Under the pieces are notes generated by a model that was given only the letters and a program-made list of their open reading frames with translations, had not been told where the DNA came from and searched no databases. 64,000 nucleotides of DNA from positions 124,001 to 188,000 of the forward strand of contig LDYB01000019.1 in the NCBI GenBank assembly GCA_001442985.1, given 5' to 3'. Of the stretch, positions 1 to 64,000 are shown piece by piece. Numbering within the stretch: position 1 is the stretch's first letter; the number at the start of each line of letters is the position of its first letter. Both the position numbers and the translations under genes were made by a program. This DNA is from Armatimonadetes bacterium DC (GTDB taxonomy: Bacteria > Armatimonadota > Fimbriimonadia > Fimbriimonadales > GBS-DC).

Positions 1-1
1 C

Positions 2-730
2 CGCGACCTCGTGGTGGACAACACGGGCTTGTACGGTGTCTACCCCGTAGAATGCGACGGCGTGCTGGTGGAACACTGCACCGTGTCGCGCGTGCGCGAC
101 GCAGGCATCTATGTGGGGCAGTCGCGCAACATCATCGTGCGGCGTAATAAAGCTTTCCAGAATGTAACGGGCATCGAGATTGAGAACTGCGTGAACGCGC
201 TCGTCGAGGACAACGAGGTTTATGAGAACACAGGCGGGATTCTGGTCTTCCTGCTACCCTTCAACCCCTCCAAAGTGCAGGAGCAAGCCATCGTGCGGCG
301 CAATAAGGTCTACAACAACAACACGCCCAACTTCGGTGACCCCGGCGCGATTGTTTCCAATGTGCTGAAGGGCACAGGGATTATGCTCCTTGCGGCAGAC
401 CGCACCGAAGTCTACGAAAACGAAGTCGTGGGCAACGACACTTTCGGGATTCTGGTGGTCAGCTTGCTGAACCTGTTCCCGCGCGATACCAAACTGGATG
501 TAGACCCCTTCCCCGACCACAACAAAATCTACAACAACACGGTTCGCGATAACGGCAAGAACCCCGACACGCGCCTCGCCCGCTTCGGCGTGCCTGCGGT
601 AGACCTGCTCTGGGATCTCTCAGGGCAGGGCAACGGCTGGGACCAGCCGGGCGTGAAGAGCTTCCCGCCGCAACTGCCCCCCATCAAGCGCGAAACCCCA
701 GCAGGAAATCAGGGAGGTGTGGAAAATTAA
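2..730 (+). CDS. Parallel beta-helix repeat protein, 5' end outside the window
   Basis: The reading frame is open to the left edge, so this is the C-terminal part (about 242 residues) of a longer protein. Short repeats of about 22 residues such as NIIVRRNKAFQN, NALVEDNEVYEN and TEVYENEVVGN recur. They have the N-x-V-x-x-N spacing of right-handed parallel beta-helix (NosD/pectate-lyase-like) proteins, which are usually extracytoplasmic. No catalytic residues can be assigned, so substrate and role are unknown. The tail (GNGWDQPGVKSFPP onward) is proline-rich and probably unstructured. The stop lies 14 bp inside the longest frame of the next gene, which suggests co-transcription. Confidence 0.8.
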   Translation, partial: RDLVVDNTGLYGVYPVECDGVLVEHCTVSRVRDAGIYVGQSRNIIVRRNKAFQNVTGIEIENCVNALVEDNEVYENTGGILVFLLPFNPSKVQEQAIVRRNKVYNNNTPNFGDPGAIVSNVLKGTGIMLLAADRTEVYENEVVGNDTFGILVVSLLNLFPRDTKLDVDPFPDHNKIYNNTVRDNGKNPDTRLARFGVPAVDLLWDLSGQGNGWDQPGVKSFPPQLPPIKRETPAGNQGGVEN

Positions 731-1772
731 CTCGCGTATGCGAAACTGGCTCTGGCTGGGTTTGATGGCGTGCATGCTTGGCGTCGGGGCAGGGCAGGAT
801 CTGGAGTCTTACCTGCGCCTGCGCAAGCAGCACAAAGTGTCGCAGCTGACTCCAGCGGGCGCGCTGGAACTGGTGGTGGGCAAGCGCGTGCTGGAGGTGG
901 AAGGCGTCGTGCGCGGCTACACTGCTGTGGACGATTACACCTCCATCTATCTGGAGATAGACTCCAGCAAAAGCCTGCCGATTCGGGTTCGCCCCAGCGA
1001 CCGCTGGGTGCTGAACGGGCAGGTGCGTATCCGCGCGCTGGTGCAGGTCACGCGCGAAAACGAGTGGGCGATGCCCGACTACCAGCTGCTGGGCGCCACC
1101 TATGCCAGCACTTTCGCACGGTGGGAAGCGCAGGAACGGGCACGCCAGCAAACCCAGCCGCCAAAAAGCCAGCCCCAGAACACACCCCGACCCCCCGCAC
1201 GCGGCAAAGACCTCGCCAGCCGAAACGCCTCGCCCAAACAACCCCCCACGATTGTGGACTGGCAGACCTTCGCCCGCAATCTGGAAAGCTATGTGCCCTA
1301 CTATTATCAGGCTATTCGCAAGTTCAACCCCCGCCTGAACCCTGCCACTGCCGAACAGATTGCACGCGCCATCTTGCATTTCAGCGTACGATACGGCGTA
1401 GACCCCCGTTTCATCATGGCGATTGTGCTGGTGGAATCGGGCTTCAACCCGTCCGCTACCTCGCGAAAAGGCGCGATGGGGTTGGGACAACTGATGCCGG
1501 GCACCGCGCGCGGGCTGGGGGTTGTAGACCCCTACGACCCCATCCAGAATCTGGAAGGCACGGTGCGCCTCGTGCGTGGGCATCTGGTCAAATACTGGTC
1601 GCAAACGGGCGACCCCGACGGCTGGGACCATGTGATTCTCGCGCTGGCGGCGTATAACGCAGGCTCTGGCGCGGTGCGCCGACACGGCGGCGTGCCCCCC
1701 TACAAAGAGACCCAGAACTACATCCGCAAGGTGATTCGCGTCTACAAACAACTTTGCGGCGTCAAAGAGTGA
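717..1772 (+). CDS. Secreted lytic transglycosylase, SLT/GH23 domain
   Basis: The C-terminal half is a soluble lytic transglycosylase domain that cleaves peptidoglycan glycan strands. FIMAIVLVESGFNPSA holds the catalytic Glu, followed by KGAMGLGQLMPGTA and ALAAYNAGSGAV, all family motifs. The N-terminal 140 residues (YLRLRKQHKVSQLTP onward) look like an OB-type or unknown domain, joined by a Gln/Pro-rich linker around residues 140-175. A signal peptide (RNWLWLGLMACMLGVGAGQ) is clear. Start is uncertain: GTG at 717 has AGGA 10 nt upstream, whereas ATG at 738 gives a cleaner signal peptide but its Shine-Dalgarno-like AGGGAGG is about 20 nt away. It abuts rimI by 1 bp and is probably in one operon with it. 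Confidence 0.88.
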   Translation: MWKINSRMRNWLWLGLMACMLGVGAGQDLESYLRLRKQHKVSQLTPAGALELVVGKRVLEVEGVVRGYTAVDDYTSIYLEIDSSKSLPIRVRPSDRWVLNGQVRIRALVQVTRENEWAMPDYQLLGATYASTFARWEAQERARQQTQPPKSQPQNTPRPPARGKDLASRNASPKQPPTIVDWQTFARNLESYVPYYYQAIRKFNPRLNPATAEQIARAILHFSVRYGVDPRFIMAIVLVESGFNPSATSRKGAMGLGQLMPGTARGLGVVDPYDPIQNLEGTVRLVRGHLVKYWSQTGDPDGWDHVILALAAYNAGSGAVRRHGGVPPYKETQNYIRKVIRVYKQLCGVKE

Positions 1773-1773
1773 G

Positions 1774-2286
1774 ATGGCTATCGTGATTGAGCCGATGGAA
1801 GAATCGCATCTTCCAGAGGTGATGCGCATCGAGCGCGCAGTCTTCCAGCCGGGCTGGTCGGAGCAAGCCTTTCTGCAGGATTTGCGCAACCCCTCGGCGT
1901 TTTACCTCGTGCTACGCTTTCAGGGCAAAATTGTGGGCTACGCTGGCATGTGGATGGTGGTGGACGAAGCGCATATCACCAATGTCGCCGTGTTGCCCGA
2001 ATATCGGGGGCGCGGGTTTGCGCAGCGGCTCATCCATCGCCTGCTGAGCTTCGCACGGGAGCGCGGCATGACACGCGCCACGCTCGAGGTTCGAGTCAGC
2101 AATACCCCTGCCCAGAAACTCTACGAAAAGTTCGGCTTCCGTCCCGTCTCCGTTCGCAAGCGCTATTACGACGATGGGGAGGACGCCCTGATTATGTGGC
2201 TGGACGACCTCGCCAGCCCTGAATACGCCGAACACCTCCAGCGCATCGAGCGCGAGATAGAGCGTAAGAAAGGCGCAATTCCGTGA
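1774..2286 (+). CDS. rimI: GNAT acetyltransferase, ribosomal protein S18-alanine N-acetyltransferase (RimI) type
   Basis: This 170-residue single-domain GNAT protein has the acetyl-CoA binding motif VAVLPEYRGRGFAQRLI (Q/RxxGxG/A type). It also has the RimI-like tail ARERGMTRATLEVRVSNTPA followed by LYEKFGFRPVSVRKRYY. RimI acetylates the N-terminal alanine of ribosomal protein S18; some homologues act on other N-termini, so the exact substrate is inference. The start follows the transglycosylase stop by one base. The last 30 residues (HLQRIEREIERKKG) are an extra charged helix. tsaB and tsaD, which often flank rimI, are not in view. Confidence 0.82.
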   Translation: MAIVIEPMEESHLPEVMRIERAVFQPGWSEQAFLQDLRNPSAFYLVLRFQGKIVGYAGMWMVVDEAHITNVAVLPEYRGRGFAQRLIHRLLSFARERGMTRATLEVRVSNTPAQKLYEKFGFRPVSVRKRYYDDGEDALIMWLDDLASPEYAEHLQRIEREIERKKGAIP

Positions 2287-2322
2287 GAGGGAGTGCAGGA
2301 ACCTGGGGAGATTCTGACAGGT

Positions 2323-2368
2323 AGCCGACGCAGGTCGGCTTCGTCTTGTAGGAACGGCTTCAGCCATC
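2323..2368 (+). repeat. REP-like dispersed palindromic repeat, copy 1
   Basis: This 46-bp element is made of two small palindromes, AGCCGAC-gcag-GTCGGCT and an imperfect GGCTtcAGCC. It differs at only two positions from 36971-37016, and a diverged inverted copy lies at 36893-36938. All copies are intergenic. It lies between the convergent rimI and glpX genes, where such elements often act in mRNA 3'-end stability. Confidence 0.75.
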
Positions 2369-2424
2369 TGGCACAAACGCGCTGAGATTTCGTGGCTTAC
2401 TCGTTTTCTCAAAAGGGACTGGTT

Positions 2425-2450
2425 TCAGGGGGGACTGATAGCCCCCCTGA
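2425..2450. terminator. Hairpin between convergent rimI and glpX, possible bidirectional terminator
   Basis: A perfect 9-bp stem (TCAGGGGGG / CCCCCCTGA) encloses an 8-nt loop, between the 3' ends of two convergent genes. There is no T-run on either side, so intrinsic termination is uncertain. Confidence 0.4.
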
Positions 2451-2472
2451 TCGCTTGAGGATAACAGTTCAC

Positions 2473-3435
2473 TCAATATCTCGGATCGTGGTGGAAGTGG
2501 TGATGGGTTTCCATCTTGCGGATGGTGCCGCTTCGGGAGCGCATCACAATAGAGTGGGTGATAGCGCCCCAGCCCGTGTAGCGCACTCCCCCCAACAGAT
2601 TGCCGCCTGTAATCCCTGTGGCGGCAAACACCACATTGCCCCACGCGAGGTCTTCGAGGGTGAGCACGCGATCCACATCGTCGGTTCCGAGCAGTTCGCG
2701 GGCGCGGGCGCGTTCCTGTTCATTCCGAAACACAAGCCGTGCCTGAATCTCGCCGCCCATGCAGAGCGCGGCGGCTGCCGACAGCACGCCCTCCGGCGCG
2801 CCGCCGATGCCCATCAGCACATCGATCTCGCCGTTGGGGTCTAACGCCTCCAGCGCCAGCGAGAGGTCGCCATCCGACACCAGCCGGATGCGGGCGCCTG
2901 CAGAGCGAATCTCCCGAATCAGGTTCTCATGGCGCGGGCGATCCAGCACGCCCACCGTGAGGTCCTGCACATCTTTGCCCAGACTTTTGGCAATCACCTT
3001 GAGATTCATGCGGGGCGGGAGGTTGATATCCACGGCGCCTTTGGCAGCCGCGCCCACCACCAGTTTGTCCATATAGATGTCGGGCGCACGGAGCAGTTTG
3101 CCCTCGCCTTCAATCGCGGCGGCAATCACGCTGATGGCGCCCGGCGCGCCGTTGGCGACCAGATTCGTGCCCTCCACAGGGTCCACGGCAATCTGCACGC
3201 GATAGCCGTTGCCCGTGCCCAGCTCTTCGCCAATATAGAGCATCGGCGCCTCGTCGCGTTCGCCCTCGCCAATCACCACGACACCGTTCATATCGATGTC
3301 GGCGAGAGCGCGGCGCATCGCCTCGCACGCCGCCTGATCCACAGCATGACGGTCGCCTTTACCAACCCAGCGTCCTGCGCTCAGTGCGGCAGCCTCGGTC
3401 GCCCGAACAAAATCCATTCCCAGATTGCGATCCAT
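2473..3435 (-). CDS. glpX: Fructose-1,6-bisphosphatase class II (GlpX type)
   Basis: The product dephosphorylates fructose-1,6-bisphosphate in gluconeogenesis in the cytoplasm. The 320 residues match the usual class II length. Typical GlpX blocks are visible: VGKGDRHAVDQAACEAM near the N-terminus, the metal site VVIGEGERDEAPML, VDPVEGTNL (a lithium-sensitive phosphatase-like DPxEGT motif) and GIGGAPEGVLSAAA. Some class II enzymes in cyanobacteria also cleave sedoheptulose-1,7-bisphosphate, which the sequence cannot decide. The ATG is preceded by GAGGTGAA at good spacing. It is monocistronic, convergent with rimI and divergent from pdxS. Confidence 0.93.
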   Translation of the reverse strand: MDRNLGMDFVRATEAAALSAGRWVGKGDRHAVDQAACEAMRRALADIDMNGVVVIGEGERDEAPMLYIGEELGTGNGYRVQIAVDPVEGTNLVANGAPGAISVIAAAIEGEGKLLRAPDIYMDKLVVGAAAKGAVDINLPPRMNLKVIAKSLGKDVQDLTVGVLDRPRHENLIREIRSAGARIRLVSDGDLSLALEALDPNGEIDVLMGIGGAPEGVLSAAAALCMGGEIQARLVFRNEQERARARELLGTDDVDRVLTLEDLAWGNVVFAATGITGGNLLGGVRYTGWGAITHSIVMRSRSGTIRKMETHHHFHHDPRY

Positions 3436-3561
3436 AAGTTCACCTCGCTTTAGTCTACGCTGACTTCAGGGGGCAAGCCCCGTTTAAAAGGATACCTGAA
3501 ACGCTCCCATCATGCTGAGTAGAAGCGCATCACTAACCTGAGGTGAAAGGCTGGCTTCGGG

Positions 3562-3567
3562 TATAAT
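3562..3567 (+). promoter_or_regulatory. -10 element of pdxS, very short leader
   Basis: TATAAT ends 10 nt before the pdxS ATG. With a usual transcription start 6-8 nt downstream, the leader would be about 2-4 nt and holds no Shine-Dalgarno. No good -35 hexamer is visible. Confidence 0.6.
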
Positions 3568-3577
3568 CCCTGACGCT

Positions 3578-4486
3578 ATGCAAAACGAGGGCAATCGCTA
3601 CGAGGTTCAAAAAGCCACCTGGCGCGTGAAGGTCGGTCTTGCTGAAATGTTGCGCGGGGGCGTTATTATGGATGTCGTGAACGCCGAGCAAGCACAGATT
3701 GCCGAAGAAGCGGGCGCGGTAGCGGTGATGGCGCTGGAGCGCGTGCCCGCCGACATCCGACGCGAGGGCGGCGTCGCCCGCATGGCCGACCCCCTGAAAA
3801 TCCTCGAAATCAAAGAAGCCGTTACGATCCCCGTGATGGCGAAATGCCGTATCGGACACTTCGCCGAGGCGATGATTCTGGAAGCGCTGGGCGTGGACTT
3901 TATCGACGAGAGCGAAGTGCTGACCCCCGCCGATGAGGAACACCATGTGAACAAACACGCTTTCAAAGTGCCTTTCGTGTGTGGCGCGCGCGATCTGGGC
4001 GAGGCGCTGCGCCGAATCGGCGAGGGCGCGGCGATGATCCGCACCAAAGGCGAAGCGGGCACGGGCAACATCGTGGAGGCTGTGCGCCACATGCGCGCGA
4101 TTATGCGCGACATTCGCCGAATCCACAGCGCACCCGAAGACGAACTGATGGCAATCGCCAAACAACTGCAGGCGCCCTACGACCTGGTGGTGGAGATTCA
4201 CCAGACAGGACGCTTGCCTGTGCCGAACTTCTCGGCAGGCGGGATTGCCACCCCTGCGGATGCGGCGCTGATGATGTGGCTCGGCGCAGAGGCGGTGTTC
4301 GTCGGCTCTGGCATCTTCAAGTCGTCCGACCCTGTAAAGCGAGCGCGGGCGATTGTCGACGCCGTAACCTACTATCGTGAGCCTGAGATGCTGGCGGAAA
4401 TCTCCAAAGGCTTGGGCGAGGCGATGCCAGGGCTGGATGTGCGCAAACTCGCCGAAGAAGAACTGATGGCAGTGCGCGGGTGGTAA
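3578..4486 (+). CDS. pdxS: Pyridoxal 5'-phosphate synthase, lyase subunit PdxS
   Basis: PdxS condenses ribose-5-phosphate, glyceraldehyde-3-phosphate and ammonia into PLP in the DXP-independent route, forming a dodecamer that binds PdxT. The TIM-barrel sequence is highly conserved: [15 protein letters not shown], then [34 protein letters not shown] with the catalytic lysine, EADIR-like and [13 protein letters not shown]. At 302 residues it is about 10 longer than usual at the N-terminus. The stop codon touches the pdxT ATG, so the two subunits are translated from one message. It supplies cofactor to the PLP enzymes at 42.6-45.1 kb. Confidence 0.97.
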
Positions 4487-5050
4487 ATGAAAATCGGTGT
4501 GCTGGCGTTGCAGGGCGACTTCGAGAAGCACGAGGCGATGCTCCGTCGCATCGGCGTCGATTCCCAACAGGTGCGCAAGCCCAGCGACCTGGAGAGTGTC
4601 GACGCGCTGATTATCCCCGGCGGCGAAAGCACTACCATCGGCAAACTGATGGAGCGCTACGGGCTGGATGTCGCCATTCGAGAGCGCGTGGCGCAGGGCA
4701 TGCCCCTCTACGGAACCTGCGCCGGCATGATCCTGATGGCGCGCGAGATCGAAGGCAGCGACCAGCCCCGCCTGGGAGTGATGGATATCGCCGTCCTGCG
4801 CAACGCCTTCGGCAGCCAGCGCGAAAGCTTTGAGGCGGACCTGCCCTTCGAGCCTTTTGAAACGCCCGTGCGTGCCGTGTTTATTCGCGCGCCTATTGTT
4901 ACCGAAGCAGGACGCGAGGTCTCGGTGCTGAGCCGATTCGAGGACAAAATTGTCGCTGTCCAGCAGGGCAACCTGCTGGCGACTGCTTTCCACCCCGAGC
5001 TCACCGACGACGAACGCATCCACCGCTACTTTCTGAGCTTCATCAAATAA
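4487..5050 (+). CDS. pdxT: Pyridoxal 5'-phosphate synthase, glutaminase subunit PdxT
   Basis: This class I glutamine amidotransferase hydrolyses glutamine and channels ammonia to PdxS. It has the starting block MKIGVLALQGDFEKH, the oxyanion segment IIPGGESTTIGKL, the nucleophile region YGTCAGMILMA (Cys) and the C-terminal ATAFHPELTDD, where His and Glu complete the triad. The 187 residues match the family. It begins directly after the pdxS TAA without its own spacer, and a strong terminator follows. Confidence 0.97.
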   Translation: MKIGVLALQGDFEKHEAMLRRIGVDSQQVRKPSDLESVDALIIPGGESTTIGKLMERYGLDVAIRERVAQGMPLYGTCAGMILMAREIEGSDQPRLGVMDIAVLRNAFGSQRESFEADLPFEPFETPVRAVFIRAPIVTEAGREVSVLSRFEDKIVAVQQGNLLATAFHPELTDDERIHRYFLSFIK

Positions 5051-5057
5051 AAAAATT

Positions 5058-5092
5058 GCGCCGTGCGTGGCGAGAACCGCACGGCGCATTTA
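5058..5092 (+). terminator. Intrinsic-type terminator after pdxST
   Basis: Perfect 10-bp inverted repeat GCGCCGTGCG / CGCACGGCGC with a 10-nt loop, preceded by an A-rich stretch and followed by ATTTA. It sits 8 bp after the pdxT stop. Confidence 0.8.
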
Positions 5093-5312
5093 CCCTCGCG
5101 CAGGCATTAGGGGAGAGGACTCAAACCTCTCGGATGATGACGCCTATAGTATTCCCCACACCAGTTTAAGGCAGGGTTAAGTTGTGTTAGGGTTCCGTTA
5201 AATTTGCCTGCTTCAGAACCTGAGCGCCCCTAAATCGTCGAATAGGGTATAAGTAGAGAAGGGAGTGGCTCTTCACTCTCACTCAAAACCAAACTGCAGG
5301 GAGGTTTCAACG
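5093..5312 (+). promoter_or_regulatory. Leader and promoter region of the redoxin gene
   Basis: This 220-bp intergenic stretch holds a small hairpin (GAGAGG / CCTCTC at 5113-5131), an AT-richer block and a -10-like TATAAG at 5248-5253. It also has a GAGTG / CACTC hairpin near 5262-5277 and the Shine-Dalgarno AGGGAGGT 7 nt before the ATG at 5313. No -35 hexamer is convincing. The long leader contrasts with the short leaders of many neighbours. Confidence 0.4.
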
Positions 5313-6395
5313 ATGCGTAAACCGAACCGTTTCTGGTGGGTTGTTCCGTTCAGTATCGGCGTTTTGCTGTGGGGCGTCTGGAGCGTCGTCTTTTCGTCCA
5401 CCCCGCTTAAGGAGGGCAGTCCCGCGCCCGATTTCACCCTGACCACCCATGAGGGCAAGCCGTTCCGGCTCAGCGAACATCGGGGCAAGTGGGTGGTGCT
5501 GATGTTCTACCCAAAGGCGATGACGCCCGGTTGCACGGCTCAAAACTGCTCTATTCGCGACTCGTATGACAAACTGAGCCAGTACGCCACCGTCGTGGGC
5601 ATCAGCGTCGATTCGGTGGAGGCGCAGAAGAAGTTCGCCGAGCAGAATCACTTCAAGCACCTGCTGCTGGCGGACGAGAAAGGCGAGGTGGCGAACGCCT
5701 ACGGCGTGCGTACTACCGCGGGATTCGCCAGCCGCACGACCTTCGTGATTGCGCCCGATGGCACGATTGCGAAGGTGTTCGAGAAGGCAGGCACCAGCAA
5801 CCACGCCGAGGAGCTGCTGGCGTTCTTCACCAGCCATACCAACGCGGAAGCCACCCCAGAAAAGCCTGCCATCGGCAAAAAAGTGCCCGACTTCACTCTG
5901 CCGAACCTCAACAAAGTGGAAGGCTTGCCCGAAGCCGTAACGCTTTCCCAGATTAAGGGCAAGAAAGCGATTGTAATTATCTTCATCGCCACGCGCTGCC
6001 CGGTCTCCCTCGCCTATGACCAGCGCATGGTGAATCTCGCGAAAGAGTTCACCCCCAAAGGCGTGCAGTTCATCGGCATCAACTCCAATCACATCGAGCC
6101 TGATGGGGAGGTTGCCGAACACGCGAAGTCCAAAGGCATTCCGTTCCCTGTGCTGAAAGACGCGGGCAATCGGGTGGCGGATGCCTACGACGCGAAGGTA
6201 ACGCCGGAGGTCTTCGTGGTGGACTCGAATCTGGTTTTGCGCTATCACGGCTCGATTGATGACAGCCAGAACGAAGCGCGCGTGAGCAAGCAGTACCTGC
6301 GCGACGCGCTGAACGCCATTCTGGCGGGCAAAGAGCCGCCTGTTGCCGAAACACGCGCCTTCGGCTGCACCATCAAGCGCGAACCGAAATCCTAA
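5313..6395 (+). CDS. Exported protein with tandem redoxin domains (Bcp-type peroxiredoxin plus thioredoxin-like)
   Basis: An N-terminal hydrophobic segment (WWVVPFSIGVLLWGVWSVVF) is a signal anchor. Domain 1 (about residues 28-180) is an AhpC/TSA peroxiredoxin of Bcp type: PKAMTPGCTAQNC carries the peroxidatic Cys in TPGCT and a second Cys five residues on. Domain 2 (about 195-350) is a second thioredoxin fold with FIATRCPVSLAYDQR, a single Cys-Pro rather than CxxC. The tail ends FGCTIKREPKS with a conserved-looking Cys. Peroxide reduction at the membrane surface is likely for domain 1; domain 2 is unassigned. ATG at 5313 was chosen for its Shine-Dalgarno; an upstream in-frame ATG at 5265 lacks one. 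Confidence 0.85.
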   Translation: MRKPNRFWWVVPFSIGVLLWGVWSVVFSSTPLKEGSPAPDFTLTTHEGKPFRLSEHRGKWVVLMFYPKAMTPGCTAQNCSIRDSYDKLSQYATVVGISVDSVEAQKKFAEQNHFKHLLLADEKGEVANAYGVRTTAGFASRTTFVIAPDGTIAKVFEKAGTSNHAEELLAFFTSHTNAEATPEKPAIGKKVPDFTLPNLNKVEGLPEAVTLSQIKGKKAIVIIFIATRCPVSLAYDQRMVNLAKEFTPKGVQFIGINSNHIEPDGEVAEHAKSKGIPFPVLKDAGNRVADAYDAKVTPEVFVVDSNLVLRYHGSIDDSQNEARVSKQYLRDALNAILAGKEPPVAETRAFGCTIKREPKS

Positions 6396-7387
6396 CCCAT
6401 CACCATCTCGCCTGACTCGTCGCCCATCATGCGCGGCGGGACAGGCGCCTCTTTCACGGCACGCTCGTCGAACAGATCGACGGGCGTGCCAAACTGTGGC
6501 GAAGCATACGGCAGGTGCGTGCTACCCCGTGCGAGAATGTGCAGGTAGTTCGCGCTATCGCCCTCATACGGCGCGCCGTGATTCCATGGAACCCACGAAC
6601 GCGCGTTGCAGTAGTGGCACACAAACGAGCGGCGCCAGCGATCCGTTGTGCGATTCGGGTACGACCGATGGAGCAGATGCCCATCAAAAAACAGCACATC
6701 GCCCGGCTCCATCGGTACAGGAATGGGGGGCGGGTAACGGCGCACAATCTGCGTGAGCGTGTTCACCGAATCGTCCAGATGGCTCACATTCTGCACCGCA
6801 TGCAAATCCTCAAAAGCGTTCTGCGCATGCACATGCCCATGTACCTGTTCAGGGGGATAAATCGGCTCGCAGTGAGAGCCGGGCACGACCCACAGGCATC
6901 CGTTCTCCTCATCGGCGGGTTCCAGCGCCAGCCACGCGCCAATCAGCGTGTCGGGATAGGTGGTGATGTAGTAGGCGTCCTGATGCCAGCCCTGACCGCC
7001 CGTGCCGGGCGGGTTGTAAAACAACATCGTCTGGAGCGCCAGCACATCCGGACCAATCAACGCCTCCAGCACATCCAGAATACGCGGGTGCAACAGCCCC
7101 CATTCGGCGATTGGGTCTACACGATGGAGCTGGTGAACGCGCGTGCCCGTGCGGTGAACCTCTTCTATGGAGGCTTTCTCGGACTGTTGCAGACCGACGC
7201 CCCCTTTGCCAGCAGGTGCGTGTGCCGCCTCCCAGCGCGCGTTCGCCCAATCCAGGAGCTTCTGCACATCTTCGGGCGGAACCAGCTTCTCCACCTTGAG
7301 ATATCCTTCACGCCGATAGTGAACATACTCAGCGACTTTGACCTTATAACGGTCAGCGCGCTCCACTGCACGCGGAATGTATGCCAT
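6392..7387 (-). CDS. Phytanoyl-CoA dioxygenase (PhyH) family Fe(II)/2-oxoglutarate oxygenase
   Basis: This 331-residue cupin-fold oxygenase has the iron-binding WHQDAYYITTYPDT (HxD) motif. The distal histidine is in DGHLLHRSYPNRTTDRWRRSF, whose arginines can bind 2-oxoglutarate. NGCLWVVPGSHCEPIYP is a typical PhyH block. Substrate is unknown; bacterial members hydroxylate many small molecules. A -10 (TATAAT read on the minus strand, 7412-7407) and a strong GAGGAGG ribosome site precede the ATG. Its 3' end overlaps the convergent redoxin gene by 4 bp. Confidence 0.88.
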   Translation of the reverse strand: MAYIPRAVERADRYKVKVAEYVHYRREGYLKVEKLVPPEDVQKLLDWANARWEAAHAPAGKGGVGLQQSEKASIEEVHRTGTRVHQLHRVDPIAEWGLLHPRILDVLEALIGPDVLALQTMLFYNPPGTGGQGWHQDAYYITTYPDTLIGAWLALEPADEENGCLWVVPGSHCEPIYPPEQVHGHVHAQNAFEDLHAVQNVSHLDDSVNTLTQIVRRYPPPIPVPMEPGDVLFFDGHLLHRSYPNRTTDRWRRSFVCHYCNARSWVPWNHGAPYEGDSANYLHILARGSTHLPYASPQFGTPVDLFDERAVKEAPVPPRMMGDESGEMVMG

Positions 7388-7450
7388 CGTTCGCCTCCTC
7401 AGGGATATTATACAACATCACTAAACGGCTCCAAATGGCACTTCTGCGGC

Positions 7451-10400
7451 TTATCTTCGGAGGTTGCTATGGGCGTCAATCTGCTCCATGAGGCGCAGGG
7501 TCTCTTCCAGCGCGGCGATTATCTGGCGGTAGGTCTCAATCTCAGCGTTGGAGAGGATACGCTCGCGCCGATCCTTGAGCCACTTCTGGCACACAGGGTA
7601 GCCCCCGAAGGTGAAGCCCCACACGGCTTCGGGGACGCCCTCAAAATACTGCGTTGGGTTAATCCACACACGCCCATCGTGCTGAGAGGGGACGGGCGCG
7701 TCGTAGCGCGGGAAGCCCTTCTCCACGCGGTTGCTGCCCGACACGGGGTAGCGCACGGGCGATTGCTTCAGCTGCGGCGCTTGCAACAGGTGAAGGTCTA
7801 TCAGTGCCTGCCCCAACGACGCCAGCGTGCGGAACTGCTCCGCATCGGCTGGCAACGGCACGCGCGGAAAATCCTGTCGCAAAAAGCTGGCATACCGCTG
7901 GCGATAGGTCGGGCTGTGTAGCACGGCGTACAGATACGCCAGCACCTGCTCTGGCGACGGCTCAAAGCCGACTCGCTCCCTCAGCGCCCGCAGGTACTCC
8001 GCCTTCAGGTTCGGCTCCCTGCGCACGAGAGCTGTGCCATCTGCCAGCGTCTCGCGATAGTAGAGGTAGAGCGGGAAAACATAAGTCGCTTCCTTTGTCT
8101 TGTTTGAGAGGGCACAGCACTCTACCAGCATGCGAGCCACGCCCACCAAAGCCCATTCTTGATTGTGTTGCGACTGCTGACGCGCCGAGAGCAGCGCCAC
8201 ATTCTCGCCTGCCATCAGATGGCGCATCACCTCTTCGCGGGGCAGTTCCACGACGGCGGGCGAGTAGTAGAGGTAGCGCACATCGAAGGGGCGGTAGAGA
8301 CAGCGTTGCAGGTGGTGCTCCCAGTCGGGGTCGTTCGCCAGCTCTTCGCGTTTTGCCGAGAGCTTCCAGTCGCGTGTGTCGGGCAGGTGGTAGCGCTGGC
8401 GTATCTCGTCGTCGGAGATACGCCCGATGTCCCGAAACTCCGCAATGCGCCGATGGAGCGCGTCGCGGTCAAAGTCTATCGCAGAATGGTCGCGATGGGT
8501 CTTGATGCCTGTTGAGTGCAGGTGAAAGATATCGGTCAGTTTCCAGCCCTGCTCGTACTGCTGGCGAAGCGGCTCATCCTGCGGGAGGAACAGGTAGAAA
8601 TCGGGCTGCGGCTGCAGGGTTTGCCAGGGAGTAGTGTCCACATCGTTCGCGTTCAGGAAGGCGTATTTGGCTTCGCGCTTGCCCCACAGGTCGGCGTAAT
8701 ACACTTTACAAGCGTCGGGTTCGCTGGCATGCTGGCTCGCGGGCAGTCGCACGGCAAGCAAAATCGCGACGCCCTGCTGGATATCGAACACATTCTCGTC
8801 GGGCGTGCCGTCGGGGGCGGTCTCCTTGCGACGCACATTGCCGTGCAGGTTCAGGAGATACAACTCATCGAAGGCTTCCATCAGGGCGCGGCGCATGCGA
8901 CGGAAGGTCGGATTATCCAGATAGCTGTGATTGGTGATGAACGCCAGAATCCCGTGTCCTGTTTGCTCCAGTCGCCACTGCGCCCAGCGGATGAACTTCA
9001 CATAGTCGTCCAGCAGCAGTTTGGGGTTCTGCTCGCGCTGGCTGTCGCGCGGGTAGTAGCGCTCGCGCACGAGATTCTCGATCCACTCGTTGCGGTTGGC
9101 GGAATGCACGCTGTAGGGCGGATTGCCGATGACCACCAGAATCGGCGTCTGCTTCTTGATGGTATTGGCGGCGAGCGCCTCTTCGGACAGCACGCGCCAC
9201 AACCCCATCTCCATCACAATCTGGTCCAGGGGCTTTTCGAGCGTATTGATGAGGTAGACGCCCAGCCGCTTGTCGGGCGGGGGCTGACCGTCGGGACGCA
9301 AGAGAAGGCTCAGCTTGAGGTGCGCAATCGTGTAGGGCGCCATCTGCAGCTCGAAACCGAAGATTCGGTCAATCAGCGTATGGAGGGTTTCGGTGTTCCA
9401 CAGCCCGCCAAGCCCTTTACTCTCCAGCGTATGCCGAATGAACGCCACAATCTCGGCAAGGAACGATCCCGTGCCGCAGGCGGGGTCTAAAATGTAGAGG
9501 GGCGAGGGGGCGTCGGGTTTGGGCAGGGTCGCCAGCCCGTCGGGGAGGTCAAAACGGCTCTGGAGCAGGCGATGCACCGAACGCACGATGTAACCCACCA
9601 CAGGTTCGGGCGTGTAGTAGACGCCGCGCAGCTCGCGCTCGCGCGGGTCATAGGCTTTCAGGAAGGTCTCGTAGAAATGCACCACCGGGTCTTCGCGTTG
9701 CATGCGTCGCCCGAAATCGCGCTGGATGCTCGTCATATCGGCGATATGGAGCAGGTAGACCAGATCGTCAATAAAGCCGACGAACGGCTCGTTGTCAAGC
9801 GCTGTGCCTGTGAGCGTGTCAAACAGCTGGCGCAGGAGCGGGTTGGAGCGGGGGATTTCGTGCGCCGCGCCCACGCGCTGGAACGGCTTGTTCGGCGGGT
9901 GATACCAGCGTACGGCGAACAGCCCGTAGGCGAGCGTTTGCGACAGCATATCGGCGAAAGTCGGGATATGCTCGGGCTTGTCCAGCGCGGGCATCAGCGT
10001 GCGGGCGAACGCGGCGCGTAAATCTTCCAGCAACGGCGAGGGCGTACCCGACTGCAGGTTCTCAATCAGCATGTCCCGAATCAGGTGGGCATAGCGCGCC
10101 ATGCGCTGGGCGAGTGTGTCGGCGTCGGCGATTGGCTCAGGCGCCTGCTCCAGAAACGCCTTCAGCAACGACTGGGTCTGTTCGATACCATGCGGGAGCG
10201 TTTGCAGGCGGTTGCCGTTGAGCATCGCGAGGCGCGCCTGCTGACGCAACCCGCCGTTCACATACCAGCGGAACTCCAGATAGTTGGTCAGAATCAGGTT
10301 CGGCAGGGCGTCGCGGTAGCGCGTGAGCTGCTCGGAGTTTTCAATCGTGTCCAGCGGCGTGCCGACTTCTTTGGTCTCGATGTAGCCAATCGTTGCACGA

Positions 10401-10597
10401 ACCGACTGGAGCGTGCGCTGAATGGCGAGGTCGGGCGCTCCGCACTCGATTCGGCGTGGCTCGTTGAGGGCGGTAATGTCGGGCGCGAGGCTTTCCACCA
10501 GCTGCTTGAGCGCAGGACGCAACGCGCCTTCGGTTGCATCGCCTGAGGAGAGCGCGTCTTCCACCTGCTGAAGGTAGAGCGAGAACGGTTTGCTCAT
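7451..10597 (-). CDS. Single-polypeptide restriction-modification enzyme (type IIG / type ISP-like without helicase)
   Basis: The 1048-residue protein joins three parts. The N-terminus has a PD-(D/E)xK nuclease signature: P55-D56, then E74-T-K76 in GYIETKEVG. Middle: an N6-adenine methyltransferase with motif I DPACGTGSFLAE (from residue 371) and motif IV NPPY (492-495). C-terminus (about 600-1048): a target-recognition region like that of type ISP enzymes (RYLYYSPAVVELPREEV, WINPTQYFEGVPEAVWGFTFGGY). Classic type ISP enzymes carry a helicase between nuclease and methylase; none is visible here. The start lies 6 nt after the upstream uma2 stop, so the enzyme is probably made from the same message. 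Recognition sequence unknown. Confidence 0.88.
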   Translation of the reverse strand: MSKPFSLYLQQVEDALSSGDATEGALRPALKQLVESLAPDITALNEPRRIECGAPDLAIQRTLQSVRATIGYIETKEVGTPLDTIENSEQLTRYRDALPNLILTNYLEFRWYVNGGLRQQARLAMLNGNRLQTLPHGIEQTQSLLKAFLEQAPEPIADADTLAQRMARYAHLIRDMLIENLQSGTPSPLLEDLRAAFARTLMPALDKPEHIPTFADMLSQTLAYGLFAVRWYHPPNKPFQRVGAAHEIPRSNPLLRQLFDTLTGTALDNEPFVGFIDDLVYLLHIADMTSIQRDFGRRMQREDPVVHFYETFLKAYDPRERELRGVYYTPEPVVGYIVRSVHRLLQSRFDLPDGLATLPKPDAPSPLYILDPACGTGSFLAEIVAFIRHTLESKGLGGLWNTETLHTLIDRIFGFELQMAPYTIAHLKLSLLLRPDGQPPPDKRLGVYLINTLEKPLDQIVMEMGLWRVLSEEALAANTIKKQTPILVVIGNPPYSVHSANRNEWIENLVRERYYPRDSQREQNPKLLLDDYVKFIRWAQWRLEQTGHGILAFITNHSYLDNPTFRRMRRALMEAFDELYLLNLHGNVRRKETAPDGTPDENVFDIQQGVAILLAVRLPASQHASEPDACKVYYADLWGKREAKYAFLNANDVDTTPWQTLQPQPDFYLFLPQDEPLRQQYEQGWKLTDIFHLHSTGIKTHRDHSAIDFDRDALHRRIAEFRDIGRISDDEIRQRYHLPDTRDWKLSAKREELANDPDWEHHLQRCLYRPFDVRYLYYSPAVVELPREEVMRHLMAGENVALLSARQQSQHNQEWALVGVARMLVECCALSNKTKEATYVFPLYLYYRETLADGTALVRREPNLKAEYLRALRERVGFEPSPEQVLAYLYAVLHSPTYRQRYASFLRQDFPRVPLPADAEQFRTLASLGQALIDLHLLQAPQLKQSPVRYPVSGSNRVEKGFPRYDAPVPSQHDGRVWINPTQYFEGVPEAVWGFTFGGYPVCQKWLKDRRERILSNAEIETYRQIIAALEETLRLMEQIDAHSNLRR

Positions 10598-10603
10598 CCG
10601 TGC

Positions 10604-11158
10604 CTATTCGAAAAGTTCGCGCAGGGGTATCTTTAATCCTGTCAGCACGGGTGCGCCGTCCAGTGTGTCGTTTTCGGAAAGCACCTGCACCTGCCCTCCG
10701 GCACGCCACACCTCCACCAGCCGCCTCTGGGGGTCTACCACCCACACCACCTGCGCTCCGCCCGCCAGCCACTCCTGCGCCTTTTCGCGCACGGCGCTTT
10801 CGGTTTCGTTGGGGGAGACGACTTCCACCACCAGGTCAGGCACAATCGGGCAGAAGCCGCTGGGGAGGTCGGTTTCGGGGAGGCGTTCTTTGCGGATGAA
10901 TGCCACATCGGGCGCCAGCACGCTCTCACCTGCAGGCGTGCGCACCACAAAACCTGTTTCTGCGGCAAACAGCTCCCCTTCGTTTGTTTGGGTCAGATAG
11001 GTTCCAATCCGCACCGTGAGGCGTGCGGCGATGCGTCCGTGTCGGAATCCTGCGGGCATCGTTTCGCGTACCTCCCCGCGCCAGAGTTCGGCATTTTTGC
11101 CAAGATAGCGCTGCTCGAACTCCGCCACGCTCAATCGCTCGCTAACAGCACGGGACAT
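10604..11158 (-). CDS. Uma2-family (DUF820) putative endonuclease, copy A
   Basis: The 184-residue PD-(D/E)xK-fold protein has the Uma2 pattern: LAPDVAFIRKERL, PDLVVEVVSPNETES, then KAQEWLAGGAQVVWVVDP. The biological role of Uma2 proteins is not established. The start MSRAVSERLS at 11158 was chosen by comparison with the adjacent paralogue; the frame extends further upstream. A -10 (TATAAT on the minus strand, 11183-11178) and GGTGA lie upstream. It is nearly identical to the next gene except for a block of about 22 residues (from RIAARLTVRIG), which is unrelated in sequence. Confidence 0.85.
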   Translation of the reverse strand: MSRAVSERLSVAEFEQRYLGKNAELWRGEVRETMPAGFRHGRIAARLTVRIGTYLTQTNEGELFAAETGFVVRTPAGESVLAPDVAFIRKERLPETDLPSGFCPIVPDLVVEVVSPNETESAVREKAQEWLAGGAQVVWVVDPQRRLVEVWRAGGQVQVLSENDTLDGAPVLTGLKIPLRELFE

Positions 11159-11201
11159 AGGGTATTCACCAGAGGGGATTATACCGCAGCCACACAGGGC
11201 A

Positions 11202-11771
11202 TCAGCGCCCCAATCCCTCTTCAAACACCTCTTTCAAAGGTATCCGCAACCCCTCCAGCACGGGTGCGCCGTCCAGTGTGTCGTTTTCGGAAAGCACCTG
11301 CACCTGCCCCTCAGCACGCCATACCTCCACCACCCGCCGCTGGGGGTCTACCACCCACACCACCTGCACTCCGCCTGCCAGCCACTCCTGCGCCTTTTCG
11401 CGCACGGCGCTTTCGGTTTCGTTGGGGGAAACGACTTCCACCACTAAATCGGGCACAATCGGGCAGAAGCCGCTGGGGAGATCGGTTTCGGGGAGGCGTT
11501 CTTTGCGGATGAATGCCACATCGGGCGCCAGCACGCTCTCCCCTGCAGGCGTGCGCACCACAAAACCTGTCTCGGCGGCGAACGCAACGCCCAGCTGATG
11601 CCGACGCACAAACTCGTGGATTGCCGCACCGATATGAAGCGCAATCTTGCCATGTCTGAAGCCAGCAGGCATCGTTTCGCGTACCTCCCCGCGCCAGAGT
11701 TCGGCATTTTTGCCAAGATAGCGCTGCTCGAACTCCGCCACGCTCAATCGCTCACTCACAGCACGGGACAT
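11202..11771 (-). CDS. Uma2-family (DUF820) putative endonuclease, copy B
   Basis: This is the tandem paralogue of copy A, 189 residues, sharing its first 43 residues and nearly everything after AAETGFVV. The central block KIALHIGAAIHEFVRRHQ replaces the one in copy A. The C-terminus adds EEGLGR. The ATG at 11771 directly follows an in-frame GTG. The -10 (TATAAT on the minus strand, 11795-11790) and GGTGAG resemble those of copy A, so promoter and gene were duplicated together. Order on the message is copy B, copy A, then the restriction enzyme. Confidence 0.85.
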   Translation of the reverse strand: MSRAVSERLSVAEFEQRYLGKNAELWRGEVRETMPAGFRHGKIALHIGAAIHEFVRRHQLGVAFAAETGFVVRTPAGESVLAPDVAFIRKERLPETDLPSGFCPIVPDLVVEVVSPNETESAVREKAQEWLAGGVQVVWVVDPQRRVVEVWRAEGQVQVLSENDTLDGAPVLEGLRIPLKEVFEEGLGR

Positions 11772-11828
11772 CACACGCTCACCAGCAGGATTATACCTCT
11801 CGACAGGGTATCATCGAAGTGGGTGAGT

Positions 11829-13016
11829 ATGTTGCAAGAGATGGAAGCCGCCTATCGCCCGCAGCTCCCATCGCCGAATGCGTTTGACTACTACTATGAG
11901 GCGGGCAGGGCAGTGGAGTCGCTCAGGGCTTTCAGCGGCAGCAGGCAGCCTCCCTCGCGCGAAGAGCGCCAGTGGGTGGAGCGCCATCAGCGAGTCTGGA
12001 CCCTGCTTCGTGAAGGCATGCGCCGTGCCTACAGCCTGCCCGAATTCTGGGTCAACTCCGAGCTGTACCCATATCTGGGATGGTGGCGCAACCTGGCACG
12101 GCTCATCAACGCTCGCATCCGATATGCAATTGCTCTGCAAGATGGTCAGGACGCTGTGCGCGACTGGCAGGCTGGCTTCAAGCTCGCCCGCGATATTCAG
12201 GGCGACAACCTGCTCTCGTTGCTGGTGGGGTTTGCCTGCGAGCCGCTGGTGCATGCGCCGATTGTTCACCAGATGGACTTCTTCTCGGCGCACGAGTGCC
12301 GCCAGATGGCACAGACGCTTACAGACAGTGAGCGCCAGCCTGACCGCCTGCCCTCGGTGATAGAGGGCGAGATGAAATCCACGCTAAAGCTGCTGGACGA
12401 AACTTTTGCGCCTGACCCAGATCGTGGCGTCACGAATCTGCTTGACCTTTTCGAGGCAGCAGGTTTTGGGGAAGCAGAGGAGGGGCGATCTGACCCCGAA
12501 CTGGAACAGCGAATTGACGCCCTGAATCGGCTGCGCCAGAACCCTGTCGAGTACGCGCGTTTCACTGCGCAAGTGCGCCAACATGCTCTGAAGGGGATCC
12601 AGCGGTTTTCCGAAGCGTTCGCCCTGAAGCACGGGCGGTTTCAGCCCGTGTCTAATACCGAGCCGCGCACGCTTGCGGAGGTGGTCGCCCTCGCTTTTGT
12701 CCCCGATGCAGCTGTTCCCGGTCGGCGTTACTGGGAGATTCGCGCGCAGCGTCGGCTGATGCTGATTCATCTCCTCTTGCGGGTGCATTATCTTGCAGAG
12801 GGGCGCTATCCGTCCACGCTGGACGCGCTCAACCTGAAGGAGCTGGCAATTGACCCCTTCAGCGGCGAGCCGTTTATCTACCGCCTGCAGGGAGAGCGGT
12901 ATGTGCTGTATAGCGTGGGCGCCACAGGGCGCGACCTGGGGGGCAAACGCCGACAGCCCAGCGATCCCCCCAGCACGCCAGAGAACCTCTTTTTGACCCG
13001 CGACGGCTGGCGCTGA
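11829..13016 (+). CDS. Hypothetical protein with a GspG-like C-terminal pattern
   Basis: No family is recognised with confidence. The 395-residue product is mostly helical, with no signal peptide or membrane helix. Its C-terminus has the arrangement YLAEGRYPSTLDAL, then IDPFSGEPFIYR, then YVLYSVGATGRDLGG. That arrangement occurs in uncharacterised proteins of Planctomycetes and Armatimonadota and resembles the pseudopilin-G end. The ATG at 11829 was chosen because the frame upstream is antisense to copy B of uma2; a GTG two codons earlier is possible. The stop is adjacent to the convergent aspartase gene. No promoter was identified. Confidence 0.65.
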   Translation: MLQEMEAAYRPQLPSPNAFDYYYEAGRAVESLRAFSGSRQPPSREERQWVERHQRVWTLLREGMRRAYSLPEFWVNSELYPYLGWWRNLARLINARIRYAIALQDGQDAVRDWQAGFKLARDIQGDNLLSLLVGFACEPLVHAPIVHQMDFFSAHECRQMAQTLTDSERQPDRLPSVIEGEMKSTLKLLDETFAPDPDRGVTNLLDLFEAAGFGEAEEGRSDPELEQRIDALNRLRQNPVEYARFTAQVRQHALKGIQRFSEAFALKHGRFQPVSNTEPRTLAEVVALAFVPDAAVPGRRYWEIRAQRRLMLIHLLLRVHYLAEGRYPSTLDALNLKELAIDPFSGEPFIYRLQGERYVLYSVGATGRDLGGKRRQPSDPPSTPENLFLTRDGWR

Positions 13017-14420
13017 TCAGTCGTGCCTGCCGGGGATGCCCGGCTCGGTCATCTTGAAGGGGTCAAACACCTCGCGGATTTGCTCTTCGGTGAGCAGGTT
13101 GCGCTCCCGAACGATGTCAATCACACTGCGATTTTCGCGCAGGGCTTGCTTGACCACCTCCGCAGCGGTGGCGTAGCCCACATAGGGGTTCAGCGCGGTA
13201 GCGAGGCTGGGGCTGGTCTCGGCGTACCAGCGGCACTTCTCCTCATTGGCGACGATGCCGCGCACGCACCGCTCGTCCAGCTGGCGGAGCGCGTTCGTCA
13301 TAATCTGGGTCGCAAACAGCGCGTTATATGCCATCACCGGCATCATCACATTCAGCTCCAGCTGACCCGCCTGCACGGCGTAATCAATCGTGGTGGCGCA
13401 TCCCAGCACCTGGAAGCACACCATGTTCACCATTTCGGGAATGCTGGGGTTCACCTTGCCAGGCATGATACTGCTGCCAGGCTGGACAGCGGGCAGGGTA
13501 ATCTCGGCGAAGCCTGTGAGCGGACCCGACGAGAGCAGGCGCAGGTCGTTCGCGATACGGGTGATTTCGAGCGCGAGCGTGCGCAGGGCGGAGCCGACCA
13601 GCCCCACGGGCATCTGGCTCTGCATCGCCTCGCGCATGTCTTCGGCGGGGCGGAAGGGCAGCCCTGTCCACTCACGCAACAACTCCACCACACGGAACCG
13701 ATACTTGGGGTGCGTGTTCAGCCCCGTGCCGACCGCGCTGCCGCCAATCCCCAGCTCTTCCACCTCGTGCGCCGCGAACTCCAGCACGCGCTTGCACTTG
13801 CCAATCGTGTGCGCATACGCCGCAAACTCCTGACCCAGCCGAATCGGCACGGCGTCCTGCAAATGCGTGCGCCCCGACTTCAGCACATGGTCAAACTCCC
13901 TGCCTTTTTGCGCAAACGCCTCCTGAAGCCGATCCAGCACGGGGAACAGCTCCTGAAGCGCCATGCGCACGGCAATCCGCATCGCCGTCGGGAAGGTATC
14001 GTTGGTGGACTGCCCGAAGTTCACATGGTCATTCGGGCTGACCAGTTTATAGTCGCCCTTCGTGCCGCCCAGAATCTCTATCGCGCGGTTCGCCAGCACC
14101 TCGTTCACATTCATATGGAACGAAGTGCCCGCGCCCTGATGGAAAATATCGGTGGGGAACTGGTCGCGCAGGTTGCCTGCAAGAATCTCGTCCGCCGCCT
14201 GCATGATTGCCTTGCCCACATTTTCGGGAATCAGCCCCAGCTCGGTGTTGGCTTGAGCGGCAGCTTTTTTGAGGAGAACATAGGCGTCAATCATCAACTT
14301 CGATTCGGTGATTCCGCTAATAGGAAAGTTTTCCTGGGCGCGCAGGGTTTGAAGTCCCCAGTAAACCTCGCTGGGGAGTTCGCGTTCGCCCAGCGCGTCC
14401 TTCTCGATTCGGGTCGCCAT
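13017..14420 (-). CDS. aspA: Aspartate ammonia-lyase (class II fumarase/aspartase superfamily)
   Basis: The 467-residue lyase carries the superfamily signature GSSIMPGKVNPSIPE on the flexible catalytic loop with its serine base, plus SGRTHLQDAVPIRLGQE. The N-terminus RIEKDALGERELPSEVYWG followed by LQTLRAQENFPISG, and QGAGTSFHMNVNEVLANRA, resemble aspartase more than FumC. It would convert aspartate to fumarate and ammonia. The FumC alternative cannot be excluded without alignment. A strong AAGGAGG precedes the ATG, and a -10-like TACAAT (minus strand) lies about 45 nt upstream. Confidence 0.82.
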   Translation of the reverse strand: MATRIEKDALGERELPSEVYWGLQTLRAQENFPISGITESKLMIDAYVLLKKAAAQANTELGLIPENVGKAIMQAADEILAGNLRDQFPTDIFHQGAGTSFHMNVNEVLANRAIEILGGTKGDYKLVSPNDHVNFGQSTNDTFPTAMRIAVRMALQELFPVLDRLQEAFAQKGREFDHVLKSGRTHLQDAVPIRLGQEFAAYAHTIGKCKRVLEFAAHEVEELGIGGSAVGTGLNTHPKYRFRVVELLREWTGLPFRPAEDMREAMQSQMPVGLVGSALRTLALEITRIANDLRLLSSGPLTGFAEITLPAVQPGSSIMPGKVNPSIPEMVNMVCFQVLGCATTIDYAVQAGQLELNVMMPVMAYNALFATQIMTNALRQLDERCVRGIVANEEKCRWYAETSPSLATALNPYVGYATAAEVVKQALRENRSVIDIVRERNLLTEEQIREVFDPFKMTEPGIPGRHD

Positions 14421-14471
14421 AGCGAAAAACCTCCTTGTTTTTGGGTTGGTTCAGTGCGGGAATTGTACCCG

Positions 14472-15839
14472 TTAGCGTCGCCCCTGCTTTTTAACCGTTT
14501 GATCCAGCCAATCGGCAATCAGCTTGAGCGCCTCTTCGTTGAAGGTCTCCTCAATCTGGCTGTATTCGGTGATGAGTCCTGTTCTGGCTTTCTGGAAGAG
14601 GTGATTCAAACCGGGCAGGCGTTTGATGGTGAAGTTGCGATTGCCCCCCTCTTTGAGGGCGCGCTCTATCACGGGCAGGTTCTGTTCGGGGTCTACCTGC
14701 AGGTCTAACTCGCCGTTCAGCACCAGCACAGGACAGCGCACCTTGCGCAGGTAGGAGGCGGGGTCTAATGTGATGAAGGTACGGAACCACGGGCTGGTGT
14801 AGGCTTTTGCCTGCTCGCGGAGGTTGGTTTTCTGGGCGTCGGTGAGAGGGGCAGGGCTGATGAGGTTCGCCACCATCGCTTCATAAATCTGCTCGGCGGC
14901 TTTTTCGTTATCAGGTTCGCGCTTGAGAATCTCAAACACGCGCTCTTGCAGCTTGCGGTTGCGCTCGATAAGGGTCTGCGCCACGCCCGACTTCTGGGCA
15001 ATCAGCTCCGCCTGACGATACAGAATTTGCTCGCCCGGCACCCCTGTGCATGCCAGCAGGATGGCGAAGGCGACTTCGCGGGGCGCCTGCGCGCAGGCAA
15101 TCGCAGCAACCAGCGCGCCTTCGCTGTGCCCCAGCACGCCCACACGGCGGCGGTCTATCTCACGGCGCGTCTTGAGGTAGGCAACTCCCGCCAGCAGGTC
15201 GTTCGCGAAATCGAGCGTGGTGGCGTTTTTGAGGTCGCCTTCAGACTTGCCCACGCCTCTATCGTCCATGCGCAGGGTCGCGTAGCCCCGACGGGTCAGG
15301 TAGTCCGCCAGCACCAGAAACGGCTTGTGCCCGAAGATTTCTTGATCGCGGTTCTGGGCGCCAGAGCCAGTGAAGAAGACAACCGCAGGGAAGGGAGGTT
15401 TGCCTTCTGGTAGCGTAAGGGTGCCGGCAAGGTTGAACCGCTCCTTGCGCTGGGGAACAATCACCTCTTCGGTGCGGTAGGGGAAGGGCGGCTTCGGCTC
15501 CTGCGGGCGCCTGGGCAGGGGCGGCTCACCCGGGCTGAGGGTCAGGGCAAGGGTGTTCCCGCCTTGCCGCCACTCGCCTCTGATTTCGCGCCCATTTTCC
15601 GCCAGCGTGCCTTCAAACTCGCCCTGCACCGATTCCACTTTGACAAACACCCGACCCCCTTCAAGGCGCACTTCGGAGAGAGGTATCCCCCGTGCGCCCT
15701 GGTCGGGGCTGTCTACAGTGCCTGTCCATGTGCCGTCGGGATTGCGTTTGAAATGAAACACGATTCGGAGCTGGGTTGCGCCCGCGCGCAACACACCCCA
15801 CCAGCTCCCCTCTATCTGTTGCGCCATGCGTCGTGCCAT
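14472..15839 (-). CDS. Alpha/beta hydrolase with N-terminal beta domain
   Basis: The C-terminal 300 residues are an alpha/beta hydrolase: oxyanion region VVFFTGSGAQNRDQE, nucleophile elbow VGVLGHSEGALVAA (Ser), acid LNGELDLQVDPEQN and His in LPGLNHLFQ. The N-terminal 110 residues (IEGSWWGVLRAGATQLRIV) form a beta-rich domain often seen ahead of such hydrolases. No signal peptide is evident from this start. Esterase or peptidase activity is inferred; the substrate is unknown. The ATG at 15839 was chosen because TACAAT on the minus strand (15852-15847) lies 7 nt upstream, giving an apparently leaderless transcript. It is divergent from the next gene. Confidence 0.82.
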   Translation of the reverse strand: MARRMAQQIEGSWWGVLRAGATQLRIVFHFKRNPDGTWTGTVDSPDQGARGIPLSEVRLEGGRVFVKVESVQGEFEGTLAENGREIRGEWRQGGNTLALTLSPGEPPLPRRPQEPKPPFPYRTEEVIVPQRKERFNLAGTLTLPEGKPPFPAVVFFTGSGAQNRDQEIFGHKPFLVLADYLTRRGYATLRMDDRGVGKSEGDLKNATTLDFANDLLAGVAYLKTRREIDRRRVGVLGHSEGALVAAIACAQAPREVAFAILLACTGVPGEQILYRQAELIAQKSGVAQTLIERNRKLQERVFEILKREPDNEKAAEQIYEAMVANLISPAPLTDAQKTNLREQAKAYTSPWFRTFITLDPASYLRKVRCPVLVLNGELDLQVDPEQNLPVIERALKEGGNRNFTIKRLPGLNHLFQKARTGLITEYSQIEETFNEEALKLIADWLDQTVKKQGRR

Positions 15840-15898
15840 AGGGGGTATTGTACCTCGCTTCAGCAGGAAACACGCCTCTGCAGGCGAATTGGGGGCGT

Positions 15899-16837
15899 AT
15901 GCCACGCATCAAACCACGCGCGATTTCACCGGGCGACACGATTGGCGTTGTTTCTCCTTCGGGACCCATGACCGAAGCGGACCTGGAGAAAGGGCTGGAA
16001 CCGTTCCGTCAGCGAGGCTACAAGATTGTGCTGGGCGAGCATGTGCTGGCGCGACGGGGCTATCTGGCAGGCACGGACGAACAACGCGCCCGCGATTTGA
16101 TGGCGATGTTTGCCCGCGACGATGTGGACGCCGTGATCTGCTCACGGGGCGGCTACGGCGCGGCGCGAATTATTCCTTACTTAGACCCCGCCGTGTTTCG
16201 CAATCACCCCAAAATCTTCGCAGGCTACAGCGACATCACGGTGTTGCACCTGTGGCTTCAGCGCCATGTGGGGCTGGTCAGCTTCTATGCGCCGATGCCG
16301 ATTACCATGACGCGCGAGATTCCTGCGCACGCGATGGAGGTGTTCTGGCGTGCGCTGGAGCAGCCTGAACCGCTGGGCGAGCTGCCCACCTGGAAGGCGC
16401 CCTACCGCACGCTCGTGCCCGGAAAGGCGCAGGGCACGCTCACAGGCGGATGCCTCTGCCTGATGGCGGACTCCATCGGCACACCCTATGAGATTGACAC
16501 GCGCAACGCAATCGTGTTTATTGAAGATGTCGACGAGGCGCCCTACCGGCTGGACGCAATGATTAACCACCTCAAACTTGCGGGCAAATGGGACGCCTGC
16601 CGCGGAATCGCCTTCGGCGAGGACACCCGCTGGGAGCAGCATGTCAAAGAAGGCGAATCGAACCTGACCCCTGACGAGATTCTGGACGACTATTTCAAGC
16701 CGCTGGGCAAGCCTGCGTTCGCAGGATTCCCCTTCGGGCATATCAAAGACCCGCTGACGCTCCCTTACGGCGTGCTGGCGGAGCTGGATGCCGAGCGCGG
16801 TGTGGTGTCGGTGCTGGAGTCGGCGACGGTGCGCTGA
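15899..16837 (+). CDS. ldcA: LD-carboxypeptidase, peptidase family S66 (LdcA-like)
   Basis: S66 enzymes remove the terminal D-alanine from murein tetrapeptides during recycling. ISPGDTIGVVSPSGPM is the family's N-terminal block, VICSRGGYGAARI contains the nucleophilic Ser, and the His region is FPFGHIKDPLTLPYG. The 312 residues match the family. No signal peptide, so it acts in the cytoplasm. The start at 15899 follows GGGGG and fits homologues; an upstream ATG at 15848 would run into the divergent promoter. The last 73 bp overlap the convergent glycosyltransferase gene. Confidence 0.9.
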   Translation: MPRIKPRAISPGDTIGVVSPSGPMTEADLEKGLEPFRQRGYKIVLGEHVLARRGYLAGTDEQRARDLMAMFARDDVDAVICSRGGYGAARIIPYLDPAVFRNHPKIFAGYSDITVLHLWLQRHVGLVSFYAPMPITMTREIPAHAMEVFWRALEQPEPLGELPTWKAPYRTLVPGKAQGTLTGGCLCLMADSIGTPYEIDTRNAIVFIEDVDEAPYRLDAMINHLKLAGKWDACRGIAFGEDTRWEQHVKEGESNLTPDEILDDYFKPLGKPAFAGFPFGHIKDPLTLPYGVLAELDAERGVVSVLESATVR

Positions 16838-17916
16838 ATCTGCTCCAGCACCTGCTCCACCGTAATCCACTGCAGGCACTCGTAGCGCACGCATCGGTCT
16901 GCAGGGCACTGCGTACACTGCGGGCGCAGATACAGGGCGCGCTCGCGCTGACCGTAAGGACCCGTGCGGTCGGGGTCGGTAGGACCGAATAGCGACACGC
17001 AGGGCGTGCCAAAGGCGGCGGCGATATGCGCCGTGCCCGTGTCCCCACACACATGCACCCACGAGTCGCGCACGACCGCCATCGCCTCTTTGAGATTCGT
17101 GCGCCCGATAAGACTCCGCAGCGGCTGGCGCTTAAGTTGGGCAAGCCGCTCCTCAAGGGGTTTATCGCCAGGTCCACCCACAAACACCACCGGCACGCCC
17201 CACTCGGCTTCAATACGGTCTGAAAGCTCGGCGAAGCGGGCGATATCCCAGCGCTTCCACACGCGCCCCGCGGAGGGGTTCATGCTGATGAAGCGGGGAA
17301 GCGCATTCAGCTCGCTCAGTTTGGCGTGCGCGCTGGCGACCGCCGTATCGGGGATAAACAGGGGAAACACCACAGGCGGGTTCGGGGCATGCGCCTCTTC
17401 AGGCGAGCGGTACAGCTCGGGGAACTCACCCGACGCCCCCAGCAGCCGCGCCGCATCCAGATATTGCTGCACCACATGGCGTTTGGGGTTCTCTTTCAGG
17501 GGCAGACGGCGCATAAGCAGGGGCGTCAACTCGCGCATGCGATGCCCGCCAAGCCGTATCGGCACGCCGCCCAGCACGCCCCACAGCGCGCTCTTGAGCA
17601 ATCCCTGCAAATCCAGCGCGACCTGATACCGCTCGGCGCGAATCTCGCGTGCCAGTGCCCGCACCGCTCGCCACGACTCACGCCGCAGCCAGCCCCCCTT
17701 GAGAACCCTGTAGGGCACGACATGGAGCCGATCTACGCATGGCGAGCCTTCGATCACGCCCGCATGCCGGTCTTCGGCAACCCAGCCAATTTTTAAATGA
17801 GGGAAGGCACGCTTCAGCGCGGCAGCCACCGGTGAAGCGTGCACAATATCGCCCATCGAGGAGACCTTCAGAATGAGCAATCGCTCAACCCGATTCAGGT
17901 CTACAACAGGCTTCAC
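16765..17916 (-). CDS. Glycosyltransferase family 9 (ADP-heptose:LPS heptosyltransferase-like)
   Basis: The N-terminal block LLILKVSSMGDIVHASPVAAAL and the C-terminal GDTGTAHIAAAFGTPCVSLFG are diagnostic of GT9, with SMNPSAGRVWKRWDIARFAEL in between. GT9 enzymes add heptose (or related sugars) to lipopolysaccharide core, suggesting a diderm envelope; donor and acceptor here are unknown. GTG at 17916 was chosen because it overlaps the dnaN stop as GTGA; the frame also runs to an ATG at 17940. A Cys cluster (QCTQCPADRCVRYEC) near the C-terminus is unusual. The extended Ser/Thr tail overlaps ldcA. Confidence 0.88.
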   Translation of the reverse strand: MKPVVDLNRVERLLILKVSSMGDIVHASPVAAALKRAFPHLKIGWVAEDRHAGVIEGSPCVDRLHVVPYRVLKGGWLRRESWRAVRALAREIRAERYQVALDLQGLLKSALWGVLGGVPIRLGGHRMRELTPLLMRRLPLKENPKRHVVQQYLDAARLLGASGEFPELYRSPEEAHAPNPPVVFPLFIPDTAVASAHAKLSELNALPRFISMNPSAGRVWKRWDIARFAELSDRIEAEWGVPVVFVGGPGDKPLEERLAQLKRQPLRSLIGRTNLKEAMAVVRDSWVHVCGDTGTAHIAAAFGTPCVSLFGPTDPDRTGPYGQRERALYLRPQCTQCPADRCVRYECLQWITVEQVLEQIQRTVADSSTDTTPRSASSSASTP

Positions 17917-19004
17917 AGCGCCATCGGCATAATCACGCACAGGTAGTCATCCTGTTGTGCAGGCTTGAACACCGCCGGGCGCAGCGACTCGGTGAGTTCA
18001 ATCACCACGCCTTCGGTGTTCAGCACTTCCAGCACATCCAGCAGGTACTTGGCGTTGAAGGCGACTTCGAGGTCGTCGCCCTCGCGGATGATGTCCACAC
18101 GCTCGGTTGCCTCGCCCACATTGCCCTGCGCGCTGATCACGAGCTTCTCGCCGTCAGTCTTGAGGATCACTTTATTCGAGTCGCTCTTTGCGACGAGATA
18201 GGCGCGCTTGAGGGCATTTCGGAACTCCTGCACCATCAGCGTCCAGCGGCGGGTGTACTCTTTGGGGATAACACGCTCATAGTTGGGGTACTGTCCTTCA
18301 ATCAGTTGCGTGACGACGCTGGCGTTTTCGCCCAGAAAGGCGGCGCGATGCTCGCCCAGCCGCATCGTGATGGTCTCGCCCGCGGGCAGTCGGCGCAGCA
18401 GCTGAATCGCTTTGAGCGGAACAATCGCAGTTGCCGCTTCGCCCGCGGCGCTATCAATCTGGGCATTACGCACCGCCAGACGGTGGGTGTCGGTCGCCAC
18501 CAGCCGCAGGTTAGAGCCGTCAAACTCCATGCGGATGCCTGTGAGAGTGGGGCGGGTCTCCTCGCGCGAGACGGCGAACTCCACCGATTCAATCATCTCC
18601 ATAAACAGCTTGGCAGGAAGCACCAGCTCACTGGCGTTGCCCAGCTCCGGCACGGGGGGATACTCTTCTGGGGGCAGCCCTGCCAGCTGGTAGCGCGAGT
18701 CGCCTGCCGTGATGATGAGCTGATAGCGCTCGCCGGTTGCCAGTTCAATCGTCTCTCCGCTCAGCGAACCCACCAGGTCAGCGAACAGGCGTGCGCTAAC
18801 GGTCGCGGCGCCCTCCTCGCCCACAATTGCGGGGATGCGATGCTCCACCCACTGCTCCAGGTCGCTCCCAACCAGCCGCAAGTGGTCGCCCGCTGCTTCA
18901 AGATACAGGTGGCTCAAAATGGGCAGGGAGGCACGGCTCGCCGCTGCGCCTGCCACCACGCCCAACGCCTCATCCAGCAACTTCCGCTCGCAAGAAACCT
19001 TCAT
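17913..19004 (-). CDS. dnaN: DNA polymerase III beta subunit (sliding clamp)
   Basis: The 363-residue clamp encircles DNA and tethers the replicative polymerase. Three tandem clamp domains are recognisable: MKVSCERKLLDEALGVV onward, then RPTLTGIRMEFDGSNLRLVA with TDTHRLAVR, and the C-terminal domain ending VIMPMAL, a variant of the usual MPMRL end. The ATG at 19004 has AAGGAGG 9 nt upstream; an upstream in-frame ATG is part of antisense extension. dnaA and recF, its usual neighbours, are not here; it is coupled to a GT9 gene by a GTGA overlap. Confidence 0.95.
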   Translation of the reverse strand: MKVSCERKLLDEALGVVAGAAASRASLPILSHLYLEAAGDHLRLVGSDLEQWVEHRIPAIVGEEGAATVSARLFADLVGSLSGETIELATGERYQLIITAGDSRYQLAGLPPEEYPPVPELGNASELVLPAKLFMEMIESVEFAVSREETRPTLTGIRMEFDGSNLRLVATDTHRLAVRNAQIDSAAGEAATAIVPLKAIQLLRRLPAGETITMRLGEHRAAFLGENASVVTQLIEGQYPNYERVIPKEYTRRWTLMVQEFRNALKRAYLVAKSDSNKVILKTDGEKLVISAQGNVGEATERVDIIREGDDLEVAFNAKYLLDVLEVLNTEGVVIELTESLRPAVFKPAQQDDYLCVIMPMAL

Positions 19005-19117
19005 CCCTGTAATCCTCCTTCTGTGATGGCGAATTGTACCCCATGCCCCTCTGAGGGGCGCCATCGGCAGGAAAGCATCGCGCGATGACGAAAGCTGATA
19101 TACAGGGGGGACGCACA

Positions 19118-20395
19118 ATGACGCTGGTTGTACCAACAGGGGAGCGAGAGCGCATCCACGCGCTGGACGCCCTGCGCGGCATAGCGCTGCTGGGCATCCT
19201 CATGGTGAATATGGCGGCATTCAAGGGGCTTAGCGTGCTGAGTAATTTCCCGCGCCCCGAAAGCCTCGCCCAGCCTGCAGACCAGTATGCCTTTCTGGCG
19301 ATTGCGACGCTGTTTTGGGGCAAGTTCTACCCCATCTTCGCGTTTTTATTCGGGCTGGGGTTCGCATTACAGATGAAGCGGATCGAAGCGCGCGGGGTAA
19401 ATCCGACCCCAGTTCTCTTGCGACGCCTGCTGGCGCTGCTGGGGTTCGGACTGATTCACGGGCTGTTCATCTGGACAGGGGATGTGCTGTTTGTTTATGC
19501 GCTCTGTGGGTTGCTCCTGCTGGCGTTGCGGAACCTTGCGCCGCGCACGGTGCTTTATGTCGCACTGGGGCTGTGGGGCGTGCAGGCGCTCTGCTGTTTC
19601 AGTTGTGCCGGTCTGACTCTATGGGCAGCGTCAATGGGCGACTACGGTGCGTCGAGACAGAGCGATCTTCTCAAGCCATTCATTGAACGCGCCCGTGAAG
19701 TGTACGCACACGGCAGCTACTGGGAAGTCCAGCAATTTCGGTTTGTGGAGTGGCTGCTGATGCTGGCGAACGGCATCTTTTTTGCCCCGAACGCATTTTT
19801 GATGTTTCTGTTGGGGCTATACGCGGGCAAGCTGGGGGCTTTTGAGGATTTAGGCGCGCACCGCCGCACGATGGGCTGGCTGGCGGTAATCGGGCTGTCG
19901 CTTGGACTGGCGTCGCAGGTGGGGTTTGGGCTGGGCGTTCTGGACGCCGTGCGCACGAAAAACGAAATGGTGGGCTACGGCTTGCTTTCTTTGAATGTGG
20001 TTTTTGCCCCCATTCTCTCAGTGGGTTATATCGGGCTATTCGGTTGGCTCTGGAGCGCGCTCCCTGCGCTGGAGCGGATTCTCCAGCCGATTGCGAACGC
20101 GGGGCGTATGGCGCTGACGAACTATATCACGCAGTCGGTGCTTTGTACGCTGCTGTTCTATGGCTACGGCTTGGGCTGGGGCGGCAAGGTAGGCATAGCG
20201 CAGGGGATAGGGCTGACCGCGCTAATCTGGCTTGCACAGGTGATTCTCAGTAGCCTCTGGCTCAGGTGGTTTCAATACGGACCGCTGGAGTGGGTGTGGC
20301 GCATGCTCACTTATGGGCGGGGCGTGGCGTTGCGGCGAGCGGCAGGCAAGGAAGCCCCCTCACTACTTGACTCACCCCCTTCGCAGGGGGTATAA
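19118..20395 (+). CDS. DUF418 family polytopic membrane protein
   Basis: The N-terminal ALDALRGIALLGILMVNMA is the hallmark of DUF418 proteins. The C-terminal DUF418 region is seen around GRMALTNYITQSVLCTLLF and WLRWFQYGPLEWVWR. About nine to ten hydrophobic helices span the 425 residues. Function is unknown; homologues are related to acyltransferase-like membrane proteins and are often called putative transporters. ATG at 19118 follows a G-rich tract 8 nt upstream; an in-frame ATG at 19085 is less likely. The last 29 bp contain the promoter of the ATP synthase operon. Confidence 0.85.
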   Translation: MTLVVPTGERERIHALDALRGIALLGILMVNMAAFKGLSVLSNFPRPESLAQPADQYAFLAIATLFWGKFYPIFAFLFGLGFALQMKRIEARGVNPTPVLLRRLLALLGFGLIHGLFIWTGDVLFVYALCGLLLLALRNLAPRTVLYVALGLWGVQALCCFSCAGLTLWAASMGDYGASRQSDLLKPFIERAREVYAHGSYWEVQQFRFVEWLLMLANGIFFAPNAFLMFLLGLYAGKLGAFEDLGAHRRTMGWLAVIGLSLGLASQVGFGLGVLDAVRTKNEMVGYGLLSLNVVFAPILSVGYIGLFGWLWSALPALERILQPIANAGRMALTNYITQSVLCTLLFYGYGLGWGGKVGIAQGIGLTALIWLAQVILSSLWLRWFQYGPLEWVWRMLTYGRGVALRRAAGKEAPSLLDSPPSQGV

Positions 20396-20396
20396 T
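20367..20396 (+). promoter_or_regulatory. Sigma-70-type promoter of the ATP synthase operon
   Basis: TTGACT (20367-20372), an 18-bp spacer and a perfect TATAAT (20391-20396). The spacer contains a palindrome, CCCCCT-TCGC-AGGGGG, that could also fold in the DUF418 transcript. Expected start near 20403, 27 nt before the atpB GTG with its GAAGGAGA ribosome site. It is the best-matched promoter in the window. Confidence 0.8.
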
Positions 20397-20429
20397 CATG
20401 GCGTCTAAAAAGGCGAAGGAGACAACAGC

Positions 20430-21140
20430 GTGGAACATCATGTCTCACCTTGGGTCTTTGCGGTTTTCGCCGGCATCGCCTATGGGGTGCTGGTGATTTT
20501 CGCGCTTTTCAGCACACGCAACCTTCAGAAGCGCCCCGGACGCTGGCAGAATTTTGTGGAAGTCATTTACGAATTCTTTGATAATCTGGCGGTCAGCGTC
20601 GTGGGCGAGCATGGGCGCAAATATGTGCCCCTTGCTGGTACGCTGTTTCTGTTTATTCTCACCTGCAACCTGATGGGGCTGATTCCTCCCGGATTGGCGC
20701 CGACCGCCAGTTTGAACACGACGCTTGCCCTCGCGCTGATAGTGATTATCTATGTGCAGATTGAGGCGATTCGGGCGCGAGGCATCGTCGGCTATTTCAA
20801 ACATTTTGCTCGCGTGGGCGAAGTGCCCATCCTTATCTCGCCGCTCCTGTTTGTTATTGAGGTCGTGAGCGAGCTGGCGAAGCCTGTCTCGCTCTCGATT
20901 CGTTTGTATGCCAACATGTTCGGCAAAGAGCAGGTTACGCTGGCGCTGATTACCGCCTTTGCCGTACCGCTCTTTCAGAAGGCGTACCTGCCGATCCCAT
21001 TCCAGTTCCCCGTGATGATGCTGGGGTTGCTGGTGGCGTTCGTGCAGGCGTTCGTCTTCTCAATCCTGACGCTGATCTATCTGGCGCTGGCAACGGAACA
21101 CCATGAGGAGCATCACGAGGCACATGCCCATGCGCACTGA
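20430..21140 (+). CDS. atpB: ATP synthase F0 subunit a
   Basis: Subunit a forms the ion half-channels against the c-ring. The sequence has the essential arginine in LSIRLYANMFGKEQV and five to six membrane helices, plus the C-terminal helix VMMLGLLVAFVQAFVFSILT. It ends in a His-rich tail (HHEEHHEAHAHAH), which could bind metal or be simply polar. GTG start with AAGGAGA 7-8 nt upstream. First gene of atpB-E-F-H-A-G; no atpI precedes it. Confidence 0.95.
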   Translation: MEHHVSPWVFAVFAGIAYGVLVIFALFSTRNLQKRPGRWQNFVEVIYEFFDNLAVSVVGEHGRKYVPLAGTLFLFILTCNLMGLIPPGLAPTASLNTTLALALIVIIYVQIEAIRARGIVGYFKHFARVGEVPILISPLLFVIEVVSELAKPVSLSIRLYANMFGKEQVTLALITAFAVPLFQKAYLPIPFQFPVMMLGLLVAFVQAFVFSILTLIYLALATEHHEEHHEAHAHAH

Positions 21141-21215
21141 ACCGTTTCCTCTCGTCAGAGAGGAGAATCTCGCAGAGGAGTGCGAGACCAAAACAAAAAC
21201 ACAAGGAGGAACGCT

Positions 21216-21476
21216 ATGGAAGTTGGCACCGGACTGTATCTGATGGGGCTGGCTCTGGCTGCGGGCTTGGGCTTGCCCTTAGCGGTTATCGGAGCTGGAT
21301 TGGGACAGGGACGCGCAGTCGCTGGCGCGATGGAAGGGATGGCACGCCAGCCCGAACTTGCTGGGCGCATCCAGACGGGTATGATTATCGGTCTGGCGTT
21401 CATCGAGTCGCTGGTGCTGTTCTCGTTCGTTATCTTCTTCCTGCTGCAGGGGCGATTGCCCACCGTGACGCCCTAA
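21216..21476 (+). CDS. atpE: ATP synthase F0 subunit c
   Basis: This 86-residue double-helix proteolipid forms the rotary ring. Helix 1 holds [20 protein letters not shown] with the polar loop RQPE. Helix 2 holds the ion-binding Glu in [13 protein letters not shown]. Gln in helix 1 and Ser after the Glu match two positions of the sodium-binding signature of Na+ ATP synthases, but the following Thr and Tyr positions are Leu and Phe, so the coupling ion is undecided. ATG at 21216 follows AAGGAGG; the frame starts earlier without a site. Confidence 0.95.
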
Positions 21477-21495
21477 CCCAGGCAGAGGCTGTGTG

Positions 21496-21518
21496 GAGGG
21501 GAGCCAGCAGCTCCCCTC
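21496..21518 (+). other. Intercistronic hairpin between atpE and atpF
   Basis: Perfect 9-bp stem GAGGGGAGC / GCTCCCCTC with a 5-nt loop, starting 20 bp after the atpE stop and ending just before the atpF ribosome site (GGGAGG). It could stabilise the atpBE portion of the message or attenuate the rest. This is inferred from position only. Confidence 0.7.
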
Positions 21519-21535
21519 TGCGGGAGGCATAAGCG

Positions 21536-22096
21536 ATGATAGAACGCCTATTCTGGTCTTTACCTGTGACGCTCGGCGCGGAAGGCGGGCACGGCGGCGG
21601 GATTCTGGAGCTGCTGGGCATCGACTTCAACATTCTGATTATCCAGATGGCGGGTTTTCTGCTCCTGCTGTGGGTGATGACCCGCTATTTCTGGAACCCG
21701 ATTCAGGCGACTCTGGAGGCGCGCCGAGCCGACATCAACGCGACCTACGACAAAATCGAGGCGGATCGGCGGGCGATGGAGCAGCTGCGCGCGGACTACG
21801 AGCAGCGACTGGCGCAAATTGAGGCAGAGGCACGCGAGCGCATCCAGCAAGCCGTCGGCGAGGCTCAGCAACTGCGCGAGCAGATTATCGCAGACGCCCG
21901 ACGCCAGGCGGACGAGATTATCGCCCGCGCGCGCGAGCAAGCCGAACTGGAACGCGAGAAACTCACCACCGAACTCCAGGAGCATGTCGCCACGCTTGCG
22001 CTGCGCGCAACCGAACATCTGCTCCGCGAAACGCTCGATGAACAACGCCACCGCCGACTCGTGCAGGAGTTCATCCAGCAAGCGGAGGTGCGCTAA
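21536..22096 (+). CDS. atpF: ATP synthase F0 subunit b
   Basis: Subunit b is the peripheral stalk. A single membrane helix (NILIIQMAGFLLLLWVMTRYF, about residues 31-51) is followed by a long coiled coil rich in Ala, Glu, Arg and Gln to the C-terminus (186 residues). An N-terminal extension of about 30 residues, including GAEGGHGGGILELL, precedes the membrane helix. The stop abuts the atpH start. The mRNA hairpin at 21496-21518 lies just upstream. Confidence 0.94.
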   Translation: MIERLFWSLPVTLGAEGGHGGGILELLGIDFNILIIQMAGFLLLLWVMTRYFWNPIQATLEARRADINATYDKIEADRRAMEQLRADYEQRLAQIEAEARERIQQAVGEAQQLREQIIADARRQADEIIARAREQAELEREKLTTELQEHVATLALRATEHLLRETLDEQRHRRLVQEFIQQAEVR

Positions 22097-22660
22097 ATGG
22101 TAGACCTGCGTGTCGCCCGACGCTACGCCAGCGCGCTCTTCAAAGTGGCGCTGCAGTCGAACACCATCCAGCGCACGGGTGAAGACCTCACCCGCCTGCG
22201 TGAACTGCTCCGCCAGTCGGAAGCGTTCCGCGCCTTCCTCTACGACCCCCGCATCGCGCGCGACCGCAAAAAGGAGCGCATCCGCCAGCTCCTGCACGAG
22301 AGCGTGATGCCCGAAACCCTCCGCGCCCTGGAGCTGATTATCGAGAAACGGCGCGAGAAACTCTTCGAAGCCATCTGCGACGAATATCAGAAACTTCAGG
22401 AAGCGCATCAGGGGATCGTACGCGCCACCATCACCAGCGCCGTTCCCCTCACGGAATCGGAACAGGCTGCCCTCGTGCAGAAACTGGAGCAAAGTATCGG
22501 CAAGCAGATTATCCCCACCTACGAGGTCAACCCCAACCTGCTGGGCGGTGTCAAAGTCCGGATGGGGGATTACGAAATCGACGGCTCGATTCGGGGCGCG
22601 CTGGAAAACCTGCGAGAACGCATCCGCCTCGAAATCGAACGCCGTACTATAGCGCGTTAG
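22097..22660 (+). CDS. atpH: ATP synthase F1 subunit delta
   Basis: Delta links the top of F1 to the b stalk. [15 protein letters not shown] is the family N-terminal helix and the C-terminal block [21 protein letters not shown] is the conserved OSCP/delta signature. The 187 residues are normal. ATG immediately follows the atpF TAA, so translation is coupled. It is 10 bp before atpA. Confidence 0.95.
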
Positions 22661-22670
22661 AGGTGAAGCC

Positions 22671-24203
22671 ATGATTAGACCCGAAGAAATCACCAGCATC
22701 TTAGCCAGAGAGATAGAGAGTCTGGATCAGAAACCGACCGCCGAAAGCGTGGGCACCATTTTGCAGGTCGGCGACGGGATCGCCCGCATTTACGGCTTGC
22801 CCGATGCCCAGATGGGCGAGCTGCTGGAGTTCCCCCACGAAGTCATGGGCATGGTGCTGAACCTCGAAGAGGACAGTATCGGCGCAATCGTGCTGGGGGA
22901 AGACAAGGAGCTCAAAGAGGGCGACCCCGTGAAGCGCACAGGGCGTATCGCGGAGGTGCCCGTGGGCAAAGGGTTGCTGGGGCGTGTGGTGGACGCGCTC
23001 GGACGCCCCATCGACGGCAAGGGACCCATCGTTGCGGATGAGTACCGCCGTATCGAGGTGATTGCCCCCGGCGTGATTACGCGCCAGCCCGTTAAGCAGC
23101 CGCTCCAGACGGGCATCAAAGCCATCGACGCGATGATCCCCATCGGGCGCGGACAGCGCGAGCTGATTATCGGCGACCGCTCCACGGGGAAAACAGCGAT
23201 TGTGCTGGATACCATCATCAACCAGAAATACACCCACGAGACTGACCGACCCGTCTACTGTATCTATGTCGCGATTGGGCAGAAGATGGCGGCGATTGCC
23301 CGATTCGTAGACACGCTGGAGCGCTACGGCGCGATGGAATACACCACCGTGGTCGTCGCCTCTGCCAGCGACCCTAACAGTTTGCAATACCTTGCGCCCT
23401 ACGCTGGGTGCGCGATGGGCGAATACTTCCGCGACAACGGCATGGACGCGCTGGTGGTGTATGATGACCTTTCCAAGCACGCGCAGGCGTACCGTGCGGT
23501 GTCGCTGCTGCTGCGCCGTCCGCCGGGGCGCGAGGCGTATCCGGGGGATGTGTTCTATCTCCACTCGCGCCTGCTGGAGCGCGCGGCGAAGATGTCCGAC
23601 GCCTACGGCGGCGGCTCGCTGACCGCGCTGCCGATTATCGAGACTCAGGCGGGCGATGTCTCGGCGTACATCCCCACAAATGTGATTTCCATTACCGACG
23701 GACAGATTTATCTGGAGCCGAGCCTGTTCTACGCCGGGATTCGCCCCGCGATTAATGTGGGTATCTCGGTGAGCCGCGTGGGTGGCGACGCCCAAATCAA
23801 GGCGATGAAGCAGGTGGCGGGACGCCTGCGTCTGGAGATGGCGCAGTTCCGTGAGGTGCAGGCGTTCGCCCAGTTCGCTTCCGACCTGGATCGCGCGACG
23901 CAGATGCAGCTGGCACGCGGGCTACGCCTGCAGGAGCTGCTCAAACAGCCTCAGTTCCAGCCGATGCCCGTCGAAGAGCAGGTGATGATTCTCTTCGCGG
24001 GCACGCAGGGCTATCTGGACGACCTGCCCGTGGAAAAGGTGCGCGAGTTTGAAGAGGGCTTCCACCCCTTCATGCGCGAACGCTACCCGGAGATCGGTGA
24101 AAAAATCCGCCGCGAGCGCGAGCTCAGCAAAGAGACCGAAGCCGCCCTGCGCAAGGCGGTTGAGGAATACAAAGCACGCTTCAAGGAGGCGCACGGGCTG
24201 TGA
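22671..24203 (+). CDS. atpA: ATP synthase F1 subunit alpha
   Basis: The 510-residue alpha subunit carries the non-catalytic nucleotide site. The Walker A is [10 protein letters not shown], with Ser where many have Gln, followed by [20 protein letters not shown]. The DELSEEL-equivalent and the signature [17 protein letters not shown] are present. The order atpH-atpA-atpG is standard. It overlaps atpG by 4 bp (GTGA). The catalytic beta subunit that it needs is not encoded downstream in this window. Confidence 0.97.
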
Positions 24204-25066
24204 GAACCCTGCGAGGCATGCGGGCGCGCATTCGCGCCGCCAAGAGCATCCAGCAAATCACGCGGGCGATGAAGCTGGTCTCCGCCGCGCGCCTGCGCCG
24301 CGCTCAGGACCGCGTGCTGGGCGCCCGACCCTACGCCCAGCGCATGCACGAGATGATGCAGGAGCTGGGACGCGCAGGCGACCTGCCTGACCATCCCCTC
24401 CTGCGCAAGCGCGAACCCAATCGGGTAGCGTTCGTGTTAGCCACCTCCGACCGCGGGCTGTGTGGCTCGTACAACATGAACCTCATTCGCGCCACACAAA
24501 ACGCGATTCGCGATATGGGGCTGAGCCAGGAGCAGGTACAGCTGCTCTGCATCGGGCGCAGGGGCTACCAGTTCTTCAGCAAGCGCGGCTTCACGATTGC
24601 GCTCTACCGCCCGATGCCCACCTCTGGCGCGGGCATCGATGACGCGCGCGCCCTCACCGACAAAGTGCGCGAGATGTTCGAAACCGAGCAGGTGGATCGC
24701 GTATATCTCGTCTACTCGCAGTTCATCAACCCCGTGACTCAGCGCCCGGTGGTACTGCCCCTGCTGCCAATAGAGCCGCCGCGGGGCGAGGAGACCCCCA
24801 CGAAGTATGACTTCATTTTTGAGCCGAGTGCGCCCGAACTGCTGGCGCAACTGCTCCCGCGCTACCTGCTCACGCAGGTGCTTCAGGCGCTACTGGAAGC
24901 CAGCGCCAGCGAACACGGCGCCCGTATGACCGCCATGACGATGGCGAGCGATAACGCCGGCAAGATGATTCAGGAGCTGACCCTCGTGATGAACCGCCTG
25001 CGTCAGGCTGCCATCACCAAAGAGATTGCCGAAGTGGTCGGCGGCGCCGAAGCGCTCAAAGGCTAA
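24200..25066 (+). CDS. atpG: ATP synthase F1 subunit gamma
   Basis: Gamma is the central rotor. The start is GTG overlapping the atpA TGA. The N-terminal helix [20 protein letters not shown] and [10 protein letters not shown] are diagnostic, as is the C-terminal helix [19 protein letters not shown], followed by [19 protein letters not shown]. The 288 residues are normal. A strong terminator follows within 10 bp, so the operon ends here without atpD and atpC. Confidence 0.96.
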
Positions 25067-25073
25067 GCTGGCA

Positions 25074-25101
25074 GGAGTGCGGAAGCGGGCTTCCGCACTC
25101 C
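25074..25101. terminator. Terminator between atpG and the convergent export gene
   Basis: A perfect 13-bp inverted repeat (GGAGTGCGGAAGC / GCTTCCGCACTCC) separated by two bases sits between two converging genes. T-runs are weak on both sides. Probably a bidirectional terminator. Confidence 0.75.
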
Positions 25102-26231
25102 TAATTGAGCCAGCCCAGACGCTCCACGATATTCACCAGCGAGAAGAGTGTCAGCACTTGCCCCAGATCCACACGACGGGTTTCGGGCACAAACACCACA
25201 TCCCCGTTCTGCACGAGTGGATTGCCCACCATATCGCCTCCCCGCAAAAAACGCTGATAGGGCACAGCAATCCGCCGAACGGTGCCGTTCTCCACTCGCA
25301 GGATGTAGACCCGCGAGGTGATGGCGCGTGAGGTGGGCCCGCCCGCAGAGGCGATTGCATCCGAAAGGGTGAAGGGCTTGCCTTCGGGGATGGGGTAGTA
25401 GCCGGGGCGCCCCACCTGCCCCACCACCGCCACCCGTGAGAGGTTGGTGGGCACAATCACCACATCCCCATCTTCCAGCACGGGGTTGTCGCGCGTTTCA
25501 CCAAGAATAATCAACCGATAGAGGTCAGCGGGGATAAGGGTACCACGACGGTCAATAAACGCCCGCTGGAGCGCGGCGTTCGCCGTCGCGCCGCCCGCAG
25601 TGGCAATCGCCTGCAAGACGGTAGAGCCAGCTTCAATATCATAAACGCCTGGCGTGTTCACTTCGCCTGCCACCGCAACGCGCACGGTGGGCTTTCGCTG
25701 AATGCTAATCTTATCGCCCGGCTGGAGTGTAAGATTCGCTTCGGGGTCGCCCCGATGATAAAGCGCCACAAGGTCAAGCGGGTAGGTCTCGCTGCCGCGA
25801 ATCAGCACCGCCTGCGCGCGTTCGGGCAGGATTTTCAAGCCTTCTGCGGCGGCGATGGCTTCAAACACGCGCCACCCCGGTTGAATGGGATACGCACCCG
25901 GCTTGCCCACCTGTCCCTCCACGAACACCAGCAACGGGCGCGCCTGCTTCAGCGACACCGAGACTTCGGGATTGCGCAGGCGCGTCGCCAGCCGCTCCCG
26001 AATCGCGGCGGCTACTTCTGCCAGCGTGCGCCCGCGCACCTCAATCTCGCCCACGCCGTGAAAAATCACCCGTCCACTGGGGGGCACAACATAGTCGTTG
26101 GAAAACTCTGGGTGGCGCAACACCACTACCGACAGCACATCGCCCATATCCAGCGTGTAGTCGTCAGATGGGGATTGCGCCCCTGCAAGCGCAAGCAGGA
26201 GTGCCACCCAAACTATGCTGAACACTCTCAT
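25101..26231 (-). CDS. Polysaccharide export protein, Wza-like with SLBB domains
   Basis: Outer-membrane polysaccharide exporters form the translocation pore. After a signal peptide (VFSIVWVALLLALAGAQ, no lipobox Cys) comes a Poly_export domain (YTLDMGDVLSVVVLRHPEFS). Three SLBB repeats follow: FVEGQVGKPGAYPIQPGW, VAGEVNTPGVYDIEAGST and VGQVGRPGYYPIPEGKPF. Three SLBB units make it longer than Wza. Partner of the Wzz/GumC-like gene, with which it overlaps by ATGA. Its presence suggests an outer membrane. Confidence 0.9.
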   Translation of the reverse strand: MRVFSIVWVALLLALAGAQSPSDDYTLDMGDVLSVVVLRHPEFSNDYVVPPSGRVIFHGVGEIEVRGRTLAEVAAAIRERLATRLRNPEVSVSLKQARPLLVFVEGQVGKPGAYPIQPGWRVFEAIAAAEGLKILPERAQAVLIRGSETYPLDLVALYHRGDPEANLTLQPGDKISIQRKPTVRVAVAGEVNTPGVYDIEAGSTVLQAIATAGGATANAALQRAFIDRRGTLIPADLYRLIILGETRDNPVLEDGDVVIVPTNLSRVAVVGQVGRPGYYPIPEGKPFTLSDAIASAGGPTSRAITSRVYILRVENGTVRRIAVPYQRFLRGGDMVGNPLVQNGDVVFVPETRRVDLGQVLTLFSLVNIVERLGWLN

Positions 26232-27994
26232 CCTATCCCCTCCGCGCGGATTAGAATCGCGCCCACAATCTGGCTCTGGGCGTGTTGCAAGCTGATTAGC
26301 GTCGCCTCATCAAATCGGTAGCCTCTGGGCACAATCAGCAGCAGCCGATCGGCGTCGGTCAGGGCGCTGTGGGCGGGGGTGCGTACCTGCAGGGCGCCGT
26401 TCATAGCAGGCGCGGGCAAGGTTTCGGTGGCTTCTGGGGCGGGGGCAGGCTCGTGGTTTGCCATCAGCTCCGCCACTTTCTGCGCCTGCGTGCCCAGGGG
26501 GAGCGCCATCACCCGGTGCCACTCAGTGCCGCCGCCCCACGCACGCAGGCTCCACCATACCAGTTGCAACTGTTCCTGGGAGGGAAGCGCGTCCCACTCT
26601 GCCAGCACGGGCACGCCCAGCAGACGCTCCAGGTCCCAGCGATTCTCCACACGGCGGTCGCGCAGTGCCGCGCCGAACGCCGCAAAAAGCCCCAGCATCA
26701 ACCCCAGCGCGGCGCCCAAACCGAGCGATAGCACGGGACGCGGCGCGCTGGCGCGTTCGGGCGGTGTGGCAGGCTCCAGCAAGATGGGAGAAATCTTGCC
26801 CACCAGTTGCTGCGCGCGCGCGTTCTCATAAGCTTTAATCTTTTCTGTCCAGAGCGTGATGCCCGCTTCATACTGGCGGCGAAGTATGGCATACTCCGCC
26901 AGCAGGTCAGGCGCTTGCTGGAGTTTGCGCTCCATCTCCGACTGGCGCGTGCGCAGGTAGCCCAGCGTCGCCTCCAGCGCGTTGCGCTCCACTTCCGCTT
27001 TCCAGAGCGCTTCCAGAATGCCCTGATAAATCGGATTCACGGTTTCCTGCTTGCTGAGTGTCACAAACTGCTGATTGAGAGCATTCGCGATCAGTTTTTC
27101 ACGCTCCTGCCGCGCCTGCTGGAGCTGGGCTTCTACGGTCTGCACTTCGGGCGCGCTGGGCAGGTACTCCTCCAGCAGGGCGCGTTTCTGGATTTCCAGC
27201 TCGGCAATCTTCGTGTTGAGTTGTTGCACTTCGGGGGGAATGGCGAGATTCCGTGCGGCTTCATAGTAGACGGGCTGTTTTTTGAGCTCCGCACGCAAAT
27301 CGGCTATCTGGCGCGTGAGCGCCTGCACCTTGCCCTGTTGATCCAGCACCTGCATCTGCAGGTCGGCATACTTTTCCAGGGCTTTTGCTATCTCCTGGTC
27401 GGGCGCGACCAGCCGCTTCTGTTTGAGGAAGGCGGTCATTTTCTGGCTGAGCGTGTTGAGTTTCTCTTCCTGCTGTTGCAGCTCGCGTTCCAGTTTCTGC
27501 ACCAGCGTGGAGGGGTTCGTGTCATAAAACTGGCGCACATAGGCGAGGTACTGCTGAACCCAGAGGTTGGTCAGCTGGGCGGATTTCTCGGCGGTTTCGT
27601 CGGCGGCGTAGGCGCTGATGATGGGGGTGTTGCGCACCTGAGAGGCACGGAACCGCTTCTCAAACTCTTGAAACGGCTCGTCAGGAGCGTACTGCTGGCG
27701 AATCTGTTCCAGCAGCGGGCGCGAGAGCAGAATCTCTATCTGTGTGTTCACATCGGGGTTGCCCCCGCCAATCAGCGTCGCGAGTCCGCCCAGCGAGGCG
27801 ACCATGCCCGCAGGCGACTCCACCAGAATCTTCGCCTGCGCCTCATAGCGCGGGGGAGTGAACAAAATCACTGCCACGCCCAGCACCACGCCCAGCACAA
27901 AACCGCCTGCAATCCAGCGAAGCTGGCGCTTCAAAGCCTGCCAGAGCCACGGCAGGGCAATCGTATCGTCCGTGTAAGCTTGTGCCTCCCGCAT
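26228..27994 (-). CDS. Wzz/GumC-type polysaccharide co-polymerase with a degenerate kinase-like C-terminus
   Basis: The 588-residue inner-membrane protein has helix 1 (IAGGFVLGVVLGVAVILF, about residue 30), a long periplasmic coiled coil (about 130-400) and helix 2 (PVLSLGLGAALGLMLGLFAAF, about 425). After helix 2 the sequence follows the BY-kinase layout: LERLLGVPVLAEWD, ALPLGTQAQKVAEL, and ADRLLLIVPRGYRFDEATL, then QIVGAILIRAEG. It has no Walker A, Walker B or Tyr cluster, so it cannot be an active kinase as written. It probably sets chain length with the exporter next to it. A TATCCT -10 (minus strand) lies about 12 nt before the ATG. Confidence 0.87.
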   Translation of the reverse strand: MREAQAYTDDTIALPWLWQALKRQLRWIAGGFVLGVVLGVAVILFTPPRYEAQAKILVESPAGMVASLGGLATLIGGGNPDVNTQIEILLSRPLLEQIRQQYAPDEPFQEFEKRFRASQVRNTPIISAYAADETAEKSAQLTNLWVQQYLAYVRQFYDTNPSTLVQKLERELQQQEEKLNTLSQKMTAFLKQKRLVAPDQEIAKALEKYADLQMQVLDQQGKVQALTRQIADLRAELKKQPVYYEAARNLAIPPEVQQLNTKIAELEIQKRALLEEYLPSAPEVQTVEAQLQQARQEREKLIANALNQQFVTLSKQETVNPIYQGILEALWKAEVERNALEATLGYLRTRQSEMERKLQQAPDLLAEYAILRRQYEAGITLWTEKIKAYENARAQQLVGKISPILLEPATPPERASAPRPVLSLGLGAALGLMLGLFAAFGAALRDRRVENRWDLERLLGVPVLAEWDALPSQEQLQLVWWSLRAWGGGTEWHRVMALPLGTQAQKVAELMANHEPAPAPEATETLPAPAMNGALQVRTPAHSALTDADRLLLIVPRGYRFDEATLISLQHAQSQIVGAILIRAEGIG

Positions 27995-28017
27995 AAATAC
28001 GGGTTAAGGATACCCGA

Positions 28018-29142
28018 TTAGCCGAACGCCTGCTTGAGAATCTGCGCAATCCGCTGCGACGCCTTACCGTCGCCGTAGGGGTTGACCGCCTGCGCCATCT
28101 GCTGATAGGCTTCGGGGTCAGTCAGCAGGCGGAGTGATTCAGTGTAGATAACCTCCGTTTCGGTACCGACCAGTTTCGCCGTGCCCGCTTCCACGCCTTC
28201 GGAGCGCTCGGTGGTATGGCGAAGCACCAGAATCGGCTTGCCGAACGCAGGCGCCTCTTCCTGCACGCCGCCTGAGTCGGTGAGAATCAGCGTCGCTTTG
28301 CGCATGGCATGCACGAACTCGTCATAATCCAGCGGTTCGGTCAGCAGGGCGCGCGGGTGGTTGCCCAGCACGCTCTGGAGCGCCTCGCGCACAAGGGGGT
28401 TGCGGTGCATCGGCGCCAGCAGCACGAGGTCGTCCAGCTGTTCCAGCAGTTTGCGGGCGGCGCGGGCAATTGCTCGCATCGGCTCGCCCCAGTTCTCGCG
28501 GCGGTGCGTGGTGAGCAATATCACGCGCCCCGTATGACTCAGCGCCCGCTGAAGCTCAGGGTTGCGCGGCATCACCGGCTGCTGCGCCACCCACAGCACG
28601 GCGTCAATCCCCGTGTTGCCCGTTACCCAGATGTGTTCGGGCGGGATATACTCCTGAATCAGGTTCTGACGGGCGCGTTCGGTCGGCGCGAAATGGAATC
28701 GGGCAATCGGCGCGGTCAGGCGGCGGTTCATCTCTTCAGGGAAGGGGTGATAGAGGTCGTAAGTGCGTAAGCCCGCCTCCACATGTCCGAAAGGGGTTTT
28801 ATGATAGAAAGCGCACAGCGCCGCGACAAAGGTAGTGGTCGTATCGCCCTGCGCCAGCACCACATCCACAGGGTGCGCCCGCATCACCCGATCCAGCCCC
28901 TCCAGCGTGCGCAGGGTAATCTCGGTCAGCGTCTGGTGGGGCGTCATGATATTCAGGTCTTCGTCGGGCGTCAGGGCGAACAGGCGCAGCACCTGATCCA
29001 GCATCTCGCGGTGTTGCCCCGTTGCCACAAGGCGCACGCTGAAAGCGGGGTCTTCACGCAGGGTGCGCACCACAGGCGCCATCTTAATCGCATCGGGGCG
29101 CGTGCCACATACCGCCATCACTCGAATCGGAGCGTGTCTCAT
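28018..29142 (-). CDS. wecB: UDP-N-acetylglucosamine 2-epimerase (non-hydrolysing)
   Basis: The enzyme converts UDP-GlcNAc to UDP-ManNAc for surface polysaccharides. The N-terminal block RVMAVCGTRPDAIKMAPVV, the GHVEAGLRT-type motif (HVEAGLRTYDLYHPFPEE), TTHRRENWG and TDSGGVQEEAPAFGKPI are all diagnostic. The ATG at 29142 overlaps the upstream protease stop as ATGA and was preferred over a longer in-frame start. It is downstream of the protease and upstream of the export pair, so the cluster makes and exports a polysaccharide. Confidence 0.95.
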   Translation of the reverse strand: MRHAPIRVMAVCGTRPDAIKMAPVVRTLREDPAFSVRLVATGQHREMLDQVLRLFALTPDEDLNIMTPHQTLTEITLRTLEGLDRVMRAHPVDVVLAQGDTTTTFVAALCAFYHKTPFGHVEAGLRTYDLYHPFPEEMNRRLTAPIARFHFAPTERARQNLIQEYIPPEHIWVTGNTGIDAVLWVAQQPVMPRNPELQRALSHTGRVILLTTHRRENWGEPMRAIARAARKLLEQLDDLVLLAPMHRNPLVREALQSVLGNHPRALLTEPLDYDEFVHAMRKATLILTDSGGVQEEAPAFGKPILVLRHTTERSEGVEAGTAKLVGTETEVIYTESLRLLTDPEAYQQMAQAVNPYGDGKASQRIAQILKQAFG

Positions 29143-29798
29143 GCCAGAAGCCACTTCAGAAGGGTGTCGCGGACGGGCGCCAGTACCCACGCAATCGGGC
29201 GTACCGCCCCGTTCGTCACCACAGGCACAATCACCAGCGCTGCCATCAGCAGAATCGGTCCGTAGGTCAACTGCCAGCGCCAGTAGGCGCGGTCAAACAC
29301 ATCGGGCAGGAACCCCGACAGCACTTTGGAGCCGTCCAGCGGGTGTATCGGGAGCATGTTGAACACTGCCAGCCCCACATTCGTAATCACCATATAAAGC
29401 GCAAATAACAGAAAGATATTGTTGAAGAGACTCTCTGGGTCTGGAATCGGCGCCAACCGCAGGATAAGCGCGAATAGCACCGCCAGCAAAATGTTAGAGA
29501 GCGGACCTACAAAAGCGCACAGCACCCAGTCGCGGCGCGGGTTCCGAAAGTAGCCGGGGTTGACCTCCACGGGCTTGCCCCAGCCAAACCCAAAGCCAGA
29601 AAGCGCCACCATGATAATCAGCAGCGTGCCCAGCGGGTCTAAGTGCGCAATCGGGTTGAGCGTCACGCGCCCCTGACGGCGAGGTGTTGGGTCGCCCGCC
29701 CAGTCGGCATACTTCGCGTGGGCGAACTCATGCACCGTCAGGCTCAACAACACCGCCATCAGCCACAGCACGACATCGATAATGTATCCGAGATCCAT
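29139..29798 (-). CDS. Site-2 protease family zinc metalloprotease (M50, rhomboid-free type)
   Basis: An integral-membrane metalloprotease of 219 residues with SLTVHEFAHAKYADWAGD (HExxH, residues about 23-27) and a second zinc site NMLPIHPLDGSKVL. About five to six membrane helices. It is the short family without a PDZ domain, whose substrates are unknown. TATACT (minus strand, 29813-29808) lies 9 nt before the ATG with no ribosome site, so the transcript is probably near-leaderless. The stop overlaps the wecB start. Confidence 0.9.
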   Translation of the reverse strand: MDLGYIIDVVLWLMAVLLSLTVHEFAHAKYADWAGDPTPRRQGRVTLNPIAHLDPLGTLLIIMVALSGFGFGWGKPVEVNPGYFRNPRRDWVLCAFVGPLSNILLAVLFALILRLAPIPDPESLFNNIFLLFALYMVITNVGLAVFNMLPIHPLDGSKVLSGFLPDVFDRAYWRWQLTYGPILLMAALVIVPVVTNGAVRPIAWVLAPVRDTLLKWLLA

Positions 29799-29855
29799 CG
29801 GGCAAAGAGTATACCTTCTTCAGGGGTGGCGCGATATTCTCGCAAACAGGGGCGG

Positions 29856-29861
29856 TATAAT
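29856..29861 (+). promoter_or_regulatory. -10 element ahead of a small ORF
   Basis: TATAAT 22 nt upstream of the ATG at 29884, which also has AGAGGTG at proper spacing. No clear -35 hexamer. It suggests that the small frame downstream is transcribed. Confidence 0.45.
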
Positions 29862-29883
29862 CTCGTGTATAGAGGTGAAACCT

Positions 29884-30069
29884 ATGCGAGAGATTACTCA
29901 AATTATGAGGGCAGAGAAGTTCACGGGATTCTGCAGTGGGGCGCCCATGCCTCTGAAGGGACAAAAAAGAATCGCGAACGCGCCATTCGCCTGCGTGGAA
30001 AATATCGGCTTCAGTGGACAGATTACTCTCAAATTGGTCCGGGACATCAGTTCCGTGTGCTGGTGGTGA
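29884..30069 (+). CDS. Small ORF of uncertain reality, 61 residues
   Basis: The frame begins MREITQIMRAEKF with a good AGAGGTG ribosome site 6 nt upstream and a TATAAT further up. A second frame (29865-30107) looks more protein-like in its later part, ending HQFRVLVVKVTPEALAGSSG. The two may be parts of one gene with a frameshift. No family recognised. It lies between the divergent protease gene and the convergent sbcC gene. Confidence 0.3.
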   Translation: MREITQIMRAEKFTGFCSGAPMPLKGQKRIANAPFACVENIGFSGQITLKLVRDISSVCWW

Positions 30070-30116
30070 AGGTAACGCCCGAAGCGCTGGCTGGTAGCTC
30101 AGGGTAGGGGAGCGCC

Positions 30117-32954
30117 TCACCCCTCAAAAAGCGTCGGCGCGGGCTGGGATGTTTCGGAGAGGGGGGCAACCGTCTCTATCGGGGCGGCTCCGTCCAGCTT
30201 CTCGAACACCTGACTGGTGCGGGTGCGTTCATCCCGTACCACATACAGGCACCGCTCCGCCGACTCGTTGATGTCTTCAATATGGGAAATCACTAAAATT
30301 TGCTCAAACCAGTCGCGCAGGGTGTTGAGCAGGTTCAGCACACTGGCGCGGCGTTCGGTGTCCAGCGAGCCGAACACCTCGTCTAAAATCAGCAGCGAGA
30401 GGGGTTGCCCCGCGCGTTCGGTAATTAGCCGCGCCAGTGCCAGCCGCAGGCTGAGGTTCACCACATCCTCCTCGCCGCCCGAAATCACCGTCTTGCGAAT
30501 GCCGTCGTCTATCAGGTAGAACCGAAACTGTTCGTCAATCTCAATCTGGCTGTAGCGTCCGTTGGTGAGCGAGGCGAGGAACTCGCTGGCGTAGCCTGCA
30601 AGCATAGGGCGCAGGCGAGTGTTAAGTTCCTTCTGGAAGTCCTGCATGGCGGTGCGCAGGGTGCGATAGAAGGCGGCTTCGCGTTGTTTCTGTTCCAGCT
30701 GGCGTTTGCGGGTGCGTGCCTGCTCAATCTGCTGGTGCAGGTTCTCAATCAGGCGCTGGAGGGCGTCAGCCTGGGAAAGGTGTTCGTGGCGCTGGCGTTC
30801 GAGCGCCTCGCGCTGGCTCCGCGCCTGCTGATAGGCTGCTTCGGCGTGCTGATAGTCTTCCTCTGAATAGTTCAGCGCGCGCAGTTGGGTTTCTACCTGC
30901 TGGAGTTGCTGGGCGTTCTCTTCTTTGCGGGCGCGGAGGGTGGCAATCTGCTCTTTGAGGGGGTCGTAGTCTTTCAGCAGGGTGTGGAGCTGGAGCGCCT
31001 CTTCGTACACAGGCTGGAGCTGTTGGAGTTCGTTGCGGACTTCCTCGTGGCGCTGGGGGTCATAGCCTGTGGGCAGGCTTTCAAGTTGCTGGCTGAGGCG
31101 GGCGATCTCGCGCGTGCGCTGGCTGATTTCGCGCTCTATCTGGGGCAGGCGTTTCAGCTCGCCCTCCAGTTGTTGCGCCTGGCTCTGGACAGGTTTGAGC
31201 GACTCAATTTGTTGCAACAGCGCTTGCTCTTCCTGGGGGTCGTAGGTGGGGATGTCCTGGAGTTCCGCCTCTCTTTGCTGGCGCAGGGTTTCCAGTTCTT
31301 TCAGCCGTTGCAGCTCCTGCTTCAGGTGGTGCGCCTGCTGTTTGAGTTGCGCCAGTTTCTGGTTCTCGGCGTCCCACTTTTGCTGGAGTTGCTGGAGTTC
31401 GTTTTGGGCACGAATGAGTTCACTGGGTTCTTTGGCGAGTTTTTGAACTTGCTGGCGTTGCTGGGCGCACTCGCGCTCGGCGTTCTCCAGTTCCTGGCGC
31501 ACATGCTGGAGGACTTCTTCATAGGCGTCGCCGAGCGGTTGCCCGCAGGTGGGGCACTCGGTCGCTTCGCCGAGCGATTCGAGTTGTTCGAGCCGTTGCA
31601 GGAGCTGGTCGCGCGTGAGTTCCGCGGCGTGCAGGGCAGCCTGCGCCTCGGCGCGCGCCGCGTGCCAGTGCTCACGAATCTGGTGGAGAGCGTTCTCCTT
31701 TGCTTCGCGCTCCTTGCGAATCTGGCGCAGGGCTGACTCTTGCTGCTCAATCTGGCTCTGGAGCTGAGCGTGCTGGGTCTCCTGCGCTTTGAGCTGGTCT
31801 ATCTGCTGGTCAAGGTGCTGGATTTCGGTTTCGAGTTGGGCGCGTTTCTGGGCTTGCTGGGCGCGCTGGCGCACTTCGCGCAGCTTCACTTCCGCCTGCT
31901 TCAGTTCGTTCAGCGGGGATTGAAGCGATTCGAGTTGCGCCCGTTTCTGGAGCAGTTCGTCTTGCTGTTGCTGGAGCGCCTCGAGCTGTTGTTCCAGGCT
32001 CTGCCGCTGGGCAGTGAGTTGGACGCGCTGGTGTTCATACTGAGCAAGTTCGTCCAGAGTGCGCAGTTGTTTTACCAGTTCCCTGTAGCGCTCGGCTTGC
32101 GGCTTGAGTTCCGTGAGGCGTTTTTTTGCCTCCTGCATCTCCTGCCAGCGCTGTCGGAGGTGCTGTTCCTGCTCAGCGAGGTTCGCCTGATCGCGCTCCA
32201 GCAGTGCCTTTTGTTGCAGCAGGCTCTGATAGGTTTGCCGTCGCGCCTGCTGGGTTTCGAGCTGGAGCTGAGCGTGGGCTTCCGCCTGCCGCGCCTGTTC
32301 CAGCTGGGCATCCAGTTGCTGAAGTGCGTGCTGGTGGTGCTGGAGTTCCTGCTGGGCGTGTTCGGCTTGCGCTTCGAGGGCGGTGGTGTCGCCGATGCCT
32401 TGCATCAGTCCGCTCACTTCGGCGTCGAGGGCGCGGGTGCGCTGGGTGAGGTTGTCCAGCACAGTGCGGATGCGCTCATAGCCGAGCATGCGGCTGATTT
32501 CCTCGCGCCGTTTTTCGGGTGCGTAGCTCATAAACTCCAGCTCTTTCTGGCGGGCGCAGAAGCTGGTCTGGAACTGGAGCAGGTTCATGCCCAGCAGTTT
32601 AGGCACGGCGTCGTTCACGCTGGAGGTGCCGCGGGCAAGGGGCGTCCAGCCGTTCTGGGTGTGATGGGCAAGCATGGCGTCTTTGAGGGTACGGCTAACC
32701 TGATAGCGTCGCCCGCCGAGTTCGAACTCCAGCACGACACGCACCTGACTGCCGCCCTGCGACCAGAGGAACCGCACGGTGTCGGTGCCTTCGCGCAGGG
32801 CGCGTGCGCCATAAAGCGCCCAGAGGATGGCTTCCAGCAGCGTGCTTTTACCCGCGCCGTTCGCACCGACTATCGCCGTGATGCCCGTGCTGAACTGGAT
32901 CTGCGCTTTCGCATACTGACGGAAGTTCTCCAGCTCCAGGGCAATCAGGCGCAT
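30117..32954 (-). CDS. sbcC: SbcC/Rad50-type ATPase of the Mre11 complex
   Basis: The N-terminal ATPase lobe has Walker A GANGAGKST (residues 30-38). The signature VISGGEEDVVNLSLRLALA and Walker B LLILDEVFGSLD lie at the C-terminus. Between them are about 600 residues of Gln- and Leu-rich coiled coil with the zinc-hook motif CPTCGQPL near residue 467. The 945 residues are typical. It works with SbcD to cut hairpins and break ends; no sbcD is in the window. The coding strand is very Gln-rich, which creates long antisense frames. It starts 3 nt after the secreted hypothetical gene ends. Confidence 0.94.
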   Translation of the reverse strand: MRLIALELENFRQYAKAQIQFSTGITAIVGANGAGKSTLLEAILWALYGARALREGTDTVRFLWSQGGSQVRVVLEFELGGRRYQVSRTLKDAMLAHHTQNGWTPLARGTSSVNDAVPKLLGMNLLQFQTSFCARQKELEFMSYAPEKRREEISRMLGYERIRTVLDNLTQRTRALDAEVSGLMQGIGDTTALEAQAEHAQQELQHHQHALQQLDAQLEQARQAEAHAQLQLETQQARRQTYQSLLQQKALLERDQANLAEQEQHLRQRWQEMQEAKKRLTELKPQAERYRELVKQLRTLDELAQYEHQRVQLTAQRQSLEQQLEALQQQQDELLQKRAQLESLQSPLNELKQAEVKLREVRQRAQQAQKRAQLETEIQHLDQQIDQLKAQETQHAQLQSQIEQQESALRQIRKEREAKENALHQIREHWHAARAEAQAALHAAELTRDQLLQRLEQLESLGEATECPTCGQPLGDAYEEVLQHVRQELENAERECAQQRQQVQKLAKEPSELIRAQNELQQLQQKWDAENQKLAQLKQQAHHLKQELQRLKELETLRQQREAELQDIPTYDPQEEQALLQQIESLKPVQSQAQQLEGELKRLPQIEREISQRTREIARLSQQLESLPTGYDPQRHEEVRNELQQLQPVYEEALQLHTLLKDYDPLKEQIATLRARKEENAQQLQQVETQLRALNYSEEDYQHAEAAYQQARSQREALERQRHEHLSQADALQRLIENLHQQIEQARTRKRQLEQKQREAAFYRTLRTAMQDFQKELNTRLRPMLAGYASEFLASLTNGRYSQIEIDEQFRFYLIDDGIRKTVISGGEEDVVNLSLRLALARLITERAGQPLSLLILDEVFGSLDTERRASVLNLLNTLRDWFEQILVISHIEDINESAERCLYVVRDERTRTSQVFEKLDGAAPIETVAPLSETSQPAPTLFEG

Positions 32955-32957
32955 CGC

Positions 32958-33584
32958 TTAGCGAGACTTAACCTTGGGAACCGGGGCGACATCGGTGTCT
33001 TCTGTCACCCATTTCGGTTCAGGCACCAGCACGGTCTGGGTGGCTTGCGGATAGAGAGTAATCTCTTTGCCGCTGTTGTTGCCTTTACCGACACCGCTGA
33101 GGTTGAATGCCGCGTTCCCCCGGAACTGAATGGTGGCGACACGGAAGTTGCCGCGCAGGGCGTCGTACTTGCCCTTCAGCGTGAGCGTGCCGTTGCCGTA
33201 ATAAATCTTGATGCGCCCACGCCACTGAGGCGGAATTTGGACCCCGCGCGGGAGTTGCTCTTGCAGGGTGAACCCGCTGACGGAATAGCTCCCTTGCAGG
33301 TCTGAGAGCAAAAACATCCCCTTGCCCTTGAGCGTGAGCGTGCCCTCACCGCGCGAGAAGAAGCCCATATACTGCCCCTCCACCGAGAGCGTGCCTTCTT
33401 TCGGGGCGCTCGGCTTTTGGGCATTTTGCTGGGTGTTTTGAGGCTGGGCGTTCTGATTCTGCTCCTGCGCAGATTGTTGAGGGAGGGGCGTGGTGGGCGC
33501 CAGTTGAGGCTTGCTCTCATTCTGTGCCACTGCCCACACACCCAGAATCACCAGACAGAGACCGATAATAGCGAGTTTTCGCAT
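32958..33584 (-). CDS. Secreted hypothetical protein with Gln/Asn/Pro-rich linker
   Basis: A signal peptide (KLAIIGLCLVILGVWAVAQ) is followed by a low-complexity linker rich in Gln, Asn and Pro (about residues 22-62). Then comes a beta-rich domain of about 145 residues with repeated LTLKGK strands (TLTLKGKGMFLL, TLTLKGKYDALR). No family recognised. TATCCT (minus strand, 33597-33592) lies 7 nt before the ATG, suggesting a leaderless transcript. It is co-directional with sbcC, 3 nt apart, although no functional link is obvious. Confidence 0.65.
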   Translation of the reverse strand: MRKLAIIGLCLVILGVWAVAQNESKPQLAPTTPLPQQSAQEQNQNAQPQNTQQNAQKPSAPKEGTLSVEGQYMGFFSRGEGTLTLKGKGMFLLSDLQGSYSVSGFTLQEQLPRGVQIPPQWRGRIKIYYGNGTLTLKGKYDALRGNFRVATIQFRGNAAFNLSGVGKGNNSGKEITLYPQATQTVLVPEPKWVTEDTDVAPVPKVKSR

Positions 33585-33603
33585 GGCTTAAAGGATACCT
33601 CCT

Positions 33604-34539
33604 TCAGTGCAGGATTCTGGCGAGCCAGCGTTCGGCGTCGAGCGCCGCCATACAACCTGTACCCGCCGCCGTAACCGCCTGACGATAGACCTTATCCATC
33701 ACATCGCCGCAGGCGAACACGCCCTCCACATTCGTACAAGTTCCGTTGCGGGTAATCAGGTAGCCCTGCTCATCCATCTCCAGAATACCCTTGAAAATCT
33801 GCGTGTTGGGGGTGTGCCCGATGGCAATGAACACGCCGTCGATAGGGAAATCGTACTCCTCGTCGGTTTTAAGGTTATGCAAGCGCACCCCAACGACTTT
33901 GCCCAGTTCGGGGTCGTAAATATCTTTGACGACGGTACTCCAGATGAACTCGATTTTGGGGTTGCGGAAGGCGCGCTCCTGCATAATCTTGGAAGCACGC
34001 AGTTCGTCACGCCGATGCACCACATAGACCTTCTCGCAGTGATTGGTGAGGTAGAGCGCCTCCTCCATCGCGGTATCGCCCCCGCCGACCACAATCACCT
34101 TCTTGCCACGGAAGAAGAAGCCATCGCAGGTGGCGCATGCCGAGACCCCGCGCCCCTGCAGCTTCTGTTCCGACTCCAGCCCCAGCCATTTGGCGGAAGC
34201 GCCTGTCGCTATAATCACCGCGTGCGCCCGATATTCCTGACCCGAATCGCTCCAGAGGCGGAAGGGGCGCTCTGAAAAATCTACGCGCACAATGGTCTCA
34301 TACACAATCCGCGTGCCGAACCGCTCCGCCTGACGACGGAACAGATCCATCAACTCGGGTCCCTGAATGCCTTCGGGGAAGCCGGGGTAGTTTTCCACAT
34401 CCGTGGTAATCATCAGCTGCCCGCCCGGTTGAATACCAGCAAACAGAAGGGGTTCCAGATTCGCGCGGGCGGCATAAATCGCGGCGGTGTAGCCTGCAGG
34501 TCCCGAACCGATAATCACCAGCTTCTCGATGCCTTCCAT
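33604..34539 (-). CDS. trxB: Thioredoxin-disulfide reductase
   Basis: The 311-residue flavoprotein has the FAD motif [18 protein letters not shown], the redox CATCDG active site ([11 protein letters not shown]), the NADPH motif [15 protein letters not shown] and the C-terminal [13 protein letters not shown]. It transfers electrons from NADPH to thioredoxins such as those encoded at 5.3 and 59.8 kb. ATG at 34539 was chosen from homologues; the frame runs further upstream across the divergent promoter. TACAAT (minus strand, 34555-34550) lies 10 nt before the ATG and no ribosome site is seen. Confidence 0.96.
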
Positions 34540-34575
34540 AGGTGGATAGATTGTACCCCAAGCGCGGGAATGGGA

Positions 34576-34581
34576 TATAAT
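34576..34581 (+). promoter_or_regulatory. -10 element of the M1 aminopeptidase gene, leaderless
   Basis: TATAAT followed by AAAGCC and then the ATG. The transcription start should fall on or next to the A of the start codon, so the message would have no leader. The divergent trxB -10 is 21 bp away. Confidence 0.65.
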
Positions 34582-34587
34582 AAAGCC

Positions 34588-36792
34588 ATGCGAACCCTGA
34601 TAGCAGGCTTGTTGGGAATTTTCTTGCTCACGGCGGGCATTGCCGTGGGCGAGAAAAGTGAACTCTGTGCGCGGGCATCCACGGGCACATGGATGGAATG
34701 GCATCTCACCAGTTTCGGCGCCTGGCTCCAGGACCCCACTTTGACTGATGTGCAACACTACGACCTGACCTTAGAGGTACGCCCCAGCACCCGGGAGCTG
34801 ATCGGCTCCTGTGTCATGACGGTCAAAGTAGAGCAGCCGAACCTGAACGCATTTCGGTTCCGCCTGCGGGATAACTTCCTGATTACGAACCTGCAACTGG
34901 ATGGGCGCCCCATCAGCTTCATTCGGGAGAGCATTACCACTGTACGGGCGCAGTTTGACCGTCCTTATCAGCAGGGCGAGGTATTCCAGCTGCGGGTGGA
35001 CTATCAGGGCGTGCCTGTGTCGCGCGGATTCGGCTCCATAGAGTTCACCACACGCTCGTCGGGAGCGATTATTGTGGCAACCCTGAGCCAGCCGTATTAT
35101 GCCTACACATGGTGGCCCGCTAAGGATGAGAACACCGACAAAGCCACACTGACCTTCAACTTGATTGTGCCCGACACGATGATCGCCGTCGCCAACGGCA
35201 TGCTTCAGGGTGTGGACACGCTCTCTGGCAACCGCCTGCGCTACCGCTATCAGCACAACTATCCGATTGCGCCGTATCTGGTCGCCTTCGCCGCCACGAA
35301 CTACAACCACTGGTCGCAAACTTTCACCTACGGCGAACACACAATGCCTGTGGACTTCTACATCTACCCTGAAAGCGACACCACCGCCAACCGTCAGGCG
35401 TGGGAGCGGTGCCTGCCCATGCTGCGCGTGTTCAGCGATATTTTCGGGCTTTATCCGTTCATCAACGAGCGTTATGGCATCTATCAGTTCCAGTTTAGTG
35501 GCGGGATGGAGCATCAAACGATGACGGGGCAGGGCGGCTTCTGGGAGTCGGTAACGGCGCACGAGCTGGGACACCAGTGGTGGGGCGATATGGTGACCTG
35601 CGCCACCTGGAACGACATCTGGTTGAACGAGGGGTTCGCCACCTACTCGGAGGCGCTGTGGGAAGAGCGCAAGCCGGGCAGCAGCGGTTTCCCCGCGCTA
35701 CGCACCGCGATGCTGAACCGTCGCCCCTCCAGCCTGGACGGTAGTGTCTACCGCTACGACACCAGCAGCATTAACGCGATTTTCAGTTCTAACTTCGCCT
35801 ATCGTAAGGGGGCGTGGGTGCTTCATCAGCTGCGCTGGGTGCTGGGCGATGCGCGATTCTTTGACCTGCTTGCCCGCTACCGCCAGCGTTTTGCGTATAG
35901 CCATGCCACCACAGAAGATTTTGTCGCCGTGGCAGAAGAAGTGTGGGGCGGTTCAATGCGCTGGTTCTTTGACCCGTGGGTCTATGGCATCGGCGCTCCC
36001 ACCTATAACTGGGGCTGGACGACCACCACGGTCAACGGCAAGCCCTACCTGCTGCTTTCTCTACGCCAGACCCAGCCCTCCAACTATGGGCTCTATACGA
36101 TGCCCATCGGCTTGCGCCTGACAATGGGCAGCCAGACACAAGACCTCCGCATCTGGAACTCGGCACAAACGCAATATTATGTGATTCCCACGCCCAGCCC
36201 TGTGAGCAATCTGGCATTTGACCCCGACGACTGGATTCTCAAGGGCGCCAGCAACAGCGAGGCATACCGCCCCGGTCCCCCCGTGATTGTGGAGATGAAC
36301 CCTGCGCCGGGGGTACAGACCACGCCGCCCAGCCAGATAGACCTCTATTTCCAGACGCCCGTTGCGATTAACGCCAGCCATGTGTCGCTGGAGGGCGCAA
36401 CGACGGGCGTGGTGTCGTTCAGCTTTGCCTATGACAGCGCTGCCCAGCGCGCACGACTGACCTTTAGCACCCCGCTGAAACCTGACCAGTATACGCTCCG
36501 CCTCTCTCCCAGCATTACAGCGCTCAATTCGGGGCTGGCGCTGGACGGTGAATTCTTTGGCGACCTGCCCTCGGGCGATGGCATCCCGGGCGGCGAGGCG
36601 GTCATCCCGTTGCGCGTGCTGGCTGCCACAGGCGATGTGGACGGCAACGGTTGCGTGGACGACGCCGACCTGCTGCAGGTACTGTTCGCCTTTGGAGAAA
36701 CAGGCGCCCTGCCCGCCGACACGAACGGCGACAATGTGGTGGACGACGCCGACCTGCTGACCGTCCTCTTCCACTTCGGGCAGGGGTGTTGA
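34588..36792 (+). CDS. Secreted M1-family aminopeptidase with dockerin-like C-terminal tail
   Basis: Signal peptide [19 protein letters not shown]. The M1 metallopeptidase core has [13 protein letters not shown] (GAMEN-like substrate loop) and the zinc site [10 protein letters not shown] (H325, E326, H329), with E348 in NEGFATYSE. It lacks the large C-terminal helical ERAP domain; instead a beta-sandwich (about 560-680) precedes a paired EF-hand-like tail (682-734: [15 protein letters not shown], then [14 protein letters not shown]) ending HFGQGC. The tail matches that of the protein at 45327-45884. It probably digests external peptides. Start and promoter spacing support a leaderless message. 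Confidence 0.9.
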
Positions 36793-36892
36793 TGCCCCCT
36801 GAGGCTGTTCAAAAAGTCGCCGCTGAGCAGGACGGGTGAACCTGCTCTGTTGCAAAGATACCTTCTGGAACCCACGATGTCTACGAAAGAGC

Positions 36893-36938
36893 GACGGCTA
36901 AAGCCGTTCCTGCTAAACAAAGCCAGCCTCCGCTGGCT
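36893..36938 (-). repeat. REP-like repeat, inverted diverged copy
   Basis: Read on the minus strand this 46-bp unit resembles the copies at 2323 and 36971 (same two palindromes: ACGGCT/AGCCGT and AGCCAGC/GCTGGCT). It pairs with 36971-37016 to make one long stem around a 32-nt loop containing CCCC/GGGG. Confidence 0.65.
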
Positions 36939-36970
36939 ATAGCCCCTGTTTACGGGGGGTTGGGGGGCTG

Positions 36971-37016
36971 AGCCGACGCAGGTCGGCTTCGTCTTATAGG
37001 AACGGCTTCAGCCGTC
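36971..37016 (+). repeat. REP-like repeat, copy 2
   Basis: This matches 2323-2368 at 44 of 46 positions. Together with the inverted copy at 36893 it fills most of the 353-bp gap between the aminopeptidase and groES. The rest of the gap holds a GAGGCTGTTCAAAAA motif at 36801 and the groES promoter; no gene is seen. Confidence 0.75.
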
Positions 37017-37048
37017 AGGTACGAAAGAGGATTTTCGAACACTCCCCC

Positions 37049-37079
37049 TTGACAAAAGCAGGGGGGCATCGGGTATACT
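37049..37079 (+). promoter_or_regulatory. Promoter of groES-groEL
   Basis: TTGACA (37049-37054), a 19-bp spacer and TATACT (37074-37079). The predicted start falls inside the CIRCE operator just downstream, the usual layout for HrcA repression. Confidence 0.75.
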
Positions 37080-37082
37080 CCT

Positions 37083-37109
37083 TTAGCACTCGGAAAGCGA
37101 GAGTGCTAA
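37083..37109 (+). promoter_or_regulatory. CIRCE operator (HrcA binding site)
   Basis: A perfect TTAGCACTC-N9-GAGTGCTAA inverted repeat. This is the canonical CIRCE sequence, bound by the heat-shock repressor HrcA, so groESL is predicted to be HrcA-controlled although hrcA is not in the window. Confidence 0.96.
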
Positions 37110-37145
37110 AATCAGGTACAAAATCCGCATAAGGAGGTGTTAGGA

Positions 37146-37433
37146 ATGACCTTCAAGCCGCTGAACGATAAGGTGGTTATCGAGCTGCTGGAAGAAGATG
37201 AGAAGACCGAAGCGGGCATCATTCTGCCCGATACAGCCAAGAAACGCCCGCAAGAGGGCAAGGTTGTGGCGGTTGGACCCGGACGCCTGCTGAATAACGG
37301 ACAGCGCGCTCCGATGAGCGTTCAGGTCGGTCAGCGTGTCGTGTTCTCCAAATACGCGGGTAGCGAGTTCGAATACGACGGCAAGAAGTACCTTATCCTG
37401 GATGAAGACCAGATTTACGCCATTCGTGAATAG
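37146..37433 (+). CDS. groES: Co-chaperonin GroES
   Basis: The 95-residue protein caps the GroEL ring. [28 protein letters not shown] is visible as TEAGIILPD with the mobile loop, GKVVAVGPG and [21 protein letters not shown]. The ATG at 37146 has AGGAGG 8 nt upstream; a GTG three codons earlier is inside the ribosome site. Followed by groEL 13 bp downstream. Confidence 0.97.
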
Positions 37434-37440
37434 GAGGTGA

Positions 37441-39069
<1,629 letters not shown>

Positions 39070-39091
39070 GCCCTACCCCCACCCACCCCAA

Positions 39092-39134
39092 GGACCGGGT
39101 GCTGCCCCCCTCGCACCCGGTCCGCCCTATTTTT
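39092..39134 (+). terminator. Intrinsic terminator after groEL
   Basis: Perfect 11-bp stem GGACCGGGTGC / GCACCCGGTCC with a C-rich 10-nt loop, followed by a T-run at 39130-39134. It starts 23 bp after the groEL stop. Confidence 0.88.
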
Positions 39135-39193
39135 AAACTCCCTAAATTACTGGCAGGAACTTTTGGCGTATCGCGCGAATCTAATTCGTTACT

Positions 39194-39974
39194 ATGAGCA
39201 GGCAGCGAGGCTTTACTCTGATTGAGTTGCTGGTCGTCATCGCGATTATCGCCATTCTGGCGGCGATCCTGTTCCCGGTCTTTGCGCAGGCGCGTGAAAA
39301 GGCGCGCCAGACCCAGTGTGTGAACAACATGAAGCAGATCGCGCTCGGCGTGCTTCAATATGTCCAGGACTACGACGAACGCTTCCCCTTTAGCATCTAC
39401 CTGACCGTTCAGAACAACCAGCCCTGCATTTTCCGCGATGTACCCGTATATCAAGAATGTCGACATCGTACTGTGCCCCTCGGATCGGCAGGCGTTCGAT
39501 GTCACGGGAAGCTTTGGGCAGTTCGGCATTCCCGTTTGCACCATTCCGGGCTTCCGATATTCGGGCTATATCTTCAACTGGTGCGTGTTTGAGAACGGGA
39601 ATGTACCGAACTTGCTCCAGCAGAACCCGCCTGTCTCGATGGCGCAGATAGAGTTTCCCGTGAACACCTCCATGCTCTACGACGGCACGCTGGGACCTCC
39701 ACTGACCATTCAATCGTATCTGCAGGCGCGGCATAACCAGCTGGCGCCCGCCAACTTTGTGGACGGGCACGCCCGCACGGTCAAGGGGCGCCTGGCGGAT
39801 CCGCCCAACAACACGGTGCAGACATGGGACGGCAAAACCGCGCGCCTCTACTATGTGGGCGAGCAGGGTCCCTATCAGGGACAGTTTAACCTGTGGGGCA
39901 TCGCAGCGCAACGGGCGAACGGCACATGGTGCCGCAACTGCCCCAATCGCAACGACCCCGGCAACTGCAACTGA
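39194..39974 (+). pseudogene. Type II secretion/prepilin-like (DUF1559-type) protein, frameshifted
   Basis: The first frame (39194-39592) starts with the prepilin cleavage/methylation motif [20 protein letters not shown] and [16 protein letters not shown]. The continuation lies in another frame, with [21 protein letters not shown], then LYDGTLGPPL and HNQLAPANFVDGHA, down to 39974. Reading one base fewer in the CCC at 39422-39424 joins them into one protein of about 259 residues. Such proteins are abundant in Armatimonadota and Planctomycetes. A hairpin follows the stop. The break could be a sequencing error, a phase-variable tract or true decay. Confidence 0.8.
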
Positions 39975-39977
39975 TCC

Positions 39978-40014
39978 GTGTCTCCCCTCTCCAGAACAGG
40001 GGAAGGGGAGACAC
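39978..40014 (+). terminator. Hairpin after the prepilin-like gene
   Basis: GTGTCTCCCCT (39978-39988) pairs with AGGGGAGACAC (40004-40014), with partial pairing inside the loop. No T-run. It lies directly after the stop and just before the 46-bp direct repeat. Confidence 0.6.
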
Positions 40015-40017
40015 ACG

Positions 40018-40063
40018 GCAGGAATCCCCCCACACTTGCTGAATCACCCGCTCTGATGGGTTT
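40018..40063 (+). repeat. 46-bp direct repeat, left copy
   Basis: This is identical over 46 bp to 40592-40637 (starts GCAGGAATCCCCCCACAC, ends GCTCTGATGGGTTT). The pair brackets the VapBC-like genes. The ATG inside the right copy is the start of the downstream membrane protein. Confidence 0.95.
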
Positions 40064-40094
40064 CCGCAACGGGTGCGCACAACTGGGGGTGTGG

Positions 40095-40100
40095 TATAAT
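40095..40100 (+). promoter_or_regulatory. -10 element of the antitoxin-toxin pair
   Basis: TATAAT, followed by AGGGGGAGA as ribosome site and ATG at 40120. No obvious -35. The promoter lies between the 46-bp repeats, so the cassette carries its own. Confidence 0.6.
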
Positions 40101-40119
40101 CTCAGGGGGAGAATGCAAA

Positions 40120-40356
40120 ATGCCAGAAATTATTGAGGGTACTCTGAGCGAAATCATCCAACAGCGCCCTGAACTCTCTGGAAAGCGGGTCAGGCTTTAT
40201 GTGCTGGAGGACGGGCAGCCAGCCCAGAACCTGCTGGAGTTTCTCGGCGATTGGGTTGGGTCGGTTCACATCCCTGACTCTCTGCAGTCCACAGAGCAGG
40301 AGACCGTAGTGGAGCAGGCTGTCTCTGAGAAACTTCTGAATCGCTCACAGCCGTGA
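40120..40356 (+). CDS. VapB-type antitoxin-like protein
   Basis: The 78-residue protein starts with a short motif EIIEGTLSEIIQQRPELSGKR (read as IEGTLSEIIQQRPEL). It ends with a C-terminal tail of the kind seen in antitoxins paired with PIN toxins (PDSLQSTEQETVVEQAVSEK). It overlaps the downstream toxin start by GTGA. It would bind DNA and neutralise the toxin, by inference from position. No close family name is assigned. Confidence 0.65.
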   Translation: MPEIIEGTLSEIIQQRPELSGKRVRLYVLEDGQPAQNLLEFLGDWVGSVHIPDSLQSTEQETVVEQAVSEKLLNRSQP

Positions 40357-40586
40357 TTCTCTGCGATACGGGGGCGTTAGTTGCTCTCCTCAATGCTGGT
40401 GATTCCGCGCACGCTCGATGCGTTCAGGCGGCGGCTCATCTGCCCCCCGAGCCGCTGAACTTTGCTGACGCCTCTATCGTCGCAGCCGCCGAGGTACTGG
40501 GCATAAAAACGCTCTTCTCGCTTGACAGCGACTTTCATATCTACAGATTGTACGGACGCGAGCCGTTCACGATAGTCCCTGAATAA
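40353..40586 (+). CDS. Internally deleted PIN-domain (VapC-like) toxin
   Basis: The N-terminus MILCDTGALVALLNAGDSAH has the first PIN aspartate (D5). The C-terminus has the third (D39 in NFADASIVAAAEVLG) and LDSDF (D58/D60). PIN toxins are normally about 130-140 residues; this one has 77, and the segment between QAAAHLPPEPL and NFADAS that normally carries the second acidic residue is missing. About 55-60 residues seem lost in frame. RNase activity is therefore doubtful. GTG start coupled to the antitoxin. Confidence 0.75.
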   Translation: MILCDTGALVALLNAGDSAHARCVQAAAHLPPEPLNFADASIVAAAEVLGIKTLFSLDSDFHIYRLYGREPFTIVPE

Positions 40587-40591
40587 ACCAT

Positions 40592-40637
40592 GCAGGAATC
40601 CCCCCACACTTGCTGAATCACCCGCTCTGATGGGTTT
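40592..40637 (+). repeat. 46-bp direct repeat, right copy
   Basis: A perfect second copy of 40018-40063. It contains the ATG (40630) of the 655-residue membrane protein, so the left copy may be a duplicated piece of that gene's 5' end. Confidence 0.95.
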
Positions 40638-42597
40638 GCATGGAGGCACGCAGGCGGAGCGCACCCTCATCCGCATCGGACGCACTTTGCTCGCAGGGAC
40701 GCTCCTTACGGCACTTACTTCGGTGATTGTTGCTTCGGCGGAGCTGATTGCCCAGACCATTCAGATTGGCATGATGCAGTTGCCCCCTGTGGTGATTGCG
40801 CTCCTGTTTCTGCTGGTGCTATTCAATCGGGGGCTGGCGCGGCTCCGTCGCGAATGGGCGTTCACCACCCCAGAGCTGGCGGTTCTGTTCGTGATGATGC
40901 TTTTTGGGGCGATGCTGGCGTCCCGCGGGCTGATGGAACGCCTGATACCCACGCAGGTCGGCGTGAGCTATTATGCCGAGGGCAACCGCTGGGAAACGCT
41001 CTACTTCCCTCATATCCGCCCCGAAATCGTGCCATGGGACCCTCAACAACCCCAGCCTGAGCCGCTGGTGAAGCATTTTTATCAGCGGCTCCCCTATGGG
41101 CAGTCTATCCCGTGGGGCGCGTGGATTGCCTCGACCGCGCGCTGGCTGGTCTTGATTGGGGCGGTGTTTTTCGCGTTTCTGTGTATCAGTGTGCTGTTGC
41201 GCAAGCAGTGGGTGGAAAACGAGCGTCTTGCGTTTCCGCTGGTGCAGCTGCCGCTGGAGCTGATGCGCGAGGGCGAGTTTTTTCGCAACCGCGCGTTCTG
41301 GTTCGGGGCGCTCGTACCGCTGTTTGTGTTCACACTGAACGGGCTACATCGCAACATCCCCACGCTCCCAGAAATCCCGCTGAACCTGCCCCTGAAACCC
41401 TTCTTCGTCAACCCGCCGTATGATCAGATCACCTTTTTCAGCATCTACTTCTCGTTCGCGGCGGTGGGGTTCTTCTTTCTCATCCCGACCGAGCTGCTGT
41501 TCAGTTTCTGGTTCTTTTATCTTTTGAGCAAGGCGCTGGAGATTCTGGGGCTGGGGCTGGGCTTTGACACGACGGCGAAACACGCGGCGACGGCGGGGTT
41601 CGTCAAGTGGCTCTGTTCGGGCGCGTTTTTCGGGGTGGCGCTCTATATTCTCTATTCGGCGCGCCATCATCTACGCTACATCTGGCAGGTGGCGACGGGT
41701 CAGGCGCCGCCGCCCCCACCCGGCAGCGAGCTGATGTCGTATCGCGTCGCGTTCTGGGGGCTAATCGCTTCGTTTCTGGTGATTGTAGCGTGGTCGGCAT
41801 GGGCAGGGATGGACTGGTGGCTGGCAGGCGTCGTGTTCGCCATCTATCTGCTGGTGCAGGGGCTGGTGATGGCGCGTTGCACGGCGGAAGGCGGGCTGCT
41901 GATTACCGAAGGCTGCTTCACGCCGATGGATGTCGTCACGATGGAGAAATACTCGCTCTTGACCCCGCGCAACCTCACGGCGATGGCGTTTCTGGACGCG
42001 ATGCTCTTTCGCGATTTGCGCGGTATCACGCTCACGGGCTATCTGGACACGCAGAAACTCTCCGACGAAGTGCGCCTGCATCGCAAAACCCTGTTTCAAA
42101 CGCTGCTGGGCGGAATCGTGCTGGCGATTGTTGTGGCGTTCGCCTTTCAGCTGTGGCTCCCGTATCAATATGGCGCGTTGAATCTATATGGGTATGTGTA
42201 TCAGCGTCAGCCGATTCAGTTCTTTCAGGAGAATGCGCCGTTTATGGGGGGCGGCGGTGCGGAGACACCTGTGCCCGCGTTTCGCCCGCTCTTTTTCGGG
42301 CTGGGGTTTGTGATGACGCTGCTGCTGGCGTGGGCGCGTGCCGTGTGGGTGGGGTTCCCGTTCCATCCGCTGGGGTTCGCCATGAGCGCGACCTGGGGCG
42401 TGGTGATTCTGTGGTTCTCGATGCTGGTGGCATGGCTGATTAAGGTGCCGCTGTTGCGCTATGGCGGGATGGCGCTCTATCGTCGGGCGCGCCCGTTCTT
42501 TCTGGGGCTGATTTTCGGCGAGTTTTTCTCGGCGGCGGTGTGGGCGCTGCTCGCCCTGCTGTTCGGCGTGGAGACGCCCAACTACCCCTGGCCATAG
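40630..42597 (+). CDS. Polytopic membrane protein (DUF6785/DUF6784-like), possible oligopeptide-type transporter
   Basis: The 655-residue protein has about 12-14 hydrophobic helices, with blocks VENERLAFPLVQLPLELM, ELLFSFWFFYLLSKALEI and HPLGFAMSATWGVVILWFS. These recall a membrane family frequent in Armatimonadota and Planctomycetes (family name from memory) and, more distantly, OPT transporters. Substrate unknown. ATG at 40630 lies within the 46-bp repeat and has no ribosome site; the native leader may have been replaced when the repeat formed. Followed by the convergent transsulfuration gene after 3 bp. Confidence 0.7.
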   Translation: MGLHGGTQAERTLIRIGRTLLAGTLLTALTSVIVASAELIAQTIQIGMMQLPPVVIALLFLLVLFNRGLARLRREWAFTTPELAVLFVMMLFGAMLASRGLMERLIPTQVGVSYYAEGNRWETLYFPHIRPEIVPWDPQQPQPEPLVKHFYQRLPYGQSIPWGAWIASTARWLVLIGAVFFAFLCISVLLRKQWVENERLAFPLVQLPLELMREGEFFRNRAFWFGALVPLFVFTLNGLHRNIPTLPEIPLNLPLKPFFVNPPYDQITFFSIYFSFAAVGFFFLIPTELLFSFWFFYLLSKALEILGLGLGFDTTAKHAATAGFVKWLCSGAFFGVALYILYSARHHLRYIWQVATGQAPPPPPGSELMSYRVAFWGLIASFLVIVAWSAWAGMDWWLAGVVFAIYLLVQGLVMARCTAEGGLLITEGCFTPMDVVTMEKYSLLTPRNLTAMAFLDAMLFRDLRGITLTGYLDTQKLSDEVRLHRKTLFQTLLGGIVLAIVVAFAFQLWLPYQYGALNLYGYVYQRQPIQFFQENAPFMGGGGAETPVPAFRPLFFGLGFVMTLLLAWARAVWVGFPFHPLGFAMSATWGVVILWFSMLVAWLIKVPLLRYGGMALYRRARPFFLGLIFGEFFSAAVWALLALLFGVETPNYPWP

Positions 42598-42600
42598 CGC

Positions 42601-43746
42601 TCAGCGGCTGGCTTGGAGCGCCTGCTCGATATCTTCTATCAGGTCTTCGGCATCTTCAATCCCCACAGAGAGCCGTATCAGCGTGTCGGAGATGCCGATT
42701 CGTGCGCGCTCTTCGGGCGGGATGGAGGCGTGGGTCATGGTAGCAGGATGGCACATTAGCGACTCCACACCGCCCAGCGATTCCGCCAGCTTGAAGATGC
42801 GTGTGGCACGCATAAAGCGCAGGGCGCGCTCCATACCGCCTTTCAATACCAGCGAGACCATCCCGCCGAAGCCGTCCATCTGGCGCTTCGCGAGCGCGTG
42901 TCCAGGGTGCGTGGGCAAGCCCGGATACAGCACGCGCTCCACCTCCGGGTGCTGGGCAAGGTATTCGGCAATCCGCTGGGCATTCTCGCAGTGCTGGCGC
43001 ATGCGCAGGGCAAGCGTCTTAATCCCCCGCAACACCAGAAAGCAATCCAGCGGACCGGGCACAGCGCCCACCGCGTTCTGATAGAACTTGAGCTGCTCGT
43101 AAATCGCCCGATCCTTTACACACAGCGCGCCGCCCACCACATCCGAGTGCCCGCCCAGATACTTGGTGGTGGAATGCACCACAATATCGGCGCCCAGCTC
43201 AATGGGGCGCTGGAGGTAGGGCGTGGCGAAGGTATTGTCCACCACCACCAGCACGCCGCGCTCGTGCGCTACCTCGCTGAGCGCGCGAATGCCCACAATA
43301 TTCAGCAGGGGGTTGCTGGGGGTCTCAATCCAGAGCAGTTTGGTGTTGGACTTGAGGGCGCGGCGCACCTCGTCGGGGTCTTCGCCAGAGACAAACGAGA
43401 ACTCCAGTCCGAATTTTGCCCACACGCGCTGGAACAGGCGGTAGGTGCCGCCGTAAAGGTCTTGTGTCGCCAGCACATGGTCGCCCGCCTGAAGCAGGTT
43501 CAGTATTGTGTTTTCGGCGGCGAGTCCGCTGGCGAACGCCAGCCCATACTCCACGCCCTCCAGCGCGGCGAGGTTGCGCTCCAGCACCGCGCGGGTCGGA
43601 TGGTCGGAACGGGAATACTCGTAGCCTTTGTGCTTGCCGGGCGCCTCCTGCACATAGGTGGAAGTAAGATAAACAGGAGTCATAATCGCGCCCGTGGTGG
43701 GGTCGGGTTCAATGCCTGCGTGAATGGCACGGGTGGCGAATCGCAT
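42601..43746 (-). CDS. Trans-sulfuration PLP enzyme (cystathionine gamma-lyase / gamma-synthase type)
   Basis: The Cys/Met metabolism PLP fold has the cofactor lysine in VVHSTTKYLGGHSDVVGG, the N-terminal TRAIHAGIEPDPTTGAI, YEYSRSDHPTRAVLERNLA and the C-terminal RLSVGIEDAEDLIEDI. Activity could be gamma-lyase or gamma-synthase; pairing with a cystathionine beta-synthase favours gamma-lyase (reverse transsulfuration to cysteine). ATG at 43746 has GAGGAG 7-8 nt upstream; an in-frame GTG lies five codons earlier. It lies 11 bp downstream of the beta-synthase gene in one operon. Confidence 0.9.
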   Translation of the reverse strand: MRFATRAIHAGIEPDPTTGAIMTPVYLTSTYVQEAPGKHKGYEYSRSDHPTRAVLERNLAALEGVEYGLAFASGLAAENTILNLLQAGDHVLATQDLYGGTYRLFQRVWAKFGLEFSFVSGEDPDEVRRALKSNTKLLWIETPSNPLLNIVGIRALSEVAHERGVLVVVDNTFATPYLQRPIELGADIVVHSTTKYLGGHSDVVGGALCVKDRAIYEQLKFYQNAVGAVPGPLDCFLVLRGIKTLALRMRQHCENAQRIAEYLAQHPEVERVLYPGLPTHPGHALAKRQMDGFGGMVSLVLKGGMERALRFMRATRIFKLAESLGGVESLMCHPATMTHASIPPEERARIGISDTLIRLSVGIEDAEDLIEDIEQALQASR

Positions 43747-43757
43747 AACAGGTCTCC

Positions 43758-45143
43758 TCACGACTGCGGGTTGAGAATCTGCGCCAGCGAGTGAACCAGG
43801 TCGTACTTGGTCAGCACCTCGTAGCGCCCGTCTTCGGTCAGCACCAGCACGGCGGTCTCGCGCTGGATGTGTTCGGTCAGCTCGTCCACGAAGGTATCGG
43901 GGCGCAGGATGGGCAGGGGCGGCTCCATCACCTCGCGCACCACGAACTGGCTCAGGTCGTGCCCTTGAAGTGCAAGGCGCATCACCGCATCTTCACGAAT
44001 CACCCCAATCGGCACGCCCTCTTCAAACACGGGCAACTGCGACACATCCTGCGCGTCCATCAGGCGGAAAGCGGTCAGCACCGTGTCGTGCGGATGCACC
44101 ACAATCAGGTCGCGAATCGCGCCGCGCTTGCGCTTGGCTTCAATCAAATCACGGGCAGTGAGCTTCACCTGCGGCTCGAAGCAGCGGTTCTCGCGGAGCC
44201 ACTCGTCGTTGTAGACCTTGTTCAGCACGCGCATGCCCGAATCGGGCACGAGGAACACAATCAGGTCGTCGGGACCTGCCTGCTCGGCGACTTTGAGCGC
44301 GCCGTAGAGCGCCGCGCCTGTGGAGCCGCCCGCGAAGATGCCCTCCTCCCGCGCCAGCCGCCGCGCCCACAGGAAGCACTCGCAGTCGGTTACCTGAATC
44401 ACATCGTCCAGCACCGAAAAGTCCATCGTGCTGGGGAAGATGTCCTCGCCGATGCCCTCCACAAGATAAGGGTGCGCCTCCACCACCCGCTTGTGGTGGA
44501 AATAGTCGTAATACACAGAACCCACGGGGTCTACCCCGATAATCTTGATATTGGGATTTTTCTCTTTGAGATACCTGCCGACGCCTGTGAGCGTGCCGCC
44601 CGTACCCATCCCCGCCACGAAATGGGTGATTCGCCCCTCGGTATCCTCCCAGATTTCGGGACCTGTGGTGAGGTAGTGCGCTTCGGGGTTGGCGGGGTTC
44701 TCGTACTGATTGGGGAAAAAGGCGTTCGGAATCTCTTCCGCCAGCTTGCGTGCGACGGAGTAGTAGCTGCGCGGGTCGTCGGGGGCGACAGCCGTGGGGC
44801 ACACAATCACCTCCGCGCCCATCGCCTTCAGAGCGTTAATCTTCTCGCGCGACTGCTTATCGGTCGTGGTGAAGATGGTACGATAGCCGCGCAGGGCGGC
44901 AATCATGGCTAAGCCCATGCCCGTGTTGCCGGAGGTGCATTCGATAATCGTGCCGCCGGGTTTGAGCTTGCCTTCCTGTTCGGCGCGGAGAATCATCTGC
45001 CGGGCGATGCGGTCTTTCACGCTTCCGCCGGGGTTCATATACTCCAGTTTCGCGTAGATAGCAGGCTTCAGATGGCGTGTCAGTCGTTGCAGGCGTACTA
45101 ACGGCGTTCTGCCGATGGCGTCTATCAGACTCTCGTATCGCAT
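43758..45143 (-). CDS. Cystathionine beta-synthase with C-terminal CBS pair
   Basis: Residues 1-320 are a fold-type II PLP enzyme with the cofactor lysine in NPGGSVKDRIARQM, SGNTGMGLAMIAA and GTGGTLTGVGRYLKE. Residues about 345-461 contain two CBS domains (HPHDTVLTAFRLMDAQDVSQ, then TFVDELTEHI). It condenses serine with homocysteine to cystathionine; O-acetylserine sulfhydrylase-like activity is possible. The 461 residues lack the haem domain of animal enzymes. TATACT (minus strand) and a GAGG site precede the ATG. Confidence 0.92.
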   Translation of the reverse strand: MRYESLIDAIGRTPLVRLQRLTRHLKPAIYAKLEYMNPGGSVKDRIARQMILRAEQEGKLKPGGTIIECTSGNTGMGLAMIAALRGYRTIFTTTDKQSREKINALKAMGAEVIVCPTAVAPDDPRSYYSVARKLAEEIPNAFFPNQYENPANPEAHYLTTGPEIWEDTEGRITHFVAGMGTGGTLTGVGRYLKEKNPNIKIIGVDPVGSVYYDYFHHKRVVEAHPYLVEGIGEDIFPSTMDFSVLDDVIQVTDCECFLWARRLAREEGIFAGGSTGAALYGALKVAEQAGPDDLIVFLVPDSGMRVLNKVYNDEWLRENRCFEPQVKLTARDLIEAKRKRGAIRDLIVVHPHDTVLTAFRLMDAQDVSQLPVFEEGVPIGVIREDAVMRLALQGHDLSQFVVREVMEPPLPILRPDTFVDELTEHIQRETAVLVLTEDGRYEVLTKYDLVHSLAQILNPQS

Positions 45144-45326
45144 ACGCTCCCGCTCCTCGTTGAGACTTGTGGAGAGTATACCCGCTTGCGGTCAGCCGCG
45201 ACGCGACTGAATTGCGTTTCCGCAGCGATTTTTCGAACAGCCTCACAAGGGTTTGACATCAGGCGAAGTATAATTGCTGTAGCCCCCGCACGACGGGCGC
45301 AGGACAGGGGAACCTCGGAGGGAGAG

Positions 45327-45884
45327 ATGATGATGCGACAGGACATTCGCAATCGGCTCTACGCGCTGATAAGGGCAGGTGTTGTGGGGTTAGCTGCAAC
45401 TGCCAGCTGGTCGCAGTCCCTCACATGGTTAGGCACGCTGGGCGGCTCTGGGAGCTTTGCTTACGGTGTCTCGGCAGACGGCGGAGTGGTCGTCGGCTAT
45501 GCCCTGAACACCAGCTCTCAAACTCGCGCCTTTCGCTGGACACCGCAAGGCGGGATGGAAGACCTGAATGTCGTCTACGCCAGCCTGCTCACGGACGGCT
45601 CGGAACTGCAGAGAGCCTACGTCATCAGCCCCAACGGGCGCTACATCGTGGGCAGGGGCTGGAACGCAACGATGGGGCGGTACGAGGCGTTCCTGCTGGA
45701 TACCTGGCGTACAGGCGATACCAACGGCGACGGCTGTATTGACGACTCAGACCTGCTGAATGTGCTGTTTGCGTTCGGCACGCCGGGCACAGGCTATACG
45801 CGCTACGAGGACATCAACATGGACGGGGTTGTGGACGAGGTGGACTTGCTGACGGTGTTGTTCAACTTCGGCAACGGGTGTTAG
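45327..45884 (+). CDS. Secreted HAF-repeat protein with dockerin-like C-terminal tail
   Basis: After a signal peptide (RAGVVGLAATASWSQ) come HAF repeats, short extracellular repeats named for His-Ala-Phe: WLGTLGGSGSFAYGVSADG, then RAFRWTPQGGM and AYVISPNGRYIVGRG. Residues 130-185 form the EF-hand-like pair GDTNGDGCIDDSDLL and DINMDGVVDEVDLL and end FNFGNGC. The HAF part is short (about three units). Three ATGs in a row (45327, 45330, 45333) follow GGAGGGAG; the first was chosen. A TATAAT (45269-45274) lies 52 bp upstream, with no properly spaced -35. Confidence 0.85.
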   Translation: MMMRQDIRNRLYALIRAGVVGLAATASWSQSLTWLGTLGGSGSFAYGVSADGGVVVGYALNTSSQTRAFRWTPQGGMEDLNVVYASLLTDGSELQRAYVISPNGRYIVGRGWNATMGRYEAFLLDTWRTGDTNGDGCIDDSDLLNVLFAFGTPGTGYTRYEDINMDGVVDEVDLLTVLFNFGNGC

Positions 45885-45910
45885 TAGGGGCGCACGGCGG
45901 TGCGCCCCTA
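45885..45910 (+). terminator. Hairpin after the HAF-repeat gene
   Basis: Perfect 11-bp stem TAGGGGCGCAC / GTGCGCCCCTA with a 4-nt loop, directly after the stop. No T-run. The sequence resembles intergenic palindromes common in many bacteria. Confidence 0.65.
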
Positions 45911-46022
45911 TCGCTGGTAGAAACGAGGACGCCCCCCGCACATAAAGGAAACCGCAGCGGGGGCTTCCGTTATTCCATTTGCCGACCTGCGCCGTCCCCA
46001 TGCGGTACAATTGCTCCACGCT

Positions 46023-47393
46023 ATGTTTCGCAAGGTTCTGGTGGCAAATCGGGGCGAGATTGCCCTGCGGGTGATTCGCGCCTGTCGGGAGATGGGCATC
46101 GCGACGGTCGCGGTCTATTCGGAAGCAGACCGCGACGCGCTCCATGTGCAGATGGCGGATGAGGCGGTGTGCATCGGTCCGCCGCCCAGCGCCGAGAGCT
46201 ACCTGAACATCCCCCATATCGTGATGGCGGCGCTGATGACAGGCGCCGAGGCGGTGCATCCGGGCTACGGCTATCTGTCGGAGCGCAGCAGTTTTGCCCG
46301 CGCGTGTGAGGCGCACGGCATTCGGTTCATTGGTCCGCCCGCAGAGGCAATTGCCAAAATGGGCGACAAGGCGCTGGCACGGGCGATAGCTGAGGAGGCA
46401 GGCGCGCCCGTATTGCCGGGCACACGCGAACCCATCCGCACCGAAGAGGAAGCCGTTCAGGCGGCGCGACAGATTGGCTTCCCCCTGCTGATCAAAGCCG
46501 CGGCAGGGGGCGGCGGGCGCGGGATTCGCCTCGTGCGTGGTGAGGAAGACCTGATCCCCGCCCTGCGAATTGCGCAATCCGAGGCGCAGGCGGCGTTCGG
46601 CTCGCCCGATGTCTATCTGGAGACCTACATCCCCGAACCGCGCCATATTGAAGTGCAGATTCTGGCAGATTCACACGGCACGGTGTTGCACCTTTATGAG
46701 CGCGAATGCTCGCTCCAGACCCCGCGCCACCAGAAGATGATTGAGGAAGCGCCCGCGCCCAATCTGGACGACGCCACCCGTCGGGCGCTCGGCGAGGCGG
46801 CGGTCAAAGTCGCGCAGGCGGTCGGCTACCAGAACGCGGGCACAATTGAATTCCTGATGAATGGGGAAGGGCGGTTTTACTTCATCGAGATGAACACGCG
46901 CCTGCAGGTGGAGCATCCCGTAACGGAAGCCATCACGGGGATCGATATTGTGCAGTGGCAGATCCGAATCGCGGCGGGCGAGCGCCTACCCTTCACGCAA
47001 GAGCAAATCCCAATCAATGGGCACGCGATTGAGGCGCGGCTCACCGCCGAGATTCCCGAACACGACTTCACCCCCTCCACAGGGCGCCTGAGCGAGTGGA
47101 CGCCGCCGGGCGGTCCGGGCGTGCGTATCGATAGCCACCTCTACACGGGCTACAGTATTCCGCCCTACTATGACCCCCTGCTGGCGAAGATTATCGTGCA
47201 TGCGCCCAATCGGGAGCAGGCGGTGGCACGACTGGAGCGCGCCCTGCACGAGGTGCGCATTCAGGGCGTGCAGACCAATCGCGATTTCCTGATCCGCCTG
47301 GTGCAGACGCCAGAGTTTCGGGCGGGGCGGGTCTCCACGCCGTTTGTGCCGCGCTTGCTGAAGGGCATGCTTCCCACAGGAGGGACGCGATGA
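46023..47393 (+). CDS. accC: Biotin carboxylase, acetyl-CoA carboxylase subunit
   Basis: AccC carboxylates biotin on AccB in fatty-acid synthesis. KVLVANRGEIALRVIRACRE, the ATP-grasp loop KAAAGGGGRGIRLVRGEED, HIEVQILADSHG, ERECSLQTPRHQKMIEE and FIEMNTRLQVEHPVTE are diagnostic. The 456 residues are normal. TACAAT (46006-46011) lies 11 nt before the ATG with no ribosome site. accB, usually upstream, is absent here. It overlaps nusB by ATGA. Confidence 0.96.
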   Translation: MFRKVLVANRGEIALRVIRACREMGIATVAVYSEADRDALHVQMADEAVCIGPPPSAESYLNIPHIVMAALMTGAEAVHPGYGYLSERSSFARACEAHGIRFIGPPAEAIAKMGDKALARAIAEEAGAPVLPGTREPIRTEEEAVQAARQIGFPLLIKAAAGGGGRGIRLVRGEEDLIPALRIAQSEAQAAFGSPDVYLETYIPEPRHIEVQILADSHGTVLHLYERECSLQTPRHQKMIEEAPAPNLDDATRRALGEAAVKVAQAVGYQNAGTIEFLMNGEGRFYFIEMNTRLQVEHPVTEAITGIDIVQWQIRIAAGERLPFTQEQIPINGHAIEARLTAEIPEHDFTPSTGRLSEWTPPGGPGVRIDSHLYTGYSIPPYYDPLLAKIIVHAPNREQAVARLERALHEVRIQGVQTNRDFLIRLVQTPEFRAGRVSTPFVPRLLKGMLPTGGTR

Positions 47394-47836
47394 AACCGCC
47401 ACAGCGACGCATCGCACGGGAGTGGGCACTGCGGGCGCTCTACCAGATCGAGGTCGCCAACAAGTCGCCCGAAGAGGCGCTCGAAGAGGTGTTGAGCGTC
47501 GCCAATCTGGAGCCAGAGCATCAGGAGTATGTGCGCGACCTGGTGCGGGGCGTCAGCACCCTGCACGCCACCGAGTTAGACCCTCTGATCGAGCAGTTCG
47601 CGAAGGGTTGGACGATTGACCGCATGGCGGTGATTGACCGCAACATTCTGCGAATCGCAATGTACGAACTGCGCCACCACCCCCAGACGCCTCCCGCTGT
47701 TGTGGTGAACGAAGCGGTTGAGCTGGCGAAGAAGTATAGCACGGCGCAATCGGGCAGGTTTGTGAACGGGGTGCTTGGAGGCGCGCTGCGGCAGATGTTC
47801 CCACAACAGGAAGAACCCTCCGAAGGAGAGGGCTAA
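47390..47836 (+). CDS. nusB: Transcription antitermination factor NusB
   Basis: NusB binds the BoxA RNA with S10 in rRNA antitermination. The 148-residue helical protein has RREWALRALYQIEVA-like RIAREWALRALYQIE, IDRMAVIDRNILRIAMYEL and PPAVVVNEAVELAKKYST, followed by SGRFVNGVLGG. The ATG overlaps the accC stop. Its 3' end overlaps the convergent RseB-like gene by 4 bp. Confidence 0.95.
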   Translation: MKPPQRRIAREWALRALYQIEVANKSPEEALEEVLSVANLEPEHQEYVRDLVRGVSTLHATELDPLIEQFAKGWTIDRMAVIDRNILRIAMYELRHHPQTPPAVVVNEAVELAKKYSTAQSGRFVNGVLGGALRQMFPQQEEPSEGEG

Positions 47837-48864
47837 CGCCCCATCGAGCGAGCGATTTTTTCCATCTCCTCCTGCGGCAGGTCGCCCACGATACCGAACC
47901 AGTAGTCGCCGTCCTGCCAGAAGTACGCTCGAACGCGCCCTTTTGGAGGGCGGGGCGGCGCGCTGCTGCGCGGTTTGTAGGTCTGAAACAGCGTGAAGCG
48001 CCCCAGTGGGCTGGTGTAGCGGATTGCCACCAGCGGGTTCTCTTGCGGCTTGCGGCGGTGAACCAGAATCTGCTGCCGTTCGGTGTTGGGGGGCAGGTAG
48101 CCGGGCAGGCGAATGGGGAACCCTGCGGCGCGCTGTGCTTCCTCGATAGAGCGATAGGCAAGCTCAGCAAGTTTGCGCACCTCCACGCCTTCAGGCAGGC
48201 GGAACAGGTCGTTGCTCAGGCGGGGTGAGAAGTCTACCCTCACCACCTCGGTACGGATAACGCCGTCTGCAGGGCGTATCTGCATCTCGCGTTTCAGCAC
48301 CAGCCCCGTTTCGCGGTCAATCCAGAGCTTTGCCTGCAAGGGGAACCGCCTGTCAGGACGCTCCCCAGGGCGGGGCGGGGGACCTGGCGCCACAAGACGC
48401 CCACGCGGCGGTATCGGGCGGTTAGGGCGCAGCGTCAGCACCACGCAGGAACGCCCCGCAACCGTTTCGTCGGGCAGAAACTCCGCGTTCAGAAAACCGT
48501 TCTGCATAAGACGACTCGCCACTTCCAGCAGTTCGGAGGCGAGGTAGGGCATCTGGGGGATTTCGTAGGCGACTTTCTCGCCCGTGCGCCAGCGGAGCCA
48601 CTGCCCCTGCCGATAGAGGAACACTTCGCCCTGACGCGCGGCAGGCTCCACCACCTCAATGCGGATTGCCTGATCACCCCGACGCCAGAACCGCTCCCGA
48701 ATCTGCTCAGTGCGGGCGCCCATCTGGAAGGTGTTCAGGCGCACGCCTGCGACGGTGAGGGTCTGCTCGGCTCGCAGGGCGCGCTGGAGCCAGCGCGCCG
48801 CGCTCTCCTGACCCCACGCGCTCCAGAGCAAACACCCCGCAAACACCAGCCAGAGCCTTCTCAT
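47833..48864 (-). CDS. RseB/MucB-like secreted protein of the sigma-factor operon
   Basis: A signal peptide (RLWLVFAGCLLWSAWGQ) is followed by an N-terminal domain of the outer-membrane lipoprotein carrier/RseB fold, about residues 20-230 (TVAGVRLNTFQMGARTEQ, IRIEVVEPAARQGEVFLYR, KLWIDRETGLVLKREMQ). A C-terminal part (GFPIRLPGYLPPNTERQQI) follows, of the type found in DUF4367-like domains. In Gram-negative bacteria RseB senses envelope damage and guards the anti-sigma factor; that role here is inferred from context. ATG at 48864 overlaps the anti-sigma stop as ATGA; a longer frame extends upstream. Confidence 0.75.
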   Translation of the reverse strand: MRRLWLVFAGCLLWSAWGQESAARWLQRALRAEQTLTVAGVRLNTFQMGARTEQIRERFWRRGDQAIRIEVVEPAARQGEVFLYRQGQWLRWRTGEKVAYEIPQMPYLASELLEVASRLMQNGFLNAEFLPDETVAGRSCVVLTLRPNRPIPPRGRLVAPGPPPRPGERPDRRFPLQAKLWIDRETGLVLKREMQIRPADGVIRTEVVRVDFSPRLSNDLFRLPEGVEVRKLAELAYRSIEEAQRAAGFPIRLPGYLPPNTERQQILVHRRKPQENPLVAIRYTSPLGRFTLFQTYKPRSSAPPRPPKGRVRAYFWQDGDYWFGIVGDLPQEEMEKIARSMGR

Positions 48865-49334
48865 CGTGTATACCCGGTGTTCACCCAGTACGAAGCGGCA
48901 GGCGTGGGCGACCACTCCGCCGTTTCCAGTGTCTCGTGGAGCTGCACGCACATCTCGGTGTAGTCGTCTGTACCAACAGCGTCTGGCGGCAGGTTAGTGA
49001 GGTTTTTCTGAGGCTCGTTGTAGAACCAGAAGAATGCAATCAGCAACCCCAATGCAGGCGCCAGCGCCAGAGGCTTCCAGCCCAGCCGCAGGCGCGGGCG
49101 GGCAGGCTTTGGCGACGCCTGGCGCAGGCGCGCCTGCAAGCGCTCCCTGAAGTCGGGCGCGGGACGATAGCGCGGGAGCCGGCGCAACGCTTGAACCGTG
49201 TGTTGCGCCGATTCCCATACGCGCTGGCAGTGTTCACAGTGCGCCCTGTGCGCCTCGAACGCCGCACGCTCCGAGGCGGATAAGCGCCCCTCCAGATAGT
49301 CCCAGACCTGCTTCTCAAAATGAGTGCAGTTCAT
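48861..49334 (-). CDS. Zinc-binding anti-sigma factor (zf-HC2)
   Basis: The N-terminus has the anti-sigma zinc finger: HFEKQVWDYLEGRLSASE, then HRAHCEHCQRVW (H-x3-C-x2-C). One membrane helix (LALAPALGLLIAFFWFY, about residues 88-105) separates it from a short outside domain. It holds the ECF sigma factor inactive until an envelope signal. It overlaps sigma and the RseB-like gene, each by ATGA. Confidence 0.88.
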   Translation of the reverse strand: MNCTHFEKQVWDYLEGRLSASERAAFEAHRAHCEHCQRVWESAQHTVQALRRLPRYRPAPDFRERLQARLRQASPKPARPRLRLGWKPLALAPALGLLIAFFWFYNEPQKNLTNLPPDAVGTDDYTEMCVQLHETLETAEWSPTPAASYWVNTGYTR

Positions 49335-49933
49335 ACCGTTTCACCTCGTAAATACGCCGCCACTTTTTTCTGGATTTCCGAACGCGCCAGATGCAGGCGC
49401 GACTTCACCGTGCCCATCGGAATCCCCAGCGACTGTGAAATCTCCTCATAACTTAAACCTTCCATATCGTACAATAGTAGCACGCTCTTTAATTTTGGCG
49501 AGAGGCTTTCCAGAGCGCGTTCCACCACCTCTTGCAGCTCCCTGTCCAGCACCGCCTGCATCGGGTCGGGCGTCTGGGTATCGGGGAACTCCCACTCTTC
49601 GGCTCCCTCGTCCGCCTCATCAGGATTGTCCTGATAAATCGAGACGGTTTTGACCCGGCGTTCCTGCTTGCGATAGTGGTCTATGCACAAATTATGCGCA
49701 ATTCGGAACAGCCATGTGCTGAGGCTTGCCCTGCCATCGAAGCTGGGCAGCCCCTGATAAGCACGGAGGAACACTTCCTGAAGCACATCCTCGGCGTCGT
49801 GTGGGTTGCCCAGCATGCGCACGATGTAGTTATACAGTTTATCGGCGTACAGGTTCACAATCTGGGCAAACGCCGATTCATCCTGCTGTTTCGCTCGCTC
49901 GATGAGCTGGGTCTCCGCCGAGATGGTCTCCAA
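49331..49933 (-). CDS. ECF RNA polymerase sigma factor (SigE/RpoE-like)
   Basis: Region 2 is DAEDVLQEVFLRAYQGLPSF followed by STWLFRIAHNLCIDHYRKQ; region 4 is LLLYDMEGLSYEEISQSLG with PMGTVKSRLHLAR. TTG at 49933 was chosen: GGAGGAG lies 7 nt upstream, and the -10-like TATCCT (minus strand, 49959-49954) falls inside the longer ATG frame (start 49975), which would put transcription after that ATG. The N-terminus LETISAETQLIERAKQQDES then fits other ECF factors. It heads a three-gene regulatory operon. Confidence 0.92.
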   Translation of the reverse strand: METISAETQLIERAKQQDESAFAQIVNLYADKLYNYIVRMLGNPHDAEDVLQEVFLRAYQGLPSFDGRASLSTWLFRIAHNLCIDHYRKQERRVKTVSIYQDNPDEADEGAEEWEFPDTQTPDPMQAVLDRELQEVVERALESLSPKLKSVLLLYDMEGLSYEEISQSLGIPMGTVKSRLHLARSEIQKKVAAYLRGETV

Positions 49934-50074
49934 GCAGCCGCTCCTCCACAAGTAGGATACCGAATCGCGTGCCATTTTGGTTCCTGTACCTATAGACGCA
50001 ACAAAGAGGTGAGAGTTCAGCGTTTACTGGAGCAGAGCAGGAAACCCGCAATTCCGGGCGAATCGGAGCCAGCG

Positions 50075-50932
50075 ATGGAAGAGATTACTGCAGAGTTCAC
50101 GCGCGAAGAGCTTTTGCCAATGCCTGACGAGCCGTTGCGTATCCTGCCGCGCATCAAGCTGGCGGTGCGGTCGGAAATCGGGCTGGTGCGCGAGAATAAC
50201 GAAGATAAGTTTGACTTCTACGAGCCTGACGAGCCAGAGCTGCTGGCGGCACGGGGCAGTGCTTATGTCGTGTGCGACGGCATGGGTGGGCATAACGCGG
50301 GACAGATTGCCAGCGAGCTGGCAGCGCGCCAGTTCCTGTACGCCTACTATCATCACGGCGGTGAGGCGCAGGAATGTGCGCATCGGGCAGTGTTGCAGGC
50401 GCACCAGTATATCGCCGACATGGCACGGAAAATTCCCTCTCGCCGGGATATGGGCACGACCCTGACTGCTCTGATTTTGCGTCAGGACACGGGTATGCTG
50501 GTGCATGTGGGCGACAGCCGCTGCTATCGGTTGCGTGGTGAGGAGTTTCAGCAGCTCTCGCGCGACCACACGCTGGTAGCGCAGTGGGTGGAGCAGGGGA
50601 TTCTCACCCCCGAAGCTGCGCGGTTCCATCCCTACAAAAATGTGATTCGGCAGGCGGTGGGAGTCGTGGGCGAGGGCGAAACGCTGGAACCCGATATTGA
50701 GACCTTCCCGATACAGGCAGGCGATGTGTATCTGCTCTGCTCGGACGGGCTGACCGACATGGTTCCCGACGAGGTGATTGAGCAGATTCTCAAAACCGAG
50801 CCGCCCAGCCGCGCCGCATGGAAACTGTTAGACCGCGCCCTTGCCGAAGGAGGGCAAGACAATATCACGGTCGCCATAATCAAAGTGCTGGAACTGGTGG
50901 CGCCTGAGGCGGGGTATCATACAGAGGGGTGA
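50075..50932 (+). CDS. PP2C-family serine/threonine protein phosphatase
   Basis: The 285-residue phosphatase (Stp1/PrpC type) has the metal-binding VRENNEDKFDFYEPD, YVVCDGMGGHNAGQIAS, MGTTLTALIL and VGDSRCYRLR, then LLCSDGLTDMVPDEVI and GGQDNITVAIIKVLE. It would dephosphorylate proteins modified by Ser/Thr kinases; no kinase is near. ATG at 50075 has GGAG 6 nt upstream. Its last 42 bp are duplicated before the second uma2 copy at 51651. Confidence 0.93.
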   Translation: MEEITAEFTREELLPMPDEPLRILPRIKLAVRSEIGLVRENNEDKFDFYEPDEPELLAARGSAYVVCDGMGGHNAGQIASELAARQFLYAYYHHGGEAQECAHRAVLQAHQYIADMARKIPSRRDMGTTLTALILRQDTGMLVHVGDSRCYRLRGEEFQQLSRDHTLVAQWVEQGILTPEAARFHPYKNVIRQAVGVVGEGETLEPDIETFPIQAGDVYLLCSDGLTDMVPDEVIEQILKTEPPSRAAWKLLDRALAEGGQDNITVAIIKVLELVAPEAGYHTEG

Positions 50933-51485
50933 AAGAACAGTGGCAACCACTGCCCAAACGGTGCGACGCAAGCGGCGCTACACGGAAGAAGATCTGAAGC
51001 GTCTTCCCCGGGATGGCTACAAATATGAACTGGTGAATGGGAGGATACGGCAAGTGCCCACAGGTGGACGGCATGGCGAACTCGGCGCGGGGCTTACGGC
51101 TCGACTCTGGAACCATGTGCGGCGCTGGGCGAAGGTGTACGACTCCAGCACAGGGTTCCGCATGAACTCAGGCAACATCCGTAGCCCCGATGTGTCGGTC
51201 TTGCGCAAGGAGCGGCTTGAAGGGGGTAAATCCCCAGAAGACTTTATCGATGGCGCCCCTGATTTGGCGGTGGAGATTGTTTCGCCTTCGGAGCGTCCTG
51301 CGGAGATTTACGCAAAGCTGGGGGAGTATTTTGAGTCGGGGGCGCAGGAGGTGTGGCTGATTTTCCCTGAGCGCAAGCAGGTGCATCGCTACACGCCGTC
51401 GTTGCAGGTGCAGGTGCTGAACGAAAACGAGGTGCTGACCACGCCACTGTTGCCTGACTTTGAGCTGCCCCTCCGCGAGCTGTTT
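50891..51485 (+). repeat. Tandem duplication unit, first copy (PP2C tail plus uma2)
   Basis: A near-identical copy is at 51651-52244, offset by about 760 bp with one small indel just before the uma2 start. The unit begins inside the last codons of the phosphatase and ends near the end of uma2. Few base changes, mostly silent, show that it is recent. Confidence 0.9.
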
Positions 51486-51497
51486 GAAGGGGTGTGA
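50940..51497 (+). CDS. Uma2-family putative endonuclease, copy C
   Basis: The 185-residue Uma2 protein has YELVNGRIRQVPTGGRHGEL, SPDVSVLRKERL, PDLAVEIVSPSERPAEIY and LGEYFESGAQEVWLIFPE. It belongs to a different Uma2 subgroup from copies A and B. GTG start just after the phosphatase stop. It differs from copy D only in the last residues (EGV versus EEA). Function unknown. Confidence 0.85.
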   Translation: MATTAQTVRRKRRYTEEDLKRLPRDGYKYELVNGRIRQVPTGGRHGELGAGLTARLWNHVRRWAKVYDSSTGFRMNSGNIRSPDVSVLRKERLEGGKSPEDFIDGAPDLAVEIVSPSERPAEIYAKLGEYFESGAQEVWLIFPERKQVHRYTPSLQVQVLNENEVLTTPLLPDFELPLRELFEGV

Positions 51498-51628
51498 GGG
51501 AGGGCGCAGAGTTTTACTATGTTCTTCGGCTGGCTTTACGGCGCAACTGGCGTGCCCAGCGCGTGCTGGAAATCTTCTCGTATTTTGCTTCTACGGTTAT
51601 GTCCACCCGTATTGTCTCTATTGCATGA
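51494..51628 (+). CDS. Small ORF overlapping the uma2 stop (GTGA), 44 residues
   Basis: GTG at 51494 overlaps the uma2 TGA by 4 bp, like other coupled genes here. The product (REGAEFYYVLRLALRRNW onward) is basic with a hydrophobic C-terminus. No homologue recognised. It may be chance, because the sequence lies in the joint between two duplicated units. Confidence 0.3.
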   Translation: MREGAEFYYVLRLALRRNWRAQRVLEIFSYFASTVMSTRIVSIA

Positions 51629-51650
51629 TGCCACGCCTTTGCTATCAGAA

Positions 51651-52244
51651 GAACTGGTGGCGCCTGAGGCGGGGTATCATACAGAGGGGTGAACAATCGT
51701 GGCGACCACTGCCCAAACGGTGCGACGCAAACGGCGCTACACGGAAGAAGACCTGAAGCGTCTTCCCCGGGATGGCTACAAATATGAACTGGTGAACGGG
51801 AGGATACGGCAAGTGCCCACAGGTGGACGGCATGGCGAACTCGGCGCGGGGCTTACGGCTCGACTCTGGAACCATGTGCGGCGCTGGGCGAAGGTGTACG
51901 ACTCCAGCACAGGGTTCCGCATGAACTCAGGCAACATCCGTAGCCCCGATGTGTCGGTCTTGCGCAAGGAGCGGCTTGAAGGGGGTAAATCCCCAGAAGA
52001 CTTTATCGATGGCGCCCCTGATTTGGCGGTGGAGATTGTTTCGCCTTCGGAGCGTCCTGCGGAGATTTATGCGAAGCTGGGGGAGTATTTTGAGTCGGGG
52101 GCGCAGGAGGTGTGGCTGATTTTCCCTGAGCGCAAGCAGGTGCATCGCTACACGCCGTCGTTGCAGGTGCAGGTGTTGAACGAGAACGAGGTGCTGACCA
52201 CGCCACTGTTGCCTGACTTTGAGCTGCCCCTCCGCGAGCTGTTC
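51651..52244 (+). repeat. Tandem duplication unit, second copy
   Basis: Second copy of 50891-51485. The 166-bp joint between the units (51486-51650) is not repeated elsewhere in the window. Confidence 0.9.
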
Positions 52245-52256
52245 GAGGAGGCGTGA
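51699..52256 (+). CDS. Uma2-family putative endonuclease, copy D
   Basis: Essentially identical to copy C over the first 183 residues, with the same GTG start. It is preceded by a copy of the phosphatase 3' end, so it may rely on read-through or on sequence in the repeated tail (TATCAT 51675-51680) for transcription. The stop overlaps a GTG (GTGA), and the small gene with ATG at 52259 follows. Confidence 0.85.
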   Translation: MATTAQTVRRKRRYTEEDLKRLPRDGYKYELVNGRIRQVPTGGRHGELGAGLTARLWNHVRRWAKVYDSSTGFRMNSGNIRSPDVSVLRKERLEGGKSPEDFIDGAPDLAVEIVSPSERPAEIYAKLGEYFESGAQEVWLIFPERKQVHRYTPSLQVQVLNENEVLTTPLLPDFELPLRELFEEA

Positions 52257-52258
52257 GC

Positions 52259-52626
52259 ATGCGGAAAGACGAGGAGCGCTACACCCCTGAAGAGGTGCAG
52301 GAGATTCTGCGGATTGCCCTGCAGCAGCGCAAAGATACCTTCAGCGTGCAGGAGATAGAGTCCATCGGGCGCGAGGTCGGCATCGAGCCAGAGGCTGTTC
52401 ATACCGCGATTGAGCGCTACCGCCAGATTCGCGAAGAAGAACAGCGCTTGCTGGAGCAGGAGCGAATCGCCAGAAACAGAACCGCGTTTTCTGGCAGCAC
52501 GCCGGTAACCAGCTCCTTCCTGAACCCGTTATCATCCCGCTCCCACAGCCCGGTCAGGAGGAAATGCATCGTCTTCAGCAGGAAGCACTGCGTCGACAAT
52601 TTGAAAACGCTACCCCAGGGCGGTAG
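52259..52626 (+). pseudogene. Small helical protein gene with probable frameshift
   Basis: The N-terminal 70 residues (RYTPEEVQEILRIALQQ, then SVQEIESIGREVGIEPEAVH) resemble a helical N-terminal domain common in Chloroflexi and cyanobacterial small proteins. After about 52450-52475 the frame loses coding character, while another frame continues with NRVFWQHAGNQLLPEPVI and EMHRLQQEALRRQFENATPG to a TAG at 52626. A one-base loss or a two-base gain explains it. The uninterrupted original frame runs to 52642 with a low-quality tail. Confidence 0.6.
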
Positions 52627-52630
52627 TGGG

Positions 52631-53482
52631 TCATGGGTATAAACTGAGTGCTTCCCCTGCAATTCGCGGTTGTCCGTTCTCCAGCCAGAGGGGCACGGCG
52701 GCAAGCGACCGAATCCCCTCACGCCCTACCTCGGCTTGCAGAAGGAGCGCTCTGCGGCTCGGTGCCGAGCGGGGTGTGTGAACGAAATTGCCCACGCTGT
52801 AGAGAATGTGGGTCTTCCCCATGCGCGCATAGCCCTGCACCACATGGGGGTGATGCCCCACAATCAGGTCTACCCCTGCCTGTGCGAGCCGTCGCGCGAT
52901 ACGCTGCTGTTTCGCGTTAGGCTGGGTTTTGCCCTCATCGCCCCAGTGGGGGATGGCAATCAGCACATCGGCTTGCTGGCGCGCCTCGCGGATTCGCGGC
53001 ATGAGCATCTCCAGTGTCGCCACGCCCGCGCGTTTCGCCCCCGCAGGAAAGCCGCGCGGTACCACCGCTGTGAAGCAGAAAATCGCAACCCGCACGCGCC
53101 CATCGTCCAGATAGACGGGTGTGCTGGCGTCTTGGGCATCATACCCTGCGCCTGCCCACCACACGCCCGCACGACGGAGGTGGTGGAAGGTCTCCTGCAA
53201 AGCCTCCACGCCGAAGTCCACCGAGTGATTATTGCCCAGCGAGACCATCGGGATTCCTGCCCAGCGGAGCGTTGCTGCCAGTTCAGGCGGCGCACGGAAG
53301 GTGTATTCTTTGTCCATCGGCGTGCCCACCATGGCGATACAGCCCTCCATGTTGGCGACCACCCAGTCGCAGGCGCGGAGCGCAGGAGTAACCGCTTCGA
53401 ACAGGAAGGGCATCCCACGCAGGCGCACGACCTGCTGGATGCCCTTGCCAAAGATAATATCGCCTGCGAACGCGAGGCGCAT
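52631..53482 (-). CDS. CapA-family (poly-gamma-glutamate synthesis-type) metallophosphatase-like protein
   Basis: CapA/PgsA proteins have a calcineurin-like fold: MRLAFAGDIIFGKGI (D near the start), VVANMEGCI, SLGNNHSVDFGVEALQET, PHWGDEG and VGHHPHVVQGYARM. The 283 residues are short and there is no signal peptide or membrane anchor, so it may not export polyglutamate. Substrate unknown. Adjacent to the coiled-coil gene, 3 bp away. Confidence 0.85.
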   Translation of the reverse strand: MRLAFAGDIIFGKGIQQVVRLRGMPFLFEAVTPALRACDWVVANMEGCIAMVGTPMDKEYTFRAPPELAATLRWAGIPMVSLGNNHSVDFGVEALQETFHHLRRAGVWWAGAGYDAQDASTPVYLDDGRVRVAIFCFTAVVPRGFPAGAKRAGVATLEMLMPRIREARQQADVLIAIPHWGDEGKTQPNAKQQRIARRLAQAGVDLIVGHHPHVVQGYARMGKTHILYSVGNFVHTPRSAPSRRALLLQAEVGREGIRSLAAVPLWLENGQPRIAGEALSLYP

Positions 53483-53485
53483 ACG

Positions 53486-54034
53486 CTATCGGCGCGTGCC
53501 CACCCGCTGCTTGAGATAATCCTCGAGGTAGACCTTGCCGTTCTGGACGGTATTCATCACCTTCGCCAGCACGCCCTCCAGCTGAGTTAGCACCTCGTAG
53601 GCGTACTCGTCTGCGCCCTGCCGAATCTCATGGGCTTGCTGGCGCGCCGACTCGATCATCTCCTGTGCCTGCGCGGTGGCGATGCGGTAGACCTCTTCCT
53701 GACTCAGCATGCGTTTTTGTTCGGCGCGGGCGTGTTCTAAAATCTGTTCGGCTTCGCGGCGCGCCTGCTCAATAATCTGGCGTGCCTGCTCCTGCGCTTG
53801 CTCCAGCGTGAGTTGCGCCTGATGTTGCGCCCCGCCGACCAGGCGATTCGTCTCACGCAATACGCGCTCCGCTTTGTCTATGTCCGAGGGCAGGTGCGCC
53901 CGAATCTGCTGGACGAGGTTGAGGCACTCGCCTTTGTTGAGACCAACCACAATCGGACCGAAACTGCGCGCCTTTTCCAGAGCCGTATCCAGTTCGTTCA
54001 GCCACTTACGAATGGTGATTACATCCGTGTTCAT
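53486..54034 (-). CDS. Coiled-coil protein (DivIVA/ATPase-b-like), function unknown
   Basis: The 182-residue protein is a long heptad coiled coil (about residues 70-150: QLTLEQAQEQARQIIEQAR, then AQAQEMIESARQQAHEIR) with a globular N-terminus (ITIRKWLNELDTALEKAR). Similar short coiled-coil genes are found next to coaD in several Gram-positive and related bacteria, so a cell-envelope role is plausible but unproven. No membrane helix. Confidence 0.65.
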   Translation of the reverse strand: MNTDVITIRKWLNELDTALEKARSFGPIVVGLNKGECLNLVQQIRAHLPSDIDKAERVLRETNRLVGGAQHQAQLTLEQAQEQARQIIEQARREAEQILEHARAEQKRMLSQEEVYRIATAQAQEMIESARQQAHEIRQGADEYAYEVLTQLEGVLAKVMNTVQNGKVYLEDYLKQRVGTRR

Positions 54035-54061
54035 CGTTGTGTCCTCCCCTGCGCGTGTAAG

Positions 54062-54598
54062 TCAGAGGTTCGTCGCAGGCGTCGCCTCTCCTGCCGATTC
54101 GGCGGCGAATCGCTGGGTTAATCGGGCATGCACATTGGGGGGCACGAGCTGGCTCACATCCCCGCCCAGCCGCGCCACCTCCTTGACAATAGAGGATGAG
54201 AGAAATGCATACTGCTGGTGAGTCATCAGAAAGCAGGTGTCCACTTCGGGCGCGAGCTGGCGGTTCATGCTCGCCATCTGGAACTCGTACTCGAAATCGG
54301 AGACCGCCCGCAGCCCACGCACAATCACGCACGCGCCCACCGACTGCGCAAAACGCGCCAGCAACCCCTGAAGAGGCACGACGCGCACATTTGGTAGATG
54401 CTGGCAACACTCCTGAAGCATCGCCACACGCTCTTCAAGGGTAAACAGGGGCTTTTTCTGGGCATTGACGGCAACGGCGACAATCAGCTCATCGAACAGG
54501 CGGGCGGCGCGGCTAATGATGTCCAGATGCCCCAGCGTCGGGGGGTCAAAACTGCCGGGATACACGGCACGCCGTACCTCACCTGCGCCTGCTGCCAT
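54062..54598 (-). CDS. coaD: Phosphopantetheine adenylyltransferase
   Basis: CoaD converts 4'-phosphopantetheine and ATP to dephospho-CoA. The nucleotidyltransferase motif AVYPGSFDPPTLGHLDII has TxGH; also RGLRAVSDFEYEFQMASMN and FLSSSIVKEVARLGGD. About 178 residues, with a C-terminal extension of about 15 residues. TATACT (minus strand, 54614-54609) lies 10 nt before the ATG, with no ribosome site; near-leaderless. Confidence 0.96.
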   Translation of the reverse strand: MAAGAGEVRRAVYPGSFDPPTLGHLDIISRAARLFDELIVAVAVNAQKKPLFTLEERVAMLQECCQHLPNVRVVPLQGLLARFAQSVGACVIVRGLRAVSDFEYEFQMASMNRQLAPEVDTCFLMTHQQYAFLSSSIVKEVARLGGDVSQLVPPNVHARLTQRFAAESAGEATPATNL

Positions 54599-54616
54599 CG
54601 TGCGCTAAAGTATACC

Positions 54617-57424
54617 TCACTTCTGAGCTTGACGGCATAAATCGGCATAAGCGCAGGTCTTGCAATGCGTGCCCGGAGTAGGAGTTATCCCTACCTGCTG
54701 CAGCCGCCCAATCAGAAACTCCAGCTCGGTGCGCAGCTTCTGAAAAGCGCCCTGCCACTCGCGCTCCGTCATGGGGATCACGCAATCGCGCGGGCTACCC
54801 TCCCATTCGCCTGCCCGAAACCGTTGAATCAGGGTCTGCTCGTAGGGCACGAATCGCACGCGCCTGCCAGCGGTCAGGTGGTCATATGCCAGCACAAGGT
54901 GTTGCACATTGCGCGCTCGGCGCACTACATCGGCATACAGCAAGCCCTGAAGGGTGCGCGCCTCCACGAGGTCGGGCTTGCTGGGCGTTGCGCCGAGTTT
55001 GTAGTCAATCACCATCGCCACGCCGTCCTGACTCCAGTCGATACGGTCTATCACGCCGCAAATCCGAATCTCCAGCCCATTCCGCAGGCGGTAGCGGGCA
55101 GGCTGGGGGCTGTCGGAAGCACCGCTCGCCACGCGCTCATACTCGTCGTCTGACTCAGCCGTTGCGGTTCCGAACGCCCACTCCAGTTTGGCAGGGCGCA
55201 ACTGAAACTGCTGCTGATAGCGAGGCTCCCGCTGGGCGAAGAGTGTTAGCAGGCGCGTCGCATACGCCTCCAGCACCTGCAGCTGCCAGTGCGTGAGGTC
55301 AAACGGGTCGTCGTTCAGTAACTCTTGCAGAATGGCTTGCATGCGTTCCGCCCACGCCTGCGGGTCAGCGGGGGTTCGCTCCTCACGCAGGGCGCGATAA
55401 AGCGTGCGGTGAACCGCCGTGCCGATGTCGGTCAGCTGCAGTCCTCTGCGGGGCGGGCGCACCTTCAGAATGTAGCGGCACAGATGCTGGAAGGGGCATC
55501 GCGCCAGCGTTTCCAGCTCCGAAACCGAAAACTCGCGGTCTACATTCGCCACGCGCTGGCGATGCTGCTGGGAGCGCAAGATCGGGGTCGGCTCGGCATA
55601 CTCCAAGCCGCTCTGGAGCAGGCGGTCGTAAGGGTGAAGCGGGGCTTCGGGTGTGAACTGCTCCACCCGATAGAGTCGGGTTTCAGCATGCGGAATCTGC
55701 TGGAGGTAGAAAGAGGGAAGCGCCTCGCTATCGTTCTGGGTGCGGGGATAGGTAAGGTAGAGCCGCTGGCTGGCGGCGGCGCAGGCGCGATAGAAAAGCA
55801 TCGGCTCGCCTGTCTGATATTCCGAGCGCGTGGGCAAGTAGAGGCGAGGCTCTAAGGGAAGCAGTGCCTCACGCAAGGCGAGGCGCTCTTCCTCACGCAA
55901 AAAGGGGTCATCGGGATGGCGACGGGGCACCACGCCCTCCAGCACCTGAAGCACAAACACCACCTCGCCCCGCATCAAATCCGCATGCTCCATCGGAAGC
56001 ACCAGCACACCCTCGCGAGAACCGTATGCCCGGGTGTAATCCGCGCCCGTGCAGAGCCGTTCCAGCCACTCCACGGCTTGCGGCAGGGGCATCGCCTGCA
56101 GCGTTTCAGCGTGCGCTTGCGCCAGCTCCAGCAACTTTTCAAAGTCAGGGGCAGGCACGCCTGCCTCATGGAACAGGAGCGTTAGCCCCTCCAGCCCGCT
56201 GTAGAAGTCGGTGCGGAGCGTTTCTCGGAGCGCGACCAGTTTCTGCAGAATCTCTCCGACCGTTGCAGTGTGGGCGTGCCGTGTATGGGCGTTGACGAGC
56301 CACCGATCGCTGGGCGCGTTCTGGGGGCGCAGGGCGTGCAAAAGGCGCATCGCATTCGCGTCCAGCCCGAAGCGCGGCTGTGCCAGCCATGCGAGAAATT
56401 CTGCCCCCGTGCGCATCCCCGCAAGCAGCCGCAACCCCTCCAGCACCGACTGCACCGTCCGCGAGCGCAATAGCGGCAGGCTGACCTCGGCGGTGTACGG
56501 AATCCCGTAGCGCGTGAAAAAAGTGTCCAGATACTCAATCAACCCCGCAGGCTGACGCACCAGCACCCGAATAGACGAAAACGGAACCCCCTCGCGGTGG
56601 AGGCTCAGAATCTCGCGGGCGACGCTTTCCACTTCCGTAAGAGGGTTTGGCGTGCTGAAAACAATCGTTTGGGGGGCAGAGGACGCCGACTCGTCGCTCG
56701 CGAGCGTAACGGTCTCAACGCATATCTGCTGCTGAAGCCGCGCCAGCAACCGCTGGCTGGGGGCGAAGCGTTCGGGATTGGCGCTGTCGTAAAGCAGCGC
56801 CAGCGCAAGCTGCATTCGCGCGTCCAGCGCTTTGAGAATTTCCAGCTCCACGGCGGTGAAGTCCGTGAAGCCTATCAGCAATACTTTCAGCGGAGCAGGG
56901 GAGGACAACTCGCGGAGCGCCGCGGCAGCCTGCCACCACTGTTCGGCGGGGTCAACAAGTTGCAGCCTGTGAAGCTCTACACGCCATGCCCGCCACAAAG
57001 CCGCCAGCTCTTCGGTTTTGTGGAGCCACTCCTCACGCAGGTCGGTTTCGGTATCATCAAAGCGTGTGGCGGTGAGCCGTCCGCCCTCTTCCAGCAGGTC
57101 GGGGGTCAGCGCATCCATCCCCCAACGCACGAACTGATGCACCAGCTGCTGGTGGAATCGGGGCATGTGGCGCACCTTACCGAAGTAGCTCTCGCGTTTC
57201 AGCACTCGCTCGCAGGCGCGTGCCATCGCGAACACCAGCCGCTCAGAAAGGGTTCCCAAACTGGCAGGGAGCAGGCAATACTTCGTGAGAAAAGTGTTCC
57301 AGTCTACGGCATCGCTTCGGAAGTAGACTGGCGTTTTGGGTGCCACAAGCAGGCACGAATCGCCGAGGTCGCCCAGCGCGCCGTTCACGAGCGCATGCTG
57401 GGGACAGCCCAGATAGACTTTCAT
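54617..57424 (-). CDS. AddB-like exonuclease subunit (PD-(D/E)xK nuclease with Fe-S cluster)
   Basis: The C-terminal nuclease has GVIDRIDWSQDGVAMVIDYKLG (D-x-D then DYK) and the four cysteines of the AddB iron-sulfur clamp: one near residue 642 (LARCPFQHLCRY), then C921, C924 and C930 (CKTCAYADLC). The N-terminal 600 residues follow an inactivated helicase fold; the usual Walker A is not present. The 935 residues are shorter than AddB. It should degrade DNA ends together with an AddA-type helicase, for which the gene at 60346 is the candidate. It overlaps the tRNA methyltransferase by ATGA. Confidence 0.8.
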   Translation of the reverse strand: MKVYLGCPQHALVNGALGDLGDSCLLVAPKTPVYFRSDAVDWNTFLTKYCLLPASLGTLSERLVFAMARACERVLKRESYFGKVRHMPRFHQQLVHQFVRWGMDALTPDLLEEGGRLTATRFDDTETDLREEWLHKTEELAALWRAWRVELHRLQLVDPAEQWWQAAAALRELSSPAPLKVLLIGFTDFTAVELEILKALDARMQLALALLYDSANPERFAPSQRLLARLQQQICVETVTLASDESASSAPQTIVFSTPNPLTEVESVAREILSLHREGVPFSSIRVLVRQPAGLIEYLDTFFTRYGIPYTAEVSLPLLRSRTVQSVLEGLRLLAGMRTGAEFLAWLAQPRFGLDANAMRLLHALRPQNAPSDRWLVNAHTRHAHTATVGEILQKLVALRETLRTDFYSGLEGLTLLFHEAGVPAPDFEKLLELAQAHAETLQAMPLPQAVEWLERLCTGADYTRAYGSREGVLVLPMEHADLMRGEVVFVLQVLEGVVPRRHPDDPFLREEERLALREALLPLEPRLYLPTRSEYQTGEPMLFYRACAAASQRLYLTYPRTQNDSEALPSFYLQQIPHAETRLYRVEQFTPEAPLHPYDRLLQSGLEYAEPTPILRSQQHRQRVANVDREFSVSELETLARCPFQHLCRYILKVRPPRRGLQLTDIGTAVHRTLYRALREERTPADPQAWAERMQAILQELLNDDPFDLTHWQLQVLEAYATRLLTLFAQREPRYQQQFQLRPAKLEWAFGTATAESDDEYERVASGASDSPQPARYRLRNGLEIRICGVIDRIDWSQDGVAMVIDYKLGATPSKPDLVEARTLQGLLYADVVRRARNVQHLVLAYDHLTAGRRVRFVPYEQTLIQRFRAGEWEGSPRDCVIPMTEREWQGAFQKLRTELEFLIGRLQQVGITPTPGTHCKTCAYADLCRQAQK

Positions 57425-58530
57425 GATTGCTCCCAGAGTTTCAGCACCACCTGCAGCGGGGCATCGGTGCGAATCGAGTTGCCGCTGTGGTGAACCCCCG
57501 ATGCTTTGTAGCCCTGCGCCCGCAGGAACCGAATTGCGGCGCGCGTGGAGGGCACAGAGCGGTCTAACCTGTCCGCAAGGGTGGATAAATTGTAGACAAT
57601 CGGCAGCTCGTCCAGCTCTTTCTGCAGGCGCGCGATGAAGCGCCTGGTCGGTTCAAAGTAGTCTTCGCGCGCTGCCTTGAACATCGCGCCCAGAAATGCA
57701 TGGTCGTGCAGGGGACCCGTCCAGAGCGGTCCCACCCAGCGAATCGTGGTGGAGGAGTTCCACTCGTAATTCACGGGCGCGGGCACGCCTGCCATCGCGG
57801 TGCGGTATTCGCCATCAGGCATTTGTACGATAAAGCCGAGATTTTCGATAGAGAACCCGCGCGTGCCCTTGAACACACGCAGTAGCACCCGCCAGCAGTA
57901 GCCATCGAACACGCTGAACAGCGGCACGGCGTGCATGTTGGCTTGCACCAGCCGCCGCATCAGAAACCCCACGAGAATCCGCAAGCCGAACTCGTGGCAT
58001 TCACGCCCCAGCGCCGAAACCGCATCGTAAGACTTGAGCGATTCGCCGCGCTGGGCGCCACATAACACAGGCGCGTCGGTTGCCGTTACATAAAATAACC
58101 CTTCCCAGCGAATGACCCCCTGCACGAAGGGTACATAGGGCGCAGGCGTGCCGAAGGGGTCTAAGTCAACCCAGTCGAATCGGCGCTCTTCGAGGTAGAA
58201 GCGCGAGAGCAGGCGTTGCGCCAGCTCGTTATGAAGTTCCACGCGCGGGTCGTCGCCCACATGCTGCTGGAGAACGCTGAACGACTCGTAGTTTGCATCG
58301 TTCACCACCATTCGGGCGACGGGCGCTTCTGTGAGGTAGCGTTTACTGCGTAGCCCGGCGCCAGCCATCAACTCCAGCACTTCGAGGGGGCGTTCCAGGC
58401 GTTCCGCTTCCACGCGCATCGCCAGCACGCCCAGATCGCGCCCCAGCTTCGCCCGCGGGTTGTAAAACACATGCTGGCTCCGGGGCAGGTGGAACTCAGC
58501 CGCGCCCTCTTTATAAACCTCTACCGCCAT
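57421..58530 (-). CDS. tRNA (guanine26-N2)-dimethyltransferase, Trm1 family
   Basis: Trm1 adds one or two methyl groups to G26 of tRNA using S-adenosylmethionine. It has FYNPRAKLGRDLGVLAMRV, the SAM motif VLELMAGAGLRSKRYLTE, DWVDLDPFGTPAPYVPFV (DxDPFG catalytic motif) and the C-terminal THRIMLIN-like region IRWVGPLWTGPLHD. The family is typical of Archaea and eukaryotes and rare in bacteria. 369 residues. TATAAT (minus strand, 58545-58540) lies 9 nt before the ATG. Coupled to the AddB-like gene. Confidence 0.88.
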   Translation of the reverse strand: MAVEVYKEGAAEFHLPRSQHVFYNPRAKLGRDLGVLAMRVEAERLERPLEVLELMAGAGLRSKRYLTEAPVARMVVNDANYESFSVLQQHVGDDPRVELHNELAQRLLSRFYLEERRFDWVDLDPFGTPAPYVPFVQGVIRWEGLFYVTATDAPVLCGAQRGESLKSYDAVSALGRECHEFGLRILVGFLMRRLVQANMHAVPLFSVFDGYCWRVLLRVFKGTRGFSIENLGFIVQMPDGEYRTAMAGVPAPVNYEWNSSTTIRWVGPLWTGPLHDHAFLGAMFKAAREDYFEPTRRFIARLQKELDELPIVYNLSTLADRLDRSVPSTRAAIRFLRAQGYKASGVHHSGNSIRTDAPLQVVLKLWEQS

Positions 58531-58565
58531 AGGGAGTTAATTATACGCGATGGGGTAGACAAAGC

Positions 58566-58595
58566 AAAAAGGGGAACGCCCAAAAGGGCGTTCCC
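58566..58595 (-). terminator. Intrinsic terminator of the infC-rpmI-rplT operon
   Basis: Perfect 10-bp stem GGGAACGCCC / GGGCGTTCCC with a 4-nt loop, followed on the minus strand by a T-run. It starts 25 bp after the rplT stop. Confidence 0.9.
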
Positions 58596-58620
58596 GTTTG
58601 TAAAGGCTTCTCCCGAATCT

Positions 58621-58962
58621 TTACCGCACGCTCTGCACCAGCATGGTGAAGGCTTCGGGGTCGTGAACCGCCATCTCGGCGAGCTGTTTGCGGTTCAGTT
58701 CGATGCCTTTCTCATGCAGGGCGTGGATAAACTCGTTATAGCGGATGCCGTGGGCGCGGCATGCGGCGCTGATTCGGGTAATCCACAGTCGGCGAAAATC
58801 GCGTTTGCGCTGGCGTCGGTCGCGGAAAGCGTAATGCAGGGATTTCATCACCTGCTCGTGCGCCTTGCGGAACAGGCGACTTTTCGCGCCGTAGTAGCCT
58901 TCCGCGCGCTTGAGCAACTTCTTATGGCGCCGACGAGTAACGGTTCCACCTTTGACACGCAT
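58621..58962 (-). CDS. rplT: 50S ribosomal protein L20
   Basis: The 113-residue basic protein binds 23S rRNA early in assembly. [40 protein letters not shown] and [17 protein letters not shown] are diagnostic. Last gene of the operon, 18 bp after rpmI. No L20-binding leader is apparent, because infC starts only about 40 nt from its -10. Confidence 0.98.
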
Positions 58963-58980
58963 CGTTCGGTTCCTCCTTCG

Positions 58981-59178
58981 TTATCTGCCTGCGAGTAAGC
59001 GGTTCACGCGGCGATACTCGCCCTTGAAGAGCTCATCTTCCAGGTCCAGTCGCCGCTTGCGCGCGGGCGATTTACTCAGGAACAGGTGGCTGTTCCCGGC
59101 TTTCTTGTGCATCAGTTTGCCCGTTGCTGTCCGCTTGAACCGCTTGGCTGCGGTCTTGCTCGTCTTCATTTTTGGCAT
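58981..59178 (-). CDS. rpmI: 50S ribosomal protein L35
   Basis: A 65-residue very basic protein with MPKMKTSKTAAKRFKRTATG, AGNSHLFLSKSPARKRRL and the C-terminal VNRLLAGR. Its start lies 107 bp inside infC in another frame; AAGGAGG lies 11 nt upstream. Both frames look coding. Confidence 0.97.
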   Translation of the reverse strand: MPKMKTSKTAAKRFKRTATGKLMHKKAGNSHLFLSKSPARKRRLDLEDELFKGEYRRVNRLLAGR

Positions 59179-59737
59179 TGCTTGGCGTGCCTCCTTCCGA
59201 TTTCGGTTTCGGTTCAGGACGGGCAGGTTTCTTTTTGGGCGCGATAATCATCACCATTTGGCGCCCGTCCATCACCGGCGCTTTTTCAATAACGCCGTAG
59301 TCCTGCAGGGCGTCGGCGAACTTTTTCAGTAGCGCCTCGGCAACCTGCGGTCGCCCAAACTCACGGCTTCGGAAAATGACGACGAATTTTACCTTATCGC
59401 CATCTTCCAGAAACTCGGTCGCGTTGCGAATCTTGGTCTCGATGTCGTGGGCGCCGATACTGGGGCGCAGGCGGATGGTTTTCACATCGCCGCCTTTCTG
59501 TTTCTTCTTCGCCTCTTTGGCGAGCTTTTCTTGCTGGTAGCGATACCGCCCGTAGTCCAGAATGCGGCACACAGGCGGGTTCGCGTTCGGCGCCACTTCC
59601 ACCAGGTCCAGCCCGCGCTCTTCTGCTATCTTCAGGGCGCGACGAATGTGCATCACGCCCAGCTGCTTGCCGTCGACATCAATCACCCGCACCTCGCGGG
59701 CTCGGATGCGGTTGTTGATTCTCAGTTCCTTCTGAAT
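59072..59737 (-). CDS. infC: Translation initiation factor IF-3, rare ATT start
   Basis: IF-3 checks start-codon pairing on the 30S subunit. The conserved INNRIRAREVRVIDVDGKQ segment lies upstream of the first GTG, so the start must be further up; the only fitting codon is ATT at 59737 (IQKELRINNR), with GAGGGTGA 7 nt upstream. A rare ATT start is also used by E. coli infC for autoregulation. C-terminal domain: EDGDKVKFVVIFRSREFGRP. The acidic/Gln-rich tail of about 45 residues (RPEPKPKSEGGTPSN onward) overlaps rpmI by 107 bp. TATACT (minus strand) lies about 40 nt upstream. Confidence 0.92.
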   Translation of the reverse strand: MQKELRINNRIRAREVRVIDVDGKQLGVMHIRRALKIAEERGLDLVEVAPNANPPVCRILDYGRYRYQQEKLAKEAKKKQKGGDVKTIRLRPSIGAHDIETKIRNATEFLEDGDKVKFVVIFRSREFGRPQVAEALLKKFADALQDYGVIEKAPVMDGRQMVMIIAPKKKPARPEPKPKSEGGTPSNAKNEDEQDRSQAVQADSNGQTDAQESREQPPVPE

Positions 59738-59781
59738 GGCTGTGTCACCCTCGCTTTTGGTTTTGTGGGCAAGAGTATACC

Positions 59782-60291
59782 CTATTCCGCCAGCGCGTAG
59801 CCAATATGGCGCACCAGCTCCTCGTGAACCTCCTCGCCAAAGCCTTCCACGGCGTAGCGCACCACACCTTTCTTATCCACCACATACATGGTGGGGTAGG
59901 CTTTGACGCGGTATTTTTGCTGAACTTCCGCCTGGTTGGAGGGCACGCAAACGGTGTAGGTCATTTTCATCTCCTCGACAAAGGCACGCACCTCCTGAGG
60001 GGTGCCTGAATCGAGCGCGACCCCGACCACCACCAAGCCCTTGTCGCGGTACTTGTTGTGCAACTCCTCCAGATAGGGGATTGCGGCGCGGCACGGACCG
60101 CACCATGTCGCCCAGAAGTCCACGAGGTAGACCTTATCCTGTTTTCCGCCGAGTTTGACTTCTTTGCCATTCAGGTCGGTGAGTTTAATCTCCGGGAACT
60201 TTTGCCCGCGGCGCAGCTGCGCACCCCCGTTGACCGTCAACAGGAGCACCGCAATCGCCAGTAGTACCAACGGCAACGCATAGCGTTTCAT
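59782..60291 (-). CDS. Exported thioredoxin-like protein (ResA/TlpA type)
   Basis: A signal anchor (ALPLVLLAIAVLLLTVNGG) is followed by a TlpA-like domain with the redox site DFWATWCGPCRAAIPYLEEL, the cis-Pro AYPTMYVVDKKG and a central ALDSGTPQEVRAFVEEMK insertion. 169 residues. It reduces disulfides or haem-binding cysteines outside the membrane. ATG at 60291 follows GGAGG; the -10 (TATAAT, minus strand, 60314-60309) is 18 nt upstream. Divergent from the helicase gene. Confidence 0.9.
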   Translation of the reverse strand: MKRYALPLVLLAIAVLLLTVNGGAQLRRGQKFPEIKLTDLNGKEVKLGGKQDKVYLVDFWATWCGPCRAAIPYLEELHNKYRDKGLVVVGVALDSGTPQEVRAFVEEMKMTYTVCVPSNQAEVQQKYRVKAYPTMYVVDKKGVVRYAVEGFGEEVHEELVRHIGYALAE

Positions 60292-60345
60292 AAGAGACCT
60301 CCTGCACAATTATACCCTATCCTTGCAAACGGGTACAACTTTAGC

Positions 60346-62799
60346 ATGCGCTGGACGGACGAGCAGCTGGAGGCGATTCGCCACCGCATCGGGCGCCTCG
60401 CCGTAACCGCAGGCGCGGGTTCGGGAAAGACGGGCGTGCTGACAGAGCGCTTCGTGCATCTGGTGCATGCGCACGGCGTCAACCCCGAATCGATTCTAAC
60501 CATCACTTTCACCCGCGCCGCCACCGCCGAGATGAAGGTACGCATCATCCAGAAACTGGAGCGTCTGGGGTTGCACGATGCACGCCAGCGCATCGAGAGC
60601 GCGTATATCCACACAGTGCATGCGCTCTGCCGTCGGCTCCTGCAGGAAAACCCTTTTGAAGCGGGCATTGAACCGGAGCCGTCGGTGCTACCCGCGCCCG
60701 CCGCACGCCAGCTCAGCCGCGAAGCGTTCCACCTCGCCTTGGAATCGCAACTCCAGAGCCTCGCAGGCGAGGAAAAAGACGCCCTCACCGGGCTGATTGG
60801 CGCCCACCTGAGCCTCACCCCCGGACGCCAGGACCCACTGGAAGCCCTCTATCAGGCGGTCAAGCACCTGACAGACACCGCACGCCATCAGGGACTAACG
60901 CTGGAAGAAATGCACGCGTGGGCAGCGCGGTTCCCTCAAAACCCCTTTGAACCACTGGTCGCATTTCTGCACAGGCAAATATCCCCCATGCAGTCCCCGC
61001 CGCCCGTCGAGTCGCTGGAGGCAGTTCATAGATGGCTGGAGAACGCCCAGAGAAGCGCCTCAAGCGCGGAAACACAAAGCCGTATTGCAAGCCTGTTGAG
61101 TCTTGTGGGGCGCGTTGAGGAAAGAAAAGAGTTTCAGGTACACCGTATGGCGCACGCGCTGCTGCGCCTGAGCTGCGCCTATCTGGAGCATTACGAACAG
61201 CTTAAGGAGCGAACCGGTGTGCTGGACTTTGACGATATGCAGATTCGTGCGCTTAAGCTGCTCCGCGAGTCGGCGACCGTGCGCCACCGCTATCAGCGCC
61301 TGTTCCGCTATGTGCTGGTGGACGAAACCCAGGATATTGACCCCCTCCAGGCGCAGATTATTGACCTGCTCTCGCAGGGGGGCAACCTGATGGTGGTGGG
61401 CGATGTGCAGCAGTCCATTTATGGCTTTCGGTACGCCGACCCAAGCGTATTCCAGCGCTGGCAACATCAGGCGCAATCAGACCCGAACGGCAAACTGGTG
61501 TTGTTGCAGGCGAATTTCCGCTCGCATCCCGATATTCTGGCATTTGTGGAGAAGGTGCTTCAGCCAAAATGGAAGGACGGCTTTGTGCGCCTGACGCCGA
61601 TGCGCTCCTTGCAAGCGTCTCTTTCGCAAACGCCGCGAGTGCAGGTCTGGTATCGCAGGAATCGCGACTCCAGCAGTGAAGCCCAGCAGGTCGCCGCAAC
61701 CATTGGGGAGTGGGTGGAGCGCCAGTCGCTGCCGGTTCACGACCCCGAAACGGGCGAGGTGCGCCCTGCGGAGTATCGCGATTTCGCGCTCCTGTTCCGT
61801 CAGTTCACCCATGTTCAGGACTACGAAACGCAGTTTCAGGCGATGGGTGTTCCCTATTTTGTGGTGGGAGGTGGGCGCGGCTACTGGCTCCAGTACGAAG
61901 TGCGCGACATCGCGAACCTCATGCGGATATTGAGCGATAGTCAGGACGAAGTGGCACTCTTGAGCGTGTTGCGCTCGCCGCTGGGGGGGCTGAGTCTGGA
62001 CGGGCTGATGAGTCTGGTGCTGGAATCCCAAACGCGGGACGAGCCACTGCTGTCGGTGGTGTTGAATGCGCCAGAAATCAGTTTAGACCCTGACGACGCC
62101 GAGAAGCTGGCGCGGTTTGTGGGCTGGTTTGCGCCCTTGATGCAGGCGGTGGGGCGCGAGTCGGTCGGCTGGATTATGGCGCGTGCGCTGGAATATTCCG
62201 CCTACGAGGCGAAACTGCTTGGGTTACCGCGTGGCAGGCAGATGGTCGCGAATGTGCGCAAACTGCTGGCGCTTGCTTTAGAGCAGCCAACGCTCACGCC
62301 TGCCCAGTTCGCCGAGCAGCTCGATATGATGCACCGCACCGAGCAGCAGGAAGGGCATGCCCCCACTTACGAGGAGACCGCGAATGTCGTGCGGTTTTAC
62401 ACCGTGCATGGCGCGAAAGGGCTGGAATTTCCTGTGGTGTTTCTGGTGGATACCGCCTATCGTCCGCGCCAGCGGGACAGCGCGGTGTTGACCGAGCCAC
62501 GCGAGCGACTGCTGGGCACGCGCCTCCGTGTTCCAGACTCCGCCCAGCCTTATGAGAGCCTGCTCTACACCTTGCTACTTGAAGAGCGCAAAAAGCAGGA
62601 GGAGGCAGAGGAGCTGCGCGCGCTCTATGTGGCGCTCACGCGCGCCCGCGACTACCTGATTGTCTGCCTCAGCCACAGCCAGAGCAACGAGTGGTGTCGG
62701 GCGCTGGCAGGCGCGCTGGCAGAAACGCTCAACAAGCGTCAGACGCGCTTCACACTCCCAAACGGAGGCTGTGGGCAGATGGTCTATTGCGAAGAGTGA
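60346..62799 (+). CDS. AddA/UvrD-like superfamily 1 helicase without nuclease domain
   Basis: Motif I is TAGAGSGKTGVLTERF (G23-T29). Also present: TFTRAATAEMK (Ia), LVDETQDIDPLQ (II), VGDVQQSIYGFRYAD (III), FYTVHGAKGLEFPVVFL (V) and LYVALTRARDYLIV (VI). Closest in layout to AddA/RecB helicases. The protein ends 60 residues after motif VI; the C-terminal nuclease of AddA (about 350 residues) is absent. At 817 residues it is a helicase-only subunit. -10-like TACAAC lies 6 nt before the ATG. Convergent with larC, overlapping by 16 bp. Confidence 0.85.
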   Translation: MRWTDEQLEAIRHRIGRLAVTAGAGSGKTGVLTERFVHLVHAHGVNPESILTITFTRAATAEMKVRIIQKLERLGLHDARQRIESAYIHTVHALCRRLLQENPFEAGIEPEPSVLPAPAARQLSREAFHLALESQLQSLAGEEKDALTGLIGAHLSLTPGRQDPLEALYQAVKHLTDTARHQGLTLEEMHAWAARFPQNPFEPLVAFLHRQISPMQSPPPVESLEAVHRWLENAQRSASSAETQSRIASLLSLVGRVEERKEFQVHRMAHALLRLSCAYLEHYEQLKERTGVLDFDDMQIRALKLLRESATVRHRYQRLFRYVLVDETQDIDPLQAQIIDLLSQGGNLMVVGDVQQSIYGFRYADPSVFQRWQHQAQSDPNGKLVLLQANFRSHPDILAFVEKVLQPKWKDGFVRLTPMRSLQASLSQTPRVQVWYRRNRDSSSEAQQVAATIGEWVERQSLPVHDPETGEVRPAEYRDFALLFRQFTHVQDYETQFQAMGVPYFVVGGGRGYWLQYEVRDIANLMRILSDSQDEVALLSVLRSPLGGLSLDGLMSLVLESQTRDEPLLSVVLNAPEISLDPDDAEKLARFVGWFAPLMQAVGRESVGWIMARALEYSAYEAKLLGLPRGRQMVANVRKLLALALEQPTLTPAQFAEQLDMMHRTEQQEGHAPTYEETANVVRFYTVHGAKGLEFPVVFLVDTAYRPRQRDSAVLTEPRERLLGTRLRVPDSAQPYESLLYTLLLEERKKQEEAEELRALYVALTRARDYLIVCLSHSQSNEWCRALAGALAETLNKRQTRFTLPNGGCGQMVYCEE

Positions 62800-63974
62800 A
62801 GCACTTCGTGCCCAGCCGTGAGCGCCGCCTGCCACACCTGCTGAAGCGGAACCCCATGCTCACGGGCAAGGCGGGCGCAGTCCTCGTATTCCGGGGCGGA
62901 GTGCAAAATCTGCTCGCCATCTCGCGCCAATTTGATTCGCACCGTGCCATAGGGGGTCTGCACCTCGCGAATTTCGCGCTGGAGGCATCGGCGATGGAGT
63001 AGGCTGTAGCGCACGCCCAGCGTCGGCGTCTCGGTGAGCAGAAGATTCATCAGGGCGTCGGCGCGGTCGGGCGGCGCAAGCAGAGTCATCAAGACGCCGG
63101 GGCGGTTCTTTTTCATCTGCACGGGCGTCAGGAAAGCGTCCAGCGCGCCCTGCGCCAGCGCCTGCTCCAGCACATAGCCCATCAGCTGGGGCGTGGCGTC
63201 GTCAAGGTGGGTCTCAATCTGCACGACGCTCTGCCAGTTGCCCTGCGCATCCTGCACGCCATACGATTCGCCCAGAAACAGGCGCAACAGGTTGGGCAAA
63301 GGACGCACCGCCTGACCTGTGCCATAACCGACCGCTTCCCAGCGCATGGGGGGTTGAACCCCAAACTCGCTGGCGAGCGCGACGGCAAGCGCCGCGCCTG
63401 TGGGCGTTACGGTTTCGCCCGTTATCGGGATGCCGTAGGTGGGAACCCCGAACAGCAGTTCCACCACAGCAGGCGCGGGTAGGGGCAGGTTGCCGTGCGC
63501 CGCGCTCACGAACCCGCGTCCCATCGGCAACGGCGAGCAGACCACGCGCTCCACACCCAGCCGCTCCAGCGCCCAGCATGCGCCCACCACATCCAGAATC
63601 GCATCCACCGCGCCCACCTCATGAAAATGCACGCGATCGGGCGTCGTGCCATGCACCCGCGCCTCCGCTTCCGCCAGCCGCGTGAAGACCGCCATCGCGC
63701 GAGCTTTGACGGTCTCGCTCAAAGGGGCGTTCCCGATAATCTCCACCACATCGCTGAGGTGGCGGTGCGGTTGCTCTTCGGAGACTCGAATCTGCACGCG
63801 CCGAGCGAAAACCGCATCCACCTCCACGCGCTCAGAGTGCCACTCCCATCCTGAAACAGGCAACGCGCGTAAAGTTGCCACCAGTTCCGATTCGGGGACT
63901 CCGACCTCAATCAGTGCGGCGAGCATCATGTCGCCCGCAATCCCACCGATACTGTCTATGTAGAGCGTTCGCAC
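62784..63974 (-). CDS. larC: LarC-type nickel insertion protein (pyridinium-3,5-bisthiocarboxylate nickel chelatase)
   Basis: LarC inserts nickel into the NPN cofactor of lactate racemase and related enzymes. The N-terminus LYIDSIGGIAGDMMLAALI, VHFHEVGAVDAILDVVGA, TGETVTPTGAALAVAL and ETHLDDATPQLMGYVLE are diagnostic. At 396 residues it is one continuous frame; in lactobacilli the gene is split by programmed frameshifting. GTG start. larB and larE are not in view; the bases beyond 63974 leave room for an upstream gene ending around 63956, too short to name. Confidence 0.93.
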   Translation of the reverse strand: MRTLYIDSIGGIAGDMMLAALIEVGVPESELVATLRALPVSGWEWHSERVEVDAVFARRVQIRVSEEQPHRHLSDVVEIIGNAPLSETVKARAMAVFTRLAEAEARVHGTTPDRVHFHEVGAVDAILDVVGACWALERLGVERVVCSPLPMGRGFVSAAHGNLPLPAPAVVELLFGVPTYGIPITGETVTPTGAALAVALASEFGVQPPMRWEAVGYGTGQAVRPLPNLLRLFLGESYGVQDAQGNWQSVVQIETHLDDATPQLMGYVLEQALAQGALDAFLTPVQMKKNRPGVLMTLLAPPDRADALMNLLLTETPTLGVRYSLLHRRCLQREIREVQTPYGTVRIKLARDGEQILHSAPEYEDCARLAREHGVPLQQVWQAALTAGHEVLHSSQ

Positions 63975-64000
63975 GCCTCTTCGATTTCGTGTCGCTTTGC

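Follow-up and report, generated by a model that had tools for sequence, protein, structure and literature searches.

Type II toxin–antitoxin operons of the VapBC kind, such as that of Mycobacterium tuberculosis VapC26, encode a small antitoxin followed by a start–stop-coupled PIN-domain toxin and have their own promoter. The same layout was found in the window analysed here, a 64-kb stretch of DNA (G000:C19:124001-188000), within a cassette bracketed by a direct repeat. In contrast to the VapBC operons, the antitoxin belonged to no known family, and the PIN protein was 77 aa long, with a gap of 60 residues in its centre that includes the second catalytic acid. Mobile DNA leaves a target site duplication, a perfect direct repeat which abuts the insert on both sides and whose joined flanks are intact. 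These properties were shared by the locus, but the duplication was 46 bp long, was accompanied by neither terminal inverted repeats nor a transposase and represented a single case. The promoters of ECF sigma factors combine a GGAA-type -35 block with a -10 block about 16–17 nt downstream. The repeat described here carried a motif likewise built of two conserved blocks, GGCAGGA and CGAATC, which together spanned a constant length of about 29 nt immediately 5' of start codons. Literature searches gave no match for repeat-flanked toxin–antitoxin insertions in titles and abstracts and no paper on promoter motifs of Armatimonadetes or Fimbriimonadales.

The 46-bp repeat and the cassette between its copies

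Sequence comparison agreed with the preliminary description of the locus as to the exactness and position of the two 46-bp copies (Table 1). The copies were 574 bp apart and the flanks outside them were unrelated to each other on both sides, while the chance expectation for such a pair in the 64-kb window was about 4e-18. At the edges of the right copy, CCATGC (40588–40593) and GCATGG (40638–40643) formed a 6-bp inverted pair.

The whole-genome search revealed only two copies of the 46-mer in 2.85 Mb, both at this locus. The possibility raised earlier that the 46-mer is a common dispersed intergenic repeat was checked against this genome-wide count, and a dispersed exact repeat was ruled out, with just the two copies in this genome and no match in 20 related ones at up to 3 mismatches over 41 bases. 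The non-dispersed character applied to the whole sequence, which was unique to the locus, but not to its core, which belonged to a dispersed promoter-like motif. The class of cassettes bounded by the same 46 bp that the preliminary description had envisaged did not emerge, as no further copy was present in the genome or in the 20 relatives.

The genome is a draft of 26 contigs and its named relatives (Armatimonadetes/Fimbriimonadales) are metagenome-assembled, which would suit an assembly artefact or a strain mixture as the source of the repeat pair. Such an origin was nevertheless given very little credence: both genes of the cassette were open and coupled, the contig was 391 kb long and a repeat of 46 bp is short for an assembler misjoin.

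Table 1. Features of the repeat-flanked locus (positions refer to the window)
Feature	Position	Strand	Basis or remark
Terminator-like hairpin after the prepilin-like gene	39971..40016	+	fold -28.5 kcal/mol, z -4.4
Left repeat copy	40018..40063	+	exact match to the right copy; motif, leader, ATG at 40056
Cassette, putatively inserted, 528 bp	40064..40591	+	between the repeat copies, abutting both
TATAAT -10 box of the antitoxin–PIN operon	40095..40100	+	sequence
Antitoxin-like gene, 78 aa	40120..40356	+	50% identity with its counterpart in a full-length pair of genome G017
PIN-domain toxin gene, 77 aa	40353..40586	+	in-frame internal deletion of 60 codons
Right repeat copy	40592..40637	+	architecture shared with 10 of 12 DUF6785 orthologues
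DUF6785/DUF6784 membrane protein gene, 655 aa	40630..42597	+	Pfam

All the elements ascribed to the 528-bp cassette before, namely its own -10, the antitoxin-like gene and the GTGA-coupled PIN gene, were found at the locus, the GTG start of the PIN gene overlapping the antitoxin TGA by 4 nt. The GC content of the cassette was 56% versus 61% for the window, which ranks among the lowest 4% of values for the window. The ATG of the left copy opened a 26-codon ORF (40056–40136) overlapping the antitoxin start, and the left promoter, if transcribing, would read into the antitoxin–PIN pair. On the other side, the hairpin following the prepilin-like gene ended directly 5' of the left copy. This DUF1559 gene (39194–39974) showed an apparent frameshift split near 39438, with the N-terminal and C-terminal parts lying in different frames.

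The toxin–antitoxin pair and its relatives

No Pfam or NCBIfam family matched the 78-aa antitoxin, and a search with it gave one match in its own genome. Related pairs were present in several genomes of the family, with the antitoxin-then-PIN order kept in G017, G001, G011, G007 and G009 and a TATAAT/TATCAT-like box also located just 5' of the antitoxin. These pairs adjoined unrelated genes.

The five PIN relatives that were aligned were intact and 136–141 aa long, and the earlier characterization of the pair as shrunken was borne out: the protein encoded here missed 60 aa in frame from its middle, between PEPL and NFADAS, all of which were present in the five relatives. The deleted part holds the second catalytic acid (the Glu in ..FVEA../..FTET.. 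of the relatives) and the middle of the fold, and the shortened protein has an incomplete complement of the conserved active-site acids. Its match to the Pfam PIN profile (PF01850, E 7e-6) was confined to profile positions 83–115 of 120, whereas the match of the intact G017 relative extended over 2–122, with a weak match to VapC26 (5x3t) in addition. An AlphaFold model of the 77-aa protein, run without an alignment, was of low confidence (pLDDT 47). Due to the deletion of the second acid and of the middle of the fold, the pair was read as a decayed VapBC-like module. Judging from the sequence, the toxin is probably dead and the pair a non-toxic remnant.

Repeats were noted among the flanks of seven relatives of the pair, comprising one tandem antitoxin copy, one unrelated repeat and one 12-mer; none of the seven had flanking repeats comparable to the 46-bp pair. 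Flanking repeats as a general habit of this toxin–antitoxin family were thus rejected (0/7). The same result bears on a Campbell-like integration, in which a site-specific recombinase acting in trans would have integrated a circle that brought in the pair together with a 46-bp attachment site matching the chromosomal promoter exactly, the repeats being the attL and attR cores. Integrative elements do leave behind identical cores in direct orientation, by which the target gene is made whole again. The lack of shared flanking repeats among the relatives of the pair, the lack of a recombinase in the cassette and the fact that the core bounded no other cassette in the genome or in the 20 relatives make such an integration improbable.

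The native copy and the promoter-like motif

As described previously, the right copy holds the start codon of the downstream membrane gene; it spans the motif, the leader and the beginning of the DUF6785 coding sequence, namely the ATG (40630), codon 2 and codon 3 up to its second base. The orthologues of this gene that were compared came from other genera of the same family and were 66–78% identical. In 10 of the 12, a composite of [CT]AGGA, a fixed spacer and [CT]GAA[TCA] (total span 26–27 nt) was followed by a gap of 9–12 nt and the ATG, mostly in the context ATGGC, while the same composite occurred in 0.15% of random genome stretches used as a control. This conservation marks the right copy as the promoter, leader and start codon that belong to the membrane gene itself, and it is regarded as the native promoter unit of the DUF6785 gene, promoter activity being predicted from the sequence pattern. 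The left copy, directly 3' of the prepilin hairpin, was judged to be the additional one. An inverted pair, CCTGT...(A/G)CAGG, was conserved upstream of the DUF6785 orthologues (L086, L087, L088, L090, L092, L095 and L110), where it overlapped the -35-like block; it was absent 5' of the left copy in the window.

The repeat starts with GGCAGGAATC-N13-TGAATC, an instance of a two-block motif with a span of about 29 nt (40017–40045 at the left copy). The first G of the consensus was present at the left copy only, one base before the repeat (40017). When the sequence 5' of the left copy (the prepilin hairpin and the first G of the motif) was joined to the sequence 3' of the right copy (the membrane gene), an intact native arrangement resulted. 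Outer flanks that together form one plausible native site are the signature of insertion with target duplication.

In the form GGCAGGA-N16-CGAATC, the motif was promoter-like across the family, lying shortly 5' of start codons. The pattern GGCAGGA-N12-30-CGAATC gave 31 sites in the genome versus 0 for the reversed control pattern. A narrower form was detected in 45 of the 61 related genomes; within the same family it reached 35 occurrences per genome, and elsewhere it was rare. Most of the fetched sites were situated shortly 5' of start codons, and about half of the matches to a looser form were found at called gene starts in the 464 kb sampled. The genes behind the motif, named by eye, included those resembling a DnaE-type polymerase subunit, a thymidine kinase and a nucleotidyltransferase. 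A further copy was located 5' of the prepilin gene (39152–39181). Both its span and its position match what is expected of a sigma-factor promoter, and the motif is probably recognised by a sigma factor, predicted to be of the ECF type. In another contig, about 490 bp were duplicated with 99.6% identity at a distance of 5.6 kb (G000:C7:26666-27157 and 32282-32773; L065, L066 and L084), each copy having the promoter-like motif 5' of a gene with weak matches to sigma-70 regions 2 and 4.

Origin of the duplication

The best reading of the locus is that the pair was acquired horizontally and that the promoter downstream was restored by a 46-bp duplication of the target. That a VapBC-like pair was inserted at the promoter of the membrane gene, that 46 bp were duplicated and that the toxin decayed is, taken together, considered rather likely. 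A small antitoxin–PIN operon with its own promoter would have entered the promoter of the DUF6785 gene, and 46 bp would have been duplicated at entry, either by a staggered break with fill-in or by template-switch repair during the capture of foreign DNA. The downstream gene would thereby have retained its promoter and start codon in full, with the left copy ending up upstream of the antitoxin, and the toxin would have lost 180 nt in frame afterwards or before arrival. Both the order of these events and the mechanism of duplication are what we infer.

The insertion duplicating 46 bp that had been proposed in the preliminary description was retained as the simplest reading, since the orthologues were pair-free with the architecture of the right copy and the relatives of the pair resided elsewhere, but neither an excised form nor an empty site in a close relative was seen in the genomes compared. 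Neither an antitoxin nor a PIN gene was found in flanks of up to 3 kb around the DUF6785 orthologues; gene order there was not conserved, so this absence constitutes supporting, weak evidence. A duplication of 46 bp is also long for a transposition, which speaks against the insertion. Moreover, the edges of the repeat closely matched those of the promoter unit, which counts against a random staggered break, as such a break predicts no such fit. The fit could reflect either chance or selection, the latter favouring insertions after which the membrane gene was still expressed.

The main alternative to the insertion with target duplication, unlikely but ahead of the integration, the transposon with long duplications and the assembly artefact, is that the promoter unit was duplicated first, in tandem or by copying upstream, and the pair landed between the copies, or that a pair already in place upstream received a copy of the promoter ahead of it. 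Tandem duplications of promoter plus gene do recur in this genome (window 50891–52250 and 10643–11750; C14:62800–64050 and 200900–202700). This course of events nevertheless requires two steps, 464 kb contained no comparable case of a promoter duplicated in tandem on its own, and the repeat touches the cassette on both sides with no leftover. The two tandems in the window were near-identical, with spacings of 759 and 613 bp, and the gene in the 50891–52250 tandem appeared by eye to be of the Uma2 type.

The cassette contained two genes only, with no transposase, integrase or recombinase in its 528 bp, a size too small to accommodate a recombinase, and in its outer 100 bp a search for terminal inverted repeats of 7 bp or longer gave none. 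Families similar to IS1634 produce target duplications of tens to hundreds of bp. For a non-autonomous transposon of such a family, however, the ends without terminal inverted repeats and the single copy in the genome leave only a slim chance.

Apart from parts of duplicated genes, the 464 kb sampled contained no further isolated direct repeat of 40 bp or longer with its copies no more than 5 kb apart, and the event looks singular in the genome. The nearest thing to a lone repeat was a CRISPR-like array (G000:C14:187644-187820, L173) with 36–38-bp repeats (GTCACGAAAGACCGCCCCTGTGCAGGGGATTGAAAC) spaced 70–71 bp. The locus is a neat but isolated example of how genomes ordinarily rearrange and decay. 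A recombinase-free route operating in the lineage, with an active promoter as the target and the whole promoter-to-start unit duplicated, is quite improbable; if true, it would let cassettes gain a host promoter while the downstream gene stays functional.

The locus offers a clean snapshot of a small toxin–antitoxin pair entering a promoter, sparing the gene behind it and then decaying. Of greater use is a by-product, the promoter-like motif, which may matter more than the repeat-flanked pair, as in the mostly uncultured Fimbriimonadales (Armatimonadota) such a motif would aid the reading of gene regulation.
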